Assembly: GCA_947589185.1 (NCBI GenBank)
Contig: CANQCK010000002.1
Location: forward strand, 124,925-172,604
Length of the DNA stretch: 47,680 bases
Origin: an uncultured Clostridia bacterium
GTDB taxonomy: Bacteria > Bacillota > Clostridia > Oscillospirales > Ruminococcaceae
Direction: 5' to 3'
The notes below the pieces were generated by a model. That model was not told the origin of the DNA. It searched no databases and saw only the letters and a list, made by a program, of their open reading frames with translations. Positions within the stretch are counted from its first letter, which is position 1. Every line of letters starts with the position of its first letter. A program made the translations under genes and the position numbers. Positions 1 through 47,680 of the stretch are shown here, piece after piece.

Positions 1-521
1 CACCTACTGTCAGAGAAATCTGTGCTGAATTCGGCTTTAAGTCCTCATCTACAGGCTTTCGCTGTATTGAAACTCTCAAAGAGGCAGGGCTTTTAGAAAA
101 AGGAACAAATCAGAACCGTGCTATAAAGCTCACAGGAAAAAAGGGTATGAGTATTCCTTTGGTCGGCACAGTTACTGCGGGAAATCCTATTACCGCTATT
201 GAAGATATAACCGATTACATCAGCTTTCAGCCTGACAGGCATTATTCAAATCAGCTTTTTGCATTGAAGGTTCGGGGAGAAAGTATGATAAACGCCGCTA
301 TTCTAGACGGTGATATTGTAATAGTCGAGCAGGTTCCCGTAGCGGAAAACGGTGAAATTGTTGTTGCCCTCGTAAATGATGAAGAAGCAACCGTCAAAAG
401 GTTTTATAAAGAAAACGGACATTTCCGTCTTCAGCCGGAAAATGATACAATGGAACCTATTATCGTTGACGAAGCGAAAATTTTAGGTAAGGTTGTCGCT
501 GTTGTAAGATACTATGATTAA
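1..521 (+). CDS. lexA: LexA SOS repressor, 5'-truncated by the window edge
   Basis: LexA represses DNA-damage genes and inactivates itself by cleavage when stimulated by RecA filaments. The open frame runs in from the edge (codons in frame from base 3). It begins inside the N-terminal winged helix (PTVREICAEFGFKSSSTGF), so only the first part of the DNA-binding domain is missing. The C-terminal S24 peptidase domain is complete: Ala-Gly cleavage site in GTVTAGNP, nucleophile Ser in GESMINAA, general-base Lys in EATVKRF. An internal ATG at 147 lies just before the cleavage region and is unlikely to be the real start, because the helix-turn-helix is encoded in frame upstream. A strong hairpin follows the stop, so it is probably the end of its transcript. 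Confidence 0.95.
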   Translation, partial: PTVREICAEFGFKSSSTGFRCIETLKEAGLLEKGTNQNRAIKLTGKKGMSIPLVGTVTAGNPITAIEDITDYISFQPDRHYSNQLFALKVRGESMINAAILDGDIVIVEQVPVAENGEIVVALVNDEEATVKRFYKENGHFRLQPENDTMEPIIVDEAKILGKVVAVVRYYD

Positions 522-539
522 ATAAAAGAGCATACAAAA

Positions 540-575
540 ATCCTCAGAAGTATACTTCTGAGGATTTCTATTTTG
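540..575 (+). terminator. Rho-independent terminator of lexA
   Basis: A perfect inverted repeat, ATCCTCAGAA on the left and TTCTGAGGAT on the right, is followed by a T-rich tract. It lies 19 bases after the lexA stop. Confidence 0.85.
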
Positions 576-577
576 CA

Positions 578-613
578 AAATAAAAAGAGCAAGACCTATT
601 ACGAGTCCGCCCC
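578..613 (-). terminator. Terminator of rpsT, copy 1 of a conserved element
   Basis: Read on the minus strand, a G-rich left arm (GGGCGGACT) pairs with AGGTCTTGCTC using some G-U pairs and one bulge, followed by TTTTTATTTT. It sits directly after the rpsT stop. Its sequence is strikingly like the hairpin after jag at 15541-15580, beyond what hairpin formation needs. Confidence 0.75.
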
Positions 614-626
614 CTTATTTTAAAAT

Positions 627-878
627 TTACTTGATAAGCTTCGCAAGCTGTGACTTTTTCCTTGCAGCCTTATTTTTGTGCATAATGCCCTTTGCCGCAG
701 CCTGATCAACCTTTTTGATTGCATAAGTAACTGCTTCCTTAGCGTTTGCGTCGCCGTTAGCAACAGCAGCCTGTGCTTTCTTTAATACAGTCTTAATTTC
801 TGATTTAATAGCTTTGTTTCTTGCGGTCTTAGTATTAATAACCTTGACCCTCTTCTTTGCAGATTTAATATTCGGCAT
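627..878 (-). CDS. rpsT: Ribosomal protein bS20
   Basis: An 83-residue basic protein of the 30S subunit that binds 16S rRNA. It begins MPNIKSAKKRVKV, the conserved bS20 N-terminus, and is Lys/Ala-rich throughout. The frame stays open upstream to position 950, but the start at 878 is chosen because a GGAGGTG ribosome-binding site (883-889) precedes it at normal spacing and the family starts here. It is monocistronic, between its own promoter (1011-1039) and terminator. The untranslated leader is about 130 bases, long enough for feedback control, though no specific structure was identified. It is divergent from gpr, a common arrangement in Clostridia. Confidence 0.97.
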   Translation of the reverse strand: MPNIKSAKKRVKVINTKTARNKAIKSEIKTVLKKAQAAVANGDANAKEAVTYAIKKVDQAAAKGIMHKNKAARKKSQLAKLIK

Positions 879-1010
879 TTTCACACCTCCTCTGAAGTAT
901 TTACAAAAATCCTTTTTTGAACTCTTGTAATATTTTGCACTTATTTGCATAAGCTAATTGCATGACTGAGAGGAAAATGCAATTATTTTATAAAACAAGT
1001 CTCAAGTGAT

Positions 1011-1039
1011 ATAATAGCATATTAAAAATAAAATTGCAA
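1011..1039 (-). promoter_or_regulatory. Sigma-A promoter of rpsT
   Basis: Minus strand: TTGCAA (-35, 1034-1039), 17-base spacer, TATTAT (-10, 1011-1016), reading toward rpsT. Confidence 0.6.
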
Positions 1040-1138
1040 GCATTTTTCACAAATTTTTAGTAAGGACTTTTCCTAACACTTAACAGGTCAATTTCTTTAC
1101 GCAAACAATGATAAAAAAATTAAGGAGTTTATAATATT

Positions 1139-2002
1139 ATGGGAATTCGTACCGATCTTGCACTTGAAGCCGCACAGCAGCTTACAAAAACAACGCCTAT
1201 TGAGGGAATTACAAAAAACGAACGTCAAAAGGCAGATTTGAACATCACTGAAATTATAGTTGAAACCGACTCTGCCGCACAAAGTCTCGGCAAACCCAAA
1301 GGAAAATATATAACCATACAAAGCGAACTTCCGCTTGAAAACCACCCTGATAACTTTAACGAGCGAGTAGATATTCTTGCAGAGGAGATAAACAAGCTTT
1401 GCAGGAATAAGGAAAATATTCTTGTAATAGGTCTTGGAAATAAAAGCATCACCCCCGATAGCTTAGGTCCCGACGTAGCTGACCAGACCTTCGCAACACG
1501 ACATATAAAACAGCTTGCCACAGACGTCGATACAACAGACCTTTCAACAGTTTCCGTTGTTAAGACGGGAGTATTAGGCAACACGGGAATTGAATCAAGC
1601 GAAACTGTAAAGGCAGTATGCGGTCTGATCAAGCCCTCTGTTGTTATTGTTATTGACGCTCTTGCCTGCTCGGAAATATCAAATCTCGGCACAACAATTC
1701 AGCTTTGCGACACAGGCATTTCACCGGGAAGCGGTGTGGAAAATGCCCGAAAAGAATTATCAGAACAAACTCTGGGCACACAGGTAATAGCAATAGGAGT
1801 TCCCACGGTTGCAGATATGCAGACTATTTCAGAATATGTGTTCCAAACACCGGCTCCGAATAAGGAAATGAACAATATGATGGTAACTCCGCGTTCAATT
1901 GATAAGCTGATTATGAGAGTTTCCAGACTGATTGCAATGGGTATAAATAGAGCGTTTCAGCCCAATTTGTCTATTGAAGATATAACTTCGCTTGTGGAAT
2001 GA
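1139..2002 (+). CDS. gpr: Spore germination protease GPR
   Basis: Aspartic-type endoprotease (family A25) that degrades the small acid-soluble spore proteins coating DNA when spores germinate. It is made as a zymogen in the forespore and self-processed. Recognisable segments are the N-terminal MGIRTDLALEA, the glycine-rich GLGNKSITPDSLGP and VVIVIDALAC, where the family's essential acidic residues sit. At 287 residues it is somewhat shorter than the Bacillus protein. The ATG follows TTAAGGAG at suitable spacing. A forespore sigma promoter would be expected, but no convincing sigma-F or sigma-G hexamers are visible upstream. Its presence shows that the organism belongs to a spore-forming lineage. 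Confidence 0.95.
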   Translation: MGIRTDLALEAAQQLTKTTPIEGITKNERQKADLNITEIIVETDSAAQSLGKPKGKYITIQSELPLENHPDNFNERVDILAEEINKLCRNKENILVIGLGNKSITPDSLGPDVADQTFATRHIKQLATDVDTTDLSTVSVVKTGVLGNTGIESSETVKAVCGLIKPSVVIVIDALACSEISNLGTTIQLCDTGISPGSGVENARKELSEQTLGTQVIAIGVPTVADMQTISEYVFQTPAPNKEMNNMMVTPRSIDKLIMRVSRLIAMGINRAFQPNLSIEDITSLVE

Positions 2003-2031
2003 TTTTTAATTCTATCTGAAAACAGCAAAAA

Positions 2032-2070
2032 ACTCCTATGGAAATTAAAATCTCATAGGAGTATTATTTA
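2032..2070 (+). terminator. Terminator of gpr
   Basis: ACTCCTATG (2032-2040) pairs with CATAGGAGT (2054-2062), followed by a T/A-rich tail. Confidence 0.75.
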
Positions 2071-2116
2071 TTAAACCTTTATTAATTCATTATTTTATAC
2101 AAATGCTTTATACCAA

Positions 2117-2149
2117 ATACAAAAGCTGTCAGTTTAATACCGACAGCTT
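2117..2149 (-). terminator. Terminator of the gyrA end of the origin-left operon
   Basis: Read on the minus strand, AGCTGTCGG and TGACAGCT pair and are followed by TTTTG, about ten bases after the gyrA stop. It faces the gpr terminator, so the two convergent genes are separated by back-to-back hairpins. Confidence 0.7.
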
Positions 2150-2158
2150 AATATTTAG

Positions 2159-4783
2159 TTATTCTTCTGTGTTTTCTGTTTCGTTCTGTTCTGCGTCCTC
2201 AGCTTCCTGTTCCTGAGCCTCTACTTCCTCATCGCTTGGCTGTTCAACCTCAGAAATCTCAGCTGAATCATCATGTTCAGCACGGGTAAACGTAACAACT
2301 CGGGAATCATCTTTAAGCTTCATCAGCCTTACACCGGTCGCATATCTGCCCATAACTCTGATGTCGTTAGCACGAATTCTTATAACAACTCCATCGCTCG
2401 AGATCATTATAATATCGTCCTCGTCGTCGACAACCTTAATGCCGCAGACATATCCCTTTTTATCCGATACCTTATAGTTAAGCAGTCCGTAACCGCCCCT
2501 GTTCTGAATCCTATAAGAATCCAAAGTCGAACGTCTTCCAAGACCCTTATCCGAAACGGTAAGAACTGTTGCACCGTCACGAATTCTAGCCATAGATACA
2601 ACGTAGTCTCCGTCACGAAGCTTGATAGCACGAACTCCGTGAGCTGTTCTTGACATTGGACGCATTTGACCTTCATTAATTCTGATGGCCCTTCCCTCGT
2701 GAGTTGCCACCATAACCTCATTTGAGCCGTCAGTCATTCTTGCACCCATAATTTCGTCGCCGTCATCAATACCAATGGCAATAAGACCGTTCTTTCTGAC
2801 ATTTTTGTACTGGGAAAGAGCCGTTCTCTTTATCTTGCCGTTTTTGGTGACCATTATAAGGTATTTGCCTTCGTCAAAGTCCTCAGTTTTTATCATCTGA
2901 GCAATATGCTCACCCTCTGATAAAGGCAGAATATTTATGATGTTTGTTCCTCTTGACGCCTTTGAACCCTCAGGTACTTCATAGCATTTCAGCTTATACA
3001 TAATGCCCTTGTTTGTAATAAACAAAACATGATCGTGAGTGGAGCATATAAACATTTCTGAAACGAAATCGTCCTCTCTCTGTTTCATTCCCGAAACGCC
3101 CCGACCTCCTCGATGCTGAGCTTTATATACCGAAACAGGCATTCTCTTTATATAACCGTTATTGGTAAGTGTAACAACATTATCCTCAACCGGAATGAGA
3201 TCCTCAATATCGACTTCTCCGCTAACGTTTTCAATGCTTGTCCGTCTTTCATCTCCGTACTTGTTCTTTATTTCATTTACTTCATCGAGAATTATCTGAA
3301 GAACTCTGTCGTGATCAGCAAGTATATCTTCATAATCGGCAATTTTTTCTTTAAGAGCATTAAATTCATCAACAATTTTCTGTCTTTCCAGACCCGTTAG
3401 CTGACCCAGACGCATCTTAACGATTTCATCAGCCTGAACCTCAGTCATACCTTTTGTGTGTTCAGTAAGCTCGGTGTCTCCGAGAAGTATAGCCATATCC
3501 TCGTCTTTAAAACGCTCTAATAGTCTTTGTTTACCCTCTTGAATCGTCTTTGAAGAACGGAGAATATTTATAACCTCGTCAATATTGTCAATAGCAAGGC
3601 AATAACCCTGTAAAATGTGAGCTCTGTCCTTTGCTTTTTTCAAATCAAAGCGAGTTCTCTTTTCAATAACTTCTACCTGAAAATCAAGATAATGCTCAAG
3701 CACCTGCTTAAGCGTAAGTATCTTAGGAACTCCGTCAACAAGGGCAAGCATAATAACTCCGACCGTATCCTGAAGCTGCGTGTATGAAAACAGTTTGTTT
3801 AATACGACCTGCGGAATTGCGTCTTTTTTAAGCTCAACGACAATTCTCATACCGTTTCTGTCAGATTCATCACGCAAATCGTGAATTCCGTCAATTCGTT
3901 TTTCCTTAACAAGGTTTGCGATACTCTCTAATAGCCTTGACTTATTAACCATATAAGGAATTTCATGTACAAGAATACAATTTCTGCCCTTTATTTCTTC
4001 TATTGAAGTTTTAGCTCTTAGAGTGATTTTTCCTCTTCCTGTTGCATAAGCGGCACGAATACCAGCTCTGCCCATAATAATTCCGCCCGTCGGGAAATCA
4101 GGACCCTTAATACAGCCCATAAGCTCCTCAAGAGTACAATCAGGGTTTTCAACAAGAAGACTAAGAGCGTCAACAACTTCTTTCAGGTTATGAGGCGGGA
4201 TATTCGTCGCCATACCGACGGCAATACCCGTTGAGCCGTTTACCAAAAGCTGCGGAAAACGGCTTGGCAAAACCTGTGGCTCTTTCAGTCTGTCGTCATA
4301 GTTCGGCATAAACGGTACGGTTTCTTTATTTATATCCGTAAGCATATGAACCGAGATCTTTGCCATTTTTGCCTCAGTATAACGATAGGCAGCAGGCGGG
4401 TCTCCGTCAACAGAGCCGAAGTTTCCGTGACCGTCTACCAACGGATAACGCAGAGAAAAGCTTTGTGCCATACGCACAAGAGCGTCATAAACAGATGCGT
4501 CACCGTGAGGGTGGTATCTACCCAGAACCGCACCTACAGTATCGGCACATTTTCTGTATGCTTTGTCAGGCGTTATTCCGTTTTCGTGTAAAGTATATAA
4601 AATTCGCCTATGAACCGGTTTTAATCCGTCACGAACATCCGGAAGTGCACGTGAAACTATAACTGCCATTGAATATTGAATAAATGAGCTTTTCATTTCT
4701 TTTTCAATATCCCTGACAATTAATTTATTATCAAAATTTCCTCCGTCGGAAAAAGACTTGTCCTGAATCTCGCTTTCTGACAC
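2159..4783 (-). CDS. gyrA: DNA gyrase subunit A
   Basis: Breakage-reunion subunit of gyrase, which introduces negative supercoils as an A2B2 complex with GyrB. It has 874 residues. The catalytic Tyr is Y135 in PPAAYRYTEAKM, and the tower, coiled-coil and six-bladed C-terminal beta-pinwheel regions follow, with a GyrA-box-like QHRGGRG. The last 30 or so residues form a very acidic tail (Glu/Asp/Gln). The start is GTG, preceded only by a weak purine tract. In the quinolone-resistance region (HPHGDASVYD) the position equivalent to E. coli Ser83 is Ala96, while the Asp87 equivalent (D100) is kept. It lies downstream of gyrB with one membrane-protein gene between them. Confidence 0.98.
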   Translation of the reverse strand: MSESEIQDKSFSDGGNFDNKLIVRDIEKEMKSSFIQYSMAVIVSRALPDVRDGLKPVHRRILYTLHENGITPDKAYRKCADTVGAVLGRYHPHGDASVYDALVRMAQSFSLRYPLVDGHGNFGSVDGDPPAAYRYTEAKMAKISVHMLTDINKETVPFMPNYDDRLKEPQVLPSRFPQLLVNGSTGIAVGMATNIPPHNLKEVVDALSLLVENPDCTLEELMGCIKGPDFPTGGIIMGRAGIRAAYATGRGKITLRAKTSIEEIKGRNCILVHEIPYMVNKSRLLESIANLVKEKRIDGIHDLRDESDRNGMRIVVELKKDAIPQVVLNKLFSYTQLQDTVGVIMLALVDGVPKILTLKQVLEHYLDFQVEVIEKRTRFDLKKAKDRAHILQGYCLAIDNIDEVINILRSSKTIQEGKQRLLERFKDEDMAILLGDTELTEHTKGMTEVQADEIVKMRLGQLTGLERQKIVDEFNALKEKIADYEDILADHDRVLQIILDEVNEIKNKYGDERRTSIENVSGEVDIEDLIPVEDNVVTLTNNGYIKRMPVSVYKAQHRGGRGVSGMKQREDDFVSEMFICSTHDHVLFITNKGIMYKLKCYEVPEGSKASRGTNIINILPLSEGEHIAQMIKTEDFDEGKYLIMVTKNGKIKRTALSQYKNVRKNGLIAIGIDDGDEIMGARMTDGSNEVMVATHEGRAIRINEGQMRPMSRTAHGVRAIKLRDGDYVVSMARIRDGATVLTVSDKGLGRRSTLDSYRIQNRGGYGLLNYKVSDKKGYVCGIKVVDDEDDIIMISSDGVVIRIRANDIRVMGRYATGVRLMKLKDDSRVVTFTRAEHDDSAEISEVEQPSDEEVEAQEQEAEDAEQNETENTEE

Positions 4784-4816
4784 AATATCACTCTCTTTTC
4801 CTAAAAATTAATTCTA

Positions 4817-5506
4817 TCATTTATTTGTCTTGATTGCTTCTGTTTCAAAATCATCGCCCAGCTTTTGGTCAAATACAAATGAAAGCTGTTTTATTTCATT
4901 TTCTGTTAAGCATCTCTTTGGCAGAACGTAAATTGATTCTTTTTTCAAAAAGATTATAAATAGATTATCTTTTTCATAAACTGACAGTCCTATATCGCCA
5001 AGGCTGACAATCCTTGGCGGAATGTTAGGAGGTTCTTCCCCATCTTTGATCGCCTGGTCTATCTCTTCCTGAGAAATTACCGTTTCGATCGAAAACTTAT
5101 TTTCATACAGTTTAAAAATGTACCTGTCGTCCTCAAGCGGCTTTAACGACTGCATAAGCGTCTTTCTAATTTTTATAGGATTATACCAAACTATAAATAT
5201 TACAGCTAAACATACTACCATACAAAGCCATGAAGCAAAATTGTCCGGTGCTTTTACAATCTGGTAAATGAATAAAATAGCTAAAATTCCAAATGCCACA
5301 GTTTTTAAAATGTTGGATTTTAATATGAATTTTTTCTGAAATTCAACAAAAGCCTCTTCCTCCTCAGTGTTTTTAATATCATAAGTCACCGAGAGTTTCG
5401 GTATTTCATCATCAAACGACCCGTTTATTTGTTCCGCCGCTTGTGACTCAAATGCTTCTAACTGTGATTTAACAATTGACTTTTCTTCTTTTTTTTCCTC
5501 TCCCAT
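4817..5506 (-). CDS. YcxB-like membrane protein between gyrB and gyrA
   Basis: Function unknown. The 229 residues have a charged N-terminal region, two closely spaced hydrophobic segments (about residues 65-105), and a cytoplasmic C-terminal domain (KLYENKFSIET, FIIFLKKESIYVLPKRCL) that matches the general plan of YcxB-like proteins. The ATG has almost no ribosome-binding site. The only good one, AGGAGG at 5536-5541, is 30 bases upstream and serves a three-codon reading frame (ATG AGA GCA TAG, 5514-5525), so translation may depend on re-initiation. It is likely co-transcribed with gyrB and gyrA. The family assignment is by general resemblance and is moderate. Confidence 0.7.
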   Translation of the reverse strand: MGEEKKEEKSIVKSQLEAFESQAAEQINGSFDDEIPKLSVTYDIKNTEEEEAFVEFQKKFILKSNILKTVAFGILAILFIYQIVKAPDNFASWLCMVVCLAVIFIVWYNPIKIRKTLMQSLKPLEDDRYIFKLYENKFSIETVISQEEIDQAIKDGEEPPNIPPRIVSLGDIGLSVYEKDNLFIIFLKKESIYVLPKRCLTENEIKQLSFVFDQKLGDDFETEAIKTNK

Positions 5507-5561
5507 TTTACAACTATGCTCTCATAAAGAGCAATCCTCCTGTTTAATTTTTCAGCGATAA

Positions 5562-7586
<2,025 letters not shown>

Positions 7587-7594
7587 TTATATCA

Positions 7595-7855
7595 TTAAAT
7601 TTCTCTTTTAATAAATCTTTTCTTTAAGGTTGCTGTTGAAATTTGAGAAATATAAACAGTTTCATTAAAATCCTCATCAAAACAAACAATAAAACTTTTC
7701 GGAAGGTCAAAGGACACATTCACAATCCTTCCCATTTTCTCAGAATTGCTCAAAAATTCCTTAGTGTGCTTTGAAATTGACGATTTTTCAATATCAAAGA
7801 TCCCGATAAGATTTTTTGTGTTTATTACAACGTCATTTCCCAGATGTAAAAACAT
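7595..7855 (-). CDS. remB: RemB-type regulator (DUF370)
   Basis: A small protein of the RemA/RemB family. In Bacillus, RemA activates biofilm-matrix genes, and RemB (YaaB) lies between recF and gyrB exactly as here. The 86 residues begin MFLHLGNDVVINTKNLIGIFD, the family signature, and the strand-rich middle (VNVSFDLPKSFIVCFDEDF) fits. Start ATG with GGGAG just upstream. The role in this organism is inferred only from family and position. Confidence 0.88.
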   Translation of the reverse strand: MFLHLGNDVVINTKNLIGIFDIEKSSISKHTKEFLSNSEKMGRIVNVSFDLPKSFIVCFDEDFNETVYISQISTATLKKRFIKREI

Positions 7856-7886
7856 AAATCTCCCTTCTGATTTTCAACAACAGTAG

Positions 7887-9008
7887 CTATTGACCGTTTA
7901 TAATTCTGCCTTTTTTTATATAAAAGGTTTTACCCTTATTCTTGTTTAATTTTATATCTTCGCAGCAGGTTATAAACACCTGCATATCTGATATTCTCGA
8001 CAACACAAATTCCTGACGTTTAGCATCAAGTTCAGAAAGTACATCGTCAAGCAAAATGCACGGAGCTTCTTTTGTTTCTTCATAAAGTATATAAGCCTGT
8101 GCTATTTTAAAAACCAATGCAACCGATCTGCACTGCCCCTGAGAACCAAACTCTCTGCAGTTAAGACCGTTAATATTGCAAATCAAATCATCTCTCTGAA
8201 CTCCTATTGTAGTAAATCCTGTTTTTATATCCTCTTGTCTTGATTTTTTGAGCATTGATAAGTATTCATCTGCCATTTCGCCGTTATAGTCATTTCTGTT
8301 TTCTAAACTTTTAAACACAGAAGACTCATAAAAAATATTAAGCTGTTCTTTGCCCTGTGATATTTCATTATACAGCTTTCCGGCAAATATATTTAATTTC
8401 TTAGTGTAAATATATCTTATTACAGAAATATATGAACCGAGTCTTGACATCTGTTCGTCCCATACATCAAGCTCTGACGGAGACGATTTTCCCAAGCCTA
8501 TATTTTTTAAAAGAAAATTCCGCTGAAGTAAAATTTCATCATATTGATTTAGAACTTTCCTATAAGAATTTTTAATCTGCGATGCACAAATATCTATAAA
8601 TTTTCTTCTGTTATCAGGCGAACCTTTTGAAATGAATAAATCCTCCGGCGTGAATACCACGCAACACAAATTTCCAAATAAATCAGATGAATTTCTTAAT
8701 GGAACACCATTTAATTTAATATACTTATCTTTTACAGTTGTTTTTTCGAGTTTATATTCAATTTTTTGTTTTCTTAAATTATTTTCAAAAGAAATTTCTA
8801 TACTAAAATTTTGACGGTCAAGATTAATTAAATCCCTATCTTTAGAATTTCTAAAGCTTTTAATTCCGCTGCAAAGCCATATTGCCTCAATTAAATTAGT
8901 TTTGCCCTGAGCATTATCTCCGCAAATCACATTAATTTGCTTATCAGCATCTATATTTACCGATGATAAATTTTTAAAACCGTCAATTTTAATATTTGAA
9001 ATAAACAT
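7887..9008 (-). CDS. recF: DNA replication/repair protein RecF
   Basis: SMC-like ATPase that, with RecO and RecR, loads RecA on gapped DNA. The 373 residues have Walker A GDNAQGKTN (30-38), the ABC signature region FGSQGQCRSVAL, and Walker B ILLDDVLSELDAKRQ (about 318-332). Only three bases separate its start from the yaaA stop, consistent with translational coupling in the dnaN-yaaA-recF-remB-gyrB series. Confidence 0.97.
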   Translation of the reverse strand: MFISNIKIDGFKNLSSVNIDADKQINVICGDNAQGKTNLIEAIWLCSGIKSFRNSKDRDLINLDRQNFSIEISFENNLRKQKIEYKLEKTTVKDKYIKLNGVPLRNSSDLFGNLCCVVFTPEDLFISKGSPDNRRKFIDICASQIKNSYRKVLNQYDEILLQRNFLLKNIGLGKSSPSELDVWDEQMSRLGSYISVIRYIYTKKLNIFAGKLYNEISQGKEQLNIFYESSVFKSLENRNDYNGEMADEYLSMLKKSRQEDIKTGFTTIGVQRDDLICNINGLNCREFGSQGQCRSVALVFKIAQAYILYEETKEAPCILLDDVLSELDAKRQEFVLSRISDMQVFITCCEDIKLNKNKGKTFYIKKGRIINGQ

Positions 9009-9011
9009 AAA

Positions 9012-9242
9012 TTAAATAATCTCAATCTCCGTATTTAATTCTTCAATAGTGATTATATCTCCGTCTCTTACTTTTTTACCTCTCATAGTACAGACTTCTC
9101 CGTTGAACTTCACATTGCCGTCTTGAATTATTTCCTTAGCAATTCCACCTGTTTCAACAACACCTGCATATTTAAGAAGCGAATCTAACTTAATAAATTC
9201 AGTTTTTATTGAAATCTCTATTCTTTTCATTTTAAATCTCAT
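9012..9242 (-). CDS. yaaA: S4-domain RNA-binding protein YaaA
   Basis: A small S4-like RNA-binding protein found between dnaN and recF in many Firmicutes and linked to ribosome assembly. The S4 core [19 protein letters not shown] is followed by [13 protein letters not shown] and a KVRDGDII strand. The frame starts at 9242 ([10 protein letters not shown]), but the second Met (9230) gives the more typical family N-terminus, and neither has a strong ribosome-binding site. It is closely packed with dnaN (7-base gap) and recF. Confidence 0.9.
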
Positions 9243-9249
9243 CTTTTAC

Positions 9250-10356
9250 TTATTCATTTTTAAGTCTTACCGGCAAAACTAAGAATGTATAATTTTCAGA
9301 ATTCAAAGGAACAATTTTCATTGGAAGATTTCCTCCATTCATCTGAAGTTTAACCTTATCATCTGTAATTGTTTTAAGAGGATCAAGCAAAAATTTGCAG
9401 TTAAATCCTATTTCGATCATAGGACCTGTTATATCAACATTTATTTCATCGCTGATTTTTCCTATCGAAGTTGAGCAGGAAAGATTAAGCTGCCCATTGT
9501 CAAAAACGCATCTTACAGGACTTTTAACCCTTTCATTAATTAAAAGCGAAGCTCTTTCAAGACAGTCAATCAATTCCTTTGTATTTACAATGACCTCTGT
9601 ATTGCTTGTTTTTGGTATAGAACCCTTATAATTATGAAATTCACCTTCTATAAGTCTTGAATATACCAAATACCCTGATATATCGAAAATTATATGCTTT
9701 TTAGAAATGTAAACAATACAATTTTCGTCATCTTCCTCATTGAGAAGCTTTATAACCTCTCTTAATGCGTTTGACGGAACAACAAATTTAAAATCATTTG
9801 TCGTATTTATATTTTCAGTTCTGACAGCAAGCCTGTAACCGTCAAGGGAAACCATATTAAAAATTCCGTTTTGAATTTCAAAAAGCTCTCCCTTTAAAAT
9901 CGGTTTGGTATCAACAACTGCTACTGCAAATATCGTCTGTCTTATCATATCCTTTAAAATTCCCTGAGAAATTGCAAATTTTTCTTCGCTGTCAGCCTCA
10001 GGAAGTTCAGGATATTCTTCAGCAGACATTGCACTTACTGTATATTCAGTTACTCCGCCTGAAATCTTAACCTGCATATTTTGACTTACTTCAATTAAAA
10101 TATCATCTGTAGGCATTCTTTTAATAATATCGGCAAGAAGTCTTGAATTGACAATAAATTCTCCTATATCTTCAGATTTAACGGATATTTCTGTTCTTAT
10201 TCCAATTTCAAGATCGTAGCCTGTCAGCTCTAAAATGTTGTTTTGAAGTTTCATCTTTATTCCTTCAAGAGCAGGAATTGCAGATTTATCAGAAGCTGCT
10301 TTTGATACATTTATAACAGCTTCATATAAAGTTTGTTTATTACATATTAATTTCAT
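9250..10356 (-). CDS. dnaN: DNA polymerase III sliding clamp
   Basis: Beta clamp that tethers the replicative polymerase and recruits other enzymes. The 368 residues span the three-domain length of the family. The N-terminus MKLICNKQTLYEAVINVSKA, the YTVSAMSAEEYPELP segment and the C-terminal NYTFLVLPVRLKN are characteristic. The ATG follows AAGGAG. It is separated from dnaA by a 383-base AT-rich spacer that carries origin-like elements. Confidence 0.97.
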   Translation of the reverse strand: MKLICNKQTLYEAVINVSKAASDKSAIPALEGIKMKLQNNILELTGYDLEIGIRTEISVKSEDIGEFIVNSRLLADIIKRMPTDDILIEVSQNMQVKISGGVTEYTVSAMSAEEYPELPEADSEEKFAISQGILKDMIRQTIFAVAVVDTKPILKGELFEIQNGIFNMVSLDGYRLAVRTENINTTNDFKFVVPSNALREVIKLLNEEDDENCIVYISKKHIIFDISGYLVYSRLIEGEFHNYKGSIPKTSNTEVIVNTKELIDCLERASLLINERVKSPVRCVFDNGQLNLSCSTSIGKISDEINVDITGPMIEIGFNCKFLLDPLKTITDDKVKLQMNGGNLPMKIVPLNSENYTFLVLPVRLKNE

Positions 10357-10398
10357 AGAAATTTCTCCTTAAAAATAAATAATATAAATAAAAATAAA

Positions 10399-10424
10399 TA
10401 GTAGTAGTAGTAGAGTGTGTTTAA
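10399..10424 (+). repeat. DnaA-trio-like array with adjacent degenerate DnaA box
   Basis: Five uninterrupted TAG triplets (10399-10413), then AG, then TGTGTTTAA (10416-10424). The latter is the reverse complement of TTAAACACA, one mismatch from the relaxed box TTWTNCACA. DnaA trios are repeats of 5'-TA(G/A) that guide DnaA onto single strands, with the box on their 3' side, as here. An AT-rich tract lies on the other side. Confidence 0.6.
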
Positions 10425-10467
10425 AACTAGAAAAACTATCTTAAACGCCGTCTCCATCTATATTTAT

Positions 10468-10504
10468 TTATAACATTCTTTCAAAAAGAATATATATGTT
10501 ATAA
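10468..10504. repeat. Long inverted repeat in the dnaA-dnaN spacer
   Basis: TTATAACAT (10468-10476) pairs with ATGTTATAA (10496-10504). Inside, TTCTTT pairs with AAAGAA, leaving a five-base bulge on the right. It could be an RNA hairpin after dnaA or a protein site at the origin. Confidence 0.5.
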
Positions 10505-10671
10505 CAAAAACAAAATTTTATTAACAACTTTAAACAGCTTTTAACTGTTAAAAATAAAAAATTATCATAATTATTATTGAAAACTTAAATTAAAGTAAAA
10601 TAAAGAAAAAAATAAATTTAAAAGGTTGATTTTTTGAATGTTAAAAAGATTAATTATTAGGTAAATGAATA

Positions 10672-10697
10672 GTATACTTGAAAAAGTATAGTTTTTA
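10672..10697. terminator. Possible weak hairpin after dnaA
   Basis: TATACTT (10673-10679) and AAGTATA (10684-10690) form a perfect seven-pair stem with a four-base loop. A T tract follows on the plus strand and only a weak one on the minus strand, so its role as the dnaA terminator is uncertain. Confidence 0.35.
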
Positions 10698-10739
10698 TTT
10701 AACTTTTATTGTTAAAAGATATGTTAAAAAATAAAAATG

Positions 10740-12104
10740 TTATAGTTCTTTTAAATTTTTAATTATGTCGTTTACTGTTTCCTTTAAGTCAGAATTTGAA
10801 TCAAGCATTTTCTTTACATCTTTGTAATTGATAGTCATAGTAGAATGATCACGTTTTAATTCGTCGCCTATTTCTGTATAGCTTAGCCCTTTTACTTCTC
10901 TTATAACGTAAATAGATATTTTTCTTGCCAGAGAAATAGGTGCATTTCTGCTCGGCGAACGAATGTCGTCCGGCGTAACATTAAATGCGGTTGAAACATC
11001 TGCTAATATTCTGTCAACGGTAATATCCGCAGGTTGATTTTCAATTAAATTCTCTCTTATAACTTTCTGTGCCATTGCTATTGAAGGCTTTTCATTTGAG
11101 AACATTGTAAGTGCGGTTATTTTGTTTACTGCACCCTCGAGTTGTCTTATATTAGTTTTTATTTTCTCTGCGATAACCCTTGAAACAGGATCGGGAATCT
11201 CAATATTTAACAGCTCGGCTTTTCTTTTTATAATAGCCATTCTCGTTTCAAAATCAGGCGGCTGAATGTCTGCCTGAACGCCTCTTACAAATCTGCTTTT
11301 TATTCTGTCTTCCAGCTTTGAAATTTTAGTCGGCGAAATGTCAGATGTAAGCACTATTTGTTTTCCGTGATTGTAAAGTTCGTTAAATGTATGGAAAAAT
11401 TCCTCCTGCGTCTGTTCTTTTTTTGAAAGAAATTGAATATCGTCCATTAAAAGAAAATCTACGTTTCTGTATTTTTGATGAAAGGATTCCGTATCTCTGT
11501 TTGTTATGGCTGTTATAAGTTCATTTGCGAATGTCTCGCAGGTTACATACATAACATTTTTTTCAGGGCTTTTTCTCTTTACCTCGTGTTCAATTGCTTT
11601 AAGCAAATGTGTTTTTCCAAGACCTGAATCGCCGTAAATAAAAAGCGGATTGAATACTGCTTTATTTCCTATATTTCCTGAATCTTCATTCATACCGGCA
11701 ACTGCCGTACAAAAAGCATAAGCAAGTTCGTTTGATTTTCCTTTTATAAAATTGTCAAACGTAAGGTCATAAAGACCGTCGTTAAGAGAGCGTTCTAAAT
11801 GCTTTTCGTTTTCAATTACATAATTAAATTGACGACTGTCGTCTAATTCCTCAGTTTTATTGGAGATATTTACCTCGACTTCAATGCCTAAGACCTCGAA
11901 AAATGACTTTTTTATCAGATCATAGTAGAAATCCATTACTGTTTGCTTTGCAAATTCGCTTTGAGCAAGAATATATGCTGTTTTATTTTCAAGTCTGTCT
12001 GCTTCGAGAGGTTTAATCCATTTATCAAAGCCTATCTGGCTGACATTAGGATCGGCAAGACAGTGCTTTTTTACATCTTCAAAAACTTCCGAAAAAGAAT
12101 CCAC
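10740..12104 (-). CDS. dnaA: Chromosomal replication initiator DnaA
   Basis: AAA+ ATPase that binds DnaA boxes and opens the origin. Starting at the GTG at 12104 it has 454 residues. This start is chosen because AGGAGG stands seven bases upstream, whereas the ATG at 12140 has none and would add 12 atypical residues. Domain I is at the N-terminus. The AAA+ core has Walker A GDSGLGKTH (about 158-166), Walker B LLMDDIQF (about 218-225) and a sensor segment with EDRIKSRF. Domain IV ends with the box-contacting RDHSTMTINY (about 418-427). It is divergent from rpmH, and replication forks leave in the direction of transcription on both sides. Confidence 0.97.
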   Translation of the reverse strand: MDSFSEVFEDVKKHCLADPNVSQIGFDKWIKPLEADRLENKTAYILAQSEFAKQTVMDFYYDLIKKSFFEVLGIEVEVNISNKTEELDDSRQFNYVIENEKHLERSLNDGLYDLTFDNFIKGKSNELAYAFCTAVAGMNEDSGNIGNKAVFNPLFIYGDSGLGKTHLLKAIEHEVKRKSPEKNVMYVTCETFANELITAITNRDTESFHQKYRNVDFLLMDDIQFLSKKEQTQEEFFHTFNELYNHGKQIVLTSDISPTKISKLEDRIKSRFVRGVQADIQPPDFETRMAIIKRKAELLNIEIPDPVSRVIAEKIKTNIRQLEGAVNKITALTMFSNEKPSIAMAQKVIRENLIENQPADITVDRILADVSTAFNVTPDDIRSPSRNAPISLARKISIYVIREVKGLSYTEIGDELKRDHSTMTINYKDVKKMLDSNSDLKETVNDIIKNLKEL

Positions 12105-12166
12105 TATTAAAACCTCCTGTATTTTTTTATTCAGGGACATAAAAACCCATTTAAAATATTAAGGTA

Positions 12167-12195
12167 ATTATAGCATATTTTTAATAAAAAAACAA
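12167..12195 (-). promoter_or_regulatory. Promoter of dnaA
   Basis: Minus strand: TTGTTT (-35, 12190-12195), 17-base spacer, perfect TATAAT (-10, 12167-12172), about 60 bases before the dnaA GTG. Confidence 0.6.
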
Positions 12196-12389
12196 GCAAA
12201 TTATTCAGAAAATTTATTATATTACATATATATTATAATAGTATATAAATTTAAAGCGAAATTTTAGCTTTGGCTTTACTTTTTGTTGTGAAAAATAATT
12301 CAAAAATTGTATTGAAAAATCTTATAAATACTATATCTTGTGGTTATAAAATTTTTATAATAAATAATTGTAAAAATATCTTAAACAAC

Positions 12390-12419
12390 TTGACAAACCG
12401 ATGAAGTTTATACTATAAT
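12390..12419 (+). promoter_or_regulatory. Promoter of rpmH-rnpA
   Basis: Perfect hexamers: TTGACA (12390-12395), 18-base spacer, TATAAT (12414-12419). It is one of the strongest-looking promoters in the window, as expected for a ribosomal protein gene. Confidence 0.85.
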
Positions 12420-12511
12420 ATTAAATCGTAAGGCTTTTAAAGCAATTATTTTAAAATATTTCAACAGAGTTGTTATATAAATTAATAACTCACGGAAGGG
12501 AGGATATAAGG

Positions 12512-12646
12512 ATGAAAAGAACATTTCAGCCGAAAAAGAGACATGCTCAAAAAGAACATGGATTCAGAAAAAGAATGTCTACAAGAAGCGGACGCAAAAT
12601 TTTATCTCGCAGGAGACAAAAGGGCAGAAAGAAAATCAGCTACTAA
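12512..12646 (+). CDS. rpmH: Ribosomal protein bL34
   Basis: A 44-residue, extremely basic protein of the 50S subunit: [20 protein letters not shown], then [20 protein letters not shown] and SY at the end. Full-length for the family. GGGAGG precedes the ATG. It starts the conserved rpmH-rnpA-yidD-yidC-jag cluster on the right of the origin, with a strong hairpin separating it from rnpA. Confidence 0.97.
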
Positions 12647-12652
12647 TTCGTT

Positions 12653-12708
12653 GACCACTGATACTACTAATTTGAATTAGTTTAGTATTAAAGTGGTCTT
12701 TTGTTTTT
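12653..12708 (+). terminator. Hairpin between rpmH and rnpA
   Basis: GACCACT (12653-12659) pairs with AGTGGTC (12692-12698). Further pairing inside (ATACTA with TAGTAT, AATT with AATT) gives a long stem, and TTTTGTTTTT follows. It probably acts as a partial terminator that keeps bL34 expression well above the RNase P protein. Confidence 0.8.
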
Positions 12709-12748
12709 GATTTAAAAACTATTAAGGAGTATTTTATTTGAGGTTCTT

Positions 12749-13126
12749 ATGTTATTTACTTCTATCATCAATTCAAATAAGGATTTTGTAAAAACTTATA
12801 AAAAGGGAAAATTTACAGCGAACAGAATGATCGCCGTATATTTTATTCCCAATAGAAGTCCCTATAACAGAATAGGTATAACGACCTCAAAGAAAATAGG
12901 CAATGCGGTTCAGAGAAACCGTGCAAGAAGAATTATAAGAGCGGCTTACAGAAAAACAGAAAAGCTGTTTCCGATAGGTTATGACATTATATTTGTTGCA
13001 AGACCTGAAATAAATGTTGTTAAATCTACGAGTATAGAAAAGTTCATAAAACAAAGAGTTTTAAAAGAAATGAACAAGCCGTTCAAACCGTATAAAAAAC
13101 AAAATCATAACAATAAAAACAGTTGA
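12749..13126 (+). CDS. rnpA: Ribonuclease P protein component
   Basis: Protein subunit of RNase P, which trims the 5' ends of precursor tRNAs with the RNA subunit (not in this window). The 125 residues carry the diagnostic RNR motif in GNAVQRNRARRIIRAAYR. The ATG has GAGG five bases upstream; a better AAGGAG lies too far away (about 19 bases). The start fits the family's short N-terminus, followed by NKDFVKTYKKGK. Its stop is followed within three bases by the yidD start. Confidence 0.95.
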   Translation: MLFTSIINSNKDFVKTYKKGKFTANRMIAVYFIPNRSPYNRIGITTSKKIGNAVQRNRARRIIRAAYRKTEKLFPIGYDIIFVARPEINVVKSTSIEKFIKQRVLKEMNKPFKPYKKQNHNNKNS

Positions 13127-13129
13127 AAA

Positions 13130-13381
13130 ATGAAAAAGATTTCTGATTTTTTGATACTTATTTATCAAAAGTGTATATCTCCGTTAAAGCCGGCGTGCTG
13201 TAAGTATTATCCGACCTGTTCGGAGTATGCCAGACGGGCAATAAAAAAACACGGATTGATCAAAGGGCTGATTTTGGCTGTATGGCGTCTTTTGAGATGT
13301 AATCCCTGGAGCAGCGGCGGAGTGGATAATGTACCTGAGAGCTTTTGTATTTATTCACTTAAAAACGGAAAAGAAAAATAA
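13130..13381 (+). CDS. yidD: Membrane protein insertion efficiency factor YidD
   Basis: A small membrane-associated protein that assists YidC-dependent insertion. The 83 residues begin with an amphipathic helix and contain the conserved [15 protein letters not shown] and [14 protein letters not shown] segments. It is adjacent to rnpA (3-base gap) and yidC, the universal neighbourhood of this family. Confidence 0.95.
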
Positions 13382-13396
13382 AGGAGAACAATTTTT

Positions 13397-14731
13397 ATGT
13401 GGAATATACCTTTAATAACACCGTTACTGGGCTATTTAATGAAGTTGTGCTATATTATTTTCAACAACTACGGTTTAGCATTAATTATCTTTACTCTTAT
13501 AATTAAGCTAATAACAGTGCCGTTTCAGATAAAACAGCAGAAAAATACTGCAAGAATGGCAAAATTTCAGCCGCAGCTTAAAAAACTTCAGAATAAATAC
13601 GGTAATAATAAAGAAAAATATCAAGAAGAAATGATGAAACTGTATACTGAAGAGGGTGTAAACCCAATGGGAAGCTGTTTGCCGATGATTATTACTATGG
13701 TAATTCTGTTTTCTATTATCGGAGTTGTTTATGCTCCTTTAAAATACGTTTCTAACATAGACGGCAAGTCGTTTAGTCTTACAAGTTCTACAAGCGAAGT
13801 TATAAGTGAATCGGAAGCCCTTGTTACCGACACCATAATTATAGCTAACAAAATGGACGGAAAGACTTACAGCGAACTTACCGATGCTGAAAAAGAGGAG
13901 ATTTTCAAAACCAAAACTTTAGAAGACGGCGGAAAAATTAACGGAATTAAAATAAAAAGCTCTTCAAGCGATCCTAAAAAAGCATTGGAAAATGTAGAGA
14001 GAGTTTTTTCTGAATATTATCCTGACGATAAAGACTTTACAAAGTTTTTATTGGACGAAAAAAAGATTTCTAACCGACTTTATTTAAGACCTCAGCTTTT
14101 AATGTTCAAAATATCAGACAACGGTTACGGACAAATGTTTGATGTTGTCGATGAAAAAATAAATAAAGAGCTTAAAAGAGTAGATTATACTTTCTTTGGC
14201 ATTCCTTTGAGTGAAATGCCGAGCTGGACGTCGATTTATCTGCTGATTCCGGTAAGCTCGTTCTTATTCCAGCTTATCTTGACGTTTATTTCTCAGCGTT
14301 ATCAGAAAAAGAACAATCCAACGGCAAGCTCAACAGGAATGGGTATGAACCTTATTCTTTATATAATGCCTATATTTTCATTCTACATTGCGTTCAGTTT
14401 CCCGGTGGGATTAGGTTTATACTGGACTTTGACTTCTTTCTACTCACTGATTCAGACGATCATACTGAATAATATATATACGCCTGAAAGAGTAGAGGCA
14501 ATGATCGCTAAGGAATCTAAGAAAAAGAAGAAGAAAAAAGGTTTTTATCAAAGAGCTCTTGAAATGCAGCAGAGTCAGATGGGCGAATCAAATACAACAA
14601 AATCAGACGATGACGATACAGATGAAGAGAGAAAACTGACAAAAGCCGAGAGAAAACAAGCCGAATTAAAAAGACTTCAGGAAGCAAGAAAAAGAATGGC
14701 TGAAAAGTACGGCGACGAATACGAGGAATAA
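13397..14731 (+). CDS. yidC: Membrane protein insertase YidC/SpoIIIJ family
   Basis: Inserts and folds membrane proteins alone or with Sec; in spore-formers the SpoIIIJ member also supports sporulation. The 444 residues have a first segment near residues 20-42 (NYGLALIIFTLIIKLITVPF), the cytoplasmic hairpin with QPQLKKLQNKYG, a segment at about 95-115, and a C-terminal membrane cluster (about 285-385). Between the second and third membrane segments is a 150-residue hydrophilic stretch rich in Asp/Lys/Ser, larger than in Bacillus homologues of about 260-290 residues. The tail is a lysine run (ESKKKKKKKG) and a charged coiled-coil-like end, suited to ribosome binding. No lipobox is visible at the N-terminus. 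Confidence 0.95.
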   Translation: MWNIPLITPLLGYLMKLCYIIFNNYGLALIIFTLIIKLITVPFQIKQQKNTARMAKFQPQLKKLQNKYGNNKEKYQEEMMKLYTEEGVNPMGSCLPMIITMVILFSIIGVVYAPLKYVSNIDGKSFSLTSSTSEVISESEALVTDTIIIANKMDGKTYSELTDAEKEEIFKTKTLEDGGKINGIKIKSSSSDPKKALENVERVFSEYYPDDKDFTKFLLDEKKISNRLYLRPQLLMFKISDNGYGQMFDVVDEKINKELKRVDYTFFGIPLSEMPSWTSIYLLIPVSSFLFQLILTFISQRYQKKNNPTASSTGMGMNLILYIMPIFSFYIAFSFPVGLGLYWTLTSFYSLIQTIILNNIYTPERVEAMIAKESKKKKKKKGFYQRALEMQQSQMGESNTTKSDDDDTDEERKLTKAERKQAELKRLQEARKRMAEKYGDEYEE

Positions 14732-14764
14732 AAAAATAGTTATAAAAGAAAGAAGGAGAAAATC

Positions 14765-15532
14765 ATGACAAAAACATTCACAGCGGCAACTATTGAAGAG
14801 GCAAAAGCTCTCGCAGAAGCTGAATTTGGGGTATCGCAGGAACAGATCAAGTTTATAGTATTGGAAGAACCGAAGAAGTCTCTTTTTGGAAAGCTTAAAG
14901 GCGAGGCAAAGGTTGAAGCAACCTTTGAGGAAAGCAAACCGCAGCTTGCCGCAAGATATATTAAGAATGTATTTTCAAAAATGGGATATGAGGTTTCAGT
15001 TGATATTAAAGAAGACGCAGACGGAGCAGTTTTAGACATTTCAGGCGATAACGTAGAAGAAATTATAGGAAAAAAGGGAGAGGTTTTAGATTCTCTTCAA
15101 TATCTTTCGTCCTTGGTCTGCAACAGAATAGACAGAGAGTATTACAGGATTTCAACCGACTGCAACGGTTTTAGAGAAAGAAGAAAAGCACAGCTTGAGC
15201 GTCTTGCCAGAAAGGTAGGAAATAACGTAAAGAGAAACGGTAGAACTACTGCTCTGGAGCCTATGAACCCTTACGAAAGAAGAATAATTCACTCGGTAAT
15301 TACTGATATTGAAGGGGTAACGTCACATTCAAAGGGCGAGGATCCATACAGAAAGGTAATTATCAGTTCTACTGAGAAAAAAAGATACGATAACAGAGGA
15401 AGAAAAAACAACAGACGTTCATATAACAAAAAAGGCTATGATATAGTAAGTTCCTTTGAAAAAGAATACAAAAAACCAAAACCTGAGGACGAAATGGGTT
15501 CAAGCGGACTTTATACAAAGATCGATTTATAA
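14765..15532 (+). CDS. jag: RNA-binding protein Jag/KhpB
   Basis: A cytoplasmic RNA-binding protein (with KhpA in other Firmicutes) that affects cell-wall growth and division. The 255 residues have an N-terminal Jag domain (MTKTFTAATIEEAKALAEAE, then KKSLFGKLKGEAKV), a KH domain with EEIIGKKGEVLDSLQYL, and an R3H domain with NPYERRIIHSVI. The C-terminal tail is basic and Asn-rich. It directly follows yidC, as in most Firmicutes, and is terminated by the hairpin at 15541. Confidence 0.95.
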   Translation: MTKTFTAATIEEAKALAEAEFGVSQEQIKFIVLEEPKKSLFGKLKGEAKVEATFEESKPQLAARYIKNVFSKMGYEVSVDIKEDADGAVLDISGDNVEEIIGKKGEVLDSLQYLSSLVCNRIDREYYRISTDCNGFRERRKAQLERLARKVGNNVKRNGRTTALEPMNPYERRIIHSVITDIEGVTSHSKGEDPYRKVIISSTEKKRYDNRGRKNNRRSYNKKGYDIVSSFEKEYKKPKPEDEMGSSGLYTKIDL

Positions 15533-15540
15533 TTAACAAT

Positions 15541-15580
15541 AAGGGGGCAGATCTCGCTTTTAGGTCTTGTCCCCTATTTT
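15541..15580 (+). terminator. Terminator of jag, copy 2 of a conserved element
   Basis: GGGGGCA pairs with TGTCCCC, and inner AGA/TCT extends the stem; TATTTT follows. The sequence shares AATAAGGGGGC, a following GA and CTCG, and TAGGTCTTG with the rpsT trailer on the other side of the origin (578-613, minus strand). Confidence 0.7.
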
Positions 15581-15639
15581 AAATTATAAGTGTCAGCTTT
15601 TAGCGTGCATTATAATATGTTTTAGAGGAGGAACGAACA

Positions 15640-17001
15640 ATGAGTACAGTTTGTGCAATATCAACTCCCAACGCTGTAGGGGGGATTTCTGTTATCAGAA
15701 TAAGCGGAAAAGACGCTATAAAAATTGCAGAGAAGATATTCGTTCCTTTTTCAAACACTCCTGTTTCTCAAATGAACGGATATACCTGTGCATACGGAAA
15801 GGTCGTCTATAACGAAAGAACTATTGACGACGCAGTTTTAACAGTCTTTCTTGAACCTAAAAGCTATACGGGAGAAAACGTTGCTGAAATTTCCTGTCAC
15901 GGAGGCATATTCGTAACAAAAGAGGTGCTGAGAGCCTGCATTGAAAGCGGTGCAGAGCCTGCGGGTCCGGGAGAGTTTACAAAGCGAGCATTTTTAAACG
16001 GAAAGCTCACGCTAACTCAGGCAGAAGCGGTTATGGACGTTATTTCCGCAGAGGGAATACAGGCGTTAAACAGTGCAAATCTTGCACATGAAGGTATGCT
16101 TTTTAAAAAGATAAAAAGTGCAGCTGATGAATTAGTACGAATTTTAGCAGAACTTGCGGCGTGGGTCGATTATCCTGAGGAGGATCTGCCGTCTGTTGAG
16201 AATGAGACGTTGAAATTATCGCTTAACGCAGTTGTTTCGCAGCTTGATAAGATTCTTTTCGATTATGATAACGGATTGATTTTCCGTCAGGGTATTGATA
16301 CGGCAATTGTCGGTCGGGCAAACGTCGGGAAATCATCTTTGATGAATATGCTTTTAGGCTTTGACCGCTCTATTGTAACAGATGTTGCCGGAACGACCCG
16401 TGATGTAATAGAGGAATCTGCAAGACTTGGCGAGGTCGTTTTGAAATTATCTGATACGGCTGGAATTCGTCAGACTGATGATCTAGTTGAAAGTATGGGC
16501 GTCGATCTGGCGGTAAAAAGACTTGAAAACGCCAGACTTATTATTGCCGTCTTTGATGCAAGCGAGAAGTTAAACAGCGAGGATTTAAAACTCCTTGATA
16601 AAATATCGGACAAGCAAAGTATAATTGTACTTAACAAAACCGACTTGCAGACTAAAATTACAACAGATGATTTTAAAAATTACAACAAACCTGTTGTAAT
16701 GATTTCTGCAAAAGAGCAAAAAGGAAAAAAGGAATTAGAAAATGCCGTTATATCGCTGTTTAAGCTGGATAATATAAAATCCGATACCACTGTTTTTGTC
16801 AACGAAAGACAGAAAATATGTGTAGAAAGGGCTAAAAACAGCTTAGAGCTTGCACTTAATGCTCTAAGTCTGGGCGAAACGCTTGACGCAGTCACTGTTA
16901 CAATTTCAAAGGCTTGCGATCATTTACTTGAGCTTACCGGAGAAAAGGCAACAGAAGCGGTTGTAGAACAGGTATTCCATAATTTCTGTGTAGGAAAGTA
17001 A
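15640..17001 (+). CDS. mnmE: tRNA modification GTPase MnmE
   Basis: With MnmG it makes the carboxymethylaminomethyl group on wobble uridine of several tRNAs. The 453 residues have an N-terminal tetrahydrofolate-binding domain (STVCAISTPNAVGGISVIR), a helical domain and an inserted G domain: G1 GRANVGKS (225-232), G2 in VTDVAGTTRD, G3 DTAG, G4 NKTD. The C-terminus is FCVGK, matching the conserved C(I/V)GK with the catalytic Cys. GAGGAGG precedes the ATG. It forms an operon with mnmG and rsmG. Confidence 0.97.
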   Translation: MSTVCAISTPNAVGGISVIRISGKDAIKIAEKIFVPFSNTPVSQMNGYTCAYGKVVYNERTIDDAVLTVFLEPKSYTGENVAEISCHGGIFVTKEVLRACIESGAEPAGPGEFTKRAFLNGKLTLTQAEAVMDVISAEGIQALNSANLAHEGMLFKKIKSAADELVRILAELAAWVDYPEEDLPSVENETLKLSLNAVVSQLDKILFDYDNGLIFRQGIDTAIVGRANVGKSSLMNMLLGFDRSIVTDVAGTTRDVIEESARLGEVVLKLSDTAGIRQTDDLVESMGVDLAVKRLENARLIIAVFDASEKLNSEDLKLLDKISDKQSIIVLNKTDLQTKITTDDFKNYNKPVVMISAKEQKGKKELENAVISLFKLDNIKSDTTVFVNERQKICVERAKNSLELALNALSLGETLDAVTVTISKACDHLLELTGEKATEAVVEQVFHNFCVGK

Positions 17002-17031
17002 CTTACATTCACATAGTTTTTGAGGTAGATT

Positions 17032-18918
17032 ATGTATATAGAAGGTTATGATATAATAGTTGTTGGTGCGGGTCATGCAGGCTGTGAAGCTGCTCTGGCT
17101 TCGGCAAGGTTAGGGGCAAAGACCGCACTTTTTACGCTTACTCTTGACGCTTTGGCAAATATGCCGTGTAATCCGTCTATCGGCGGAACGGCTAAAGGAC
17201 ATTTAGTCAAAGAGATCGACGCACTCGGAGGCGAAATGGGGAAAGCAGCTGACGCAACATTCTTACAGAGCCGTATGTTAAACAGGGGTCGAGGTCCTGC
17301 TGTTCACAGTTTGAGAGTTCAGGCGGACAGAACCCGTTATCACGAATATATGAAAAAAACGATTGAGAGCTGTGAAAACCTTGACTTAAAACAGGGTGAA
17401 GTCGTTAAAGTTCTTTTCAAAGAAGGAAAAGTTACAGGCGTTCAGACAAGAATAGGAAGCGAGTTTTCAGCAAAGGCTGTTATTATTTGCTCGGGAACTT
17501 ACTTAAAGGGCAAGATTTTTGTCGGTGAAAGCTCTTATGAGAGCGGTCCCGACTCTGTATCACCTGCTAATTTATTGTCAGATAGTCTGAAAGAACTGGG
17601 CATTACTCTCAGGAGATTTAAAACGGGAACTCCCGCAAGAGTTCACCGACGTTCAATCAACTTTGATAAGCTACAAAAACAGGATGGTGATGAGGAAATC
17701 GTTCCTTTTTCCTTTGAAAATCATAACTGTCTTGAAAATAAGGTTTCCTGCTACATTGCGTATACAAACGAAAAAACGCACGAGGTCATCAGGAAAAATA
17801 TTAAACGCTCGGCTATGTATGGAGGTCAGATCGAGGGCATAGGACCGAGATATTGTCCGTCGATTGAAGACAAGATAATGCGGTTTTCCGACAAACCCCG
17901 ACATCAGCTTTTTATTGAGCCTATGGGACTGAATACCGATGAGTTTTATTTGCAGGGAATGTCTACTTCACTTCCTGAGGATGTTCAAATCGAGTTTTTA
18001 AGAACTATCGAGGGATTGGAAAATATTGAGATTATGAGAAACGCTTACGCTATCGAATATGACTGCTGCGATTCGACCGAGCTTCTTCCTACCCTTGAAT
18101 TCAAGCAGGTCTCGGGTCTTTTCGGTGCAGGGCAGTTTAACGGTACTTCGGGCTATGAAGAAGCCGCTGCACAGGGGCTTATTGCGGGAATAAACGCCGT
18201 TAGAAAAATATCAGGCAAGGACGGAATCGTTCTTGACCGTGCAAGTTCGTATATTGGCACGCTTATTGACGACTTGGTAACAAAAGGCTGTATGGATCCT
18301 TACCGTATGCTTACGTCAAGGAGCGAATACCGTTTGCTTCTCCGTCAGGATAACGCCGATCAGAGACTCACTCCCATAGGATATGAGGTAGGTTTAATAA
18401 GCAAAGAGCGTTATGACCGGCTTTTGGAAAAGGTTTCGCAGATTGAAGCGGAAATAAAACGCCTTTGGAGGGTAAACGTTTCGCCGAAGGACGCAAACAA
18501 ATATCTGGAAGAATGTGGAACGGAGCCGCTGCAAACAGGTGCAAAGCTTGCACAGATCATAAGACGTCCGCAGTGTTCTTATAAAGGAACAGCTTTCTTA
18601 GATAAGGAGCGTCCCGATTTGCCACTGGAGGTTCAGGAGCAGGTAGACTTGTCTATTAAATACGAGGGATATATAAAAATTCAGCTTGAACAGGTCGAGC
18701 AGATGAGAAAGCTCGAAAGAAAATCTCTGCCGAGTGATTTGGATTACTCTCAGATTCGGGGGCTCAGGCTTGAAGCAATCGAAAAGCTTTCAAAAATCAA
18801 ACCGCTCAGTGTGGGTCAGGCAAGCCGTATTTCGGGAGTAAATCCCGCAGATGTTTCTGTTTTACTTGTATGGCTTGAACAAAACCGAAGAGAATCTAAT
18901 GATAGAGATAAATCGTAA
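17032..18918 (+). CDS. mnmG: tRNA uridine 5-carboxymethylaminomethyl synthesis enzyme MnmG
   Basis: FAD-dependent partner of MnmE. The 628 residues are full length. The dinucleotide-binding motif [19 protein letters not shown] lies near residues 10-28. [20 protein letters not shown] and [12 protein letters not shown] are family signatures, and the C-terminal helical domain ([17 protein letters not shown]) binds MnmE. The start is 30 bases after the mnmE stop. Confidence 0.97.
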
Positions 18919-18951
18919 ATTAAATGCTCTAAGAGAGGGCGTTGATGTGTT

Positions 18952-19665
18952 ATGATAATTGAAAAGTCTAATTTTATAAAGCTGTTTTCTCAGTCTCAGC
19001 TGACTGTAACCGATGAACAATATCAAAGGCTTTATAAATATTCTGAATTGCTTGTTGAATGGAATAAAAAGGTAAACTTGACGGCGATTTTGTCGCCGGA
19101 GGACATTTCTCAAAAGCATTTTCTGGACAGTGTTCTCCCCTTTTCGCTGTTTAACATAAAAAAAGACGCCAAATTGATAGACGTCGGTACTGGTGCAGGA
19201 TTTCCCTCCTGTCCGCTGAAAATATTCAGAGAAGATATTCATATTACCCTGCTTGACAGTTTAAATAAACGCATAAAATTTTTAGCGGCTTTGTCAGATG
19301 AATTGAATCTACACGCTGAATGTATACACGGTCGTGCCGAAGAGGTTGCCCATAAGGAAAACTACAGAGAAAAATATGATATTGCAACAGCAAGAGCTGT
19401 TGCGTCACTGCCTATGTTATGCGAATATTGTCTGCCTTTTGTTAAGGTTGGAGGGTATTTTATAGCGTTAAAGGGAAAAAATATCGAGGAAGAAGTATCT
19501 TCATCAAAGAATGCAATTAAGGTCTTAGGAGGAAAAATTGACAAAATAATAGATTATTCCCTGCCAAACGGAGATAGTCGAGTTTTAATTGCAATTAAAA
19601 AAATATCGCAAACAGCGATCAAATACCCAAGAAATAAAGGTCAAATGACAAAAAAGCCGCTTTAA
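18952..19665 (+). CDS. rsmG: 16S rRNA m7G527 methyltransferase RsmG
   Basis: Methylates N7 of G527 in 16S rRNA using S-adenosylmethionine. The 237 residues carry the SAM-binding motif LIDVGTGAGFPSCPLKI and the downstream ATARAVASLPMLCEY. Loss of this enzyme in other bacteria gives low-level streptomycin resistance. It is the last gene of the mnmE-mnmG-rsmG operon; its 3' end overlaps the left arm of the terminator. Confidence 0.95.
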   Translation: MIIEKSNFIKLFSQSQLTVTDEQYQRLYKYSELLVEWNKKVNLTAILSPEDISQKHFLDSVLPFSLFNIKKDAKLIDVGTGAGFPSCPLKIFREDIHITLLDSLNKRIKFLAALSDELNLHAECIHGRAEEVAHKENYREKYDIATARAVASLPMLCEYCLPFVKVGGYFIALKGKNIEEEVSSSKNAIKVLGGKIDKIIDYSLPNGDSRVLIAIKKISQTAIKYPRNKGQMTKKPL

Positions 19666-19702
19666 TTTACTTGTTCAAGTAGATTGAGGACGGCTTTTGT
19701 CA
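19652..19702 (+). terminator. Terminator of the mnmE-mnmG-rsmG operon
   Basis: AAAAGCCG (from 19652) pairs with CGGCTTTT (19691-19698), with ACTTG/CAAGT pairing inside the loop. The left arm lies in the last rsmG codons. Confidence 0.7.
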
Positions 19703-19776
19703 TTAATACACGATGAATAACTATGGAAATAATGAATACCAGATGCTAAAATATTGTTGTGTAGAGACAGAGATAT

Positions 19777-19801
19777 AAGCGATAATTTCGCTTTGGGGAG
19801 G
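19777..19801 (+). promoter_or_regulatory. Hairpin touching the noc ribosome-binding site
   Basis: AAGCGA (19777-19782) pairs with TCGCTT (19788-19793) around a five-base loop. The strong Shine-Dalgarno GGGGAGG begins one to two bases later. A stem so close to the site could tune noc translation. Confidence 0.4.
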
Positions 19802-19809
19802 ACGTCAAA

Positions 19810-20640
19810 ATGGTTAATTTCACAACAAGACAAAGGGAAAAAGAAATAAATAAGGTACTTGAAATCGGTGTTTCTCTGATTAAGCCTAATCCCAGCCAGC
19901 CAAGAAAACACTTTTATTCGGACGAGCTTACCAAGCTGGCTAAAAGCATTTCGCAGGAGGGAATTCTTCAGCCGCTGATAATAAGAATAAACGACGGTGA
20001 ATATCAGCTTGTTTCAGGCGAGCGAAGACTCAGAGCGGCAAAAATTGCGGGTCTGAAAACGGTACCCTGCATTATTGTGAATATGACGGAGAGAAATTCC
20101 GCACTGATGGCTTTAGTAGAGAACATTCAGAGAGAGAATTTGTCATTTTTTGAGGAGGCCAGTGCGATCCAGTCGCTTATAACAGTTTACGGAATGACGC
20201 AGGAGGATGCGGCAATACGTCTTGGGCTTGCACAGTCAACAGTAGCAAATAAGCTCAGGTTGTTAAGAATACCCGGCGATGAACAGCAGGTAATAATGGA
20301 TATGGGGCTCAGCGAAAGGCACGCACGTGCTTTGTTAAAGCTGAAATCCAAAAGCGACAGGGTAGATGTTCTGGAACGCATACATAAATACAAGTTAAAT
20401 GTCGAAATGACAGAAGCCTACATATCAAAGCTCTTAGAAGGCAGACAGAAAAGAGAGTCTTATAAAAAGCGTTCCCCTGTTTTAAAAGACGTGCGGCTTT
20501 TTGTAAATACAATAAACAAAGCCATTGAGGTTATGCGTTTGTCGGGAGTCGAGGCTAATTCAAAGAAAACTCAGACTGAAAATGAGATCACATACACAAT
20601 AACCATTCCAATCAATGAAAACAATTCGTTTACTTTATAA
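19810..20640 (+). CDS. noc: Nucleoid occlusion protein Noc (ParB family)
   Basis: A ParB paralogue that in Bacillus binds its own DNA sites and keeps the division ring off the nucleoid. The 276 residues have an N-terminal amphipathic stretch (VNFTTRQREKEI) like the membrane-targeting segment of Noc, the CTP-binding core with LVSGERRLRAAKIAG and LVENIQRENLS, a helix-turn-helix (MTQEDAAIRLGLAQSTVANK), and a C-terminal dimerisation region. Position directly after rsmG and before parA-parB matches noc in Bacillus. Genuine binding-site specificity cannot be read from the sequence. Confidence 0.88.
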   Translation: MVNFTTRQREKEINKVLEIGVSLIKPNPSQPRKHFYSDELTKLAKSISQEGILQPLIIRINDGEYQLVSGERRLRAAKIAGLKTVPCIIVNMTERNSALMALVENIQRENLSFFEEASAIQSLITVYGMTQEDAAIRLGLAQSTVANKLRLLRIPGDEQQVIMDMGLSERHARALLKLKSKSDRVDVLERIHKYKLNVEMTEAYISKLLEGRQKRESYKKRSPVLKDVRLFVNTINKAIEVMRLSGVEANSKKTQTENEITYTITIPINENNSFTL

Positions 20641-20648
20641 ACCCTTAA

Positions 20649-20664
20649 TGTTCCACGTGGAACA
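20649..20664. promoter_or_regulatory. parS site 1
   Basis: The perfect 16-base palindrome TGTTCCACGTGGAACA has the CACGTG core of ParB sites. It lies in the noc-parA spacer, the usual location of origin-proximal parS. Confidence 0.9.
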
Positions 20665-20684
20665 CAATTCGTTACGCTTTGCAT

Positions 20685-20700
20685 TGTTCCACGTGAAACA
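20685..20700. promoter_or_regulatory. parS site 2
   Basis: TGTTCCACGTGAAACA matches the Bacillus consensus TGTTNCACGTGAAACA exactly. It starts 36 bases after site 1 and ends 15 bases before the parA -35 hexamer, so bound ParB could also repress parA-parB. Confidence 0.92.
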
Positions 20701-20715
20701 ATTTGAAATTACATC

Positions 20716-20744
20716 TTGCAAAAACATACAAACATTGCTATAAT
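20716..20744 (+). promoter_or_regulatory. Promoter of parA-parB
   Basis: TTGCAA (20716-20721), 17-base spacer, TATAAT (20739-20744), 62 bases before the parA start. Confidence 0.75.
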
Positions 20745-20805
20745 AATAGTTAAGTCGCAGAATATCGGCTTAACTATTTTTTAATATTTGTGAAAGGCAC
20801 AGACA

Positions 20806-21585
20806 ATGGGAAAAGTAATTGCGGTTTCCAACCAAAAAGGCGGAGTCGGAAAGTCCACTACGACGGTAAATCTTGCGGCTGCACTTGGGTTAAAGGGAAA
20901 GAAAATTCTTGTTATAGATTTTGATCCTCAGGGGAACACTACAACCAGCTTTGGAATAGAAAAAAGAAGCATACGAAATACTGTGTATGAGGCGGTTATC
21001 GGAAACTGCCGTATGGTTGAGGCTATTGTCGCCACGAATTACAGAGGAGTATCGGTTGTTCCTGCAACTCAAACTCTTTCGGGTGCGGGAGTCGAATTTT
21101 TGGAACTTGACAGGCGTTCGTTAAGGCTGAAAATGCAGGTTTTGACGGTTAAGGACGATTACGATTATATATTTATTGATTGCCCTCCCACTTTGGATCT
21201 GATAACAATTAATGCTCTTGCAGCTTGTGACAGCGTTATTATTCCGATACAGTGCGAATTTTTGTCGCTTGAAGGTCTTGTTGAACTGACTGAAGCCGTT
21301 AAGAAGGTTAAAAACAGTTTTAATCCCAATATCGTCATTGACGGGATACTTTTTACTATGTATATGAAAAGGTATAATTTAACAGCTCAGGTTGAGGAAG
21401 AAGTAAAAACGCATTTTCCCAAGATGGTTTATAAAACGGTCATTCCTAGAAATATCGCACTTTCCGAAGCCCCCAGCTTTGGACAGCCGATAATGTATTA
21501 CAACCCGAAGTGTAAGGGTGCAAAGGCTTATGAGGAATTTGCCTCTGAGTTTTTAAAAAGGCAAAAGAAAAGGGGAAACCAGTAA
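20806..21585 (+). CDS. parA: Chromosome partitioning ATPase ParA/Soj
   Basis: A deviant-Walker ATPase that moves ParB-parS complexes apart and, in Bacillus, regulates DnaA. The 259 residues carry the deviant Walker A KGGVGKST (11-18), the switch DFDPQGNTT, and Walker B DYIFIDCPPTLD. Full-length for the chromosomal (short) Soj type with no N-terminal DNA-binding extension. It is followed 25 bases later by parB. Confidence 0.96.
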   Translation: MGKVIAVSNQKGGVGKSTTTVNLAAALGLKGKKILVIDFDPQGNTTTSFGIEKRSIRNTVYEAVIGNCRMVEAIVATNYRGVSVVPATQTLSGAGVEFLELDRRSLRLKMQVLTVKDDYDYIFIDCPPTLDLITINALAACDSVIIPIQCEFLSLEGLVELTEAVKKVKNSFNPNIVIDGILFTMYMKRYNLTAQVEEEVKTHFPKMVYKTVIPRNIALSEAPSFGQPIMYYNPKCKGAKAYEEFASEFLKRQKKRGNQ

Positions 21586-21610
21586 TAAGGATAATAAATG
21601 AGGAGGAAAT

Positions 21611-22480
21611 ATGGCAAAAAAAAGGCTAGGAAAGGGTATGGACGCTCTGTTTTTTGAGAGCGAAGAGGAAAAAGCTTCATCTTCTTCGGCGACGAATACG
21701 TTAAGGCTTTCGGAAATTGAGCCGAACAGATCACAGCCGAGAACAGCGTTTGACGATAACGCTATTGAAAGTCTTGCTGAATCTATACGTCAGCACGGAG
21801 TTTTGCAGCCCATTCTTGTGCGACCGCTCCCTACGGGCGGTTATCAGATAGTTGCAGGCGAACGCCGCTGGAGAGCGGCAAGAATAGCCGGATTGAGCGA
21901 GGTTCCTGTTCTTATAAAGGATTTGAGCGATTTTGAAACTATGCAGATTGCGTTGATAGAAAACCTCCAGCGTGAAGATTTAAACCCGATCGAAGAAGCA
22001 CAAGGCTATGAAAAGCTGATGAGTGAGTATAATATGACTCAGGAGCAGGTCGCAGAGACAATGGGAAAATCACGTCCTGCTATTGCGAATTCACTCAGAC
22101 TTTTAAAGCTTGATGGCGAGACTCAGAATATGGTAAAAAATGGTGACTTATCGGCAGGTCACGCAAAAGCATTGGCAGGAGTTAATGATATTAAGCTGAG
22201 ACAGGAGCTTGCAAAGAAAACGGTTTTAGACAAGCTCTCGGTAAGACAGCTTGAAAAAATTATATCATTGGGCGAGAAAAAGACTAAAAGGTCAAAGACC
22301 TCGATTCGCTATGAAAACACTTACGCTGCGGAGCTTGAAGCGGCATTGCAGTCTGTGTTTGGGCAAAAAACGGAGGTCTCTGCAAAGGCTGACGGAAGCT
22401 ACACTATTAAAATAAAGGTCAAAAACAAAGACGAGCTGAATGAGTTTGTAAAGAACTGTTCGGCTAATCTTGAGAAATAA
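21611..22480 (+). CDS. parB: Chromosome partitioning protein ParB/Spo0J
   Basis: CTP-dependent clamp that loads at parS, spreads and recruits SMC. The 289 residues start MAKKRLGKGMDALF, the classic N-terminus that stimulates ParA. The core has LVRPLPTGGYQIVAGERRWR and IALIENLQREDLNPIEEA, and the helix-turn-helix is MTQEQVAETMGKSRPAIANS. The C-terminal dimer domain follows a short linker. AGGAGG lies just upstream. It is paired with parA and with the two parS sites 0.9 kb away. Confidence 0.96.
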   Translation: MAKKRLGKGMDALFFESEEEKASSSSATNTLRLSEIEPNRSQPRTAFDDNAIESLAESIRQHGVLQPILVRPLPTGGYQIVAGERRWRAARIAGLSEVPVLIKDLSDFETMQIALIENLQREDLNPIEEAQGYEKLMSEYNMTQEQVAETMGKSRPAIANSLRLLKLDGETQNMVKNGDLSAGHAKALAGVNDIKLRQELAKKTVLDKLSVRQLEKIISLGEKKTKRSKTSIRYENTYAAELEAALQSVFGQKTEVSAKADGSYTIKIKVKNKDELNEFVKNCSANLEK

Positions 22481-22507
22481 ACATCTGAAATTGAGGAGAA
22501 AGTATTT

Positions 22508-23788
22508 ATGTTAGACATCAAATTTTTAAGAGAAAATCCTGATATTGTAAAAGAAAACATAAAAAAGAAGTTTCAGGACGAAAAAATCAAGCTGGTTGAC
22601 GAGGTTATCGAGCTTGATGAAAAGTACAGAGCGGCAAAAACACGCTGTGACAATTTAAGAAGCCAGCGAAATAAAATAAGCAAGCAAATCGGCGGGCTTA
22701 TGGCAAAGGGAGAAAAAGAGGAAGCCGAAAAGGTAAAGTCACAGGTCGGGGAGATAAATAATGAGCTTTCTTCTTTGGAGGTCAGCGAGGACGAGCTTTC
22801 ACAGCAGATAAGGGAAAGAATGTTGGTAATTCCTAATATCATTGATGAAAGTGTGCCTATCGGCAAAGACGATAGTGAAAATGTCGAGATCGAGAAGTTC
22901 GGCGAACCTTTAGTTCCTGATTTTGATGTACCTTATCACGTTGATATTATGGAAAAACTAAACGGAATTGATATAGACAGTGCGAGAAAGACTTCGGGCA
23001 ACGGATTTTACTATCTTTCGGGAGATATTGCGAGACTTCATTCTGCAATACTTTCTTATGCAAGAGATTTTATGATAGACAGAGGATTTACTTATTATAT
23101 TCCTCCATATATGATAAGAAGCAGTGTTGTTACAGGAGTAATGTCATTTGCTGAAATGGAGGGTATGATGTATAAAATTGAGGGCGAGGACCTTTATCTT
23201 ATCGGTACCAGCGAACACTCAATGATAGGAAAATTTATTGATACTATTTTAAAAGAAGACGAACTTCCTAAGACTCTGACAAGCTATTCGCCGTGTTTTA
23301 GAAAAGAGGTAGGCGCTCACGGAATTGAAGAGCGTGGAGTGTATCGTATACATCAGTTTGAAAAGCAGGAAATGATTGTTGTCTGCAAGCCGGAGGATAG
23401 TATGAGCTGGTTTGAAAAGCTTTATCATAATACCGTTGATTTCTTCAGAACGCTTGATATTCCTGTTAGAACTCTTGAATGCTGTTCGGGCGATCTGGCG
23501 GATTTGAAGGTCAAGAGCATTGATGTTGAGGCTTGGAGTCCCCGCCAGAAGAAGTATTTCGAGGTGGGTTCCTGTTCAAATTTGGGAGACGCTCAGGCAA
23601 GACGTCTCGGAATAAGGGTCAAGGGTGCAGACGGAAACAAGTACTTTGCACATACTCTTAACAACACAGTTGTTGCTCCGCCAAGAATGTTGATAGCTTT
23701 TCTTGAAAATAACCTCAATGAAGACGGCTCGGTGAGAATTCCGGAGTCTCTGAGAATGTATATGGGCGGAAAAGACATAATAAAATAA
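22508..23788 (+). CDS. serS: Seryl-tRNA synthetase
   Basis: Class II synthetase that charges tRNA-Ser and tRNA-Sec. The 426 residues have an N-terminal antiparallel coiled coil (about 30-100) that contacts the tRNA long arm, motif 2 in CFRKEVGAHGIEERGVYRIH, and motif 3 near the C-terminus (NNTVVAPPRMLIAFLENN). Only 27 bases separate it from parB, leaving no room for a T-box leader, so it is probably read from the parA promoter. The serine biosynthesis genes serC-serA follow, an apparent metabolic grouping. Confidence 0.97.
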   Translation: MLDIKFLRENPDIVKENIKKKFQDEKIKLVDEVIELDEKYRAAKTRCDNLRSQRNKISKQIGGLMAKGEKEEAEKVKSQVGEINNELSSLEVSEDELSQQIRERMLVIPNIIDESVPIGKDDSENVEIEKFGEPLVPDFDVPYHVDIMEKLNGIDIDSARKTSGNGFYYLSGDIARLHSAILSYARDFMIDRGFTYYIPPYMIRSSVVTGVMSFAEMEGMMYKIEGEDLYLIGTSEHSMIGKFIDTILKEDELPKTLTSYSPCFRKEVGAHGIEERGVYRIHQFEKQEMIVVCKPEDSMSWFEKLYHNTVDFFRTLDIPVRTLECCSGDLADLKVKSIDVEAWSPRQKKYFEVGSCSNLGDAQARRLGIRVKGADGNKYFAHTLNNTVVAPPRMLIAFLENNLNEDGSVRIPESLRMYMGGKDIIK

Positions 23789-23822
23789 TTTGGCAATGTA
23801 GTTTCAAAAAAGACGAGGAATT

Positions 23823-23866
23823 TTATTCCGCTTACTGTTGACTTTAGTGGGATAAAGTTATATAAT
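23823..23866 (+). promoter_or_regulatory. Promoter of serC-serA with overlapping inverted repeat
   Basis: TTGACT (23838-23843), 17-base spacer, perfect TATAAT (23861-23866). An imperfect inverted repeat, TTATTCCGCT (23823-23832) and AGTGGGATAA (23846-23855), 8 of 10 positions symmetric, straddles the -35 and spacer, where a repressor would sit. Confidence 0.65.
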
Positions 23867-23912
23867 AATTAAGTAATTGCTTACAAATTAATTTATATGG
23901 AGGGTATTAAAA

Positions 23913-24995
23913 ATGGCAAGAGTTTATAATTTCAGTGCCGGTCCTGCTGTGCTTCCGGAGGAAGTTTTAAAAGAAGCAGCAGATGAAATGTTAGATTACA
24001 GGGGAACAGGAATGTCCGTAATGGAGATGTCTCACCGTTCAAAGGCTTTTGATACTATTATCAAAGAGGCTGAACAGGATCTTCGTGAGCTTATGAATAT
24101 TCCTGACAATTACAAGGTATTATTTTTACAGGGAGGAGCTTCACAGCAGTTTGCAGCTATTCCTATGAACCTTATGAAAAATAAGGTTGCAGATTATATT
24201 ATCACAGGTCAGTGGTCAAAGAAGGCTTTTCAGGAAGCAAAGAAATACGGCAATGTAAAGGCTGTAGCTTCATCTGAGGATAAGACATATTCTTATATTC
24301 CTGATTGCAGTGACTTGGATATTGACGACGACGCAGATTATGTTTATATCTGCGAGAACAACACGATTTACGGAACAAAGTTTAAAGAGCTTCCTAACAC
24401 AAAGGGTAAAACTCTTGTAGCAGACGTATCCTCCTGCTTTTTATCAGAGCCTGTTGACGTAACAAAATACGGAGTAATTTACGGCGGAGTTCAGAAGAAC
24501 GTAGGACCTGCCGGAGTAGTAATAGTAATTATCCGTGAGGATCTTATCACAGATACTCCTCTAGAGGGAACACCAACAATGCTTACTTATAAAACTCAGG
24601 CAGACGCTGATTCTCTTTACAACACACCTCCTTGCTACGGAATTTACATCTGCGGAAAGGTATTCAAATGGATAAAGAAAATGGGCGGACTTGAGGCTAT
24701 GAAGGCTCACAACGAAAAGAAGGCAAAAATTCTTTATGATTTCTTGGATCAAAGCGAGTTATTCAAGGGAACTGTTGTAGAAAAAGACCGTTCGCTTATG
24801 AATGTACCGTTTGTAACAGGCGATGCTGATTTAGACGCTAAGTTTGTTGCAGAGGCAAAGGCAGCGGGCTTTGAAAACCTCAAAGGTCACAGAACTGTAG
24901 GCGGAATGAGAGCTTCAATTTACAACGCAATGCCAATCGAGGGCGTTGAAAAGCTCGTTGAATTTATGAAGGACTTTGAGGCAAAAAACAAGTAG
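23913..24995 (+). CDS. serC: Phosphoserine aminotransferase
   Basis: PLP enzyme converting 3-phosphohydroxypyruvate and glutamate to phosphoserine and 2-oxoglutarate. The 360 residues begin VYNFSAGPAVLPEEVL, a family hallmark. The cofactor lysine is K195 in YGGVQKNVGPAG. The HRS and KGHRTVGGMRASIYNAM segments for phosphate binding are present. GGAGGG precedes the ATG. It is followed by serA 47 bases later. No serB phosphatase is in the window. Confidence 0.96.
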   Translation: MARVYNFSAGPAVLPEEVLKEAADEMLDYRGTGMSVMEMSHRSKAFDTIIKEAEQDLRELMNIPDNYKVLFLQGGASQQFAAIPMNLMKNKVADYIITGQWSKKAFQEAKKYGNVKAVASSEDKTYSYIPDCSDLDIDDDADYVYICENNTIYGTKFKELPNTKGKTLVADVSSCFLSEPVDVTKYGVIYGGVQKNVGPAGVVIVIIREDLITDTPLEGTPTMLTYKTQADADSLYNTPPCYGIYICGKVFKWIKKMGGLEAMKAHNEKKAKILYDFLDQSELFKGTVVEKDRSLMNVPFVTGDADLDAKFVAEAKAAGFENLKGHRTVGGMRASIYNAMPIEGVEKLVEFMKDFEAKNK

Positions 24996-25042
24996 ACATC
25001 ATATGTTATATTACATAACAAAAATTTAAGGGGTTAGTTGAA

Positions 25043-26197
25043 ATGTATAATATTAAAACACTGAACAAAATATCTGCCGTTGGGGTAGATAACTTTGATA
25101 AGTCGAAATACAATGTTGCTGACGACATTGAAAATCCTGATGCAATAATGGTGCGTTCTGCATCAATGCACGAGATGGAATTTGGAGATAATCTTCTTGC
25201 TATTGCAAGAGCAGGAGCAGGAACAAATAATATTCCTGTTGATAAGTGTGTGGAAAACGGAATCTGCGTATTTAACACACCTGGTGCAAATGCAAACGCT
25301 GTAAAAGAGCTTGCAGTATGCGGATTGCTCTTGGCTTCAAGAAAAGTTCCTGAGGCTATGGATTGGGCAAAGACATTAAAAGGCAAGGGCGACGAGGTTG
25401 AAAAGCTCGTCGAGAAAGGAAAGGGACAGTTTGTAGGTCCTGAGATTTTAGGAAAAACTCTCGGTCTTGTAGGTCTTGGAGCTATCGGCGGAAAACTGGC
25501 TAACATTGCGGTTTCTCTAGGTATGAACGTAATCGGCTACGATCCTTACTTGTCAGTAGGCGCGGCTCTTGACTTGAAACCACAGGTTAAGGTAACACCT
25601 CATCTTGACGAGGTATATGCTAATGCTGATTATCTGTCGCTCCACCTCCCGTTTAATTCTGAGACAAAGGGTTCTATCAACGCTGACGCATTTGCAAAGA
25701 TGAAGGACGGCGTAAGAATTCTCAACTTTGCAAGAGGTCCTCTTGTTGACTATGATGATATTTTGAAAGCACTTTCAAGCGGTAAGGTTGCAAGATATGT
25801 GACCGATTTCCCGGGAGATAAGGTTTTGTGCGAGGAAAATGTTGTTTGTATTCCCCACTTGGGAGCTTCAACTCCTGAATCTGAGGACAACTGTGCATAT
25901 ATGGCGGCAGTTGAGCTTATTGATTACATCGAGAACGGAAACATCACAAACTCGGTTAATCTTCCTAATGCTGAGCTTACAAAGACAGGAGACGCTCTTG
26001 TTTGCATAATTCACAAGAATATTCCGTCAATTATTTCGCAGATCACCACAAAGGTTTCGGAGAACGGCGGAAATATCGAGAACCTTGTTAACAAGTCAAA
26101 GAAAGACTGGTCATACACAATGCTTGATGTTACAGGCAAGGTTGACGCTGACGAGTTTAAGGACATTGAGGGAATTACAAAGGTAAGAGTGCTTTAA
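25043..26197 (+). CDS. serA: D-3-phosphoglycerate dehydrogenase
   Basis: NAD-dependent first step of serine synthesis from 3-phosphoglycerate. The 384 residues contain the substrate part (ARAGAGTNNIPVDKC), the NAD Rossmann motif GLVGLGAIGGKLANIAVSLG, the catalytic His region in PHLGASTPESEDN, and a C-terminal ACT-type domain (about 315-384) that usually mediates serine feedback inhibition. It lacks the extra intervening domain of the long form. It ends at a strong bidirectional hairpin. Confidence 0.95.
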   Translation: MYNIKTLNKISAVGVDNFDKSKYNVADDIENPDAIMVRSASMHEMEFGDNLLAIARAGAGTNNIPVDKCVENGICVFNTPGANANAVKELAVCGLLLASRKVPEAMDWAKTLKGKGDEVEKLVEKGKGQFVGPEILGKTLGLVGLGAIGGKLANIAVSLGMNVIGYDPYLSVGAALDLKPQVKVTPHLDEVYANADYLSLHLPFNSETKGSINADAFAKMKDGVRILNFARGPLVDYDDILKALSSGKVARYVTDFPGDKVLCEENVVCIPHLGASTPESEDNCAYMAAVELIDYIENGNITNSVNLPNAELTKTGDALVCIIHKNIPSIISQITTKVSENGGNIENLVNKSKKDWSYTMLDVTGKVDADEFKDIEGITKVRVL

Positions 26198-26224
26198 TAG
26201 TTTAGAATGAATATTACAGAAAAG

Positions 26225-26260
26225 ACGAGCGAAAAGCTTTTGCTAATCGCCCGTTTTTTT
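26225..26260. terminator. Terminator of serC-serA, shared with the convergent gene
   Basis: ACGAGCGA (26225-26232) pairs with TCGCCCGT (26247-26254) with one mismatch, then seven T residues. It immediately precedes, on the other strand, the stop of the 26259 gene and can serve both directions. Confidence 0.75.
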
Positions 26261-26876
26261 ATAATTGATGAGGTAACCAGTAATGATAATCAAACTCAAG
26301 AGAAATCATATTTTCTTTGTCTGCCAAATCACGAACCGCTTGCTGAAAGATTTTATACCGTTTTGAAAAGTCTTTTTTTCCATTTGTGTTGTCAAAATCT
26401 TCATTGCCCCAACCTTTATTAAATTCATCATATTTTCCAATTTTAATATTACAACTAAGACTTTTACGCTTTCTCCAGACTTTTCTTAGTATTTGTCCAT
26501 CCATTGGGCAATGGCAAAATTTGAACAATTCTTTTTTATCTTTATCAGCATAACTTGTAATATAAAAATACTTTAGCATCATATTAATAAGTTTTTGTGA
26601 ATTACCAAATGAAAACTTGCCGTTGCTTTCCTTTTGGTTAATAATCTTACATATTTCAATTGCTGTTTTAAGATAATCCTTATCATAATCATTTTGACAT
26701 GAATATTTATTATTTAGCACATTGTTAATAAGCTCAGATAACGTATCTTTTAATTGGTCTAATTCTTCTAATTTTTCAAGGGGCTTTTTAGCTCCATTAT
26801 ATGCTTTTCGAGAAACAGCATCTCTTATAGCAGAGATATAAATAAACATGAATATATCATCATTTGAATTTGCCAT
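26259..26876 (-). CDS. Unknown 205-residue soluble protein
   Basis: I do not recognise this protein. It is mostly helical in appearance and charged, with no signal peptide or membrane segment. Distinctive points are a short Cys-His-Cys group (KFCHCPMDG) near residue 125, a second Cys in KSLSCNIKIG, and aromatic residues at the end (EFDYHYWLPHQL). The start is well supported by AGGAGG upstream. It is AT-richer than serA and cysK. It is the last of four minus-strand genes after cysK, tatD and the pyrophosphatase-like gene, but has 56 bases of its own upstream space. The cargo-like character suggests an acquired gene, without proof. Confidence 0.75.
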   Translation of the reverse strand: MANSNDDIFMFIYISAIRDAVSRKAYNGAKKPLEKLEELDQLKDTLSELINNVLNNKYSCQNDYDKDYLKTAIEICKIINQKESNGKFSFGNSQKLINMMLKYFYITSYADKDKKELFKFCHCPMDGQILRKVWRKRKSLSCNIKIGKYDEFNKGWGNEDFDNTNGKKDFSKRYKIFQQAVRDLADKENMISLEFDYHYWLPHQL

Positions 26877-26932
26877 AAAATTGACCTCCTAAACATTGCT
26901 GTTACATTTTGTTAAAAAACAACTTTCTATTA

Positions 26933-27256
26933 TTAAATAATAACTTCCGATTTATAATATTGTTCTTGAAATTTTATTTGTTTCATTATTTCTTCTTTGG
27001 TGAAAGTGATATTTTCAGGACAGACCACCCATTTTTCTTCTACATCGTCAAACCTGTGAATTATTGCAATGATTTTACCCGTGAATTTCTCAACGGGTTC
27101 GTTTACACCTAAAATGTAAGCGTCCTGTTCCTCTCCGTCAGGTGCGATAATTCCTTCAATATACCCATAGTTAATTGGATAATACATATCTTTGTGTTCC
27201 GGATGGTAGCTCCCAAGAGGTCTGTCAACAGTAACCGTAACGATTTTTCCAATCAT
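26933..27256 (-). CDS. Short inorganic-pyrophosphatase-like protein
   Basis: The 107 residues resemble the core of family I inorganic pyrophosphatases (hydrolysis of diphosphate). YYPINYGYIEGIIAPDGEEQ and DAYILG correspond to the Y-P-NYG and DG-PLD metal-binding stretch, and FDDVEEKWVV to the second acidic site. It is much shorter than the usual 160-180 residues and lacks the N-terminal beta strands, so it may have a different substrate or no catalysis. GGGGG precedes the ATG. It may be co-transcribed with tatD, whose stop lies 28 bases upstream. Confidence 0.75.
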   Translation of the reverse strand: MIGKIVTVTVDRPLGSYHPEHKDMYYPINYGYIEGIIAPDGEEQDAYILGVNEPVEKFTGKIIAIIHRFDDVEEKWVVCPENITFTKEEIMKQIKFQEQYYKSEVII

Positions 27257-27284
27257 AATAGTTTCCCCCTAAAATATTATAAAA

Positions 27285-28067
27285 TTATAAACTAATACCA
27301 AACAACTCGCACACATTATTTGTCGTAATATCCAGCACTTCTTGAGGTGTAATTCCTTTAGATTCTGCGACCTTCTTTGCAACCTCGCTTATCATTGTCG
27401 AATCGCATCTATGTCCTCGATACGGCTCGGGAGCCATATAAGGTGCGTCAGTTTCAAGCAGAAGTTTGTCTATCGGAACTACTTCAAGGGCTTTGTTTGC
27501 CTTTTTTGCATTTTTAAAGGTCAGCGCCCCTGTGAAGCTGATATACATTCCTATTGCCAGAACTTCTTTTGCGGTTTCGGCAGAACCCGAAAAGCAATGC
27601 ACTACTCCCTTTGGTTTAAGCTGTTTTAAGATATTCATACCGTCCTCAGTTGCTTCACGCAGATGCACAATAACAGGAAGTCCTAACTCATTAGCAAGCA
27701 AGACCTGCTGTGTAAAAACTTCAATCTGACGAACCTTGTCGTAATTCTCATAGTGGTAGTCAAGACCTATCTCGCCTATTGCGACGATTTTGTTTCTGCC
27801 CTTTTTAACTAGCTCACGGAGCTTTTTTATATAGTCTCTGTCTGCCTTGACTATGCAATTCGGATCGGGGTGAAAACCGACACTGGTATAGAAATTTTTG
27901 AACTTTTCAGACATTTTTAATCCGAAGTCAGCAGATTCAAGGTCGGTAGCGGCGTGGATCATACCGACTACGGTACTGTTGAGTGCATTTGCAATTACAT
28001 CTTCGCGGTCAGACTTAAACTTATAGTCATCATAATGACAGTGTGAGTCAAAAATATTATTCAGCAT
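27285..28067 (-). CDS. tatD: TatD-family metal-dependent nuclease
   Basis: TIM-barrel hydrolase with DNase/exonuclease activity in characterised members. From the ATG at 28067 it has 260 residues, the normal size. This start is preferred over the longer open frame to 28160 because GAGG precedes it and the metal-binding DSHCHYDDYKF follows at once; the extra 31 codons overlap the promoter. Other metal ligands lie in AIGEIGLDYHY, VIVHLREA, VHCFSG and LLETDAPYMAP. It has its own promoter, although it lies downstream of cysK and its terminator. Confidence 0.93.
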   Translation of the reverse strand: MLNNIFDSHCHYDDYKFKSDREDVIANALNSTVVGMIHAATDLESADFGLKMSEKFKNFYTSVGFHPDPNCIVKADRDYIKKLRELVKKGRNKIVAIGEIGLDYHYENYDKVRQIEVFTQQVLLANELGLPVIVHLREATEDGMNILKQLKPKGVVHCFSGSAETAKEVLAIGMYISFTGALTFKNAKKANKALEVVPIDKLLLETDAPYMAPEPYRGHRCDSTMISEVAKKVAESKGITPQEVLDITTNNVCELFGISL

Positions 28068-28099
28068 TTTATTTTCCTCTTTATTAGAATTTCTAATAT

Positions 28100-28128
28100 A
28101 TTCTATCATAAAGATACCGATTTTGCAA
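28100..28128 (-). promoter_or_regulatory. Promoter of tatD
   Basis: Minus strand: TTGCAA (28123-28128), 17-base spacer, TAGAAT (28100-28105), just after the cysK terminator. Confidence 0.55.
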
Positions 28129-28130
28129 TA

Positions 28131-28158
28131 AAAAAGCAACGGACTTATGTCCGTTGCC
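28131..28158 (-). terminator. Terminator of cysK
   Basis: Perfect nine-pair stem GCAACGGAC / GTCCGTTGC (28136-28144 and 28149-28157) with a four-base loop; on the minus strand it is followed by TTTTTTATT. Confidence 0.88.
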
Positions 28159-28169
28159 AAATTAAAACC

Positions 28170-29099
28170 CTAGTCAGCAAACAAAGGCGTTGATAAGTAA
28201 CGGTCTCCCGTATCGGGAAGAAGTGCTACAATAGTTTTTCCCTTGTTTTCGGGTCGCTTTGCAAGCTCGGTTGCCGTCCATACAGCCGCACCTGAGGAAA
28301 TTCCTACTAAGAAGCCCTCCGCTCTTGCAATTTCTTTGCCTGTTTTGAATGCGTCGTCATTCTCGACTGTTATAATTTCATCGTATACGTCTGTGTCAAG
28401 AGTGTCGGGAACAAACCCTGCACCTATTCCTTGAATTTTGTGAGGACCGCTCTCGCCCTTTGATAGAACAGGTGATGATGCTGGCTCTACTGCGACAACC
28501 TTTACATCAGGGTTTTTAGACTTCAGATACTTGCCTGCTCCGCTTATTGTTCCGCCTGTTCCTATACCTGCAACAAATATATCAACCTTGCCGTTTGTGT
28601 CCTCCCAAATTTCAGGACCTGTCGTTGCGAAATGTACAGAAGGGTTGGCAGGGTTTACAAACTGACCCGGGATAAAGCTGTTAGGAATCTCCTTTGCAAG
28701 CTCATCAGCCTTTGCGATTGCACCTTTCATTCCCTTTGAGCCGTCGGTTAAAACAAGCTCTGCACCGAATGCTTTTAAAAGATTTCGTCTTTCAACACTC
28801 ATAGTTTCGGGCATTGTGATAATTATTCTGTAGCCTTTTGCAGTTGCCACAGAAGCCAGACCTATACCCGTGTTTCCGCTTGTAGGTTCAATAATTACCG
28901 AGTCAGGCTTTAAAAGACCTTTTTGTTCAGCGTCCTCAATCATTGCTTTGGCAATTCTGTCCTTAACGCTTCCAGCTGGATTGAAGTATTCTAGCTTCCC
29001 TACGATTTTTGCTTCAAGATTGTTTTTCTTCTCATAGTTTGAAAGCTCCAATAATGGAGTTCCTCCTATTAAATCTGTGATTTTTTTTGCAATAGCCAT
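28170..29099 (-). CDS. cysK: Cysteine synthase A
   Basis: PLP enzyme making cysteine from O-acetylserine and sulfide. The 309 residues have the cofactor Lys K46 in NPAGSVKDR, the substrate loop PTSGNTGIG, the phosphate loop [10 protein letters not shown] and GISSGAA. GGAGAA precedes the ATG. It is monocistronic between a consensus promoter and a strong terminator. It stands near the serine genes, which supply its precursor, but no serine acetyltransferase is present here. Confidence 0.97.
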
Positions 29100-29175
29100 A
29101 ATAATTTCTCCTTTTTATAAAATTGTTTAGGCTTTGGATTAATTCCTCAATTCCTATCTGTTTACTATGTTATAT

Positions 29176-29204
29176 ATTATATTCTGAAAAATTATATTTG
29201 TCAA
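29176..29204 (-). promoter_or_regulatory. Promoter of cysK
   Basis: Minus strand: TTGACA (29199-29204), 17-base spacer, TATAAT (29176-29181), both hexamers perfect. Between it and the gene is a repeated GAGGAATT/AGGAATT stretch of unknown meaning. Confidence 0.85.
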
Positions 29205-29328
29205 GGGATTTTTTAAAATTTTTATATTTTAGTGGAAAATAAATATATCTTAGTATAATTATTCTTTGCAGTGCCTGTTAAATCAGTAAAGTTTTAGGTG
29301 TATTATTAGGCAAACAGCGTAATTTTTC

Positions 29329-29357
29329 TTGACTTATTTTTGTTTATATTATAAAAT
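29329..29357 (+). promoter_or_regulatory. Promoter of glycyl-tRNA synthetase
   Basis: TTGACT (29329-29334), 17-base spacer, TAAAAT (29352-29357). The short leader leaves no room for a T-box. Confidence 0.6.
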
Positions 29358-29393
29358 ATATAGTAATATTTAATAAAATCAAGGAGAAAATTT

Positions 29394-30773
29394 ATGAACA
29401 ATACAGATAAGTCAATGGAAACAATAGTAAATCTCTGCAAACACAGAGGATTTATTTTTCCCGGAAGCGAAATTTACGGAGGTTTGGCAAACACTTGGGA
29501 TTATGGTCCTTTGGGAACAAGGCTAAAAAACAACGTCAAGGATACATGGAGAAAAAGATTTATTCAGGAGAGGGCGAACAGCTTTGAAGTTGACGCTGAT
29601 ATACTTATGAACCCAAGAGTTTGGGAGGCAAGCGGACACGTTACAAGTTTTTCTGACCCGCTGCTTGACTGCAAGGAATGTAAAATGCGTCACCGTGCAG
29701 ACAATCTTATTGACGACTTTGACCCGAACGCTCACGCAGACGGTATGACAAAAGAGGAAATGTTCGACTATATAAAGGAACATTCTATCCCCTGTCCGCA
29801 TTGCGGAAAGCACAATTTTACTGATATTCGTGAATTTAATCTAATGTTCCAGACATTTAGAGGAGTTACAAACGACAGCAAGAGTATTATCTATCTGCGT
29901 CCTGAGAATGCACAGGGAGAGTATGTGAACTTTCTCAATGTTCAGCGTTCAATGAGAGCAAAGCTACCATTTTCTATCGGTCAGATAGGCAAGGCGTTCA
30001 GAAATGAAATTACTCCCGGAAACTTTACTTTCAGAACAATTGAGTTTGAGCAGATGGAATTCCAGACTTTCTGCAAAGAGGGTGAAGACGCAGACTTGTA
30101 TGATTATTTCAAGGAATACGGAATGAATTACTTCAAGGATTTAGGTATTGATAAGGAACATCTTCGTTTTCACGACCATGAAAAGCTGGCACATTATGCT
30201 AAAGCCGCTTGTGATATTGAATTTTTGTTCCCATTCGGTTGGGGCGAAATCAACGGTACCCATAACCGAACAGACTTTGACCTTACACGGCATCAGGAAT
30301 ACAGCGGACAGAAGCAGGAGTATCTTGACCCTGAAACAAATGAAAAGTTTATACCATATATTATTGAGTCTACCTACGGTCTTGACCGTACTGTTCTTGC
30401 ACTTATCTGCGAGGCTTATGACGAAGAGGTTATAGATGAAGAAAAGAACGACACCAGAGTGGTACTTCATCTCAGTCCGGTTGTTGCACCTTATAAGGCA
30501 GCGGTATTACCTCTTTCAAAGAAGCTGTCAGAAAAAGCGGCTGAACTTCACAGCAGGCTTTCAAAGTCGTTTATGACTGATTTTGACGTCACAGGATCTA
30601 TAGGCAAACGCTACCGCAGACAGGACGAGATCGGAACGCCTTTCTGTATAACATACGATTTTGATTCATTAGAGGATAATTGCGTTACTGTTCGAGACAG
30701 AGATTCAATGGAGCAGGAAAGAATTAAAATTGATGAGTTGGAAAAGTATATTAAAGACAAAATAGAGTTTTAA
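29394..30773 (+). CDS. glyS: Glycyl-tRNA synthetase, single-chain class II
   Basis: Charges tRNA-Gly. The 459 residues are of the dimeric (eukaryote-like) type found in many Gram-positives rather than the two-subunit form. Signatures are [20 protein letters not shown], the zinc-knuckle cysteines around CKECKMRH and [11 protein letters not shown], motif 2 in [20 protein letters not shown], and the C-terminal anticodon domain ([15 protein letters not shown]). AAGGAG precedes the ATG. Monocistronic. Confidence 0.96.
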
Positions 30774-30785
30774 TAGCTTTAATCT

Positions 30786-30825
30786 TTCTAAGCAGGTGTT
30801 TACATAATGCCTGCTTAATTTATAT
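30786..30825 (+). terminator. Terminator of glyS
   Basis: TAAGCAGG (30789-30796) pairs with CCTGCTTA (30810-30817), followed by ATTTATAT. Confidence 0.7.
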
Positions 30826-30964
30826 ACTAACATTAATTCTTTGCTTAAAACAGAAAAAACCGGTGAGAAAAGGCGAATTTATTCTGTTTGTTTTGGTTTA
30901 ATGTGTTTTTAGGAAAGCATTTGCAAAGTTTACAAAATATTAATGATTAAAGGAAATAAAACAG

Positions 30965-30993
30965 TTGAAAAAGATATTAAAACACGTTACACT
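30965..30993 (+). promoter_or_regulatory. Probable promoter of guaB
   Basis: TTGAAA (30965-30970), 17-base spacer, TACACT (30988-30993). The -10 is imperfect. No purine riboswitch was recognised in the 240-base leader region. Confidence 0.45.
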
Positions 30994-31032
30994 GTAATTT
31001 AATATTATATTCAAATAAAGTCAAAGACCTGA

Positions 31033-32544
<1,512 letters not shown>

Positions 32545-32560
32545 CTGCATTATGAATTTA

Positions 32561-32599
32561 AAAAGCGGCATAGCGAAAGTTAATCGCTATGCCGCTTTT
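32561..32599. terminator. Bidirectional terminator between guaB and bioY
   Basis: A perfect 15-pair stem, AAAAGCGGCATAGCG (32561-32575) with its complement (32585-32599). The A and T arms provide a U tract in either direction for the convergent genes. Confidence 0.93.
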
Positions 32600-32612
32600 G
32601 TGTTTTATGAGC

Positions 32613-33155
32613 TTATACTTTAACATTTGCTTTTAACAGTGCTTTATTAATTGCAGTTGATAACGCTGTTGCACAAACCATTTTCAGCAAATCAACTAAT
32701 ATAAACGGAATAACGCATACAAGCAAAGCGTTTTTCACTGTACTTTTAGTTGATATAACAAACCAAAAAGTGCCTAAAGCGTACATTAGAATAAGAGATA
32801 AGATCATTCCAAAGCAGATAGAAAAAACATTTTTTCTTTTAAACAGAACAGCAGAAAATGAGATAATCAACACCATAAGCGGATATGCAAAAAGAAAGCC
32901 TCCTGTAGGTCCGATCAGCTTTTGGAAACCGCCTTCGTAGTTTGAAAAAACAGGTATGCCGACTGTGCCAATCAATATGTAAACAAGAGTAGATAAAACG
33001 GCTAATTGAGGAGGAAGAATTGCCCCTATAAGTAATATACAGAGCACTCCAAGCGATATAGGAACAGGTCCTATTGGAATAGAAATGGGGGCTAAAACAC
33101 AGGTTACAGCAGTTAGCACTGCGGCTATTGCGAGTTCTTTTAGTGATATTTTCAT
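32613..33155 (-). CDS. bioY: Biotin transporter substrate-binding subunit BioY
   Basis: S component of the ECF-type biotin importer. The 180 residues are nearly all hydrophobic, with about six membrane helices. The family signature region is IPIGPVPISLGVLCILLIGA, followed by YILIGTVGIPVFSNYEGG and LIGPTGGFLFAYP. It lies 43 bases downstream of birA on the same strand and is expected to share the BirA-controlled promoter. The energising subunits (EcfA, EcfA', EcfT) are not in the window. No biotin synthesis genes are seen, suggesting dependence on uptake. Confidence 0.95.
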   Translation of the reverse strand: MKISLKELAIAAVLTAVTCVLAPISIPIGPVPISLGVLCILLIGAILPPQLAVLSTLVYILIGTVGIPVFSNYEGGFQKLIGPTGGFLFAYPLMVLIISFSAVLFKRKNVFSICFGMILSLILMYALGTFWFVISTKSTVKNALLVCVIPFILVDLLKMVCATALSTAINKALLKANVKV

Positions 33156-33198
33156 AAATTTGTTTCCTTTCTAAAAGCCTAATATTTGCAGTTTAGGA

Positions 33199-34185
33199 TT
33201 AATTTGAATCATTCAGCCGAACACTTACTTCTCCGCTTGAAAGATGTTCAACAGTTTTATCTTTGTATTCAACTACGAGTCGGGCTTTGTCATCAATATC
33301 AATGGCTTTCGCTGTTTTATTACCGCTTGATTTTATAACTGTAATTTGCCTTCCGATTAAAAAACTCCTCTTTTTATACTCGTCAAGATAGTATTTTGAG
33401 CTTAAATTTTCCATCTGCTCTGCAAGCTCATTGAGTATTTCCGCAATAAGCCTGCACCGCATATTGCCTATGGTGTTATCTAAAAAACTGCCGGCAATGT
33501 TTTTTATTTCATCAGGGAAGCCGTCTTTCGGCTTTGAAATATTAACACCTATGCCGACAACGGCATATTCAAGTCTGCCCGATTCAAAATCCACAGAGGA
33601 CTCCGTTAAAATCCCGCAAACTTTTTTTTCGTCTACGAAAATATCGTTTACCCATTTAATTTTTGCTTTTTTATCGCATAGGTTTTCAATGGCTCTTGAA
33701 ACTGCAACTGCCGTCGAGGTTGTTATCAGCAGAGAATCCTCAATTGTCATTTTCGGTCTTAGCAGTACAGACATATAAATTCCCGTGCCATTCGGGGAGT
33801 AAAACGACCTTCCCATACGTCCTTTTCCTGCGGTTTGCTGCTCGGAAATTAAAACATAACCTTCTTTCGCCCCGTTATGGGCAATTTCTTTTAAAACGGT
33901 GTTGGTTGATGTAACAGATCTGCGAATATCAAGCGTAATTTTATTCTTGGTTTTTTCATTGAGAAAGGGCATTATGCCTGTCTTTGACAGAATACTGCTG
34001 TTTTCAGACAGAGAATATCCCTTGTTTGTAACAGCGTTAATTTCATATCCGTCATTTCTCAAGGACTTAACCGCTTTCCAGATCGCACCCCGTGAAACAT
34101 ACAATTTTTCAGCTAAAGCAGTACCGGAAATATTTTTACCCCTATTAAGTTCAAGTTCGTATAAAACCTGTTCTTTAAGCGTCAT
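33199..34185 (-). CDS. birA: Biotin-protein ligase and biotin repressor BirA
   Basis: Attaches biotin to carboxylases and, when charged with biotinyl-AMP, represses transport genes. The 328 residues have an N-terminal winged helix (about 1-60, ISGTALAEKLYVSRGAIWKA), the ligase core with adenylate-binding GKGRMGR (120-126) and KWVNDIF, and a C-terminal SH3-like domain. Presence of the helix-turn-helix makes it the bifunctional type. The operator at 34248-34279 in its own promoter indicates autoregulation together with bioY. Confidence 0.96.
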   Translation of the reverse strand: MTLKEQVLYELELNRGKNISGTALAEKLYVSRGAIWKAVKSLRNDGYEINAVTNKGYSLSENSSILSKTGIMPFLNEKTKNKITLDIRRSVTSTNTVLKEIAHNGAKEGYVLISEQQTAGKGRMGRSFYSPNGTGIYMSVLLRPKMTIEDSLLITTSTAVAVSRAIENLCDKKAKIKWVNDIFVDEKKVCGILTESSVDFESGRLEYAVVGIGVNISKPKDGFPDEIKNIAGSFLDNTIGNMRCRLIAEILNELAEQMENLSSKYYLDEYKKRSFLIGRQITVIKSSGNKTAKAIDIDDKARLVVEYKDKTVEHLSSGEVSVRLNDSN

Positions 34186-34225
34186 TTCAATACTCCAATT
34201 TCATTTGAATTTTCTGTTGTGTTTT

Positions 34226-34279
34226 ATGGTATCAGATAGCCGCTTGATTGTCAACCGATTTTAGCAAATAAGTCGACAA
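34226..34279 (-). promoter_or_regulatory. birA-bioY promoter with BirA operator
   Basis: Promoter on the minus strand: TTGACA (34249-34254), 17-base spacer, TACCAT (34226-34231). The operator on the plus strand is TTGTCAACC (34248-34256), 14 bases, AGTCGACAA (34271-34279), matching the known arrangement TTGTNAACC-spacer-GGTTNACAA with two mismatches in the second arm. The first arm covers the -35, so bound BirA would block polymerase. Confidence 0.85.
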
Positions 34280-34341
34280 TTATGTTTTATATTCACACAA
34301 AATCTCTCACATTCATACGATAATTTGAGAGGGTGAATATA

Positions 34342-34974
34342 ATGCTCGTAATAACCTTATTAGTGCTTGCGGTATGTATTGACAGCTTTGCGACTTCAAT
34401 AACCTACGGCATAGGAAAAATAAAAATACCGTTTCACTGCACGCTTTTAATAAACATTATCGGAGCGGCTATGCTTGCGGCGTCACTAATGCTGGCGGAT
34501 TTTATTTCTGACAGAATTTCAATAAACTCGATTAAAATTTTAAGCGGCGGACTTTTATTTATAATGGGTGCGGTCAATTTATTTTTCCCGTTTATAAAGA
34601 GCATTTTCACACACTGCAAGGGCAAAGAGCTGACGAATTTTGCTCTTGTGAAAAAATCAATACTTCTTGTGATTTTTTTAGATGAAACGAAAGCGGATTT
34701 GGATAAGTCAAAGAGCTTATCTGTTAAAGAGGCTTGCTTTCTGGGGGTGGCGTTATCGGTAGATTCTTTAGCGAGCGGGTTTTCAGGAGGCTTGGGAATA
34801 TGTCAAGGCTACTTTATTTACGGGGTTTTGCTTTGCTTCTTTTTGGGGCTTATAGGTATAAATCTGGGTGCAAAGATAGGAAGGTTAATTTCACTTAGGG
34901 TTTCAAATAGGCTTGATTTATCCTTTTTGAGCGGGATCCTCTTAATAATACTTGGTTTTACAAAGCTCAGATAG
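34342..34974 (+). CDS. ytaF: Sporulation membrane protein YtaF
   Basis: A six-helix membrane protein of the MntP-like/YtaF family, named for a role in sporulation in Bacillus; transported substrate unknown. From the ATG at 34342 it has 210 residues; an in-frame GTG at 34333 overlaps the GAGAGGGTG ribosome-binding site and is less likely. Signatures: VCIDSFATSITYG in the first helix, DETKADLDKSKSLSVKEA in the loop, and the second-half repeat GVALSVDSLASGFSGGLG. The N- and C-halves are internally similar around the two conserved Asp-Ser motifs. A CATACGAT upstream resembles a sigma-E -10, but no matching -35 was seen. Confidence 0.9.
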   Translation: MLVITLLVLAVCIDSFATSITYGIGKIKIPFHCTLLINIIGAAMLAASLMLADFISDRISINSIKILSGGLLFIMGAVNLFFPFIKSIFTHCKGKELTNFALVKKSILLVIFLDETKADLDKSKSLSVKEACFLGVALSVDSLASGFSGGLGICQGYFIYGVLLCFFLGLIGINLGAKIGRLISLRVSNRLDLSFLSGILLIILGFTKLR

Positions 34975-34992
34975 AAAAATAATAATTTTTAC

Positions 34993-35021
34993 TTGATTAT
35001 TTTTTTCAAATATGTTATCAT
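34993..35021 (+). promoter_or_regulatory. Promoter of the 35084 gene
   Basis: TTGATT (34993-34998), 17-base spacer, TATCAT (35016-35021), 63 bases before the TTG start. Confidence 0.5.
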
Positions 35022-35083
35022 TATCAAGGTTGGTTTTTAGGTTACCGATCAAAAGCACATTGGGCGTCATAAGGAGTGGTTTT

Positions 35084-35590
35084 TTGGCTGAGACGATAAC
35101 AAACTGGTTTACATCTACTTTCCCGTTCCTGCCAAAAGAAATGATTTTATTTTTCGTTTCTATGATACCTATAGTTGAGCTTAGGGGCGGATTGATCGTT
35201 GCACCGCTTTTACACATTCCAATGATAAAAGCTATATTATTCTGCATAGCAGGTAATTTGCTTCCCATTCCTTTCATACTGCTTTTTATAAACAAGATAT
35301 TAGAGCTTATGAAAAGGTGGAAATATACCAGACGATTTGCCCTCTGGCTGGAGGAAAAGCAAAATTCTCCGAAAGCCGACAAAATAAAAGAAGTAGAGTT
35401 TTTTGGACTTATGCTGTTTGTCGGAATACCTCTTCCGGGAACAGGTGCATGGACAGGTGCTTTGATTGCAGCACTTTTGGGGATTAAGCTGAAAAAAGCT
35501 ATTCCGGCGATACTGCTGGGGCTATTTCTTGCAACTGCGATAATGTGCTTTTTAACCTACGGAATACCTTGGGTAGTAAGGCTGTTCTAA
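35084..35590 (+). CDS. Small multidrug export-type membrane protein (COG2426)
   Basis: A membrane protein of the small multi-drug export family; the substrate is unproven. Starting at the TTG at 35084 it has 168 residues. This start is chosen because AAGGAG stands seven bases before it, while the upstream ATG (35012) lies within the promoter. Family segments: IPIVELRGGLIVAPLLH and IPLPGTGAWTGALIAALLGI, a repeated re-entrant-type motif, with about four hydrophobic stretches. The charged middle (KYTRRFALWLEEKQNSPKAD) is cytoplasmic by the positive-inside rule. Function in export is by family name only. Confidence 0.82.
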   Translation: MAETITNWFTSTFPFLPKEMILFFVSMIPIVELRGGLIVAPLLHIPMIKAILFCIAGNLLPIPFILLFINKILELMKRWKYTRRFALWLEEKQNSPKADKIKEVEFFGLMLFVGIPLPGTGAWTGALIAALLGIKLKKAIPAILLGLFLATAIMCFLTYGIPWVVRLF

Positions 35591-35694
35591 TTAATCTGGT
35601 TAAGACGGGAAACCGTTTTAATATATGCGGACAAGTGTGAAAAGCACCCGCCTCGGGATAGGATTTGACCCGTGTAAAAATATCAGATCCATAT

Positions 35695-35781
35695 GCGGAT
35701 ATGGCGGAATTGGCAGACGCGCTAGATTCAGGTTCTAGTCGGGGCAACTCGGTGCAGGTTCAAGTCCTGTTATCCGCACCA
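35695..35781 (+). tRNA. tRNA-Leu, anticodon CAG
   Basis: Acceptor stem GCGGATA/TATCCGC with encoded ACCA end. D arm GCGGAATTGGCAGACGC is followed by anticodon stem CTAGA/TCTAG with loop TTCAGGT, placing the anticodon CAG at 35729-35731 (reads CUG). A long class II variable arm (CGGGGCAACTCG) and a T arm with GGTTCAAGTCC complete the structure. All features are those of a leucine tRNA. It is a single tRNA, not a cluster. A GC-rich hairpin (GCGGC/GCCGC) follows the CCA. Confidence 0.97.
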
Positions 35782-35951
35782 GCGGCGAGCCGCCGCAGGC
35801 ATTGCCGCCTTTGGTAAATTCGCTAAAGTCGGTTATTTTTATACAACGGCGGGCTAGTACGGAAAAGGATGATTTCTGACCTTTAAAGATTACATTGTAA
35901 CCAGTCCCTTACTGAGATAATGTTTTAAGTTATTATGTTACGCAAAAAATA

Positions 35952-35980
35952 TTGAAAAAATAATTTTAACGTGCTATTAT
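35952..35980 (+). promoter_or_regulatory. Promoter of the ASCH gene
   Basis: TTGAAA (35952-35957), 17-base spacer ending ACGTGC, TATTAT (35975-35980). Near-identical to the promoter at 36418-36446. Confidence 0.65.
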
Positions 35981-36010
35981 GAAAATAATAAATTAAGAGG
36001 AAGTCAGCAT

Positions 36011-36355
36011 ATGGAACACATAATGAAACTAAGTCCATCACCGTTTCAAAGAATTCAGAGCGGAAAGAAAACCATTGAATTACGTTTATATGACGAAAAA
36101 AGAAAGAAAATTCAAATCGGTGACTATATTCGGTTTATCAATACAGATAACCCGAGTGAAACGCTAGTGGCAGAAGTCGTCAATCTTTTTGTTTTTGATT
36201 CCTTTGCAAAGCTTTACCGCAAGCTTCCGCTATTGGAGTGCGGATATACAGAACAGAATGTCAAAACAGCTTCTCCGAAAGATATGGAGGAGTATTATAC
36301 AAAGGAATTGCAGGAACAATACGGGGTCGTTGGTATTCAAATAAGGCTGATTTAA
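36011..36355 (+). CDS. ASCH-domain protein
   Basis: A 114-residue single-domain protein of the ASCH fold, a beta-barrel related to PUA domains and thought to bind RNA or modified nucleotides. The diagnostic N-terminal part is MKLSPSPFQRIQSGKKTIEL followed by RLYDEKRKKIQIGDYIRF, carrying the conserved Gly-Lys-Lys and Asp residues; some relatives hydrolyse acetylated cytidine, but that is not established for this subgroup. GAGGAAG precedes the ATG. It has its own promoter and terminator. It is AT-rich (about 35 percent GC), unlike the following gene. Confidence 0.88.
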   Translation: MEHIMKLSPSPFQRIQSGKKTIELRLYDEKRKKIQIGDYIRFINTDNPSETLVAEVVNLFVFDSFAKLYRKLPLLECGYTEQNVKTASPKDMEEYYTKELQEQYGVVGIQIRLI

Positions 36356-36389
36356 AATCACGTACTAAATCGGTACGTGATTTTTTTAT
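36355..36389 (+). terminator. Terminator of the ASCH gene
   Basis: AAATCACGTAC (36355-36365) and GTACGTGATTT (36373-36383) form a perfect stem ending in a T run. Confidence 0.88.
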
Positions 36390-36417
36390 ATCAACTATTG
36401 TCATACAAAGCTAAATG

Positions 36418-36446
36418 TTGAAATAACATTTTTAATGTGCTATTAA
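36418..36446 (+). promoter_or_regulatory. Promoter of the PHP gene
   Basis: TTGAAA (36418-36423), 17-base spacer ending ATGTGC, TATTAA (36441-36446). Confidence 0.6.
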
Positions 36447-36473
36447 GAAAAAATGAGAAGGGAGGCAATCGGT

Positions 36474-37322
36474 ATGGGTAAAATTGATCTGCATATTCAT
36501 ACCAGTGCATCGGATGGAACGTTCACTCCTCGTGAAACTGTAGAGCTTGCCGGGAAATTGGGTCTGTCAGCAATTGCTATTACTGACCATGATACAGTGG
36601 CAGGTGTGAAAGATGCACTTATCGCTGGGGAGGAATTGGGGGTAAAGGTCATTCCTGGTATCGAAATATCCGCAGGTTATGATGACGGTGTACATATACT
36701 GGGACTGTTTATTGACCCCAAATCTGTTGCGTTGCGTCCGGCACTGGACTGGGTTATAAGAGAGCGTGAGGCTCGCAATGAGAGAATTGTGAATGCAATG
36801 GTTTCAGACGGTATACCAATTTCTTTACAGGAACTTCAAACTGCTAATCCGAATGCAGTATTAGGTCGGCCTCATATTGCCCAGTGGCTGATGAATAACG
36901 GTTATGTATCCTCTATGGTCGAGGCCTTCGACCGCTATCTAGACAAGGGTCGGGTTTATTATCGCTCCAGACAGCGTATTCCATTGTCGGATGCTGTCAG
37001 TTGTATTCGCAATGCTGGGGGCGTGGCTGTTATTGCCCATCCATTGCAGTATGGTTACGAAGGGACGGAAATGGAGACTTTCATACGCACGTGTGTTGAT
37101 GAAGGTTGCCGGGCAATGGAGTGTATATACTCCGGCTACGGTAGAGAACAGCGGGAAATGCTTGTCTCGATGGCGGCTGAGTACGGTCTAGCAGTATCAG
37201 GCGGCAGTGATTTTCACGGTAAGCGTAAACCCCACATACAGATGGGTTGGGGTATTGACGGAGAGGTATCTGTGCCGGACTCTGTGTTAGAGGGGCTGCT
37301 GCAAATTGCAAAAAAATGCTAA
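36474..37322 (+). CDS. PHP-domain phosphoesterase (TrpH/YciV-like)
   Basis: Metal-dependent phosphoesterase. Relatives remove phosphate from 3',5'-nucleoside bisphosphates or degrade short RNA from the 5' end. From the ATG at 36474 it has 282 residues, chosen because GGGAGG lies eight bases upstream, giving MGKIDLHIHT; an in-frame ATG at 36453 lies before that site. Metal ligands: DLHIHTSASDG, ITDHDT, EISAG, AVIAHPL and the C-terminal SGGSDFHG. GC content, roughly 47-50 percent by eye, is clearly above all its neighbours, and codon choice is correspondingly different, a sign of acquisition from another genome. Confidence 0.92.
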   Translation: MGKIDLHIHTSASDGTFTPRETVELAGKLGLSAIAITDHDTVAGVKDALIAGEELGVKVIPGIEISAGYDDGVHILGLFIDPKSVALRPALDWVIREREARNERIVNAMVSDGIPISLQELQTANPNAVLGRPHIAQWLMNNGYVSSMVEAFDRYLDKGRVYYRSRQRIPLSDAVSCIRNAGGVAVIAHPLQYGYEGTEMETFIRTCVDEGCRAMECIYSGYGREQREMLVSMAAEYGLAVSGGSDFHGKRKPHIQMGWGIDGEVSVPDSVLEGLLQIAKKC

Positions 37323-37332
37323 AATATAAAAA

Positions 37333-37360
37333 TGAACCTTTTGATGTGATTTACTGTCTA
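37333..37360 (+). promoter_or_regulatory. ECF-sigma-type promoter before the sigma-fusion gene
   Basis: TGAACC (37333-37338) followed by TTTT, 16-base spacer, TGTCTA (37355-37360). This is close to classic ECF promoters (TGAAAC(C) ... CGTCTA) and unlike sigma-A hexamers. A perfect palindrome AAACCGGTTT (37369-37378) and a hairpin TTAGAT/ATCTAA (37378-37394) lie in the leader. It suggests autoregulation by the gene product. Confidence 0.6.
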
Positions 37361-37411
37361 TATAAGTGAAACCGGTTTTAGATAAGCAATCTAATCTAAA
37401 GAAGTGATATT

Positions 37412-38683
37412 ATGGATAGTTTTGAAGATTTGTTAGAAAAAAATAAAAGCTCTGTTGAACGTTTTGTGCGATTTCGCTTGTCTGAAAAGGCAGATACAGA
37501 CGATGTTTTACAAGAGGTTTATCTGACGGCGTATCAGAAGTTTGGGCAATTAAAGAATACGAATTCCTTTAAAGCTTGGATAATTAGTATTGCACGAAAT
37601 AAATGCAATGACTACTTTAGAGAAAAAGCTAGCCAGTTAGAAATTCCGATAGATGGAATAACAGAAAATGAATTATCTTACAGCAGGTACGGTGTTTCAG
37701 AAACAACTAATGTATCTGAGACTTTGAGTTTACTGGGAGATAAGGACAAACAAATTCTTTACTTGTACTTTTGGCGTGAATTGCCCCAGTCGGAAATTGC
37801 AAAGCTCTTAAATATTCCGCTGGGAACGGTAAAGAGCCGCCTTTATAATGCAAAAAAGAATTTCAAAAACAAATATCCGTATCGCTCTAACACATTGAAA
37901 GGAGTAATTGAAATGAAAAAGTTACCCGAATTTTTACCTGAATACAAAATTGAATTGAGCAGTAAAGAGCCATTCTCAGTTAAATGGGAGGAGCTGATGG
38001 GTTGGTTTCTTGTACCAAAGCTCGGCGAAAAGCTGACTTGGGGTATGTATGATATTCCGTCAAGAAAATGCGACCGTATTTATGATATGAAGGTTACCGG
38101 AAAAGCAATGGTTCACGGTATTGAGGGCGTTGAACTGACCGCAAGGGAAACTCCGTGCTCCAGCGAAGAAAAGGTAATCGACAGAACTTTTGTCGCTCAG
38201 CTAACAGATACTCATTGTCGTTATCTTGCAACTCTGAGAAATGACGGCGATGTAAAGAATTATATTACCTTTCTTGACGGCGATGCTTTTCTGCCCAACT
38301 GGGGATTCGGAGAGAATAACTGCGGAAATGAAACAAACCTTTCGCCAAAAGGTGAAATTAAGAGAAACGGAGATGTTATTACCAGTTTAGATAAGGATTT
38401 TTTGCTTGACATTGTCGGTCGTTATACGGTTATAATCAACGGCAAGAGCTTTGATACAGTTTGCGTTATGGATATAGAAACCTATAATGGAGGCGTTGTT
38501 TCAGAGCAGTTTCTTGATAAGAACGGAAAAACGATTCTTTGGCGAAGATTTAACCGCAATGATTGGGCAATTGACCGTTACAAAAAGAAATGGACTGAGC
38601 TGCTGCCTGAAAATGAGCGTTTAACGGTAAACGGCGAAACCTATGTACATTGGTATGATTGTATTACAGATTATATATTATGA
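37412..38683 (+). CDS. ECF sigma factor fused to an unrecognised C-terminal domain
   Basis: Residues 1-166 are a complete ECF sigma factor: region 2 with KADTDDVLQEVYLTAYQKF (promoter melting and core binding), linker, and region 4 helix-turn-helix WRELPQSEIAKLLNIPLGTV followed by KSRLYNAKK. Residues 168-423 are an additional 256-residue domain with no membrane segment, rich in beta-type strands, Trp and Cys (MGWFLVPKLGEKLTW, LDGDAFLPNWGFGENNCGN, DWAIDRYKKKW), which I do not recognise. The domain begins at an in-frame ATG with its own Shine-Dalgarno, so a separate short product is possible. No separate anti-sigma gene adjoins it. It is not the SnoaL-like extension of ECF41. Possible roles are a ligand sensor or built-in inhibitor, as inference. 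Confidence 0.88.
   Translation: MDSFEDLLEKNKSSVERFVRFRLSEKADTDDVLQEVYLTAYQKFGQLKNTNSFKAWIISIARNKCNDYFREKASQLEIPIDGITENELSYSRYGVSETTNVSETLSLLGDKDKQILYLYFWRELPQSEIAKLLNIPLGTVKSRLYNAKKNFKNKYPYRSNTLKGVIEMKKLPEFLPEYKIELSSKEPFSVKWEELMGWFLVPKLGEKLTWGMYDIPSRKCDRIYDMKVTGKAMVHGIEGVELTARETPCSSEEKVIDRTFVAQLTDTHCRYLATLRNDGDVKNYITFLDGDAFLPNWGFGENNCGNETNLSPKGEIKRNGDVITSLDKDFLLDIVGRYTVIINGKSFDTVCVMDIETYNGGVVSEQFLDKNGKTILWRRFNRNDWAIDRYKKKWTELLPENERLTVNGETYVHWYDCITDYIL
37898..37915 (+). promoter_or_regulatory. Internal ribosome-binding site and start in the sigma-fusion gene
   Basis: AAAGGAG (37898-37904), eight bases, ATG (37913-37915), in frame at codon 168, exactly at the border between sigma region 4 and the C-terminal domain. 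It is stronger than the site at the gene's own start (AAGAAGTGA). Confidence 0.65.
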
Positions 38684-38750
38684 TACGATTTGTAATAATT
38701 TATTAGAATTATACATTTTGTAATATTTCTTTTTTTTAACACAATAAAAT

Positions 38751-38782
38751 AAAAAGACCGTCTCATAAGAAACGGTCTTTTT
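38751..38782. terminator. Bidirectional terminator between the sigma-fusion gene and fucO
   Basis: AAAAAGACCGT (38751-38761) and ACGGTCTTTTT (38772-38782) form a perfect stem with a ten-base loop and U tracts in both directions. Confidence 0.9.
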
Positions 38783-38801
38783 GTTTTTATAGAAAAATAT
38801 A

Positions 38802-39953
38802 TTAAAATGCTGTTTTGTAAAGTTCAAGAATTGATTCAACTGTGCAAGGTCTTGGGTTGCCGCCTGTGCAAACATCTGCGAATGCAGATTCTGCAAGTGC
38901 CTGCAAATCCTCTTCCTTAACGCCGATCTCGTGAAGTTTAGCAGGAATTCCAACGTCTTTTGAAAGCTGCTTAACTGCGTCAACTGCGGCCTTTCTGTAT
39001 TCCTCCTGAGACATCGACTCTGTTCCTTCAACACCCATTGCCTTTGCTATGTCTCTGAATTTCTCGCCTGTGTATTCAGCGTTGTATTCCATAACATATG
39101 GGAGAAGTACAGCGTTTGCTATACCGTGAGGTGTGTCGTAGAAAGCTCCCAGAGGGTGTGCCATTCCGTGAACTACGCCTAGTCCTACGTTTGAGAAGCC
39201 CATTCCTGCAATGTATTGACCAAGTGCCATATCCTCACGACCCTTTGAATCGTTGTCGCAAGCGGCTCTAAGTGAACGTGAAATAATCTCGATTGCTTTA
39301 AGATGCATCATATCGGTGAGCTCCCAAGCGGCAAGGGTTGTGTAGCCTTCTATTGCGTGGGTGAGAGCGTCCATACCTGTTGAAGCTGTCAAACCTTTCG
39401 GCATTGACGACATCATATCGCTATCAACTATCGCTACTACTGGAATGTCGTGCGGGTCAACACATACGAATTTTCTCTTTTTCTCGGTGTCTGTGATAAC
39501 GTAGTTTATCGTTACCTCTGCGGCTGTTCCCGCAGTTGTTGGAACTGCAATAATCGGTACGCATGGCTTTTTAGTTTCAGCAACGCCCTCAAGAGAAACA
39601 ACGTCGGAAAACTCAGGATTGTTGATGATAATTCCTATGCCCTTTGCTGTGTCAATAGGCGAGCCTCCGCCGATTGCAATCAAATAATCAGCACCTGCTT
39701 TTTTGAAAGTGTCAACTCCGCTTTTTACAATGTCTACCGTTGGGTTTGCTTTAACCTCGTCAAAGATTTCATAAGCAAGTGACGCCTTATCCAGTAAATC
39801 TGTCACTTTCTTTACAACATTGAACTTTACTAGGTCCTTGTCTGTTACGATAAGTGCCTTTTTAAAGCCCCTTGCTGTTGCCTCGGTAACTATTTCCGAA
39901 ATAGCTCCTGCTCCAAAATATGAGGTCTCGTTTAAAATCATTCTGTTTGCCAT
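38802..39953 (-). CDS. fucO: Lactaldehyde reductase (1,2-propanediol oxidoreductase)
   Basis: Iron-dependent group III alcohol dehydrogenase that reduces L-lactaldehyde to 1,2-propanediol at the end of fucose and rhamnose fermentation. The 383 residues are very close to E. coli FucO from the first residues (MANRMILNET) through AIGGGSP, PTTAGTAAEVTINYVIT and RKFVCVDPHDIP to VCTGGNPR. Iron ligands by alignment are D195, H199, H262 and H276. AAAGGAG precedes the ATG. It stands alone, without other fucose or rhamnose genes, between its promoter and a shared terminator. Confidence 0.95.
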   Translation of the reverse strand: MANRMILNETSYFGAGAISEIVTEATARGFKKALIVTDKDLVKFNVVKKVTDLLDKASLAYEIFDEVKANPTVDIVKSGVDTFKKAGADYLIAIGGGSPIDTAKGIGIIINNPEFSDVVSLEGVAETKKPCVPIIAVPTTAGTAAEVTINYVITDTEKKRKFVCVDPHDIPVVAIVDSDMMSSMPKGLTASTGMDALTHAIEGYTTLAAWELTDMMHLKAIEIISRSLRAACDNDSKGREDMALGQYIAGMGFSNVGLGVVHGMAHPLGAFYDTPHGIANAVLLPYVMEYNAEYTGEKFRDIAKAMGVEGTESMSQEEYRKAAVDAVKQLSKDVGIPAKLHEIGVKEEDLQALAESAFADVCTGGNPRPCTVESILELYKTAF

Positions 39954-39998
39954 AGTTTAAAACTCCTTTATTTTTTAGTATAGCTTAACTACATTCTT

Positions 39999-40027
39999 AT
40001 TATAGCCCAAATTTGTGACGCTTTCAA
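39999..40027 (-). promoter_or_regulatory. Promoter of fucO
   Basis: Minus strand: TTGAAA (40022-40027), 17-base spacer, TATAAT (39999-40004). Confidence 0.7.
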
Positions 40028-40094
40028 GAAAATTAAAGGATAATTTTGCACAAAAAATATACATAATTTTTGTAAGGTCTCGTTTTGCCAGTAT

Positions 40095-40125
40095 AAAAAA
40101 GCAGACGCTTTTAAACATCTGCTCT
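40095..40125 (-). terminator. Terminator downstream of the LRR gene
   Basis: Minus strand: AGCAGATG pairs with CGTCTGCT (one G-U pair) around an eight-base loop, then TTTTTT. It is about 140 bases after the LRR stop and shares AAGCAGACGC with the terminator at 42412. Confidence 0.65.
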
Positions 40126-40262
40126 TTAAACTATATTATTCATTGTTTTTTACGATTTCTAGGTAGATCGACCTGCCTGGCTATTTTATATTATTTAAAG
40201 TAATATAATACTTCTTCTTTTTTTGTCATATTTTAGTTTTCCACCAACCATCTGCTTTTCTT

Positions 40263-42107
40263 TTACTTCATAATTATGACTTTGCCTTTAAATCCCGCTT
40301 TCTCCACAGCCTTTTTCATAGCTTTATTTTTTACGTATATTTTACAGCTTTCAGGTACATCTATAAATGCCTTCTTTTGCATTTGAATTTTATTTTTAGT
40401 TTGAATTTTTATTACTTTCAGATTATCACATTTGCAAATTGCTTTTTTCTGAATATATCCTACCTTTCCTGAAAGAATGATAGTTTTTAGATTTTTACAT
40501 TCGTTTATAGACTCATTTGCTATTACATCAATATTTTTCAAAGTGATATTCTTCAAATGCTTATTCTGTGAAATGTTTGAAATAAAACATTCACAATCAC
40601 TGGTACCGCTAACATACATTTTCTTTAATTCATCACAGCTAACAATATTTTCAAAAAGATATTTTATATTTGTGGCTTTTATTTCTTTCAAACTATTCCA
40701 CTTATGAATATTTATTAATTCATAAAAATCATCTGCAATTAGTTTTTCGCAAGTTTTTGCTGATTTCGGATTTACATAATCGTCAAACTTAACTGAATCG
40801 ATTTTATAAATCTTATTTCTATAATTCACCGTATTGGGAATTTCGATTTTCTTTGATTTTAAGAGTATATCAATTATATCATTCTGTATTGAATTACTAA
40901 AAGAATCTCCGTCGTTAAAGAACCTATATTTAATACCGTTTTGAGTCGTTATAATATCGTAAGCTTTCTGAAATTTTTTTGATTTGCAGTTTATATTATC
41001 ATAAACGACTTTATCTCCTATTAAAATTTTTGCTTTTTTCACGCCTTTTTTGTTTTGACTGAGCTGCTCTTTAAGCTGGTTGGCTACTTTTTGATTTTTT
41101 ACAATGAATTCAATCCCCTCAGCTGTGTTTTCAAAAGCAGTATCCTCTATTTTAGGCGATCTCTCCTGACTTTCAATTTTAACCCTTGAAAGTTCAGCGC
41201 AGTTTTTGAAAGTCCAAAATTTAATTTTTTTAACTTTTTTTGGTATAACAAATTCTTTTAAAGCATAACAATCCATAAATGCTGAATAACCTATTCCTTC
41301 AAGATTTTTCGGCAAGTCTATTCTTTCTAGTGATGTGCATTTTTCAAATGCACATATGCCTATCTTTTGAGTTTTGTTATTTATCTTTACTGTTTTTAGA
41401 TTTCTGCATCTCCCAAAAGCATTAAAAGATATTGTTTTAAGTGAAGCAGGCAGATAAACCTTTTCCAGTTTCTTTACACCAAAAAAATCTATTTTTTTAG
41501 TTCCTTTTGAAACTTTGTATGTCTTTTTACTGTTTACAAGAGATAACAGCTTTTTGCCGTTTTTTGAATATACAGCTCCGTTTTTCATTTTAATATAAGG
41601 ATTGTTTTTATCAATTATAACTTTTAATTTTGGATAGTCTGATAACCCATTTAAAACTTGTGTTTTCTTTGGAACATATATCTTTTCAATTTTTGTAAAT
41701 TTTGCACACTGAAAATCTGCACGCTCTACTGAATCAGGTATAATAACATTTTTATATGGCATCTTCCATTTTCCGTAATGCCTCCCTGTATTTGAGTCAT
41801 CTATAACAATCTCGTTAACTTTAAAATTTCTACCTTTAAAAAAGATTGTTTCCGGGAATTTAAGAGTATCACCTTTAGTTTTTGCAAACCTAGCATATAC
41901 GGAATATTTCGGAGTTGGTATATCATCATAAATATCTATATCATAATAAATATTATTTATATTTACATTAAAATAACTAGATGAGCCTTTATCATGACTA
42001 TATTCCCATTTATAATTGTCAGGATATGTGTAACCCATAGCATTCATAGGTAAAATAAAAGTTATACATATTATTATGCTAAGAATAAAAATGGATATTC
42101 TTTTCAT
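40263..42107 (-). CDS. Secreted leucine-rich repeat protein (BspA/LRR_5 type)
   Basis: A 614-residue exported protein. The signal peptide is at residues 1-26 (KRISIFILSIIICITFILP then NAMGY). Two blocks of BspA-like repeats follow, with units such as AFEKCTSLERIDLPKNLEGI, AFMDCYALKEFVIPKKVKKI and INECKNLKTIILSGKVGYI, pattern C-x-x-L-x-x-(I/V)-x-(I/L)-P. Such proteins bind host or bacterial surfaces, but the target here is unknown. There is no LPXTG anchor or C-terminal membrane helix. The very Lys/Asn/Ile-rich composition reflects low GC, about 27-30 percent, far below its neighbours fucO and the beta-galactosidase. GAAAGGGTG precedes the ATG. Confidence 0.9.
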   Translation of the reverse strand: MKRISIFILSIIICITFILPMNAMGYTYPDNYKWEYSHDKGSSSYFNVNINNIYYDIDIYDDIPTPKYSVYARFAKTKGDTLKFPETIFFKGRNFKVNEIVIDDSNTGRHYGKWKMPYKNVIIPDSVERADFQCAKFTKIEKIYVPKKTQVLNGLSDYPKLKVIIDKNNPYIKMKNGAVYSKNGKKLLSLVNSKKTYKVSKGTKKIDFFGVKKLEKVYLPASLKTISFNAFGRCRNLKTVKINNKTQKIGICAFEKCTSLERIDLPKNLEGIGYSAFMDCYALKEFVIPKKVKKIKFWTFKNCAELSRVKIESQERSPKIEDTAFENTAEGIEFIVKNQKVANQLKEQLSQNKKGVKKAKILIGDKVVYDNINCKSKKFQKAYDIITTQNGIKYRFFNDGDSFSNSIQNDIIDILLKSKKIEIPNTVNYRNKIYKIDSVKFDDYVNPKSAKTCEKLIADDFYELINIHKWNSLKEIKATNIKYLFENIVSCDELKKMYVSGTSDCECFISNISQNKHLKNITLKNIDVIANESINECKNLKTIILSGKVGYIQKKAICKCDNLKVIKIQTKNKIQMQKKAFIDVPESCKIYVKNKAMKKAVEKAGFKGKVIIMK

Positions 42108-42411
42108 TATATCACCCTTTCGTTAAACTAATGTCATTGTTGAATAACTATTTCATTTACTTTGAGTAAAGTATGATGTATTTATTTTCATATCTTTAAC
42201 ATAGCCATAATAATTGTTAATGTTTTATTTTTCTAAGTTTCATGACGCATAATAATTGATTTTCACTTCTAATAAATCTTTATACTACAGCTAATTATAA
42301 TTTTATTATACTATAAAAATTATTGAAAGTAAAGAAAAATTAATGCAAAATAAATATTTCTGTAGAATTAAACAAAAGTGCAAGGCTTTGTTTGTTTACT
42401 CTAACATAATT
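42108..42411. other. AT-rich spacer upstream of the LRR gene
   Basis: About 300 bases, very AT-rich, without a gene. The only clear structure is the inverted repeat TTTACT-TTG-AGTAAA (42156-42170), about 50-65 bases before the LRR start, a possible operator. No convincing sigma-A promoter was found. Confidence 0.5.
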
Positions 42412-42437
42412 AAAGCAGACGCATCTGTGTCTGCTTA
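42412..42437 (-). terminator. Terminator of the GH42 gene
   Basis: Minus strand: AAGCAGAC pairs with GTCTGCTT, followed by TAATT. It lies only a few bases after the stop codon. Confidence 0.7.
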
Positions 42438-42440
42438 ATG

Positions 42441-44483
42441 CTATTTAACCACGATAATTCCATATGGCGGAATAACCGCTTTATTTTTGACTTTCTCACC
42501 TGTCAAAGCGTTTGTAAATTCCATATCATCTGCGAGGTTTACAGTTTCCTCGTGGTCATTGAAATTCTGAAAGAAATAGAAATTTCCACGCTTTCCGACA
42601 GTGACGTTTTTCGGAAGCTCAACATCAAGGTTTCTTTCAATGCCTTTTCTTTTGCAAATGACGGAATAAAGCTCTTTTAAGAGAGTAATATCCGCAAATG
42701 AGGCAATATAGAAAGCCGAGCCTTTACCGTACTTGTTTTCGAGCAAAGCAGGCCAGCCGGCATACCAGTCTTTAGTGAATGTGCCGAGCACCTCTGCCGT
42801 TGTTGGGTGGACAAGGTCGCACATAACCGATGTTTTGAATGTTCCTTTAAAGCCTGCCTTTTGCCCGTCAACGGCTATTTGATTTTCCTGATGGTCGTAA
42901 AGAGCGTCGAAATCCTCCTGCCAAAGCCCGAATACCTCTGACAAGCCTTGTCCGGGTAAATCGCCGTTAAAGCAGAGGTCTGTTTCATTTACAAGACCTG
43001 TAAAATATGTGCTTACTAAAGTACCGCCGTTTTTCACAAAGCATTTGAGACGGTCGGCAACACCGTTTTTGAGCATACAAAGCATAGGAGCGATAAGCAA
43101 ATCGTAATTATCAAAGCCGGCGGTTGAATCTATAACGTCACAAGGGATACCTGCCTCCCAGAACGTTGCATAGTGACAAAGACAAGCCTCGTTGTATTTC
43201 ATTCCGATATTTCTCGGCCCTATACCGTCGTCGATCGCCCATTTATTCTCTGTATCGAAAATTATTGCTACTTTCGGGTTTATGTCGGCACTGTAAAGAC
43301 CGTCATTCAGCTTTTTGAGGTCTTCACCAACCTTTGCTACGTTTTTAAAGGTCATAGTATCGTCTTTACCACGGTGGGAAATAACCGCACCGTGCCACTT
43401 TTCACAAGAGCCGTTTGACTGTCTCCACTGAAAATACTGAACAGTGTTAGAGCCGTGAGCAAGAGCCTGCATTGATGTAAGTTCAAGCAGATTGGGGTGC
43501 CGCAGACGTGAAACCCCACACCAGTTTGCGGTTGACGGAGTGTTCTCCATCAGCATAAAGGGCTGATTTTTTAATGAACGCATTAGGTCGTGGTTGAACG
43601 CAGTAGACATTGCATTCCAGTAGTCGTCGCCCTCATGCCAGCATGGGTATGAATCCCACGAAATAACGTCAACGTCATCTGCAAATTTTGAGTAATCTAT
43701 CCCTGTGAACATTCCCATCATATTGATCGTGCAGGGAATATCGGGGTTGACTGATTTAACTGCTTTGACTTCCTCACGGTAAAAGTCGAGCGTCTGCTCG
43801 GTGCAGAATCTGTTCCAGTCGAGATTAAGACCGTGTAAAGCGTACATACCGTTATCGGCAGGAGCTTCGATTTGTTCCCAGTCTGAGTATTTTTCGCTCC
43901 AGAAAATTGTGTACCAAGCGTCGTTAAGAGCTTCAAGATCATTATTGTATTTCTTTTTCAGCCATTCTCTGAACGCCGACTGGCATTTTTCGCAATAGCA
44001 TTGGCCGCCAAGCTCATTAGAAATATGCCACATAATTACGGCAGGGCTGTTTGCATACCTTTCTGCCAGACGTGTATTTATTTCTTTGGTTTTTCGTCTG
44101 TAAACAGGAGAAGTGTAGCAGTGATTGTGTCTCCCGCCGTGAAGATTTCGCACTCTGTTTTTTTCAACTCTCGAAACCTCCGGGTATTTGTGAGTTAGCC
44201 AGACAGGTCTTGCCCCTGACGGAGTTGCAAGAATGGTATAAATGCCATTCTCATAAAGAGTATTTATCGCTTTGTCAAGCCAGGAAAAATCATAAACTCC
44301 GTCTTCGGGTTCGAGCATTGACCATGAGAAAACTCCCAGAGTAACGCAGTTAAAGCCTGCCTTTTTCATATACTCAATATCTTTTTCAAAAACTCCGTCA
44401 GCTTTAAGCCACTGCTCGGGGTTATAATCTCCGCCGTGAAGAAGTCTCGGGAGCTTCGGTGTTATAACAAATTTGCTGTTCAT
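42441..44483 (-). CDS. Beta-galactosidase, glycoside hydrolase family 42
   Basis: Cytoplasmic exo-hydrolase of beta-galactosides such as plant galactan or milk-type oligosaccharides. From the ATG at 44483 it has 680 residues; a longer frame to 44567 overlaps the upstream gene and lacks a ribosome site, while AAAGGAA precedes this ATG. N-terminal (GGDYNPEQW) TIM barrel with general acid/base E157 (WHISNELGG) and nucleophile E313 (MLMENTPS), trimerisation domain (about 390-600), small C-terminal beta domain. The four-cysteine zinc site is present: C122, C162, C164, C167. No signal peptide. It follows a zinc-ribbon membrane protein by 16 bases. Confidence 0.95.
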   Translation of the reverse strand: MNSKFVITPKLPRLLHGGDYNPEQWLKADGVFEKDIEYMKKAGFNCVTLGVFSWSMLEPEDGVYDFSWLDKAINTLYENGIYTILATPSGARPVWLTHKYPEVSRVEKNRVRNLHGGRHNHCYTSPVYRRKTKEINTRLAERYANSPAVIMWHISNELGGQCYCEKCQSAFREWLKKKYNNDLEALNDAWYTIFWSEKYSDWEQIEAPADNGMYALHGLNLDWNRFCTEQTLDFYREEVKAVKSVNPDIPCTINMMGMFTGIDYSKFADDVDVISWDSYPCWHEGDDYWNAMSTAFNHDLMRSLKNQPFMLMENTPSTANWCGVSRLRHPNLLELTSMQALAHGSNTVQYFQWRQSNGSCEKWHGAVISHRGKDDTMTFKNVAKVGEDLKKLNDGLYSADINPKVAIIFDTENKWAIDDGIGPRNIGMKYNEACLCHYATFWEAGIPCDVIDSTAGFDNYDLLIAPMLCMLKNGVADRLKCFVKNGGTLVSTYFTGLVNETDLCFNGDLPGQGLSEVFGLWQEDFDALYDHQENQIAVDGQKAGFKGTFKTSVMCDLVHPTTAEVLGTFTKDWYAGWPALLENKYGKGSAFYIASFADITLLKELYSVICKRKGIERNLDVELPKNVTVGKRGNFYFFQNFNDHEETVNLADDMEFTNALTGEKVKNKAVIPPYGIIVVK

Positions 44484-44499
44484 ATTATGTTCCTTTCTT

Positions 44500-45276
44500 T
44501 TACCCAGCGTTAGTTGAAGTAGTTGTAGTATTTGATGCGGACTGAGTACCGTCAGTCTCCTTGACATTTAAAATGCACCACTTTGCTCCGATTTTTGCAA
44601 TATATACCTCAAACTTAACATCTTCAGTTGACTTTGAACCCTTAAATTTTACTGTTGTTTTTATTATCTTTCCCTCTTTTATGTCAATGCTTTTGCCGAA
44701 TTGATTTTGATAATCCATTTCCTGTTCGATTATATCGCCTTTATCCATATCTATGGTTTCATTAATTTTTACTGTGCTTTTAAAGCCCTTTCCGAACACA
44801 TTGATATAGTCGGAATACAAAGTCTCCATAGCTTTGTCTTTATCAAGCCCCTGAGATCTTATAGCTTCGTTATTTGCCGAAGCAAGATCTGACGAAAAGC
44901 AAGAATTATACTTTTTGTAATCCATTTCTGATATTGACGTAAAATACTGATTTACCAGTTCGTCAGGATCATTTTGTGAAAACATACCCTGATTATAGAG
45001 AACAAATAATATGATTCCTGCAACTGCGATAACAAGAATTATTAGCAGGATTTTTTGATTTCTTTTTTGCTTGGCGGTCTTGTTTTTAGGTTTTTTCCCT
45101 TGTGCTAAACGCTCCTTTGCAAGACGTTCCTGCTCATCAACAGGGAGAAATCTTTCGGGAATTTTGGTTTCATACTTCTTTGCGGCTTTTATCTTTAAAT
45201 TCGGGTTTCCGTATCCGCAATGTTCGCAGAATTCGCCTGTATACTCTTTACCGCAGCTTTTACAAATTTTAGGCAT
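44500..45276 (-). CDS. Zinc-ribbon membrane protein with extracytoplasmic domain
   Basis: Function unknown. From the ATG at 45276 (AAAGGACG upstream) it has 258 residues; the frame upstream adds 12 codons without support. Order: zinc ribbon with C5, C8, C17, C20 (CKSCGKEYTGEFCEHC), basic linker, one membrane helix (about 77-95, KILLIILVIAVAGIILFVLY), then an outside domain of about 150 residues (DPDELVNQYFTSISEMDY) of NTF2-like character, and a Thr/Ser tail. Co-transcribed with the beta-galactosidase, but a functional link is not evident. Confidence 0.85.
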   Translation of the reverse strand: MPKICKSCGKEYTGEFCEHCGYGNPNLKIKAAKKYETKIPERFLPVDEQERLAKERLAQGKKPKNKTAKQKRNQKILLIILVIAVAGIILFVLYNQGMFSQNDPDELVNQYFTSISEMDYKKYNSCFSSDLASANNEAIRSQGLDKDKAMETLYSDYINVFGKGFKSTVKINETIDMDKGDIIEQEMDYQNQFGKSIDIKEGKIIKTTVKFKGSKSTEDVKFEVYIAKIGAKWCILNVKETDGTQSASNTTTTSTNAG

Positions 45277-45321
45277 TTTATATCGTCCTTTCAGCGATTG
45301 AAGTTTATTCAATTTAAAGAA

Positions 45322-45350
45322 AGTTTAACATAATTTATATCTGTTTTCAA
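45322..45350 (-). promoter_or_regulatory. Promoter of the zinc-ribbon/GH42 operon
   Basis: Minus strand: TTGAAA (45345-45350), 17-base spacer, TAAACT (45322-45327). Confidence 0.55.
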
Positions 45351-45379
45351 GAGGTCGATCATTAATTTTGTAAAGTAAA

Positions 45380-45406
45380 AAGGAGATAAGATATTTCTTA
45401 TCTCCC
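45380..45406 (-). terminator. Terminator of the sigma/membrane-protein pair
   Basis: Perfect nine-pair stem GGAGATAAG (45382-45390) / CTTATCTCC (45397-45405), followed on the minus strand by TTTTTAC. Confidence 0.88.
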
Positions 45407-45427
45407 TAACGTTTAGTTAATTTTTGA

Positions 45428-45949
45428 TTATTTATAATCCATCTGGACATTGGTACAATGTCCGCCTGTTTCAGTAGTAGTATCATCAATATTTACGTCC
45501 AAATCAGCGTCTTTATCTTCTGAAAATGAGTCAACATTTTCTTCTAATAATTTAGCATAATCACCATCGTGTATTTTGTTGAATGCACCTATATTACCTG
45601 ATGCACATGCTCCCTGTAAATTACCATTAGAATCATAAGTACCAACAATAGCTATTTTATTGCCTTCATCATCGACATATGCTTTACATTTAATATTATT
45701 TTCTTCCGGATTTACTTCTTTTCCGTTTAAAATAACTCTGATATTGCCGAATAATTTTCCGTCTGTAGCCGCATTTACTGTGAAAGTTCCGCATACTAAA
45801 GCTGCGATTACTGCCAATACGATTATCAGACTTTTACGTCCGAATGTTCTTTTTCTTTTTATTTTCTCTGTCATACTTAACATCCTTTCAATAGCTTCTT
45901 CAGATGGACAGACCATTGAAAAAGCACTTTTATAATATTCTTTATTCAT
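45428..45949 (-). CDS. Small membrane protein, putative anti-sigma partner
   Basis: Start at 45949 (173 residues): AGGAG stands about 11 bases before it, whereas the ATG at 45961 directly abuts that site. Its ATGAATAA overlaps the sigma stop, so the two are translationally coupled. Order: a 38-residue cytoplasmic part (YYKSAFSMVCPSEEAIERML, SMTEKIKRKR), one membrane helix (40-60), and an outside domain of 110 residues with three Cys (IKCKAYVDDEG, GACASGN, GHCTNVQ). The cytoplasmic part lacks the HxxxCxxC zinc anti-sigma motif. An anti-sigma role is inferred from coupling and topology only. Confidence 0.8.
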   Translation of the reverse strand: MNKEYYKSAFSMVCPSEEAIERMLSMTEKIKRKRTFGRKSLIIVLAVIAALVCGTFTVNAATDGKLFGNIRVILNGKEVNPEENNIKCKAYVDDEGNKIAIVGTYDSNGNLQGACASGNIGAFNKIHDGDYAKLLEENVDSFSEDKDADLDVNIDDTTTETGGHCTNVQMDYK

Positions 45950-46439
45950 TGTTCCATTCATCTCCTAATAATTGTTTTAGTTGTGTTCGTGCACGGTGAA
46001 GTCTGGTTTTGACTGCGGATTCTTTTATTTTCAGTACGTCGGCTATTTCCTTGACAGATAAGTCCTCATAGTAAAAAAGGTGAATAACTGTGCTTTGATT
46101 TTTCGGAAGGCTCATTACAGCTTTGAACAAATCATAATCACATTCATAATCAAAGCTGTATTTATCCTTTGCATCTTCCAGAGGAACAGAACGCTTTCTA
46201 AATGGTGATTTTATATAATTTTTGCTTTCATTCACGCAGACTCGCGTCAGCCACTTATCAATATGAGCAGTATCCTCAAACGGCTTTTGGTATTTCCACA
46301 GCTTTAGAAAAACATTTTGCAATATATCTTCTGAATCCTTATCATTATGGGTAAAAGACAGTGCAATGAGAAACAACCGCTGGTTATTTCGTTTCACCGC
46401 ATCAATAAATTCGCACTCTGTCACAATTTCACCACCCAT
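45942..46439 (-). CDS. ECF-type RNA polymerase sigma factor
   Basis: A 165-residue extracytoplasmic-function sigma factor. Region 2 is NQRLFLIALSFTHNDKDSED and ILQNVFLKLWKYQKPF, and region 4 carries the helix-turn-helix EDLSVKEIADVLKIKESAVK followed by TRLHRARTQLK. The ATG at 46439 has a poor upstream site; a GTG at 46424 preceded by GGTGG is an alternative start that removes five residues. Upstream on the minus strand is TGTAACCTTTT (ending at 46491), very like ECF -35 elements, suggesting autoregulation. It is co-transcribed with the membrane protein that overlaps its end. Confidence 0.93.
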   Translation of the reverse strand: MGGEIVTECEFIDAVKRNNQRLFLIALSFTHNDKDSEDILQNVFLKLWKYQKPFEDTAHIDKWLTRVCVNESKNYIKSPFRKRSVPLEDAKDKYSFDYECDYDLFKAVMSLPKNQSTVIHLFYYEDLSVKEIADVLKIKESAVKTRLHRARTQLKQLLGDEWNNE

Positions 46440-46763
46440 ACTTTGAAAAGCCTTTCATTATAATAACAATTATAAAGGGTAAAAGGTTACATAAATAAAA
46501 ATATTTTTTGAAAGTTGTAAGAAAACTATTTACAAATGCAATAACAAAATCGCATAACCGTTATTTACGGTATCTTTTCCGCACTAAAAGTGGTTACAGA
46601 CATACTGATTTCATAGATGATATTGACGATGTTGTGTCAGCGGAAAAGTATAAATTTTCTATCTTTTAAATAATGATTCTGGGGTAAAATAATTGTTCTA
46701 TGTATCTTCAAAAATAAAAAAGCGTTATATCCCATAAGGATACAACACTTTGTTCATATTTAC
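46440..46763. other. Spacer with possible ECF promoter and a short open frame
   Basis: A 324-base spacer. It holds, on the minus strand, a TATAAT (46457-46462) and an ECF-like TGTAAC (46486-46491) toward the sigma gene. A plus-strand frame from TTG 46508 to the stop at 46669 (53 codons, ending DFIDDIDDVVSAEKYKFSIF) has protein-like composition but no ribosome site and may be a gene remnant. The terminator of the following gene is at 46722-46748. Confidence 0.45.
46717..46748 (-). terminator. Terminator of the ribbon-helix-helix gene
   Basis: GCGTTATATCC (46722-46732) and GGATACAACAC (46738-46748) pair fully when G-U pairs are allowed on the minus-strand RNA, followed by TTTTTTATTTTT. Confidence 0.8.
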
Positions 46764-46955
46764 TTATTCTTCGAATAAATCCTCATCAGTCAAAATGATT
46801 TCACCATTTTCTCTTTCATATTGTTGAATTCTCTGCTTTACAAGTGTTTCTATCATATTCGTCATTGAGCGATTTTCAGTATCTGCTATTTTCTTTATTT
46901 TTGCGTGATCTGTCAAGTTTAGACGAAGTGTGAATTGTGATTTGATAACAGCCAT
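46764..46955 (-). CDS. Small ribbon-helix-helix DNA-binding protein
   Basis: A 63-residue protein of the Arc/CopG type, typical of plasmid and toxin-antitoxin regulators. The beta strand SQFTLRLNL is followed by two helices (DHAKIKKIADTENRSMTNM, IETLVKQRIQQYERENG), and an acidic tail (ILTDEDLFEE). GAGAGG precedes the ATG. There is no toxin-like partner on the same strand downstream. It is divergent from the SLOG-type gene, whose promoter carries a direct repeat that this protein could bind. Confidence 0.82.
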   Translation of the reverse strand: MAVIKSQFTLRLNLTDHAKIKKIADTENRSMTNMIETLVKQRIQQYERENGEIILTDEDLFEE

Positions 46956-47015
46956 AGTAATACCTCTCTTTCATTATTATGATATCACTTTGAATTATAT
47001 TAGTATGCAACCTAC

Positions 47016-47044
47016 TTGACACCATATTGACACCTTGATATAAT
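47016..47044 (+). promoter_or_regulatory. Promoter of the SLOG-type gene with tandem TTGACACC repeat
   Basis: TTGACA (47016-47021), 17-base spacer, TATAAT (47039-47044), both perfect. TTGACACC occurs at 47016 and again at 47027, eleven bases apart, so on the same face of the helix and overlapping the promoter. Confidence 0.8.
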
Positions 47045-47075
47045 ATTCTAAGCGAATATTTTAACGAGGTGTATT

Positions 47076-47564
47076 ATGAACATTTATACTGTCAGCTTTT
47101 TCGGACATAGAGAGATAGAAAGACCAATCGAAACAGAAAATCGCCTTGACAAACTCCTGCATGACTTAATCAATCAGAACGAGTATATAGAGTTTCTAAT
47201 CGGACGAGACGGAGAGTTCGATTTGCTTGCAACATCAGTAATAAAGAGAGCTATCAATAAATACGGCTATGGTAACACATCATTTATTCTTGTATTGCCG
47301 TATATGAAAGCTGAATACCGTAACAATAAAGGAAATTATCTTGACTATTATGATGAAGTTGAAATATGTGCCGAATCTGTTGGAATTCATTATAAGTCGG
47401 CCATACAGATACGGAACAGGAATATGGTTGACCGTTCAGACCTTGTTGTGTGTTGCATTCAACGTAAAATTGGCGGTGCATACAAGACTGTACAATATGC
47501 TATGAAACAAAATCGAAAGATAATCAATATAGCTGATGATTTTATGGCATTTCATTTAAAATGA
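47076..47564 (+). CDS. SLOG-fold protein (DUF1273/YpsA-like)
   Basis: A 162-residue Rossmann-like protein of the SLOG superfamily, thought to bind nucleotides or their derivatives; members often sit in mobile or defence regions, and YpsA in Bacillus affects cell division. Features: N-terminal YTVSFFGHREIERP, a glycine/acid segment FLIGRDGEFDLLAT, and the late VDRSDLVVCCIQRKIGGAYK. The ATG follows CGAGGTG. Its perfect promoter overlaps a repeat that could be an operator. The specific ligand and role are unknown. Confidence 0.8.
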   Translation: MNIYTVSFFGHREIERPIETENRLDKLLHDLINQNEYIEFLIGRDGEFDLLATSVIKRAINKYGYGNTSFILVLPYMKAEYRNNKGNYLDYYDEVEICAESVGIHYKSAIQIRNRNMVDRSDLVVCCIQRKIGGAYKTVQYAMKQNRKIINIADDFMAFHLK

Positions 47565-47680
47565 TTAAGTCATTCTAACGAAAAAAATTATCCCTAAGAT
47601 GAATTTTGCACAAGTCCAGTAAAAACGGACAATAGAAAAAACCCCCCCTATATGGTAGAATAAAAGAAGCTACCGTAAAG
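47565..47680. other. Right edge: unidentified tail
   Basis: 116 bases with no gene. They contain a seven-base C run (47642-47648), an inverted GTCC/GGAC around AGTAAAAAC (about 47614-47630), and GGTAG/CTACC. It may be the start of a mobile element or leader of a gene beyond the window; nothing decisive is visible. Confidence 0.3.

Follow-up and report, generated by a model that had tools for sequence, protein, structure and literature searches.

Can one gene supply both a sigma factor and the protein that restrains it? The question is raised by an open reading frame in a stretch of 47,680 nucleotides from an uncultured Clostridia bacterium, here called the window, in which an ECF sigma factor is followed by a long C-terminal extension. 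The extension is apparently also encoded as a separate protein by the same message, and if two products are indeed made, a single gene would deliver a regulator together with its partner at a fixed ratio.

Organization of the fused gene

The fused gene (37412–38683, plus strand, as are all of its features given below) is a single open frame of 423 amino acids with no internal stop, coding for an ECF sigma factor and a C-terminal domain of 256 residues. The identity of the N-terminal part is clear. Sigma-70 region 2 spans residues 7–73 (37430–37630; PF04542, E 2.5e-12) and region 4 residues 101–149 (37712–37858; PF08281, E 2.1e-10), and the NCBIfam model TIGR02937 (sigma70-ECF) covers residues 3–154 with an E-value of 6.4e-25 and a score of 87.7 bits versus 42.9. 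PF04542, PF04545 and PF08281 all lie above the Pfam cut-off, and no sigma region 3 family is present among the Pfam matches of the fused protein. These matches confirm the complete N-terminal ECF sigma factor that an earlier sequence-only reading of this DNA (the original prediction) had placed in the frame. The two parts are joined by a linker (37871–37912), of which residues 154–164 are modelled at pLDDT below 50, and which varies among family members in both length and sequence, the Shine-Dalgarno codons excepted.

The gene stands alone. The upstream frame (36453–37322) ends 89 bases short of it and the downstream frame (38802–39953) is convergent to it; a hairpin followed by a T-run at 38751–38782, as read from the sequence, is a probable terminator in front of the convergent frame. 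Across 71 loci, the most frequent neighbour cluster, ABC-transporter-like, is found in 14, on either side and on either strand, and the next, HTH-bearing, in 7; both were taken as background. No recurrent neighbour is a candidate for a separate anti-sigma gene beside the fused gene, which is consistent with the earlier claim that none is adjacent.

A conserved putative start site at the domain border

At the border between the two domains, the Shine-Dalgarno sequence AAAGGAG (37898–37904) is located eight bases before an in-frame ATG (37913–37915), exactly as the original prediction had described. The conservation of this arrangement was followed in 120 members with a near-complete C-terminal domain, reduced to 92 at below 90% identity with the window copy included; the reduced set also contains a relative with split genes (L019), a CD3324 fusion (L141) and two members in which the sigma part is broken or cut (L118 and L117). 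Among these 92 non-redundant members the border codon is ATG in 89, GTG in two and TTG in one. AAAGGAG precedes it in 70 of the 92 and another Shine-Dalgarno core in 19, and the three members without a listed core are L088, with AAAGGGG, L120, with AAAGGT, and L092, which was scored at a later ATG. The gap to the start is eight bases in 70 of 89, and the start codon is kept 5–12 nt behind the Shine-Dalgarno sequence. In L092, an insertion directly follows the internal ATG, and the Shine-Dalgarno sequence and start codon are kept. The median anti-Shine-Dalgarno pairing energy is −8.0 kcal/mol at the internal start versus −3.0 kcal/mol at 570 other in-frame ATGs.

The site also persists over considerable divergence. 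Members at 46–52% C-domain identity keep AAAGGAG or a near form together with the ATG, both elements are retained in L143, a sigma fusion with a C-domain only 28% identical to that of the window, and a weaker form of the Shine-Dalgarno sequence is retained in L194 and L195. The survey of homologues that had been proposed to check the original prediction thus found the site present in relatives, not absent from them. The Shine-Dalgarno sequence stays even where the surrounding residues differ (Asn-Gly-Gly, Lys-Glu-Glu, Gly-Met-Glu and others), and several members keep it in a different frame or at a different distance.

Comparisons at the level of codons separate the ribosome site from the encoded peptide to varying degrees. 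AAAGGAG-N8-ATG is observed twice against an expectation of 0.24 per shuffled window, a count that is weak when taken alone, and a chance origin is excluded by the conservation in relatives. When the codons of each ORF were redrawn from its own usage without altering the peptide, the real site scored better than 95% of the resamples in only 3 of 92 sequences (3.3%) and fell in the better half for 91% of the 92, a weak outcome because a fair site already follows from the Lys-Gly-Glu peptide by itself. It indicates that part of the constraint is carried by this peptide, which may itself matter besides the Shine-Dalgarno function. The resampling was supplemented by column-wise comparisons inside the same ORFs, in which the controls share, and do not remove, the descent by which the member sequences are related. 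First, 99% of 83 sequences use GGA for the linker Gly, and at 19 other conserved Gly columns the share of GGA is 13–49%. Second, the internal Met is found in 87 of 90 sequences of the codon alignment with GTG or TTG in the remaining three, and the Met of four other conserved columns is replaced by many codons, non-start ones included. Finally, in a scan for synonymous constraint over 296 conserved columns the linker Gly ranks first (z 6.8) and the Lys preceding it sixth. Strong synonymous constraint is also seen at residues F4 and S142 of the window copy (z 4.4 and 5.3).

The conservation pattern at 37898–37915 very probably reflects selection for internal initiation, and suggests that the free C-terminal domain is made in this way. 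The claim that one gene gives two products is hence strongly supported at the nucleotide level. The original prediction had furthermore held the internal ribosome site to be better than the gene's own, which is true of the window copy, with duplex energies of −7.5 and −3.5 kcal/mol, respectively, but not of the family: the internal site is the stronger one in 4 of 82 members, with medians of −8.0 for the internal and −14.5 for the own site, the latter being taken as the best-scoring candidate start, which favours it. Of the 82 members, 32 have GTG or TTG as their own start codon.

The C-terminal domain

The C-terminal domain (37913–38683, residues 168–423), which translation from 37913 would yield as the free product, is predicted to be beta-rich by AlphaFold2. 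The original prediction had recognised no domain in these 256 residues and had suggested an HMM search, in which no plain known-domain match appeared: Pfam gave no family at E up to 10, PHROG and PADLOC gave none at E up to 1, and the three NCBIfam matches are non-significant (E 0.11–0.22). Against PDB sequences, a single-sequence search returned three matches at E 0.91 or worse and a profile search none, and no enzyme family or ligand-site signature was found in Pfam, NCBIfam or the PDB sequences. Weak matches to MG3 (PF17791) in 17 of 63 members, with a best E-value of 0.014, were set aside. SnoaL matches are absent both from the window protein and, at E up to 1, from 63 aligned C-domains, in agreement with the earlier statement that the domain is not the SnoaL-like extension of ECF41; membership in ECF41 was rejected for lack of such a domain.

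The AlphaFold2 model of the C-terminal domain has a pLDDT of 84.6 and a pTM of 0.83. Its structural matches are RseB/LolA-like and only middling, and families missing from the structure lists were not counted as evidence for a new fold. The full-length model, with a pTM of 0.59, gives no confident contact between the domains and does not place them relative to each other. The C-terminal domain is the better conserved part of the protein, with a mean identity to the window copy of 72% versus 63% for the sigma part and a higher value in 81 of 87 members, and it contains many invariant residues.

Other architectures

The original prediction had anticipated species in which the two parts are separate genes, and one such distant relative was found. 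In G167 (L019/L148), 56 bases lie between the gene for a sigma factor of 188 amino acids and that for a C-domain of 254 amino acids. The C-domain gene has its own AAAGGAG and ATG, and its product is 35% identical to the C-domain of the window. The same kind of promoter lies upstream of this split locus.

In two further loci, the C-domain is fused to a CD3324-family module, which is weakly Mor-like in Pfam (L141:4226–5248, minus strand, E 8.3e-25; L142:4049–5071, plus strand, E 1.9e-25). These C-domains are 28–30% identical to that of the window and again have AAGGAG and ATG at the border. Both are second copies, as the genomes that hold them (G431 and G394, respectively) also contain the sigma fusion. 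The presence of the C-domain on such a module is as expected for a portable regulatory domain. In two members, L045 and L118, the C-domain and its internal site are intact behind a broken sigma frame. Assembly errors may account for this; if they do not, it would suit a role for the C-domain apart from the sigma factor. Additional copies or fragments of the gene or of the C-domain occur in L133, L134, L136, L139 and L047, several of them with stops or frame breaks, and suggest gain and loss.

The promoter and the adjoining palindrome

The layout of ECF-type promoters features GAAC at −35 and CGTC at −10. A putative auto-regulated promoter of this kind precedes the fused gene, with a −35 element TGAACC (37333–37338; extended, TGAACCTTTT) and a −10 element TGTCT (37355–37359), which in the family is mostly CGTCT or CGACT. 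The promoter is stereotyped and found upstream of 87 of the 92 non-redundant members; of the other five, four lack the pattern and one is too short to tell. The −35 element is TGAACC in 82 of the 87, CGAACC in three and TGAACT in two, the −10 element is CGTCT in 70, CGACT in 13, TGTCT in three, the window included, and CGTTT in one, and the spacer between them is 16 bases, with 17 in a single member. Given this layout, the sigma part most likely transcribes its own gene from the promoter at 37333–37359. A possible correlation of the −10 variants (GTC or GAC) with sigma-factor residues was dropped as confounded by descent.

Just 3′ of the −10 element, at about +1, lies a palindrome (TGAAACCGGTTTTA, 37367–37380) that resembles the cre-type operators of the LacI-family regulator CcpA. 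The form GAAA-NCGN-TTTC is found just behind the −10 element in most promoter-bearing members. The arms pair at 6/6 positions in 32 of the 87 and at 5/6 in 41, and the centre is self-complementary in 75 (CCGG in 58, TCGA in 12, ACGT in four and GCGC in one) with another centre in 12, so that the symmetry is mostly, though not always, preserved when the centre changes. The published CcpA cre consensus is TGWAANCGNTNWCA (PMC5263246), with which the window palindrome agrees by eye at 13 of 14 positions. The pattern TGAAANCGNTTTNA occurs at 10 places in the window's genome, 37367–37380 included, and its reversed control at none. Only one of these places precedes a recognised sugar gene (L205), presumably phosphofructokinase-like. 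The genes beside the ten places do not clearly point to sugar control, so the owner of the operator is a guess, and the cre identity of the palindrome is no more than a resemblance of motifs. The palindrome, GAAANCGNTTTC at 37367–37380 and at the matching places in relatives, is suspected to be a LacI/CcpA-type operator.

Promoter sites elsewhere in the genomes

In the window's genome, a 24-base motif composed of the −10 element and the palindrome occurs once at up to three mismatches, and TGAACC-N15-17-GTCTA occurs twice, the second time without the T-run. The strict pattern TGAACCT-N15-CGWCT has 40 sites in 28 of the 33 gene-bearing genomes, of which 28 precede the fused gene, one is a further promoter copy and 11 lie elsewhere. 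Those 11 are all inside open frames of at least 129 codons, and the reversed-pattern control gives 10. The strict pattern is absent from five of the 33 genomes, among them the window's own, where it misses the fused gene because the −10 element there is TGTCT. Judged by these counts, strict promoter sites appear to rise above background only at the gene itself in the 33 genomes, and weaker sites are possible.

A wider regulon was sought with TGAACCTTT-N14-GTCTA at up to two mismatches and rejected, the 33 genomes giving 442 matches versus 728 for the reversed control; taken singly, eight of them (G217, G288, G326, G402, G500, G575, G629 and G771) exceed their own control. At the end of contig 42 of G402 (L165/L251), a second promoter with a palindrome is present whose gene presumably lies beyond the contig end, and this genome may carry two copies of the fused gene. 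A separate class of sites, GGAACTTTT-N13-CGTCT, numbers 8 and 8 in G575 and G629 (L237 and L238), a clear excess over the 1 and 4 of the controls, is slightly enriched in G407 (3 versus 0) and has no site in the window's genome; it was assigned to some other sigma factor, perhaps another ECF regulon.

A proposed model for two probable products

The best explanation for these features, which we give about an even chance of being correct, is a self-activated gene that yields two proteins and in which the C-terminal domain restrains the sigma factor. One message would give the full-length fusion and, from 37913, the free C-domain, and the sigma part would transcribe its own gene in a self-amplifying loop. 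The C-domain would sense a cytoplasmic ligand or state and restrain the sigma part in cis, and the free C-domain would act in trans as an extra inhibitor or as a hetero-dimer partner, setting the threshold and ending the loop. A LacI-family repressor such as CcpA, acting on the palindrome, could keep the loop off under rich sugar. A role of the C-domain as sensor or inhibitor of the sigma part, which the original prediction had suggested, is plausible, and the inhibitory extension of ECF41 and the inhibitory free product of Rpn, both described below, are published parallels. Several points weigh against this explanation, namely the outcome of the codon resampling, the greater conservation of the C-domain relative to the sigma part, which is unusual for a sensor, the intact C-domains of L045 and L118 if these are not assembly errors, and a full-length model without a confident domain contact.

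The main alternative, a real though lesser possibility, is that the C-domain is the output of the system: the sigma factor would only switch its own gene in an all-or-none manner, and the internal start would raise a free effector, an enzyme or a binding protein, above the level of the sigma factor. Such an effector role is also compatible with the lack of further strict promoter sites and with the higher conservation of the C-domain. The location of 28 of the 40 strict sites before the fused gene, with the 11 elsewhere close to the control count of 10, agrees with it, although ECF regulons often use weaker sites that a strict pattern misses, and this one misses even the gene of the window and finds nothing in five of the 33 genomes. 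Likewise, the many invariant residues and the intact C-domains behind frameshifted sigma parts (L045 and L118) would suit an effector, but no signature of an enzyme family or a ligand site was found, and attachment to DNA-binding modules of two kinds would be more usual for a sensor. Restraint of the sigma factor by the free C-domain is preferred over this reading. A tentative and somewhat doubtful variant is a sigma factor with itself as its regulon, a private switch for its own C-domain, which the internal start would free, the same layout being re-used behind an unrelated DNA-binding module.

Explanations that deny a present start at 37913 fare far worse. It is very improbable that the internal AAAGGAG serves as a translational pause site to aid folding, as its position between the domains, in a linker predicted to be disordered, might suggest: pause sites need no start codon, whereas here one is kept 5–12 nt behind, a lost Met is replaced by GTG or TTG only, and in the split relative G167 the same arrangement begins a genuine gene. 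Just as improbable is a relic of the fusion of two operon genes with no present use, for which the split form of G167 and its similar promoter could be cited, since a relic would lose its synonymous positions first and the Gly codon is instead the most constrained of the 296 columns, and since AAAGGAG and ATG are still found in L143 and in the 46–52% members while the linker around them varies.

Relation to known systems

Judged by the host, the fused sigma factor may have its home in group ECF262, which we take to be a possible assignment. ECF262, with the representative SFB89493.1 from Ruminococcus albus, is given under 'Others' in the table of PMC8999054 and is presumed to comprise sigma factors with an extension. 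In the ECFs with extensions described there, as in the fused protein, a C-terminal domain behind sigma regions 2 and 4 takes the place of a separate anti-sigma factor; one of them, ECF41, has a C-terminal extension that inhibits its sigma factor (PMC8999054). Unlike these, the C-domain here has no SnoaL, TPR or other family match, the gene has a conserved internal ribosome site and start, and its strict promoter sites appear above background only at itself.

The two-product layout, as judged from the sequences, is of the gene-within-a-gene kind, in which an in-frame internal Shine-Dalgarno sequence and start codon are conserved, as they are here. As described for Rpn, Cas10d/Cas11d and other genes-within-genes, a full-length protein and a C-terminal product would arise via an internal start, and in Rpn the free C-terminal product RpnS blocks the full-length RpnL (PMC10327210). 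In contrast to these nucleases and CRISPR subunits, the N-terminal part here is a sigma factor. The Clostridium phage endolysin CTP1L is described as a full-length protein complexed with its own N-terminally truncated C-terminal product, but is a lysis enzyme and not a regulator. With RseB/MucB/LolA-fold proteins there is at most a possible likeness of the predicted C-domain, the structural matches being middling. No report of a sigma factor with an internal start was present among the literature matches listed, whose coverage leaves out most subscription journals. Beyond the original prediction, the analysis adds the stereotyped ECF promoter, the LacI/cre-like palindrome behind it in most members, and the near confinement of strict promoter sites to the gene itself.

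Distribution

Among 297 genomes of the family to which the window belongs, 19 have the C-domain, counting the window's own genome; the draw also contained four other genomes of the window's genus, none of which has it. The C-domain occurs in 36 of 245 genomes of the order, or 49 of 394 with a broader profile, and in 14 of 391 of the class, counts that for order and class include some fragments and stop-containing copies; at the level of the phylum it is found in 1 of 299, the window's own. There was no match in phages or plasmids and no confirmed relative in viral contigs, and carriage by mobile elements was rejected on this basis. Across 84,980 species genomes, 335 matching stretches were detected. 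Among the best 80 of the 335, which were kept, identity is often about 80% to relatives recorded under other families, and presence is patchy. The family, with its sharply defined promoter and start site, is thus widespread in Clostridia, and one of its members is found in Acetatifactor muris DSM 23669 (L059).
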